The notes under the pieces: generated by a model
Databases searched by the model: none
The model's input: only the letters and a program-made list of their open reading frames with translations
Told to the model about the DNA's origin: nothing
Made by a program: the position numbers and the translations under genes
Source: a virus
Virus record (IMG/VR): IMGVR_UViG_3300042691_006550
Span: 1-21,783 of that record
Reading direction: 5' to 3' (one strand)
Length of the DNA stretch: 21,783 bases
In this document: piece after piece, positions 1-21,783 of the stretch
How positions within the stretch are numbered: the first letter of the stretch is position 1
How the letters are laid out: every line of letters begins with the position of its first letter

Positions 1-290
1 GTAATCGTCAGCAATACCTTGATGGTGTTGGACAGACATTCGGTGGAGCACGTACAACTCGTGTTCTCGGTGTCGATGTTATGGAAGTACCTTATTACCC
101 AGCAGATTATGTCGATTTGACATTCCCTGCAAACCGTGTTTGGGGCTTCCAGCGTGATATCACGGTAAACCGTGAGTACAAGCCAAAGAAGGATACAATT
201 GAATACACAGTATTCGTCCGCTTTGGTATTCAATGGGAAGAGCAGGATGCAGTTGCTTACGCAGATGCAGCCGTTGACCCAACTGCATAG
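1..290 (+). CDS. Major capsid protein, C-terminal part (5' end outside window)
   Basis: The reading frame is open from base 3 and ends at the TAG at 288-290, giving about 95 residues of a C-terminus. The mix of beta-strand sequence with aromatic and charged residues (FPANRVWGFQRDITVNREY, then YTVFVRFGIQWEEQDA) looks like the last P-domain and A-domain strands of an HK97-fold capsid protein. Position supports this: it lies directly before the connector and neck genes, where the capsid gene sits in nearly all siphovirus-type genomes. Codons are richer in CGT, GTC, CTC and TTC than in the following neck genes, as expected for the most abundant virion protein. A hairpin follows the stop. The identification is inference from family appearance and gene order; the N-terminal part, including any scaffold or delta domain, cannot be judged. 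Confidence 0.78.
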   Translation, partial: NRQQYLDGVGQTFGGARTTRVLGVDVMEVPYYPADYVDLTFPANRVWGFQRDITVNREYKPKKDTIEYTVFVRFGIQWEEQDAVAYADAAVDPTA

Positions 291-309
291 TTTGTAAAAA
301 CTAACCGAT

Positions 310-337
310 AAGGAGGGCAGGTAAAACTGTCCTCCTT
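310..337 (+). terminator. Hairpin after capsid gene, possible weak intrinsic terminator
   Basis: The 11-bp arms AAGGAGGGCAG (310-320) and CTGTCCTCCTT (327-337) pair with one G-T wobble around a 6-base loop. Only two Ts end the right arm and no long T-tract follows, so it would be a leaky terminator or an mRNA 3'-end stabiliser for the capsid message. The left arm contains an AAGGAGG ribosome-site-like sequence that the hairpin would hide. The next gene uses its own AGGAGA at 347-352. Confidence 0.6.
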
Positions 338-356
338 TATCACATTAGGAGAACAA

Positions 357-569
357 ATGTCATATCCAGGAAGTCCAACAGTAGATCATCAACACAGTGG
401 TGATGGATGTATTGCAGTTGGCGGTATAGGAACAATCATTAGTGGACCTAATGGAGTAATAACACAAAAATATGCTCTTGGTTGTATACCAACAGCAAAC
501 TTTGGAGAAAATGTAATTATCAGTGGAACTCCTTCTGGGGTGAAGAAACCACAAAGTTTATATAAATAG
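357..569 (+). CDS. Small Gly-rich virion-module protein, weakly PAAR-like
   Basis: A 70-residue protein starting at ATG 357 behind an AGGAGA ribosome site (347-352). I do not recognise it with certainty. It is rich in Gly, Ser, Ile and Val, has no membrane segment, and has the cadence of short beta strands separated by Gly turns (VGGIGTIISG, then GENVIISGTPSGVKK). Two His (11, 13) and two Cys (18, 43) could bind one metal ion. The phrasing 'IxSGxxxVxxxxxxxGxxxxAxxGxxxxISGxP' recalls PAAR-repeat proteins, which are metal-pinned spike tips, but that family is normally tied to contractile tails and this genome shows no sheath. Its position, between the capsid and the neck genes, would also suit a capsid decoration or minor head protein. 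It sits downstream of the capsid hairpin, so its expression depends on read-through. Confidence 0.6.
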   Translation: MSYPGSPTVDHQHSGDGCIAVGGIGTIISGPNGVITQKYALGCIPTANFGENVIISGTPSGVKKPQSLYK

Positions 570-576
570 GCATTTC

Positions 577-585
577 TGATATAAT
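577..585 (+). promoter_or_regulatory. Extended -10 promoter TGaTATAAT before neck genes
   Basis: TG at 577-578, one base, then a perfect TATAAT at 580-585, followed by AG. At the 17-bp spacing the -35 region reads TTTATA (557-562), a partial match to TTGACA. Transcription would start near 592, at the GGAGG ribosome site of the next gene, giving a very short leader. The same motif recurs at other gene boundaries in this window. Confidence 0.55.
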
Positions 586-601
586 AGCAGTGGAGGATAA
601 A

Positions 602-952
602 ATGGCAACAACAAAAGAAGTAGTAGAAAAATTCAATAAGATGACAGTACCACAATTAAAATCATATGCAAAGAAAAACGATATTGATGTATTTGGTGCA
701 ACAACAAAACTAGATTTACTAGAAGCAATTTTACCTTTTGTTCCTAGAGAAGATCATCAAGAAGTAAAGTCAGATACCGTTCAAGAAAAAATTGCGGTAT
801 TTTCAGAAAGAAACCTACATTGGAATGGCGTGGGGCAACTCCAAAGGGGTTATAATATTGTTACCAAGGAGGTATCCGAAAAATGGCTAAAGCATAAGGC
901 AGTGCGACTAGCAAAGCCTGAAGAGGTAGCCAAACATTACGGTAAAGTATAA
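602..952 (+). CDS. HeH/LEM (SAP-like) domain protein of the head-tail module
   Basis: A 116-residue protein. I chose ATG 602 because a clean GGAGG lies at 592-596, five bases upstream; the in-frame GTG at 590 would overlap that ribosome site. Residues 10-46 (FNKMTVPQLKSYAKKNDIDV and on to LLEAILPF) form a helix-extended-loop-helix pattern of the HeH/LEM/SAP type, with the typical 'T..QL..YA....I......K..LL.AI' spacing. Residues 62-116 are a separate C-terminal module with aromatic and basic residues (AVFSERNLHWNGVGQL, then EKWLKHKAVR). Proteins of this build are found between the capsid and connector genes of many siphophages, for example YqbF-type proteins, and their exact role is not settled. 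The stop overlaps the next start as TAATG, so translation of the connector is probably coupled to it. Confidence 0.72.
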   Translation: MATTKEVVEKFNKMTVPQLKSYAKKNDIDVFGATTKLDLLEAILPFVPREDHQEVKSDTVQEKIAVFSERNLHWNGVGQLQRGYNIVTKEVSEKWLKHKAVRLAKPEEVAKHYGKV

Positions 953-1944
953 TGCAGATCTTAAGACTCCCACCATATCCGCTCTCAATTACATATGATG
1001 TACCAGAGCCAAATACTGATTATATTTTGGTTATTAATGAGGGTACACGAAATGTAAATGATGTTACAGCAACTATAACATCTTCAGCAAGTTCTCAGAT
1101 CACATATATTCTTCCAGACATGTTTAATACATACGACGAGTCATATGCGCTGACAATTTATGATGCTGTTTATACTACTGCGTCTACAAGCGCAGAAGAA
1201 GGCGATATTGTGGTTGAAGATAATCTAGAGATTATGCGACCATATGTAGATCCAAGCACACTTGGAACAACAGCAACAGAAATTAAAGATTATACATATT
1301 ATGAGGGATTAGCAAGAGCAATTATTGATTCAATTGTTCCTGGAGGATTTTACTATGAAAGATCTTGGTATGAAACAATTGGAAATAATACAGACTTCAT
1401 GCCAGTTTGGGATAGAACATATTTAATTTTGAAGGCATATGAAAATAATCAACTTGTTTGGGATTATGATGACAATCCGCAAGCACAAGGAGATGGACAG
1501 TGGAACTACCTTTTAACAAAAGATAAAACTGCAATTATTAAAGACTGGACGCAACAATCAGATTCTTATATTCGTCAAGCAAGTTTTCCAAGAGGAGTAC
1601 CACTAGCATACTCTGATTCCGTATATATGTATGACTCAGAAGATAGCCCAAACACAATTGCTGTAGCACCAGGAGTAACATTCCCTATGGGATGGAACTA
1701 CTTGTTCCAATTGGCCACGGGATATAAAGTAGTCCCCTATGATATTAAAGATGCAATTCTAATGCTTATCGATGATTTAAAGTGTGGCAGATTAGAATAT
1801 CATAAGAGATATATTACAAACTATTCAACAGATCAATTTAAAGTTCAAGTAGACAAAGGATCTTTCTTTGGAACAGGCAATCTTTTAGTTGATAAAATCT
1901 TGGAGAAATATATAACCAACTTTGGTTCACCTGGAGTATTATAA
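952..1944 (+). CDS. Head-tail adaptor (first connector protein) with N-terminal beta domain
   Basis: A 330-residue protein starting at ATG 952, whose A overlaps the previous TAA. The C-terminal third (about residues 260-330) looks like the helical adaptor fold of SPP1 gp15 / HK97 gp6: 'VPYDIKDAILMLIDDLKCGR' followed by a Tyr-rich helix, a 'DQFKVQVDKGSFFGTGN' hairpin and a final helix 'LLVDKILEKY'. These proteins form the ring docked under the portal. The first 75 or so residues are beta-rich and Ig-like, starting 'PPYPLSITYDVPEP'. The middle (115-215) carries many aromatics and may be another structural insert. The protein is longer than the simple adaptors, which are roughly 100-150 residues, so it is best read as an adaptor with a decorated N-terminus. 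The next gene begins at its own stop codon (TAATG at 1942-1946). Confidence 0.72.
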   Translation: MQILRLPPYPLSITYDVPEPNTDYILVINEGTRNVNDVTATITSSASSQITYILPDMFNTYDESYALTIYDAVYTTASTSAEEGDIVVEDNLEIMRPYVDPSTLGTTATEIKDYTYYEGLARAIIDSIVPGGFYYERSWYETIGNNTDFMPVWDRTYLILKAYENNQLVWDYDDNPQAQGDGQWNYLLTKDKTAIIKDWTQQSDSYIRQASFPRGVPLAYSDSVYMYDSEDSPNTIAVAPGVTFPMGWNYLFQLATGYKVVPYDIKDAILMLIDDLKCGRLEYHKRYITNYSTDQFKVQVDKGSFFGTGNLLVDKILEKYITNFGSPGVL

Positions 1945-2393
1945 TGAATACCTGTGAAACCACAGACTTTATATATCCAATGAAAGCGGATATCTATTAT
2001 CCAATTATTACTCAAAATCAATATGGTCAACCAAATAAAGATTGGGTTTTTGATAGGACTGTAGTTTGTAATGCCACAACAGTAGGCGGGGCTGGAACTG
2101 ATGAATTAAAGCCAGAAGTATTTTTACAATATGATGGTAAATTAGTTGCACGATCTAAATCAGATATTCGTATTTCTGGTGATGGAGTTAATAATGCAGT
2201 CAGCAATATCTTAGTTACTAATATTAGAAATGCATCTGACACATTGATATATAAAGAAACCGCTGGACCTAGAGTTGGTCGTGGAACCATATATGAAGTT
2301 GGTACAATCGAACCTTTTATAAATCCATTTGGCAATATTGAATATTATAGAATGCTATGGCGTAGAACAGAAAATCAGGCAGTAGGTGACTAA
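1944..2393 (+). CDS. Head-tail stopper / head-closure protein
   Basis: A 149-residue, mostly beta protein with a GGAG ribosome site (about 1934-1937) and a TAATG overlap with the adaptor gene. The pattern fits the SPP1 gp16 / HK97-type stopper family: an opening strand (MKADIYYPIITQNQYGQPNK) followed by 'DWVFDRTVVCNATTVGG', a central 'SDIRIS' strand and a closing 'GNIEYYRMLWRR' strand. Stoppers ring the bottom of the connector and close the head channel until infection. Its place as the second gene after the adaptor is exactly where stoppers lie. The assignment rests on order and size more than on any catalytic motif. No transmembrane or signal sequence is visible. Confidence 0.68.
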   Translation: MNTCETTDFIYPMKADIYYPIITQNQYGQPNKDWVFDRTVVCNATTVGGAGTDELKPEVFLQYDGKLVARSKSDIRISGDGVNNAVSNILVTNIRNASDTLIYKETAGPRVGRGTIYEVGTIEPFINPFGNIEYYRMLWRRTENQAVGD

Positions 2394-3070
2394 TGAGGGT
2401 ATCATTAACAGTCAATAACTTTGAAAAACAATTAATAAATATTGCAGAATATTCTCTTGGTTTTATAGATGGTGTTAATAAAGGCAAAAAAGTATTTTTA
2501 GATAATTTAGGTAAAACAACTATTGCGGCTCTTGGAATGTATATAGATTCTGAAGCAAGATCAAACAGAAGTGCTTTACACCATGTGTATGAATGGTATC
2601 AAACTGGAAGTCCATCTGCAAGATTATTTGATATTGATTATACTGTTAGTAATCTTGGACTATCTGTTGGCTCTACTTTTAGACAGTCTAGAACAATCCA
2701 GACAAATAGTAATACACCATTTTATAACAAAGCAAGAATTATGGAAAATGGTGTTCCAGTTACTATTAAACCAAAAGCGAATTCTGTTTTAAGATTTTAT
2801 GAAGGTGGAGAAACCATTTTTGTTAAAAAGCCAATAACCGTAAGAAATCCTGGGGGAGAAGAAGTTCAAGGGTCTTTTGAAAGAGTTTTTGATCAGTTCA
2901 TGCAAAGATATTTTACTCAAGGATTTTTAAGAGCAAGCGGGCTATTTGATTATATAAAAAAGCCTAAAATATTTAAGCAAAATTTTGCAGCAGGGGCAAG
3001 GCAGGGTAGATCAAAGGGCGTCTCCACTGGATATAAATGGATTACCAATGCCAAGATTGAGGTAGAATAA
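2393..3070 (+). CDS. HK97 gp10-like neck / tail-completion protein
   Basis: A 225-residue protein starting at ATG 2393, which overlaps the stopper stop (TAATG), with AGGTGA as ribosome site just upstream. It begins with amphipathic helices (about residues 5-60, including 'KKVFLDNLGKTTIAALGMYIDSEARSN'), continues with a beta region around 'MENGVPVTIKPKANSVLRF' and 'GGETIFVKKPITVRNPGG', and ends with a helical part (SFERVFDQFMQRYF) and a basic tail. This helix-then-beta design is typical of the HK97 gp10 / Ne1 neck family that joins the stopper to the tail terminator. The 'IFVKKPITVRNPGG' phrase is one I associate with this family in phages of Gram-positive bacteria. The order adaptor, stopper, gp10-like, terminator is preserved here. 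Confidence 0.75.
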   Translation: MRVSLTVNNFEKQLINIAEYSLGFIDGVNKGKKVFLDNLGKTTIAALGMYIDSEARSNRSALHHVYEWYQTGSPSARLFDIDYTVSNLGLSVGSTFRQSRTIQTNSNTPFYNKARIMENGVPVTIKPKANSVLRFYEGGETIFVKKPITVRNPGGEEVQGSFERVFDQFMQRYFTQGFLRASGLFDYIKKPKIFKQNFAAGARQGRSKGVSTGYKWITNAKIEVE

Positions 3071-3074
3071 GATT

Positions 3075-3629
3075 ATGCCGTATGTATCTAAATTAACAGA
3101 CACATCTTTTCCACCTATATTTATAAATCAATATGTGGTAGAACAATTAAAAATGTTTGATATTTTAAGTGGGTTTGAACAAATGATTCCAATTTTTCCT
3201 ACTACTCCAACAAATATAGAAGACGTATTTAAGAACTACGTGGGAGCACCTGGAGTAGATGATCCATTACTAATTCAGTATGAAAGATTGATTAGATTTA
3301 GACCAACTCCATTTTATAGACACAAAAGAGAGCAGGTAGTCTACTATCTTTATTGTACAGATCTAAGCAAGATTACTGATGCACATAGAATCATTAGTGA
3401 TGCTTTAGATCGTGAAGACGCAGCAGCACAAGACGTAAACACTTACTGTGCCAGCGTTTCTCCTAAGACTGTTCCATTTAACATATATTTTCATAATATC
3501 AGGGTATATCAGGCAGATGAAACTAGGGATATTCTTGAGTTGGCCTCAGCCAGAACGGTATATGCAAATAAACTGATTATTGAGTACGACTATCATTCTA
3601 ATACCCCTCCAGACTACCCCTATAATTAA
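3075..3629 (+). CDS. Tail terminator protein
   Basis: A 184-residue protein at ATG 3075 with GAGGTAG (3059-3065) as ribosome site, five bases after the previous gene. Its size and position, immediately before the major tail protein, fit the tail terminator (lambda gpU / SPP1 gp17 type). That protein caps the finished tail tube and docks it to the neck. The sequence shows the mixed alpha/beta pattern of this fold: strands at 'REQVVYYLYCTD' and 'VPFNIYFHNIRVYQ', a long helix at 'KITDAHRIISDALDREDAAA', and a closing strand 'NKLIIEYDYHS'. The N-terminal stretch up to residue 75 contains an extended 'FILGF..MIPIFPTTPTNIEDVF'-like loop region that I cannot assign. The final residues run into the promoter region of the major tail gene. 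Confidence 0.7.
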   Translation: MPYVSKLTDTSFPPIFINQYVVEQLKMFDILSGFEQMIPIFPTTPTNIEDVFKNYVGAPGVDDPLLIQYERLIRFRPTPFYRHKREQVVYYLYCTDLSKITDAHRIISDALDREDAAAQDVNTYCASVSPKTVPFNIYFHNIRVYQADETRDILELASARTVYANKLIIEYDYHSNTPPDYPYN

Positions 3630-3635
3630 AAACAC

Positions 3636-3644
3636 TGTTATACT
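3636..3644 (+). promoter_or_regulatory. Extended -10 promoter TGtTATACT before major tail gene
   Basis: TG at 3636-3637, one base, then TATACT at 3639-3644, followed by TG. No recognisable -35 lies 16-18 bp upstream, so it would depend on the extended -10. It lies in the largest gap of the structural module, and the predicted start near 3651 would give a leader of roughly 55 bases for the major tail protein gene. Confidence 0.55.
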
Positions 3645-3669
3645 TGTGGTGAGGAAACCCGCCAAAAAC

Positions 3670-3689
3670 TTCATATAGATTCTATTGAA
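3670..3689 (+). promoter_or_regulatory. Leader hairpin just upstream of major tail protein ribosome site
   Basis: The left arm TTCA-ATAG (3670-3678, with T3674 bulged) pairs with CTAT-TGAA (3682-3689) around a 3-base loop. It ends three bases before AGAGGTGA (3693-3700), so it would leave the ribosome site open. A 5' hairpin like this could slow decay of a highly expressed message. The function is inferred from position only. Confidence 0.4.
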
Positions 3690-3705
3690 AGTAGAGGTGA
3701 AAAAT

Positions 3706-4341
3706 ATGGCATATACACGTGGTACATCGAATAATATTATCGTCGGTGCAGCCGCTTTCTTTATTGCAGATACAACATTGACAGCAGGCACACTACCAGC
3801 ATTTGATGCAAATGAGTCGTACAGAGATACTCTTTCCGATGATTTAGATTTTACAAATGTTGGCTATACCATGAATGGTCTTGAATTGCAGTTCCAACCA
3901 GACTTCGGTGAAGTACAGGTTGACCAACTTCTTGACGTTGCTAAACTATACAAGCAGGGAATGCAAGTAAATATGGCAACTGCTTTTGCTGAGGCTACCC
4001 TTGAGAATCTTCTCTTGGCCCTTGCTTACAGCGATTCTGAACTATCAGGAACAAAATCTACTTCAGCAGGACAAACTCTTAATCTCTCCGCAGGAGACAT
4101 TGGAGAATGCCCAGTTGAGCGTGGTATTGTTGCTGTAGGTCCTGGAACTGGAGATTGCGAAGACTCCGCATATGTTGAGCGTGTTTACGCTGCGTATCGT
4201 GCGCTCTCAATTGAGAACGTAACTGTATCCGCAAAGCGTGACGAACCATCAATGTTTGAGGTTTCCTTCCGTCTTCTTCCTGAAGATACTAGTGCTTCCT
4301 ACGGAAAACTTATTGACCGTACTTGGGCACCAGCATCATAA
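3706..4341 (+). CDS. Major tail (tube) protein
   Basis: A 211-residue protein. ATG 3706 is preferred because AGAGGTGA lies at 3693-3700; the in-frame TTG at 3685 falls inside the leader hairpin. The protein has the features of a siphovirus tube subunit: moderate size, beta-rich, acidic early region (DANESYRDTLSDDLDF), a 'GYTMNGLELQFQPDFGEVQVDQLL' stretch typical of major tail proteins, an alpha segment at 'AFAEATLENLLLALAY', and a C-terminal 'SMFEVSFRLLPED' strand. It has its own promoter-like element, a leader and a strong intrinsic terminator, so it behaves as a separate high-output unit. Codon choice is unlike that of the neck genes, with many CTT, CGT, GTT, TCC and GAC codons, matching the capsid gene and the short chaperone. 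Two to three Cys are present, with no obvious pairing. Confidence 0.85.
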   Translation: MAYTRGTSNNIIVGAAAFFIADTTLTAGTLPAFDANESYRDTLSDDLDFTNVGYTMNGLELQFQPDFGEVQVDQLLDVAKLYKQGMQVNMATAFAEATLENLLLALAYSDSELSGTKSTSAGQTLNLSAGDIGECPVERGIVAVGPGTGDCEDSAYVERVYAAYRALSIENVTVSAKRDEPSMFEVSFRLLPEDTSASYGKLIDRTWAPAS

Positions 4342-4359
4342 TAATCTAGTTTTAGATTA
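4342..4359 (+). other. Small AT-rich hairpin after major tail stop codon
   Basis: Seven-base arms TAATCTA (4342-4348) and TAGATTA (4353-4359) pair perfectly around GTTT, directly after the TAA of the major tail gene and four bases before the stronger terminator hairpin. It may act as a 3'-end barrier together with that terminator. It has no T-tract of its own. Confidence 0.4.
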
Positions 4360-4362
4360 ACG

Positions 4363-4392
4363 AAACCCGTCACATTCGTGTGGCGGGTTTTT
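4363..4392 (+). terminator. Strong intrinsic terminator behind major tail protein gene
   Basis: The 12-bp arms AAACCCGTCACA (4363-4374) and TGTGGCGGGTTT (4379-4390) pair with a single T-G wobble around a TTCG tetraloop. The right arm runs into a T-tract (4388-4392). GC-rich core, stable tetraloop and T-tract make this the clearest terminator in the window. It separates the major tail transcript from the chaperone genes. Confidence 0.88.
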
Positions 4393-4397
4393 CGTTA

Positions 4398-4406
4398 TGA
4401 TAGAAT
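4398..4406 (+). promoter_or_regulatory. Extended -10 TGaTAGAAT giving a leaderless start
   Basis: TG at 4398-4399, one base, TAGAAT at 4401-4406, then AG. It starts six bases after the terminator T-tract. Seven bases separate the -10 from the ATG at 4414, which is the normal distance from a -10 to the transcription start. The mRNA would therefore begin at or next to the start codon, and no ribosome site is present. Confidence 0.55.
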
Positions 4407-4413
4407 AGATAAA

Positions 4414-5109
4414 ATGGCTACAGAAATTTATAATAGTGATAATATTTTTTTAATTGACGGTACAGAGATATATCTTGTTCCATTAAAGATTAAATATCTA
4501 AGAGAATTTATGCAAAAATTTGACTTAGTAAAAGATGCAAAAGATGACTATGAGGCTATAGAAATCCTATCTGAATGTGCAAGAATATGTATGAAACAAT
4601 ATTATCCAAAAATATCAAAAACTGTATCAGACCTGCAAGACAATATGGATATGCCAACGGTATATAAAGTTATAGATATTGCTGCAGGTATAAAGATAAA
4701 TCAGGCATCAGATGAGACCGTAAAAGATCAAGCAAATAATAGTGGTACGTCATGGTCTGATTTAGATTTAGCAAAACTAGAATCTGAGGTATTTTTGCTT
4801 GGTATTTGGAAAGATTATTCCGAATTAGAAGAGTCATTATCAATGCCCGAACTGCTTGCTACTTTAAGTATAAAAAGAGAACTAGATTATTCTGAAAAAA
4901 AATTTTTGGCGGCAATACAGGGGGTAGATTTAGACAAACAATCTGGTCAAACTCGTGGCCAAAAAGAGTGGGAAGATATGAAGGCTAGAGTTTTTAGCAA
5001 AGGAAAGGCAACAGATAGTAATGATATTCTTGCTCTTCAGGGAGAGAATGCAAGAAAAGCAGGCTTTGGAATTGGAATGGGTATAGATTACGAAGATCTT
5101 AGAAATTAG
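4414..5109 (+). CDS. Long tail-assembly chaperone (G and T domains fused in frame)
   Basis: A 231-residue protein. ATG 4414 is chosen over the in-frame GTG at 4378, which lies inside the terminator hairpin. Residues 1-100 are the G-like domain, starting MATEIYNSDNIFLIDGTEIY, with 'LSECARICMKQY' and 'MDMPTVYKVIDIAAG'. Residues 113-231 are a T-like domain (SWSDLDLAKLESEVFLLGIW, then 'SLSMPELLATLS', 'KKFLAAIQGVDLD', 'KEWEDMKARVF', 'NDILALQG' and the C-terminal 'GFGIGMGIDYEDL'). In lambda-type systems this extension is made by frameshifting, but here it is encoded without any shift. The neighbouring gene at 5150 is a paralogue of the G domain alone. Chaperones of this kind coat the tape measure protein and recruit tube subunits. 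There is no ribosome site, Arg codons are nearly all AGA and TTA leucine is common, which points to low expression. Confidence 0.82.
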   Translation: MATEIYNSDNIFLIDGTEIYLVPLKIKYLREFMQKFDLVKDAKDDYEAIEILSECARICMKQYYPKISKTVSDLQDNMDMPTVYKVIDIAAGIKINQASDETVKDQANNSGTSWSDLDLAKLESEVFLLGIWKDYSELEESLSMPELLATLSIKRELDYSEKKFLAAIQGVDLDKQSGQTRGQKEWEDMKARVFSKGKATDSNDILALQGENARKAGFGIGMGIDYEDLRN

Positions 5110-5116
5110 TGTTTTA

Positions 5117-5125
5117 TGCTATAAT
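5117..5125 (+). promoter_or_regulatory. Extended -10 promoter TGcTATAAT before short chaperone
   Basis: TG at 5117-5118, one base, a perfect TATAAT at 5120-5125, then TG. No clear -35 is seen. Transcription would begin near 5132, giving a leader of about 17 bases that contains AGGAGG at 5140-5145. This would let the short chaperone be made independently of the long one. Confidence 0.55.
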
Positions 5126-5149
5126 TGAGATTAACCTATAGGAGGAAAA

Positions 5150-5473
5150 ATGGCAACAACAGTGCATGAGGAAAATACCCTCACGCTGATCGACGGAACA
5201 AAAATCAATGTTCGTCCCCTAAAAATCTCTCTTCTTCGTCCTTTTATGAAGAAGTTTGAAGGAGTTGGGGCAGTGGCGGAAGACAACGAAAAGTCAATGA
5301 CTCTTCTTGTCGAATGTGTTCAAATTGCAATGCAGCAATACAAGCCTGAATTGGCTGGAGATATTGCAAAGTTGGAAGAACTTCTTGACCTTCCAACAGT
5401 ATATAAGATCGTCGAAGCAGCGTCAGGTGTTAAACTTGCTGAAGTTTCAGATGTTCTAAATACAAGTATGTAA
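5150..5473 (+). CDS. Short tail-assembly chaperone (G-type), paralogue of the upstream gene
   Basis: A 107-residue protein at ATG 5150 behind AGGAGG (5140-5145, four bases from the ATG), among the best ribosome sites in the window. It aligns with residues 1-100 of the upstream chaperone with one gap and roughly 40 identities, including MAT at the start, 'LIDGT', 'PLKI', 'ECxxIxMxQYxP' and 'DxPTVYK'. It stops where the T domain would start; no slippery heptamer or downstream T frame is visible before the tape measure gene. It is therefore a stand-alone G protein, the form needed in large excess during tail assembly. Leucines are CTT/CTC/CTA/CTG/TTG with no TTA, and its arginines are CGT, the opposite of the long gene. 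The tape measure gene follows after 29 bases. Confidence 0.82.
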   Translation: MATTVHEENTLTLIDGTKINVRPLKISLLRPFMKKFEGVGAVAEDNEKSMTLLVECVQIAMQQYKPELAGDIAKLEELLDLPTVYKIVEAASGVKLAEVSDVLNTSM

Positions 5474-5502
5474 TGACAAGTTAATAAAGAAGGTGAAACC
5501 TA

Positions 5503-8500
5503 ATGGCTGACGTTAATGCTAATATTGGCGTAAATATAGATACGTCAAATGCATTAGCACAGTTAAAATCGCTTCAGCGTCAGATATCACAGTTTCACAC
5601 ATCTGTAGCACGTTCAAGTGAAACGGCTGCTTTAGCACAACGTGATCTGCAGAGAAACTTCATCAATAGCGTAAATGCTATTAGTGGGTTCTCTGCAGAA
5701 TTACGAACAGTTAAAACAACAGCAGAATCTTTTACAGACTCACTAGAAAAAAACAAATTTTCTATGCGGGAATACTTCCGCTATGCGGGGGCATCCACAA
5801 AAACATTTGGAAAACTATTCCGTTCTGAATTTGACACAATAAATAAGGTAGCAGAAGAAAGAGTAAAAAGACTACAGACTCAGTATATTAAGATGGGTCG
5901 TGATGCTACTGGAGCAATGAAGGCAATTGCAATTATGCCTACATCGCTTGATATGAAAGATTTTGGCACACAAGTACAAATTGCAGCACAAAGACAGGCT
6001 TTATTTAATCAATTAATGAAACAAGGTTCAACAAATCTGTTGAATTTTGGTAAGAATACACAGTGGGCTGGCCGTCAGTTGATGGTTGGTTTTACCCTTC
6101 CACTTGCTGCGCTTGGTACGACTGCTGCTCGTACATTTATGGAAATGGAAGCAGCAGCACTTAAATTTAGAAAAGTTTATGGAGACTTATTTACTCCTGC
6201 TGCAGAAACTAAACAGGCTTTAGATAACATAACAGAAATTGGAGAGCAGTTTACTAAATATGGTATTGCTGTTTCACAAACAGTTGGTCTAGCAGCAGAA
6301 GCAGCCGCTGCAGGTTTCCAAGGTCTAGACTTACAGCGTCAAACCATTGAAGCAACAAGACTACAAGTTCTTGGTCAGATTGATCAGCAAAAGGCTCTTG
6401 AAACTACAATTTCATTACAAAATGCTTTCAGAATGTCTTCTGAAGATCTTGCAGCAGCAATTAACTTCTTGAACGCAGTTGAAAACCAAACCGTTGTATC
6501 ACTTGATGATATTACAACTGCAATTCCTAAAGCAGCACCAATTGTTAGGGAGTTAGGTGGAGATGTAAAAGATTTAGCATTCTTCATGGCTGCTATGAAA
6601 GAAGGCGGTATCAATGCATCAGAAGGTGCTAACGCACTAAAGTCTGGCCTTGCATCTCTTATCAACCCAACAGAAAAGGCAAGCGACATGCTTGCTGGAT
6701 TTGGTATTAACATTAATCAAATTGTAGAAAAGAATGTTGGTAATGTAAAGCAAACAGTAATAGATTTTGCACTTGCTCTTGATAATTTAAGTGATTTAAA
6801 TAGACAAAGAGCAATTGAGCAATTATTTGGTAAGTTCCAGCAAGCCCGTTTGTCTGCATTGTTTGATAACGTAATTAGAGATGGAAATCAAGCATCTCGT
6901 GTTCTTGAATTAACTGGAGCATCTGTAGAAGAATTGAGCGCTCTTGCAGAACAAGAATTAGGCATGACTGCAGAATCTGCAATGAATAAATTTAGAAAGG
7001 CAGTAGAAGATCTAAAACTAACATTAGTTCCAGTTGGACAGACATTTTTAGAAGCAGTAACTCCTATAGTAGATTTTATTGGAGGAATACTAGATAAGTT
7101 TAATAATCTATCCTCTGGCGCTAAAAAAGCAATAACCCTTTTAACTGTTGCGGTAGGAGCAATTGGGCCAGTTCTTCTTATGACATTTGGTTTGGTTGCA
7201 AACGGAATAGCAAACCTTGTTAAAGGTTTTATGGTTCTTCGTAATGGATATTTAAGATTAACTGGACAGTCACAAATACTAGGAGAGCAAACTGAATATT
7301 TGACAGTTGAACAACAAAATGCTGCTGCTGTTGCTGCCTCTCTTGATCAGGCTCATTCTAGATTAACCCAAACATTTAATGTAGAGGCTGGAGCATTAAA
7401 GAAACTAACTGCTGAATATTTGGCTGCAATATCTGCAGGACAAAGATTTGCAATGAATTTCCCAGGAGCAATGATTCCTCAGCCAGGAAGGCGATACAAC
7501 AATGGTGTTGTAATGGTTCCAGGAACTGGAAATAAAGATACTGTTCCAGCAATGCTTACGCCTGGAGAAGCAGTTATTCCAGCAGAAATGGCAAAGAAAT
7601 ATGCCCCATTAATTCAAGGAATGATTGCTGGAAATATACCAGGTTATAAGAAAGGCGTACCTGGAGATGCTGATTTTGCACACATAACAAATAGACAAAT
7701 TGTAGAAATTGGCAAGTTGCTTGAAATGTTAGAGCAAGCACCAAAAACAATGTCTCAATCTATGATGGCAACACTGAGAGAATTAGCAAAAGTATTTGGA
7801 AATGAATTAAAAACATTCGTTTATTCTGGGCTTGGATTTACACAGTCTAAAGCATTGAATATAGGAATGGCTGGAGATAAACCAGTAATGGCTACAGAAT
7901 TTTTATCAGATTTCCAAAAACAGGGTATGGAAAAATGGAATAAATCATTAAATATTGCTGGAGTAAAAATTGATGATGTATCTTCAGAATTGACATTATA
8001 TGATTCTAAATTACAAGAAGCAGTTCAATCATTAATATCATTTGATGAAAATGCAACAATAACATCAACACAGTTTGCTGCTATAGAAAAAGAAGTGCGT
8101 TCAACGCTGCCAGAATTTTCACAACTTAGACAAGCATTAAATATGGCAGAAGCAGCATTTACTGAAATAAGGTTTAATATAAATGAATCTCAGGCTATCG
8201 CTGCTGGAATGCAACCATACCAGGTTCCAAGCCAAAAGTTCCCTGGTCAAATGTCAAAGAAAAAGAAAATCAATTTGCCAAGCGGAAAAGCAATAAGGCT
8301 TGGAGGAGAGCATTTTGTTGGTCGTGGATATGGAGGAATGACTGGAGGAATTAATGTTTCCTCAATTGCAGCATCACAGGGAGCACAGGTAGCAAATGAA
8401 GCAGTTCTTGCAACCGCTCAGGCTGCTGGAACACAATCTCCTTCACGTAGAACAATTCCTATTGGAGAAGATATTGCACGTGGTCTTCAGGTTGGAATGA

Positions 8501-11500
8501 TAAATCAGACAGATGAAACTGTTGCTGTTGCAGAAAATCTTGGAACACAAGCGGTATCTGGAACTCAAAGTGGTGGTCGTAGACGAAGAATAGCAAGAAG
8601 GCCACAAGGTGCACCTGAAGAAATACCAATGTCACAGATACAGGAACAAAGTGCATTGTCAGAAAGTATTAAAAGAGTTGGTGATGAGCAGGTAAGACAA
8701 GGAAGGTTAAACGCAGAAAGACTTAGCAAGATGAATGCTGGTTTAATGTCTGCGACATTTGCCATATCATCATTATCTGGAATTACAACATTATTTGCAG
8801 ATGGCCCATTAGCAAAGTTTTCTGGTGCAATATCAAAATTAACTGGACTTATGTTTGTATTAATGTCTGTTACACAAGCACTGACGCAGACAAAGATTTT
8901 AGAACTTGCACAAAGTAGAATTGGTTATGCAGCAGGGGCAGTGATTTCTGCAAAAGAGGCAGGAATAGGAATGGCCGCTAGAGCAGGATTTATTGGAAAT
9001 CTTGCAAAAGCAGGATTATTCTTAAAAACTTTCTTAGGTCCTGTTGGAATAGCAACAACAGTAATTGGTCTTATGGCTGGTGCTATTAAACTAAACAATA
9101 TGAGACTAGAGGAGCAAAGAAAACAACTTGAAGCCTTTAGTGATGTTTTGGCAAAGACAACAAAGCAGTCCGACTTCCTTTCCGATTATTTTGGATTAAT
9201 TCCACAAAAGGGATCTCTTGAAAACTTTGGAGAAGAACTAGAAAGACTTTCTGCTGTACAAAGAAGTGAAAGAGAAAAATTAAAGCAAGATAAAGGATTC
9301 CAAGAAGCCTTTGGCGGAACAATTGGTGCTGTATCAAGACTATCTGACGAAGAAGCAAAGTCTGCGTTAACTCTAAAAGGTTTAGAACTTATTTCTCAAG
9401 GTATGGCAAAAGAAAAGGTTCAAGAATTAATTGCTGCTATAAAAGAAGAGGCTGGCAAAACAAATGTCAAACTTGACTTTGCAAATCTAAAATTTGATGA
9501 AGCAGGCATTAAGCAATTAAATGGTGAAGTTGGAAATGCATTAAAAGGATTCCAAACTACTTATATTAGTGGACTTCAGAAAACATTTAAATACGTTGCA
9601 GAAGGAGAAGGACGTTCTGCTCAAATTAAACTTGTTGAAGCGCTTGTGCCAACAGAACAAGCAAAGGCTGCTCTAAAAAATGCAGGTACTGCAGTATCAT
9701 CATATATTGAAAGTATTAATAGACTTGCTGATAGTGGAAGTCTAAATCTTGACCAATACAATAAGATGTTTGATGGACTGTTTAATACTATTAAATCTTC
9801 TGTGCCAGATTCAGCAACACAGTTAGCACTATTTAGAAAAGCAGTTAAGTTAATAGATCCAGATTTGGCAAAGGTTATTAAGGGAGTGAATGACTTAAGT
9901 CAGGCACAACTTATATTGAAGGGTGCTACCGCTGGTGTTTCAGAAGCACTTTTGGTAAATTATGCCGTGGCTTTAAGAACCGCAGATGCCTTAAATAAAG
10001 TTGCAGATGCAAATATAGCAGCAGGGGCAGCAGCAGATGCATCCGCAGAAGCAGCATATAGAAGGGGTACTGCAAATGCTGCAGTTGTAGATTATGAAAT
10101 AAAAATTAGAAAAGCAATTGAAGAAGCCTTAAGAATTTCTAAAGAATTAAACAAAGTTGATACAGCAAACTCTAATAGCAAAAAAGGATTTTTGCAAGAT
10201 GAGATTACAGCCCTTAAAAATCAAATTGCAGCATATAGACAATTAAGAATAGCAAAGGTAGATGCTGCTACAGCATCAGAACTAGCAGGTAATGCTGAAA
10301 TGGCTGCTCTATTGAAGACAAAGGCTGGAGTTCAACAGAATATTGCAGCAATTAAAGAGTATGCAAGACTAAAAAGAGAGGCTGCCCTAATACAAGAAGC
10401 AGGTGCAGAAATTGGTGATGCAACAATTGCTGATTTGAATAGAAAGAAAGCATTCCTTGATCTACAAGAACAACTAATTACAATGAGATATTCTCATGAA
10501 TTAGAGCGTCAAAACCGTGCTCTTGAAGACCAAGAATGGGCGCTAGAGCAAGTTCAACGCAAGATTGATCAAATAGAAAGAGAGCAAATTAGACCACTTC
10601 AAGATATTATTGAAGAAAATACATTTGCACTAGAGGCAATCGGGTTTGCTGAAGAAAAAATTAATGCTAAATATGATGAGCAGGAAAGAATTCTTGAAAA
10701 TATTCTTGAGATTAATCAAGACATTGAAAATGTTCAAAGAGCAAGACTAACTGTAGCGGACGCACTCACTACTGGTGATATCTCTGCTGCTGCAAAGGCT
10801 GTAGAAGATCTTCGTAGCCAACAAAGAAATATGGCATCTTCCAACCAAAGAAAGGTATTGCAAAATGCTAGAAAGCAAGAAATTGCAGCATTGGGCAGGA
10901 TAGAAATAGAAGAGGCTAATAAAAAAATACAATTAGAAATTAGCAAAATTCAATTTGAACAAACAAGAAATCTTGAAAAACAAAAGGTAGTTATACAAGA
11001 TAACATAGATGGTATTCAAGAAACAATTCAAAATATTGAATATGTAACAATGGTTTCCATCAGAAGAATGACTGATGAAATTAGTAAGCGTTTCGGCGGT
11101 ACAAAGGTAGAAATAGAAAATGCCCTAAAGGTTCTTGATCTATCAAAGGCTGCTGGAATTGATATTAATAGTGAATCATTTATTACAAATGTTCTAAAGG
11201 CTGCTGGCGGATATGCTTCTTATATTAATAAAATTATTACAGATACCCCAGATTTATTCCAGGCTGTAATTGATGAAATAGCAAAACTAAGAGCAGAAAT
11301 GGAATTGCCAGTTATTCCAAAGATTGATACTGCTCCAATTAATGAACAGTATCTTGCTCCTAAACTAGAAGTTTCTTTACCAATTATGAAGCCAGATTCA
11401 AGTTGTCCTTCTGGTTGGGCATATTATATTGAAACATATGTAGATGAGGGGCAAGGACAACCAGCAACACTATTTAGTAGCATCTTTGTTGGATGTGCTG

Positions 11501-12441
11501 CAGGTGCACCAAGTGCTGTAACTCCACAACCACAGCCACAACCACAGCCACAACCACAGCCACAACCACAGCCACAACCACAGCCACAACCACAGCCAAT
11601 ACCAGCGGGGCCATGTGGTCCTGCAAAACCTTATTACAATTACTACACAGGGGAGTGTGTAGCAACTCCAGAAGAAATTAAGCCAAGAGTTACTACAGTT
11701 CCTACTCCAACTCCTACTCCAAAGCCTACTCCAATACCAACTCCAACACCAGAAGTTTCTACAGTAACACCAAGACCAGAAAATATATTTACTCCATTTG
11801 TTGAAGCAGCAAAAAATGATTATGATAAGATCGTTGCTTCTTCATTAAAACCTGGTGCAACGCCAAGTGATTTTGGACATGCTTTAGCAGCAGCAGATAA
11901 AAAAGTAATAGATGCTATTAATTTAGTTGATGAAAGAAATAAATATAATAATATTGTTGCATCTTCATTAAAACCAGGAGCAACGCCTAGTGATTTTGCA
12001 GCATCTTTAGCAGCACAAGATAAAAAGGTAGTTGATGCAGCAAAGAAAGTAACTGGAACAACAAGTTCAACAAAAAAGCCAGCGCCGTCAACTATAGGTG
12101 GAGTTACCAGTAGCGTAGTTGCTAACTTTTTAGCAGAGCGCAAGGCTAGTGGTGGAATTATTACACAAAGATATGCCTTTGGTGGTAAGGTTTTGGGTAC
12201 TGATACTGTACCAGCAATGTTAACGCCAGGCGAATTTGTTATGAGTAGATATGCTGTACAAAATTATGGGGTTGACCGTATGAAGGCCATAAATGATGGC
12301 ACATATGCAGGCGACGCAGTGTATAATTATAGTGTCAATGTAAATGTTAAATCTGGAGCAAACCCTGATGAAATTGCAAGGGCAGTTATGACACAGATTA
12401 AACAGGTTGATTCACAGAGAATTAGGACACAGAGAGTTTAA
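5503..12441 (+). CDS. Tape measure protein
   Basis: A 2,312-residue protein at ATG 5503 with AAGGTGA upstream. An N-terminal coiled coil (about 1-200) is followed by a TP901-type tape measure core (about 210-460: AAAGFQGLDLQRQ, NAVENQTVVSLDDIT, MAAMKEGGINASEGANAL, RAIEQLFGKFQQARLSAL). Hydrophobic segments lie near 538-575, 1080-1125 and 1170-1200, as in tape measures that enter the cell membrane with the DNA. A basic linker (GGRRRRIARRP) is near 1020 and a long charged coiled coil spans about 1600-1860. The C-terminus is unusual: Cys at 1968, 1998, 2038 and 2052 (the only four in the protein), a (PQ)12 run, a Pro/Thr linker and a tandem repeat at 2107-2179. DTVPAMLTPGE occurs at 679 and 2234. 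At the common 1.5 angstroms per residue the length predicts a tail near 350 nm at most. I see no peptidase or muramidase motif. Confidence 0.93.
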   Translation: MADVNANIGVNIDTSNALAQLKSLQRQISQFHTSVARSSETAALAQRDLQRNFINSVNAISGFSAELRTVKTTAESFTDSLEKNKFSMREYFRYAGASTKTFGKLFRSEFDTINKVAEERVKRLQTQYIKMGRDATGAMKAIAIMPTSLDMKDFGTQVQIAAQRQALFNQLMKQGSTNLLNFGKNTQWAGRQLMVGFTLPLAALGTTAARTFMEMEAAALKFRKVYGDLFTPAAETKQALDNITEIGEQFTKYGIAVSQTVGLAAEAAAAGFQGLDLQRQTIEATRLQVLGQIDQQKALETTISLQNAFRMSSEDLAAAINFLNAVENQTVVSLDDITTAIPKAAPIVRELGGDVKDLAFFMAAMKEGGINASEGANALKSGLASLINPTEKASDMLAGFGININQIVEKNVGNVKQTVIDFALALDNLSDLNRQRAIEQLFGKFQQARLSALFDNVIRDGNQASRVLELTGASVEELSALAEQELGMTAESAMNKFRKAVEDLKLTLVPVGQTFLEAVTPIVDFIGGILDKFNNLSSGAKKAITLLTVAVGAIGPVLLMTFGLVANGIANLVKGFMVLRNGYLRLTGQSQILGEQTEYLTVEQQNAAAVAASLDQAHSRLTQTFNVEAGALKKLTAEYLAAISAGQRFAMNFPGAMIPQPGRRYNNGVVMVPGTGNKDTVPAMLTPGEAVIPAEMAKKYAPLIQGMIAGNIPGYKKGVPGDADFAHITNRQIVEIGKLLEMLEQAPKTMSQSMMATLRELAKVFGNELKTFVYSGLGFTQSKALNIGMAGDKPVMATEFLSDFQKQGMEKWNKSLNIAGVKIDDVSSELTLYDSKLQEAVQSLISFDENATITSTQFAAIEKEVRSTLPEFSQLRQALNMAEAAFTEIRFNINESQAIAAGMQPYQVPSQKFPGQMSKKKKINLPSGKAIRLGGEHFVGRGYGGMTGGINVSSIAASQGAQVANEAVLATAQAAGTQSPSRRTIPIGEDIARGLQVGMINQTDETVAVAENLGTQAVSGTQSGGRRRRIARRPQGAPEEIPMSQIQEQSALSESIKRVGDEQVRQGRLNAERLSKMNAGLMSATFAISSLSGITTLFADGPLAKFSGAISKLTGLMFVLMSVTQALTQTKILELAQSRIGYAAGAVISAKEAGIGMAARAGFIGNLAKAGLFLKTFLGPVGIATTVIGLMAGAIKLNNMRLEEQRKQLEAFSDVLAKTTKQSDFLSDYFGLIPQKGSLENFGEELERLSAVQRSEREKLKQDKGFQEAFGGTIGAVSRLSDEEAKSALTLKGLELISQGMAKEKVQELIAAIKEEAGKTNVKLDFANLKFDEAGIKQLNGEVGNALKGFQTTYISGLQKTFKYVAEGEGRSAQIKLVEALVPTEQAKAALKNAGTAVSSYIESINRLADSGSLNLDQYNKMFDGLFNTIKSSVPDSATQLALFRKAVKLIDPDLAKVIKGVNDLSQAQLILKGATAGVSEALLVNYAVALRTADALNKVADANIAAGAAADASAEAAYRRGTANAAVVDYEIKIRKAIEEALRISKELNKVDTANSNSKKGFLQDEITALKNQIAAYRQLRIAKVDAATASELAGNAEMAALLKTKAGVQQNIAAIKEYARLKREAALIQEAGAEIGDATIADLNRKKAFLDLQEQLITMRYSHELERQNRALEDQEWALEQVQRKIDQIEREQIRPLQDIIEENTFALEAIGFAEEKINAKYDEQERILENILEINQDIENVQRARLTVADALTTGDISAAAKAVEDLRSQQRNMASSNQRKVLQNARKQEIAALGRIEIEEANKKIQLEISKIQFEQTRNLEKQKVVIQDNIDGIQETIQNIEYVTMVSIRRMTDEISKRFGGTKVEIENALKVLDLSKAAGIDINSESFITNVLKAAGGYASYINKIITDTPDLFQAVIDEIAKLRAEMELPVIPKIDTAPINEQYLAPKLEVSLPIMKPDSSCPSGWAYYIETYVDEGQGQPATLFSSIFVGCAAGAPSAVTPQPQPQPQPQPQPQPQPQPQPQPQPIPAGPCGPAKPYYNYYTGECVATPEEIKPRVTTVPTPTPTPKPTPIPTPTPEVSTVTPRPENIFTPFVEAAKNDYDKIVASSLKPGATPSDFGHALAAADKKVIDAINLVDERNKYNNIVASSLKPGATPSDFAASLAAQDKKVVDAAKKVTGTTSSTKKPAPSTIGGVTSSVVANFLAERKASGGIITQRYAFGGKVLGTDTVPAMLTPGEFVMSRYAVQNYGVDRMKAINDGTYAGDAVYNYSVNVNVKSGANPDEIARAVMTQIKQVDSQRIRTQRV
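11524..11595 (+). repeat. Minisatellite, six perfect copies of a 12-bp unit, in tape measure gene
   Basis: The unit CCACAACCACAG is repeated six times without a mismatch and encodes twelve Pro-Gln dipeptides. The repeat then decays into CCAATACCAGC. Perfect identity at the wobble position (alternating CAA and CAG) shows recent expansion by slippage rather than selection on the protein alone. A second, Pro/Thr-rich linker built of CCTACTCCA-like codons follows at about 11700-11752. Confidence 0.95.
11821..12039 (+). repeat. Tandem 123-bp (41-residue) repeat in tape measure C-terminus
   Basis: Two copies start at 11821 and 11944. Each encodes a 32-residue core, 'Y(D/N)xIVASSLKPGATPSDF' followed by 'xxxLAAxDKKV(I/V)DA', with 25 of 32 residues identical. 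The remaining 9 residues of copy one (INLVDERNK) form the spacer. The DNA has diverged more than the protein, mostly at third positions, so the duplication is older than the minisatellite beside it. Confidence 0.9.
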
Positions 12442-12443
12442 TA

Positions 12444-13091
12444 ATGGCTACAGCAGCATATATGGCAGGTCGTAAAAGATATCAGCGCCCAGAGGCTGTC
12501 CTTTGGTCTAATAACTCTGGAACTTTAACTAATGGTCTATATCTTCCAAATGGCTATGAGGTTGGTGCTGTAGTTCCTGGCGGTACTGATGAAGATTTAA
12601 TTGATCAATTTTTAATACTATCTGACAATAATCGTAGTGAAATTAATTTCAGCAAAGAAAGAATAGAAAAACGAGAAAGAACAATAAATGGTAGGATGAG
12701 ATCCTATCATATTGCAGATAAACTTAGCATTAGTTGGTCTTGGAATATGCTTCCATCCCGTGCATATTTTGAAGTTGCAGACTTTAATTCAAGTGGTATT
12801 TCACCATACAAAAACACTAGCGGAGAATTTACCTCAGACGGTGGTGCTGGCGGTGTAGCAATTTTAGACTGGTATAACAGTCATCCTGGACCATTTTGGA
12901 TGTATCTAGCATATGATAAATATAGTAATTTTAAAACAAATGGAGAAATTACAGATGCTTCATTTGGTCATTTAGGACAATATAATGAAATTATTCAGGT
13001 ATATTTTGCAGACTTTAGTTATACAGTTGTAAAACGTGGTGGTAGCACATACGATTTCTGGAATATTAATGTAACTTTAGAAGAGGTCTAG
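12444..13091 (+). CDS. Dit-like distal tail / minor tail protein
   Basis: A 215-residue protein two bases after the tape measure stop, with only a weak AGAG ribosome site, so probably coupled to it. It is the first gene after the tape measure, where the distal tail protein normally lies. Residues 15-90 ('RPEAVLWSNNSGTL', then 'LSDNNRSEINFSKERIEKRE' and 'INGRMRSYHIADKLSISWSW') form a beta-rich segment. Residues 125-160 ('GGVAILDWYNSHPGPFWMYL') are a conserved-looking patch, and a closing beta region ends 'FWNINVTLEEV'. I recall proteins of this build annotated as minor tail proteins in actinophages. The Dit-type hexamer role at the tube tip is an inference from order and size. Confidence 0.65.
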   Translation: MATAAYMAGRKRYQRPEAVLWSNNSGTLTNGLYLPNGYEVGAVVPGGTDEDLIDQFLILSDNNRSEINFSKERIEKRERTINGRMRSYHIADKLSISWSWNMLPSRAYFEVADFNSSGISPYKNTSGEFTSDGGAGGVAILDWYNSHPGPFWMYLAYDKYSNFKTNGEITDASFGHLGQYNEIIQVYFADFSYTVVKRGGSTYDFWNINVTLEEV

Positions 13092-13092
13092 T

Positions 13093-16000
13093 ATGTTTGT
13101 TAATACAGCATTAAAGACTCATTTAGAAACATCAGCAACAATTCAACTAAAATCATTAGTAATTGGTGAATGGAATATGAATATGCCAGATAATATTTTT
13201 TATCTTGGCAATTATAGATACCGTCCAACAACTCCAGGTTCACAATTTTATACATTGCCTGTAATATTTGACCAACTAGATTCTGGAAACTATTACAAAG
13301 GAGCAACTGATGCAGATGTTGTAGTAGATGGAGGTTTTGATAACTCTGGAACCCCACAACAATTTATATTACAAAAACAAAAAATGAAAATGCTTTATTC
13401 TTTAGAAGACTGCATAAAACCATTTAGACCACGCTCAGGTGTAAATAAACCTTTATATTTTTCTGGATCATATATGCCAAACTCTGGATCAGCAATAGCA
13501 CAACGCCCACGTTGGTATATGCCATCTAGGTATGATCAATTTAGGTATTGGACTTCTTATAGAACAGAAAACAATGTTGAGTATGGTATTGCAAAAAATA
13601 TCTCTAACTCATTATATTATATTGATGATGCAGTACCTTTTGTTGTTTATAAAAATCAGGTTCCAGCAAATAGGATTGTAGTAAAAATGCAAACTGGTGT
13701 TGGCACTGTAAATCTAGGTCCTTTTACTACGCCAACAGGATCAATATCAGATCCATTGTATGGGGAATCAAATAAACGAACTCCAGCAAGATGGAGAGTT
13801 CAATATCTTAATGGAAATAACTGGGTAGATGCATATACATTTACAGAAAATGATACAAGAGCAAATGGTTCTCCTATCATTGCGCCAGATGGATACGTTG
13901 AATTGCAATATGGATTAATTATTCCAGATAAATATAAAGACATTTATAAATATAAAGGATCACTATCTTCAAGTACTATGTTGCCAGACCAAGCACTCAA
14001 TGGATACGCATACCTAGTTATTGCAAATGATAATGAGGTAGGAACTTTTTATATTTGGACTGGAAGTAGTTATGAAACTTTTTCTCCTACCTATGGGTGG
14101 AGTCTTGGCTCAGAAACTATAAACAGTCAAACAAGTTTTGTAACCGACCTAACATCACCAGCATCTTTTTCCAACAATGTTTCTGGCGGGACAACCTATA
14201 GAGAATTTCAATACATTCGTGGTATTAGAATTGTAGTAGATACTATGAATAAATTTGATACAACATTTGATCTTATTGAGTTTTCTCCAAGATTAGTTGT
14301 AGATTTATCAGATAAAATTATAGACTATAAACTAACTAAAATCCTTTCAGATATTGGAGTTACTTCTTTACCAGTAGGGCAGTTACTAGCATCTACAGGA
14401 TCTCTTTCAATATTTGATGATGACCAAGCATTTAATGAAAACAATACATCCAGTATTATTTCAGACTATATTAGAAAAAATATAAAATTTGTTTTTCACG
14501 AAATAGTTTCAGAAGTTGAGGATTCCAGCGGCACCCTATATGATTATTATGTTCCAATCAAAACTATGTATTCCGAAGGCTTCCCGCAAGCAGACGTTAC
14601 TGGCGCATCTATTGAAATTGAATTAAGAGACTTTTATTTCTTTCTTGAGTCAATGCCAGCGCCAAGACTCTTATTGACAGAATCATCTCTTAGTTTTGCA
14701 ATTACCACATTGCTAGATTATATTGGTTTTACAAATTATACTTTTAAAAGATTAACTGGAGAATCAGATCCTGTTATACCATATTTTTTTGTTGCTCCAG
14801 ATCAAAACGTAGCAGAAGTTTTAAATCAATTAGCACTGGCTACGCAGACCGCCATGTTCTTTGATGAATATAATAATTTTGTTGTTATGAGTAAAAATTA
14901 TTTAATGCCCTCTACTACTGAAAGAGCAACAGACTTTATTTTATTGGGCAATAATAATCAAACAGATACAGGTGTAATTGAAAATCAATCATCTGGAAAT
15001 TTACCAAATATTTTATCAATTACATCTCAAGATAAAAAGGTTTACAATGATGGCAAGATATCTTATACTACTAGATATTTGCAAAGATCATACGGATCTA
15101 TTAGACAGTCAAGCATGGTTGATAAAGAAAAAACTTGGATTTATAAGCCTGCCCTTTTATGGGAAGTATCTGGAACGCAATCAACAAAAACTGTTAACGA
15201 GGTTGCATCGCAACAGGGTAACTATGTCCTTGGCGCTATGCCAATTAATTCTACGCTTCCAGCAGTTCCACCAACAGTATCTGGCGGGGTAGTTATAAAT
15301 AATACCCTTGACTTAGGAGAAAGTGTATATTGGCTAACAAGATATCAAGGGTATTTTTATGCTAATGGAGAAATAATAAGATATGATGCTGCTCAATTTA
15401 ATATTACAGGAACTGGCAATGTTTGGATTACAAGTAATCAAGAATATCAAAGATATTTTTCTACCCTTCCATTTAATGGGAAAATTTATCCAACTGGCTT
15501 AATTCGTATTTATTCTGTTCCTTATTATGAAACAATTGATGGCATAGAGCGTTTACAGCCAGGTGCTGTTTATGAGCATGGTCGTGGACAATTTGGAACA
15601 CCTATAGTTGAGCACAATGCTGGAATTAGCGACTATTGGAGCAACAATTCTTATGTTCGTGGATGCACTATGCAAACACAGTATTTGTTTACAACAGAAA
15701 TAGATCCAACTATTCCATCTACAGCAACTGGCGCTGCTGGAGTAAATAATGATTTAGCAAAACAAACAACTAGAAATGGTGTTATTAAAAATTTTATGGC
15801 TACAAACTATCTGACTGAAACAGAAGTTAATAACCTTAAATCTACTCAAGCAGGAACTATGCAATCTTCTGCTCTTGTTATGAATGGCCCATCGTTTAAA
15901 ACAACAGAAAACCCACTTAACTTTGTTTCATATGTTTATAAAAATTTAAATGATGCCTATAAACTTTTTGGAACTAGAATGAGAATTATTGGAAAAATTG

Positions 16001-17412
16001 AAAATAACGAAAATCGTGCACAAACACCAATAGGTAGCACATCATATTATCAGGTTACAGGAGCGCTTCCAAATCAAAATATTAGCATTGGTGGAGGATC
16101 TGGCGGTATAGCAGTATTGCTTAATCCAGAAACAAACAATGGATACTACTTTGAGATAGTGGCAATGACAGAAGACAATATTGAATCTTATATTACAATA
16201 GATAATGCTGGCAATCCAAATATATCTATTAACAATGTTGTATTTTATAAGGTTAAAAAAGACTCTGTGAGCGATGAGGCAATTCCTGTAAAACTTTGGG
16301 GTGGCTTAACAAGCATTATTGTTGACGATGGAAGATTCACTGGTCAATATAGAATGGCTGGCGAAGAAAATACAACAGTATATGATTTATCTGTAGAGTA
16401 TGAAGACATTGGAACTGTTCGTAGATTCTATCTGTATATTAATAATAAACTAATTAAGATTGTTGACGATACAGATCCACTACCTATTTACAATAATATG
16501 GCACCATTCATTCGTGGCTCATCACGAGTAATGTTTGAAAATGTATATGCTTTAGCAGAAAACTATTCTCAGAATACTGTATTCACAGTTGGCGAAACAT
16601 TGTCAAGTGCATTTGGAGATAAGGGCATTGATGCAAATGAGTCTTTCCGTAAATATGCAATGAGTGGAATTATTCAGGCAACCTACCTCACTGGCATTAG
16701 TTCTCAACAACCACCAAAATATAATATGTATTTTGATGAGTTTGGAACTATTATGCGTGAGTGTGCATACTTTGATATTAAATATGATCGTTCCTATCCA
16801 GCACTTTATGCACAGTTGTCTCCAACTCTTAATAGAATTAAAGGATATACAACTTCTGGATTCCAGGCAGACTCCTATGGTGCAGAATTTTTAATATTTA
16901 ATGCAACAGATACAGCATTAAATCTAGATGAAACAACAGGAAACTATTTAAGAATCCAGGGTATAACATTTACTCAAGATACAACATATGAGTTAACTGT
17001 TGATGAATATTTTAAAAAGAAAAGTAATTTTGCTAATCAGCAATTGCAAGGTAGTCCAATAGTAACATCATCTTTAGTAGAAAAGGCAAAGTATGATGAA
17101 ATAAGACAAAGCAGAATCATATATGGAAAGAATGAATTTTCTATTGATACCCCGTATATTCAAAGCGATGATGATGCAGAAGAATTAATGGGATGGATTA
17201 TTAATAAAGTTATGAAGCCTAAAAAGGCTATTGGAGTAAGCATGTTTGCGATACCTACTCTACAACTAGGAGATATAGTAACTATCAATTATAAAGACTC
17301 AACTGGCCTTGATCTTGTTGCTCCAACAACAGACCGTTTTGTAATATATAATATTGAGTATGGTAGAAATCCAGATGGTCCAACTATGACAGTATATTTG
17401 AGCGAGGTATAA
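13093..17412 (+). CDS. Large tail-tip hub / baseplate protein (Tal-like) with lectin-like domain
   Basis: A 1,439-residue protein at ATG 13093 with GAGG upstream, one base after the Dit-like gene. The N-terminal 150 residues contain unusual aromatic stretches (ALWSI-like 'MPSRYDQFRYWTSYR'). Residues 400-680 carry the mixed alpha/beta hub region (VDLSDKIIDYKLTKILSDIG, a ring-forming 'SIEIELRDFYFFLES', then 'FFDEYNNFVVMSK'). Residues about 1015-1155 look like a LamG or concanavalin-type jelly roll ('GYYFEIVAMTEDN', 'FYKVKK', 'RRFYLYINNKLIKIVDD', 'VMFENVYAL'). The last 110 residues ('AIPTLQLGDIVTINYKD', 'DRFVIYNIEYGRN') close the hub as in gp27/Tal-like proteins. It probably forms the tail-tip hub and contributes to surface binding. 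I see no peptidoglycan-hydrolase signature. Confidence 0.7.
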   Translation: MFVNTALKTHLETSATIQLKSLVIGEWNMNMPDNIFYLGNYRYRPTTPGSQFYTLPVIFDQLDSGNYYKGATDADVVVDGGFDNSGTPQQFILQKQKMKMLYSLEDCIKPFRPRSGVNKPLYFSGSYMPNSGSAIAQRPRWYMPSRYDQFRYWTSYRTENNVEYGIAKNISNSLYYIDDAVPFVVYKNQVPANRIVVKMQTGVGTVNLGPFTTPTGSISDPLYGESNKRTPARWRVQYLNGNNWVDAYTFTENDTRANGSPIIAPDGYVELQYGLIIPDKYKDIYKYKGSLSSSTMLPDQALNGYAYLVIANDNEVGTFYIWTGSSYETFSPTYGWSLGSETINSQTSFVTDLTSPASFSNNVSGGTTYREFQYIRGIRIVVDTMNKFDTTFDLIEFSPRLVVDLSDKIIDYKLTKILSDIGVTSLPVGQLLASTGSLSIFDDDQAFNENNTSSIISDYIRKNIKFVFHEIVSEVEDSSGTLYDYYVPIKTMYSEGFPQADVTGASIEIELRDFYFFLESMPAPRLLLTESSLSFAITTLLDYIGFTNYTFKRLTGESDPVIPYFFVAPDQNVAEVLNQLALATQTAMFFDEYNNFVVMSKNYLMPSTTERATDFILLGNNNQTDTGVIENQSSGNLPNILSITSQDKKVYNDGKISYTTRYLQRSYGSIRQSSMVDKEKTWIYKPALLWEVSGTQSTKTVNEVASQQGNYVLGAMPINSTLPAVPPTVSGGVVINNTLDLGESVYWLTRYQGYFYANGEIIRYDAAQFNITGTGNVWITSNQEYQRYFSTLPFNGKIYPTGLIRIYSVPYYETIDGIERLQPGAVYEHGRGQFGTPIVEHNAGISDYWSNNSYVRGCTMQTQYLFTTEIDPTIPSTATGAAGVNNDLAKQTTRNGVIKNFMATNYLTETEVNNLKSTQAGTMQSSALVMNGPSFKTTENPLNFVSYVYKNLNDAYKLFGTRMRIIGKIENNENRAQTPIGSTSYYQVTGALPNQNISIGGGSGGIAVLLNPETNNGYYFEIVAMTEDNIESYITIDNAGNPNISINNVVFYKVKKDSVSDEAIPVKLWGGLTSIIVDDGRFTGQYRMAGEENTTVYDLSVEYEDIGTVRRFYLYINNKLIKIVDDTDPLPIYNNMAPFIRGSSRVMFENVYALAENYSQNTVFTVGETLSSAFGDKGIDANESFRKYAMSGIIQATYLTGISSQQPPKYNMYFDEFGTIMRECAYFDIKYDRSYPALYAQLSPTLNRIKGYTTSGFQADSYGAEFLIFNATDTALNLDETTGNYLRIQGITFTQDTTYELTVDEYFKKKSNFANQQLQGSPIVTSSLVEKAKYDEIRQSRIIYGKNEFSIDTPYIQSDDDAEELMGWIINKVMKPKKAIGVSMFAIPTLQLGDIVTINYKDSTGLDLVAPTTDRFVIYNIEYGRNPDGPTMTVYLSEV

Positions 17413-17413
17413 A

Positions 17414-17905
17414 ATGACAGTATCTGCAACCCCACCAACACCGTCTAATGCTGGTCTTAATATAAGTGCTTTTTCTGTTAATCCAGTTTTAACAGCGCCT
17501 ATTGACACAATATTATTTAATGAAGAAACAACTCCTATTGAAATAATGGCGGATATTATTTTTGAAAATATTGGTGGACAAGAATTAATAAATATTGCTA
17601 GAAATGACACAGTAAATGGTCAACAGGTTATTTATCAACCAATAAAAAATTTAAGTGCAATTCAACAACAATATAACTCTAATAATATTGTCAGTCTTCA
17701 AGCAACATCAGATAAATATTTTCAAAACTTTTCTATTAAGTTTGAGTCAAAGGTTCCAAATGTGGGTAGTGGTCCAAATGGAGAACACATATATATTGAT
17801 CCAGAAACTGGAGACTTAATCATAGATGCAGTTAATATTGAAGATGGAGAGCAAATTCAGGTAGAAATTACCACCAGTGGTACAATATATGAGGCGGAAT
17901 TATGA
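17414..17905 (+). CDS. Tail-tip protein of unknown function
   Basis: A 163-residue acidic protein at ATG 17414 with GAGGT as ribosome site. It opens with a low-complexity Pro/Thr/Ser stretch (TVSATPPTPSNAG) that could be flexible. A helical segment (about 40-65, 'TPIEIMADIIFENIGGQELI') is followed by a beta-rich half containing 'GPNGEHIYIDPETGDLII' and 'GEQIQVEITTSG'. I recall similar small proteins between the hub and the fibre genes of actinophages, but no function is known to me. The next gene overlaps its stop as ATGA, so the two are translated together. It is probably a virion component joining hub and fibre. Confidence 0.6.
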   Translation: MTVSATPPTPSNAGLNISAFSVNPVLTAPIDTILFNEETTPIEIMADIIFENIGGQELINIARNDTVNGQQVIYQPIKNLSAIQQQYNSNNIVSLQATSDKYFQNFSIKFESKVPNVGSGPNGEHIYIDPETGDLIIDAVNIEDGEQIQVEITTSGTIYEAEL

Positions 17906-19053
17906 TTACAGACACAGGCAAATCTATTATTGGTAAGTACCTTCTTGGGCAGGCTCCTGCCTATGCGTCCTATATTGCTGTAGGATGCGGCGCACAGCCT
18001 TTAGCAACTGCTGACCCATATGGAAACTACTCAGCAAAGGAAAACCTTGATTTTGAAATGTTTAGAGTGCCTATTTCTTCAAGAGGTTTTGTAAATGATG
18101 GCGGTACAGAAAAACTAGTCCTAACAGCAGAATTACCAACAGAAGAAAGATATGAAATAACAGAAATAGGTATATACTCAGCAGGATCGAATCCATCTGC
18201 GGGAGCCTATGACAGTAAAACGGTCTTTGCTTTTACACAGGGTGAAAATTGGCAATATCATGATCAAACATCTGCATCTGCTATTCCAACAATTACAGAA
18301 CCTTTAGATGATCCAAATGATGACAATGTTATTGCAACATCTGATCCAGTATTTCAAACAAATGCAGATAACTCAATATTTTTTAAACCATCAAGAGCAG
18401 ATAGATATGAGCGTTGCAGATTTTTAAATAATATGATTTTAATGGTGGGTGATGATGCAGACCTAACCATTGATCCATCAACAGGAAGTTCTGGAGGACA
18501 TTTTGTTATTGAGCCTGGATCTAATCATATTCATCTAACTGGTGCCGATGTAGATTTTTCAAAGAACGCACCTACCGATGAGTTAAGATTAGCATTTTCA
18601 CTTATTAGTAAAGATGGAGATTCAGCCAGCGTTCCAGATACTGTTCGTATTTTAGTTGAATTTGCTTCTACAGATGCTGAAAATGCTGGAGAGTTTGCTC
18701 GTCTTGAGATCGAACTAGATAATGGATCTGGCACAGGCGGAACATATGATTTTGCAGAAAATAGATATTATGTCATTACAGAACAACTTCAAAACCTTTA
18801 TATGACAACTGGATTTACTTGGGATGCTGTAACTGTGGTTAAAATTTATACCTCTATCCAAAATGCAGATGTTCCAACTGGAGATTATTATATTGCATAT
18901 GATGCATTACGCCTAGAGAATGTTTCTACTATTAACCCTCTTTATGGACTAACTGGATATTCTGTAGTAAAAAATACAGACGCTGTAACAATTATTAAAA
19001 ATCCTAATACAAGTAACTATATTGAGTTTAGATTTACTGTCGGAGTTTCATAA
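17902..19053 (+). CDS. Minor tail / tail fibre protein with carbohydrate-binding-like domain
   Basis: A 383-residue protein starting in an ATGA overlap. Residues 1-115 look like a fibre attachment domain: 'MITDTGKSIIGKYLLG', then 'YIAVGCG' and 'ELPTEERYEITEIGIYSAG', the pattern of phage tail-fibre N-terminal domains that dock to the tail tip. Residues 150-355 look like a galactose-binding jelly roll typical of carbohydrate-binding modules. This segment has 'HFVIEPGSNHIHLTG' and a '...DYYIAYDALRLENV' ending, the usual closing strand of that fold. This points to a receptor-binding or cell-wall-glycan-binding fibre. The next gene starts at its stop (TAATG). The carbohydrate target cannot be read from the sequence. 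Confidence 0.66.
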   Translation: MITDTGKSIIGKYLLGQAPAYASYIAVGCGAQPLATADPYGNYSAKENLDFEMFRVPISSRGFVNDGGTEKLVLTAELPTEERYEITEIGIYSAGSNPSAGAYDSKTVFAFTQGENWQYHDQTSASAIPTITEPLDDPNDDNVIATSDPVFQTNADNSIFFKPSRADRYERCRFLNNMILMVGDDADLTIDPSTGSSGGHFVIEPGSNHIHLTGADVDFSKNAPTDELRLAFSLISKDGDSASVPDTVRILVEFASTDAENAGEFARLEIELDNGSGTGGTYDFAENRYYVITEQLQNLYMTTGFTWDAVTVVKIYTSIQNADVPTGDYYIAYDALRLENVSTINPLYGLTGYSVVKNTDAVTIIKNPNTSNYIEFRFTVGVS

Positions 19054-19802
19054 TGGCAGATTCTGGTATTAAAAAGTACCGCCAAGAATATGCGGATCTT
19101 CCACCTATCAGTAGTGAAACTGAAGGGTATTCGATAAGATATAGAATTATTTCTGAAGACCGTAACAGAGTTTCTCACTGGTCTCCCGTATATCTTATTA
19201 TTCCAGATTACACATATGTCCCTGGCACTATAAATTTTAGTAGTAGTGGGCAGGTAGCAAATTTTACATGGGATCCAGTAATTGTATTAAAAGATACATC
19301 TACAGTTTCTGATATTAATAATAAAGAATTAAACAATGATTTGGCTACAATAACAACAACTGGCGCACATTATATGGCAGTTGATGATTGGGTAACAGTA
19401 GAAGGAGTAGACTCTACATTTAATGGAACATATAAAATTAATGCTGTGACTACTAACACATTTACTTATTATAAAGATAATGGAAATATTCCATCTACCC
19501 CAGTAAGTCCTGCAGGTACATATAAAACTAATTCATTAATCAGGAATGCAACAGGATATGATATTTGGCTAAGATGGGATAGAAATGACGGCGGAGATTG
19601 GGTATATAAAGAAAGAATACAAACAACTTCTATATCTTATCCACATCCTTCGTTTTATACAATAAATGGGGTTGTTCAACCATCAGCACCAAATAGGCTT
19701 AGTGTTGAAGTATATTTGACAGGACAGCCAATTGCTAGAGCAGATGGCGCTGCAGGAACACCATTTTTAAAAGTATATAGAATGCTTAATCAAACGATCT
19801 AA
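19053..19802 (+). CDS. Minor tail protein with an interrupted fibronectin-III-like domain
   Basis: A 249-residue protein at ATG 19053 with GGAG upstream and a TAATG overlap. Residues 25-52 ('GYSIRYRIISEDRNRVSHWS' and on to 'PVYLIIP') and 68-80 ('VANFTWDPVIVLK'), then 168-195 ('YDIWLRWDRNDGGDWVYKER'), look like strands of fibronectin type III domains. Between them, residues 96-158 form a different module ('GAHYMAVDDWVTVEGVDSTF' then 'NGTYKINAVTTNTFTYY'). That module resembles the 'GDxVTVxGVDxxFNGTYxV' repeat found in many phage fibre and tip proteins. It is probably a tail-tip ornament that touches the cell surface. It ends just before an extended -10 element. Confidence 0.62.
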   Translation: MADSGIKKYRQEYADLPPISSETEGYSIRYRIISEDRNRVSHWSPVYLIIPDYTYVPGTINFSSSGQVANFTWDPVIVLKDTSTVSDINNKELNNDLATITTTGAHYMAVDDWVTVEGVDSTFNGTYKINAVTTNTFTYYKDNGNIPSTPVSPAGTYKTNSLIRNATGYDIWLRWDRNDGGDWVYKERIQTTSISYPHPSFYTINGVVQPSAPNRLSVEVYLTGQPIARADGAAGTPFLKVYRMLNQTI

Positions 19803-19811
19803 TGATATAAT
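19803..19811 (+). promoter_or_regulatory. Extended -10 TGaTATAAT, very close to the next start codon
   Basis: TG at 19803-19804, one base, TATAAT at 19806-19811, then GG. Eight bases separate it from the ATG at 19820, and those bases include GGAGAG (19812-19817). A transcript from here would be leaderless or nearly so, while read-through mRNA could use the GGAGAG site. Confidence 0.5.
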
Positions 19812-19819
19812 GGAGAGAT

Positions 19820-20263
19820 ATGGCTAAAGTACCGCTACCAGAACGAGGACAATCTTTAGATGTTACGTACATCTATCAGTTGGCTGATACCCTAAATGAT
19901 CTTTCAACACAGGTTTCATCAGCAACATATAACTATACTACTGTTGATACTATCAGTGCAGGCAGGCAAAGTATTAAAACTTCAGAGGCCAGAATTGTTG
20001 GTGGCTATATAGAAGTAGCAAACAACTCTACAGTAAGTGCTGGTAACGAAAAAACATTTTCATATGATTTTCCATCAGATTTTAAGTATGCTCCAATTGC
20101 AACAGCAACTGCTTTAAATATTGGAAATACTCCAGCAGGTCAAAACGTTACAGTAATTTTAAAATCTGTAACAACATCACGAGTAGAAGGAATTGTTAGG
20201 TTTGGTGCATCTGGAGATCTTTCTCTAGCCATCCATCTAATTGTTATTGGCATTCCTAACTAA
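19820..20263 (+). CDS. Small fibre-like minor tail protein
   Basis: A 147-residue protein at ATG 19820. The first 35 residues (ERGQSLDVTYIYQLADTLND) look like a helix that could trimerise. The rest is beta-rich with a Ser/Thr/Val pattern ('GGYIEVANNSTVSAGNEKTF', 'VTVILKSVTTSRVEGIVRFG'), ending in the short hydrophobic strand 'LSLAIHLIVIGIPN'. This shape fits the short end-of-module fibres or shaft-attached knobs of siphophages. It is the last structural gene here. No enzymatic motif is seen, and the role is inferred from layout and composition. Confidence 0.6.
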   Translation: MAKVPLPERGQSLDVTYIYQLADTLNDLSTQVSSATYNYTTVDTISAGRQSIKTSEARIVGGYIEVANNSTVSAGNEKTFSYDFPSDFKYAPIATATALNIGNTPAGQNVTVILKSVTTSRVEGIVRFGASGDLSLAIHLIVIGIPN

Positions 20264-20277
20264 GGGGAATAGGTTTA

Positions 20278-20469
20278 ATGATTTATTGCAGCAAGTGCAA
20301 GGGTAGAATGTTTGTTGACAGACAGTACTCAAGCACAATACATCTAGAAACATACTGCATCCGTTGTGGAACAAGAAAATTTTATCATCCACCTTCTGAC
20401 AGCAGGGAGGGCTTATGGCTTTTGGCCCAAGAAAACTTGAGAGCAAAAACTACAATAGTCAGCCTGTAA
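20278..20469 (+). CDS. Small zinc-ribbon protein
   Basis: A 63-residue protein at ATG 20278 with a modest AGGGGA (20263-20268) upstream. Two Cys pairs, C4-x2-C7 and C27-x2-C30, separated by 19 residues with a 'GRMFVDRQYS' strand, make a classic four-Cys zinc ribbon. The remaining 30 residues ('HPPSDSREGLWLLAQENLRA') are outside the ribbon. Ribbons of this size occur in actinophages near the start of replication genes and may bind nucleic acid or RNA polymerase. Its last 55 bases overlap the start of the HTH gene, whose ribosome site (GGGAGG, 20405-20410) lies inside it, so the two are probably made together. Confidence 0.7.
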   Translation: MIYCSKCKGRMFVDRQYSSTIHLETYCIRCGTRKFYHPPSDSREGLWLLAQENLRAKTTIVSL

Positions 20470-20960
20470 TTAAAGGAAATCAAAATATTTGGTTTCTTAA
20501 TGGCGATCTTGTTAGACTTCATCATAGTTCAAGATCTACTGGAATGGTTACTGTTTATAATATTACAAAAGATAGATTAGAAACTTGCTTTCGTATTGAT
20601 TTTAGAAAAAATAGAGAAAAGGCATATACTGTAGCAGAAACTGCACGACTTGTCAATAGGCATCGTAAATATTTTCCATCATTAATTAGACGAGGAGTGA
20701 TTCCACCACCAACAGGATCAAAAGTTAATGGTGAGCGTGGTTGGCAAATAAGAGCATACTACTCTGAGTCGCAAGTAAAAGAGATACGTGATATACTTGC
20801 AAGTATACATATGGGTAGACCAAGAAAAGATAATTTAATAACAAATAATATGACTCCTACAAGTCAGGAGTTGACACGTAGAACTGGTGATGGTATACTG
20901 GTTTATACAAAAACTGAAGATGGCAGGTTTATACCTGTTTGGACAGAGAGCATTAATTAG
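20415..20960 (+). CDS. MerR-like helix-turn-helix DNA-binding protein with AT-hook-like tail
   Basis: A 181-residue protein at ATG 20415 with GGGAGG four bases upstream. Residues 22-66 form a small beta segment ('IWFLNGDLVRLHH', 'GMVTVYNI', 'CFRIDFRK'). Residues 70-128 form a winged HTH of the MerR/excisionase kind: 'YTVAETARLVNRHRKYFPSL' contains the two helices, 'IRRGVIPPPTG' the turn, and 'RGWQIRAYYSESQVKEIRDI' the wing and the following helix. 'GRPRK' at 134-138 resembles an AT-hook minor-groove anchor. It is probably a phage transcription regulator or a DNA-architecture protein. Its 3' part contains a palindrome overlapping an extended -10 (20789-20807) and a consensus promoter (20871-20899), both suited to control of the replication genes and to self-control. 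Confidence 0.72.
   Translation: MAFGPRKLESKNYNSQPVIKGNQNIWFLNGDLVRLHHSSRSTGMVTVYNITKDRLETCFRIDFRKNREKAYTVAETARLVNRHRKYFPSLIRRGVIPPPTGSKVNGERGWQIRAYYSESQVKEIRDILASIHMGRPRKDNLITNNMTPTSQELTRRTGDGILVYTKTEDGRFIPVWTESIN
20789..20807 (+). promoter_or_regulatory. Palindromic operator candidate overlapping an extended -10
   Basis: TATACTTGCAAGTATA (20792-20807) is a perfect 16-bp palindrome. Its left half forms the -10 of TGaTATACTTG (20789-20799), the same motif seen at gene boundaries. It lies inside the HTH gene. A dimeric regulator bound here would block this promoter. That it is an operator is inference. Confidence 0.5.
20871..20899 (+). promoter_or_regulatory. Consensus promoter for the replication genes
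   Basis: A perfect TTGACA (20871-20876) is followed by exactly 17 bases, then TATACT (20894-20899), with TGG as the extended -10. This is the best sigma-70-type match in the window. It lies within the 3' end of the HTH gene, about 75 bases before the next start codon, and would drive the three replication-module genes. Confidence 0.68.
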
Positions 20961-20978
20961 CCTTTGAAGGAGGCAGTG

Positions 20979-21191
20979 GTGGAAGAAAGAAATGAAACAA
21001 AGGTATCTGTAACACTTGGATACACTCTTAATCTAGGAAACTTTCAATCCTTGCGAGTTGATCTTGGCGTAGTTGACAGCGTTCGTGACGGTGAAACTAC
21101 TAATGATGCAATGAATCGTGTATATGATTTTGTTGAAGCAAAGGTTGTTGAAAAAGTACAAGAAGCAAGAGAAGAAATAACTGAGGAGTAA
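20979..21191 (+). CDS. Small acidic protein at the start of the replication module
   Basis: A 70-residue protein. I chose GTG 20979 because AAGGAGG at 20967-20973 is five bases upstream; an in-frame TTG at 20964 and a GTG at 20976 are too close to, or upstream of, that site. The sequence has a beta-strand opening (TKVSVTLGYTLNLGNFQSLR) and an acidic helical end ('NRVYDFVEAKVVEKVQEARE'). I have a memory of such proteins beside replication genes in actinophages, but no function can be assigned. It is closely linked to the next gene, with only two bases between them, and lies just downstream of the consensus promoter. Confidence 0.6.
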   Translation: MEERNETKVSVTLGYTLNLGNFQSLRVDLGVVDSVRDGETTNDAMNRVYDFVEAKVVEKVQEAREEITEE

Positions 21192-21193
21192 TT

Positions 21194-21502
21194 GTGGCTG
21201 ATCGCAAAGACCGTATGGCTTTGCTCAGTCGCTACAATAAACTCCATTTGCAGAGATACGAGCAAAAGTCTAATCTCAACCTTAATGTTGAGCAGTGGGC
21301 TGCAGATGCCCTAGTAGAATCTTATGGTATTAAATCTTGCTATGATTTATTAGATTATTATTTTGAGGTATCTCAGACTCCATCTTGGAACTTTTTTGCC
21401 TATAATGCACAAGAGATTATGAATGGTAGAGAAGCAACAGAAAAAGATTTATTAGAAAGAGCAGAGCGTAGAAAATTGGCTAGGAAGTGGTTAAGTGAGT
21501 AA
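21194..21502 (+). CDS. Small helical protein, possible helicase loader
   Basis: A 102-residue protein starting at GTG 21194, with GAGGAG upstream. It is predicted to be mostly helical and charged, with a strongly basic end ('LLERAERRKLARKWLSE') and a conserved-looking core ('QWAADALVESYG', 'CYDLLDYYFEVSQTPSWNFF'). It overlaps the helicase gene by eight bases. Size, helicity and direct linkage to a DnaB-like gene fit a phage helicase loader of the SPP1 gp39 type, but no loader motif can be proven. The 'LLDYYFxxxxxPSWxFFxYNAxEI' pattern also recalls small DnaD-like proteins. I give the loader role as a hypothesis only. Confidence 0.6.
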   Translation: MADRKDRMALLSRYNKLHLQRYEQKSNLNLNVEQWAADALVESYGIKSCYDLLDYYFEVSQTPSWNFFAYNAQEIMNGREATEKDLLERAERRKLARKWLSE

Positions 21503-21783
21503 TTCAGAAGCAAAACTAATATCAGCAGTACTTGAAGATAAACAGGTTCATGTACTGTTACAGGCCAACATAGACTCTGTTTTGCGAACACATAATGATG
21601 TATGGAACTTCATTAAACGCTATGCAGAAACAAATGGCACCGTTCCTCCAACTGCTCTGGTAGTTGAGAAGTTTAGGGACTTTGTTCCAGTTGCTGGGGT
21701 AGGGGCAACAAAGCATCATCTTGAAGAATTACAGGCAGATTATCTCAATGATAGCCTTAAAGATATTATCCGCAATGCTGCCA
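21495..21783 (+). CDS. DnaB-like replicative helicase, N-terminal fragment (cut by window end)
   Basis: The frame is open from GTG 21495 to the window end, giving 96 residues. An AGGAAG ribosome site (21482-21487) precedes it, and the start overlaps the previous stop by eight bases. The residues fit the helical N-terminal domain of DnaB-family helicases: 'SEAKLISAVLEDKQVHVLL', 'NDVWNFIKRYAETNGTVPP' and 'ATKHHLEELQADYLNDSLKD'. The Walker A and B motifs and the RecA-type motor would lie beyond the window. In the family, this domain makes the hexamer ring and contacts loader and primase. The assignment depends on the N-terminal pattern alone and on the preceding loader-like gene. Confidence 0.68.
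   Translation, partial: MSNSEAKLISAVLEDKQVHVLLQANIDSVLRTHNDVWNFIKRYAETNGTVPPTALVVEKFRDFVPVAGVGATKHHLEELQADYLNDSLKDIIRNAA

Follow-up and report, generated by a model that had tools for sequence, protein, structure and literature searches.

Two paralogous genes encode the probable tail assembly chaperones of the virus fragment analyzed here (the window, 21.8 kb or 21,783 nucleotides, 36% G+C), i.e., a long gene in which G and T are fused in one frame (GT) and a short gene that holds G alone, and neither this locus nor its relatives of the same layout show the slippery-site frameshift used by homologous single-gene forms. Tailed phages normally make the short and the long chaperone from one gene by a ribosome slip, and few cases of programmed recoding are as well conserved as the G/GT frameshift. 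The gene structure, the homology, the absence of slip sites, the conserved divergent signals and the split in codon usage are shown by the sequences. The best explanation as a whole, which we consider likely, is that a gene of the G/−1 T type was replaced by GT plus a short G, with the ratio of the two products controlled by separate signals.

Organization and identity of the chaperone locus

In the window, the major tail protein gene is followed by a terminator-like hairpin, GT, G and the tape measure protein gene (Table 1), so that the two chaperone genes are flanked by those for the major tail protein and the tape measure protein. The identity of the first of these genes is supported by the phages Coruscant and Braelyn, in which the gene at the same position is annotated as major tail protein. 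The profile phrog_10504 is matched by both GT (8.9e-24) and short G (6e-19), covering the first 112 residues of GT and nearly the whole of short G, while phrog_10474 is matched only by GT (residues 131-222, 4.2e-15). There is no T frame behind short G in the window, where the tape measure gene begins 29 nt downstream. The tape measure gene also contains a long Pro-Gln repeat, (PQ)n, at window positions 11474-11681, near the C-terminal part of its protein.

Table 1. Features of the tail assembly chaperone locus (window coordinates)
Feature	Coordinates	Strand	Remarks
Major tail protein gene	3706..4341	+	phrog_885 'major tail protein', E=2.9e-4; phrog_2175 'protein with Ig domain', 2.7e-33
Intrinsic-terminator-like hairpin and T tract, between major tail protein gene and GT	4366..4392	+	CCCGTCACA TTCG TGTGGCGGG TTTTT, read from sequence
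Weaker extended -10 of GT	4398..4406	+	TGATAGAAT, 7 nt before the GT ATG
GT, in-frame G+T tail assembly chaperone (likely)	4414..5109	+	231 aa, ATG start
G domain of GT (diverged copy)	4414..4728	+	phrog_10504; clade 100/100, stem 1.02 substitutions per site
T domain of GT	4729..5106	+	phrog_10474; alignments to the -1 frame of Stanwilliamsviridae chaperones
Consensus extended -10 of short G	5117..5125	+	TGCTATAAT; strict TGNTATAAT in 187/187 relatives
Shine-Dalgarno of short G	5140..5145	+	AGGAGG, read from sequence
Short G, tail assembly chaperone without T	5150..5473	+	107 aa, ATG start
Tape measure protein gene	5503..12441	+	phrog_10030, E=1.4e-99

The only relatives found among 50,697 phage records were 127 Streptomyces phages, and the two annotated records opened from this set, Coruscant and Braelyn, are members of the Stanwilliamsviridae that have one G copy, with G and T in different frames. 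Both GT and G are homologous in sequence to these chaperones (phrog_10504/phrog_10474), and the T domain of GT aligns lengthwise with the Stanwilliamsviridae -1 frame around the core W..L.LA.LE.E.F.LGIWK. Searched against BFVD, a library of viral structures, the AlphaFold model of GT (pLDDT 77) matched tail assembly chaperones, among them those of Kitkat, 6ec and EfaCPT1 and the GT of N15, with a best named match at 5.1e-4 and some weak E-values. Pfam gave no family above its cut-offs for GT or G, and sequence and fold searches of the PDB gave no significant match, including for the GT model. Based on the homology to the Stanwilliamsviridae G and -1 frame T, on synteny and, more weakly, on the fold matches, GT is likely a tail chaperone, and the locus is likely where a long-tailed phage, probably one of actinobacteria, encodes its tail assembly chaperones.

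The initial annotation, made from the sequence alone, had described the two open reading frames (231 aa and 107 aa, both starting with ATG) and a shared domain about 40% identical with one gap. Its coordinates held, and so did the identity, with 44 of 106 aligned residues identical (41.5%) and one internal gap. It had also suggested comparing GT residues 113-231 with known T domains, a stretch within which the phrog_10474 match lies, and had named as a refutation the possibility that the 231-residue protein is not a chaperone; this is contradicted by homology, synteny and fold matches.

Two architectures in one family

We collected about 400 loci from scans of IMG/VR and from one scan of genome contigs, which yielded a single locus, a frameshift form. 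Every complete locus fetched had either GT followed by G, or a G gene with T downstream in the -1 frame, and no third layout was present among them. The duplicated layout is represented by 187 distinct sequence sets from IMG/VR, and the frameshift layout by 47 distinct sets when counted by domain or 50 by whole reading frame, including isolated Streptomyces Stanwilliamsviridae. In every complete duplicated locus GT precedes G and forms one open frame, and the two genes are separated by 26-65 nt in nearly all loci. T was absent behind short G in all relatives with the duplicated layout, and no second G copy was found in the approximately 50 distinct frameshift-type sequences. One duplicated locus (L029) carries a 209-aa class I methyltransferase-like open reading frame inserted between GT and G (positions 5742-6371 of that locus); this insert was considered as a T and rejected, being a methyltransferase-like gene.

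The frameshift forms have an in-phase GGGAAAC, CCCAAAC or CCCAAAT heptamer located 36-57 nt before the G stop codon, with the exception of one subgroup of the Stanwilliamsviridae. In this subgroup (L163 and the other Stanwilliamsviridae L164-L170 and L174), most members have C CCG GAA immediately after the last -1 stop, and near relatives of the subgroup carry CCCAAAT. The -1 site there seems to be this non-canonical C CCG GAA, the exact slip position not having been shown.

At the junction of the fused GT, an in-phase heptamer occurred in 11 of 154 loci, below the 18% expected from codon shuffling, and a vestigial slip site in GT was rejected on this basis. GGGAAAC or CCCAAAY was found in any phase in 35 loci, a bare count for which the individual loci were not examined. 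Programmed frameshifting at a slippery site is thus a criterion that the duplicated loci do not meet and that is met in their single-gene relatives. A slippery heptamer with a conserved T frame behind the short gene in relatives, which had been named at the outset as evidence that would refute the duplication, was looked for and not found.

Expression signals of GT and short G

The signals upstream of the two genes differ and are conserved as such. The motif TGNTATAAT was found upstream of short G in all 187 distinct regions, 23-39 nt before the start codon. In the window it occurs 3 times against 2.5 expected, so that a lone occurrence is no more than chance; its conservation in all 187 G upstream regions is not. 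The Shine-Dalgarno duplex of short G had a median energy of -10.2 kcal/mol in the relatives, and 96% reached -6 or stronger. Frameshift-type G genes have the same kind of signal as short G: 43/44 carry an extended -10, usually placed 23-33 nt before the start.

For GT, 182/187 upstream regions have an extended -10, for the most part of the form TAGAAT or TAAAAT; 173 of these 182 end 5-9 nt before the ATG. There is no Shine-Dalgarno sequence before GT in the window, and a duplex energy of -6 was reached in only 2.7% of the GT upstream regions, compared with 12% of shuffled sequences. No in-frame start codon precedes the aligned GT ATG in 244/320 loci, supporting that the start position and the lack of a leader are well founded. 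Considering the extended -10 at 5-9 nt from the ATG and the missing Shine-Dalgarno, the GT message is likely leaderless, although the promoters are inferred from conserved motifs and no transcript data exist. A script detected the terminator-like hairpin before GT in 153/154 relatives compared with 34/154 shuffled sequences; a consensus terminator scanner run on the window did not report the hairpin at 4366..4392.

In L029, the G promoter and Shine-Dalgarno remain directly before G despite the insert, which supports separate GT and G units. It remains possible that transcription runs on from GT into G, or in from the major tail protein gene. A phage sigma factor as reader of these promoters is disfavored, since no Sigma70_r2 protein was found in 17 large relatives; host sigma factors therefore probably read the inferred GT and G promoters, the sigma factor itself being unidentified.

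Codon usage and selection

The window GT contains 6 AGA, 1 CGT and 9 TTA codons, and short G contains 0 AGA, 2 CGT and 0 TTA. Taking the major tail protein gene as the reference for highly expressed codon usage, the share of AGA+AGG among arginine codons was 0.15 in the major tail protein, 0.20 in short G and 0.30 in frameshift-type G, and 0.66 in the G domain of GT, 0.84 in its T domain and 0.74 in the frameshifted T. TTA and ATA follow the same trend, GT being rich in AGA, TTA and ATA, and in 93% of 189 pairs G was nearer than GT to the major tail protein. As the codon shares of GT are unlike those of short G and the major tail protein, its G domain seems to have lost the highly expressed codon usage, likely on joining a rarely made protein, a dose that is itself inferred. 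The ratio of dN/dS was about 0.1 for all three domains, and both genes are under purifying selection; dS was 0.18 for short G versus 0.6-0.8 for GT.

The initial annotation had contrasted a long gene without a ribosome site, probably leaderless and using AGA and TTA, with a short gene having AGGAGG, its own extended -10, CGT arginines and no TTA. All of these observations held, the leaderless status of GT by inference from the signals. Its further claim, that this arrangement fits the need for a large excess of G, has only indirect support from the split in promoter, Shine-Dalgarno and codon usage; an excess of G over GT is inferred from sequence, and no protein data are available.

Evolutionary history

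The G-domain tree groups all GT copies in a single clade (100/100), whose long stem measures 1.02 substitutions per site. Short G makes up a second clade (100/96 when one long-branch row is left out), and the likelihood rises if all short G are constrained to group. The frameshift-type G copies are located around the base, mostly on short branches, and fall outside the short G clade. In the T tree, 41 of the 42 fused T domains group in one clade (97/91). Approximately unbiased (AU) tests on the G and T trees did not exclude the alternatives: a single clade of all fused T was not rejected (p 0.31), nor was one clade of all frameshift-type G (p 0.295). A quick MTP tree requires two changes of architecture, with some duplicated loci basal and outside the close frameshift group.

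The G-domain and T trees suggest that a frameshift-type gene was duplicated a single time and that short G is the more conservative of the copies. We thus consider it likely that a frameshift-type ancestor was replaced by a duplication with split signals, most likely once, although neither the count of events nor the branching order is settled. The frameshift state is likely ancestral, a view that rests mainly on the Stanwilliamsviridae and on tailed phages generally (PMC5009743). That a duplication with split regulation had replaced the frameshift was already proposed from the window, together with a homologue search and a G-domain tree as a check. Both have now been done, recovering the GT copies as one clade and finding frameshift-type relatives, and the proposal is supported by these relatives, with the protein ratio remaining inferred. 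Because homologous single-gene frameshift forms occur in close relatives, replacement of the frameshift by duplication is the best reading of the locus.

Proposed mechanism and alternative explanations

We propose that a single gene of the ancestral type, producing G and, via a -1 frameshift, T, gave rise to two paralogues, an in-frame GT followed by a short G. Short G retains the signals of the frameshift-type gene, i.e., a consensus extended -10, a leader and a strong Shine-Dalgarno, and GT is placed behind a terminator-like hairpin with its own degenerate extended -10 just before the ATG and no Shine-Dalgarno. In this scheme, GT would be made in small amounts from a leaderless transcript, an inference made without transcript or protein data, and G is predicted to be made in large excess from its strong promoter and ribosome site, likewise without protein data. 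The G:GT ratio would then be set by promoters and translation starts and not by ribosome slippage, for which no ratio data exist. By analogy with lambda, and without binding data, G may coat the tape measure protein and GT may bring in the tube protein. A bolder reading is that the whole lineage swapped recoding for duplication with separate regulation as its control of stoichiometry, in which case the G domain of GT would be a specialized initiator no longer interchangeable with G; on the present evidence this could as well be wrong as right.

Several alternatives were weighed against this explanation. The two genes might be paralogous chaperones with different jobs, e.g., serving two tail clients, the long one alone doing the classical work. 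The long stem of the GT G domain (1.02 substitutions per site) and its identity of only about 40% to short G speak for this. On the other hand, short G is the less diverged copy, with the promoter, Shine-Dalgarno and codon usage of the frameshift type, and it accompanies GT in every complete locus of the duplicated layout; moreover, GT alone without a slip site would leave no source of the excess G needed in lambda-type assembly (PMC5009743). We regard this alternative as very unlikely. We also find little to recommend the idea that the ancestor was duplicated and that the frameshift forms of close relatives arose from it by reversion or reflect sequencing errors. In its favor, the quick MTP tree places some duplicated loci outside the close frameshift group, but about 50 distinct sequences have the -1 frame, most with an in-phase GGGAAAC or CCCAAAC/T and none with a second G, the isolated Stanwilliamsviridae also have the -1 layout, and the short G clade contains no frameshift-type G.

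Less remote, yet still unlikely, is that GT and G are co-transcribed, their ratio depending only on translation initiation, with a leaderless or weak start on GT as opposed to a strong Shine-Dalgarno on G, and that the promoter-like motif of G is incidental. The short distance between the genes (26-65 nt in nearly all loci) and the absence of a reported terminator between them in the window scan agree with co-transcription; the invariance of TGNTATAAT in 187/187 regions and its position beside G despite the L029 insert do not. This alternative would be a variation of the duplication with separate signals and not a contradiction of it.

Comparison with known systems

The Stanwilliamsviridae (Coruscant, Braelyn, Samisti12 and others) share with the duplicated loci homologous G and T, the same position among the tail genes, and TGNTATAAT with a Shine-Dalgarno before G, but they have a single G gene, T in the -1 frame and no second G. 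Lambda gpG and gpGT likewise are a short G-only and a long G-T product with a common G domain; lambda makes them by a low-level -1 frameshift at about 30:1 (PMC5009743), whereas the duplicated loci use two genes and no shift.

The chaperones of T4-like phages are made by a mechanism other than frameshifting, according to the title of Vladimirov, Gautam and Davidson 2022 (cited in PMC10274946), and we take gp26 and gp51 to be the proteins meant. Both T4 proteins match PF12322 over nearly the whole profile and match each other at 2e-6. They resemble the present pair in being two paralogous genes without a frameshift, and differ from it in lying on opposite strands, in being both of the full-length type (208 and 249 aa) instead of G plus GT, and in that no frameshift sister group is shown for them in the present analysis. 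Neither GT nor G matched PF12322, and by these tests they are unrelated to the T4-like chaperones. Since these tests make gp26 and gp51 paralogues within a single Pfam family, paralogous chaperone genes without a frameshift are not wholly new, and the initial statement that no described case of exactly this layout was known needs qualifying: the T4-like pair is a partial precedent, and the literature searched contained no G plus GT pair that has a frameshift sister group, conserved split signals and members in the hundreds.

Because the frameshift and the duplicated state occur within one family, it can be asked directly whether the frameshift serves a fixed ratio, coupled synthesis or mere compactness. 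The change in GT codon usage after fusion would be an evolutionary readout of a low GT dose. Annotation pipelines that seek a frameshift would miss or mislabel the GT plus G layout.

Hosts and additional observations

A WhiB-like protein was found in all 18 related contigs larger than 79 kb (G001-G018, 79-125 kb), and the hosts are therefore likely actinobacteria. The locus from the genome contig scan (L245, CAINGU010000031.1), a frameshift-type relative with CCCAAAC, lies on a contig binned as a cyanobacterium; it may be a wrongly binned actinophage or may indicate a wider host range of the family. Elsewhere in the window, a 147-aa open reading frame is a further candidate leaderless gene, as its ATG lies 8 nt beyond the end of TGATATAAT (19803-19820), and another TGATATAAT at 577-585 precedes a gene at about 602.
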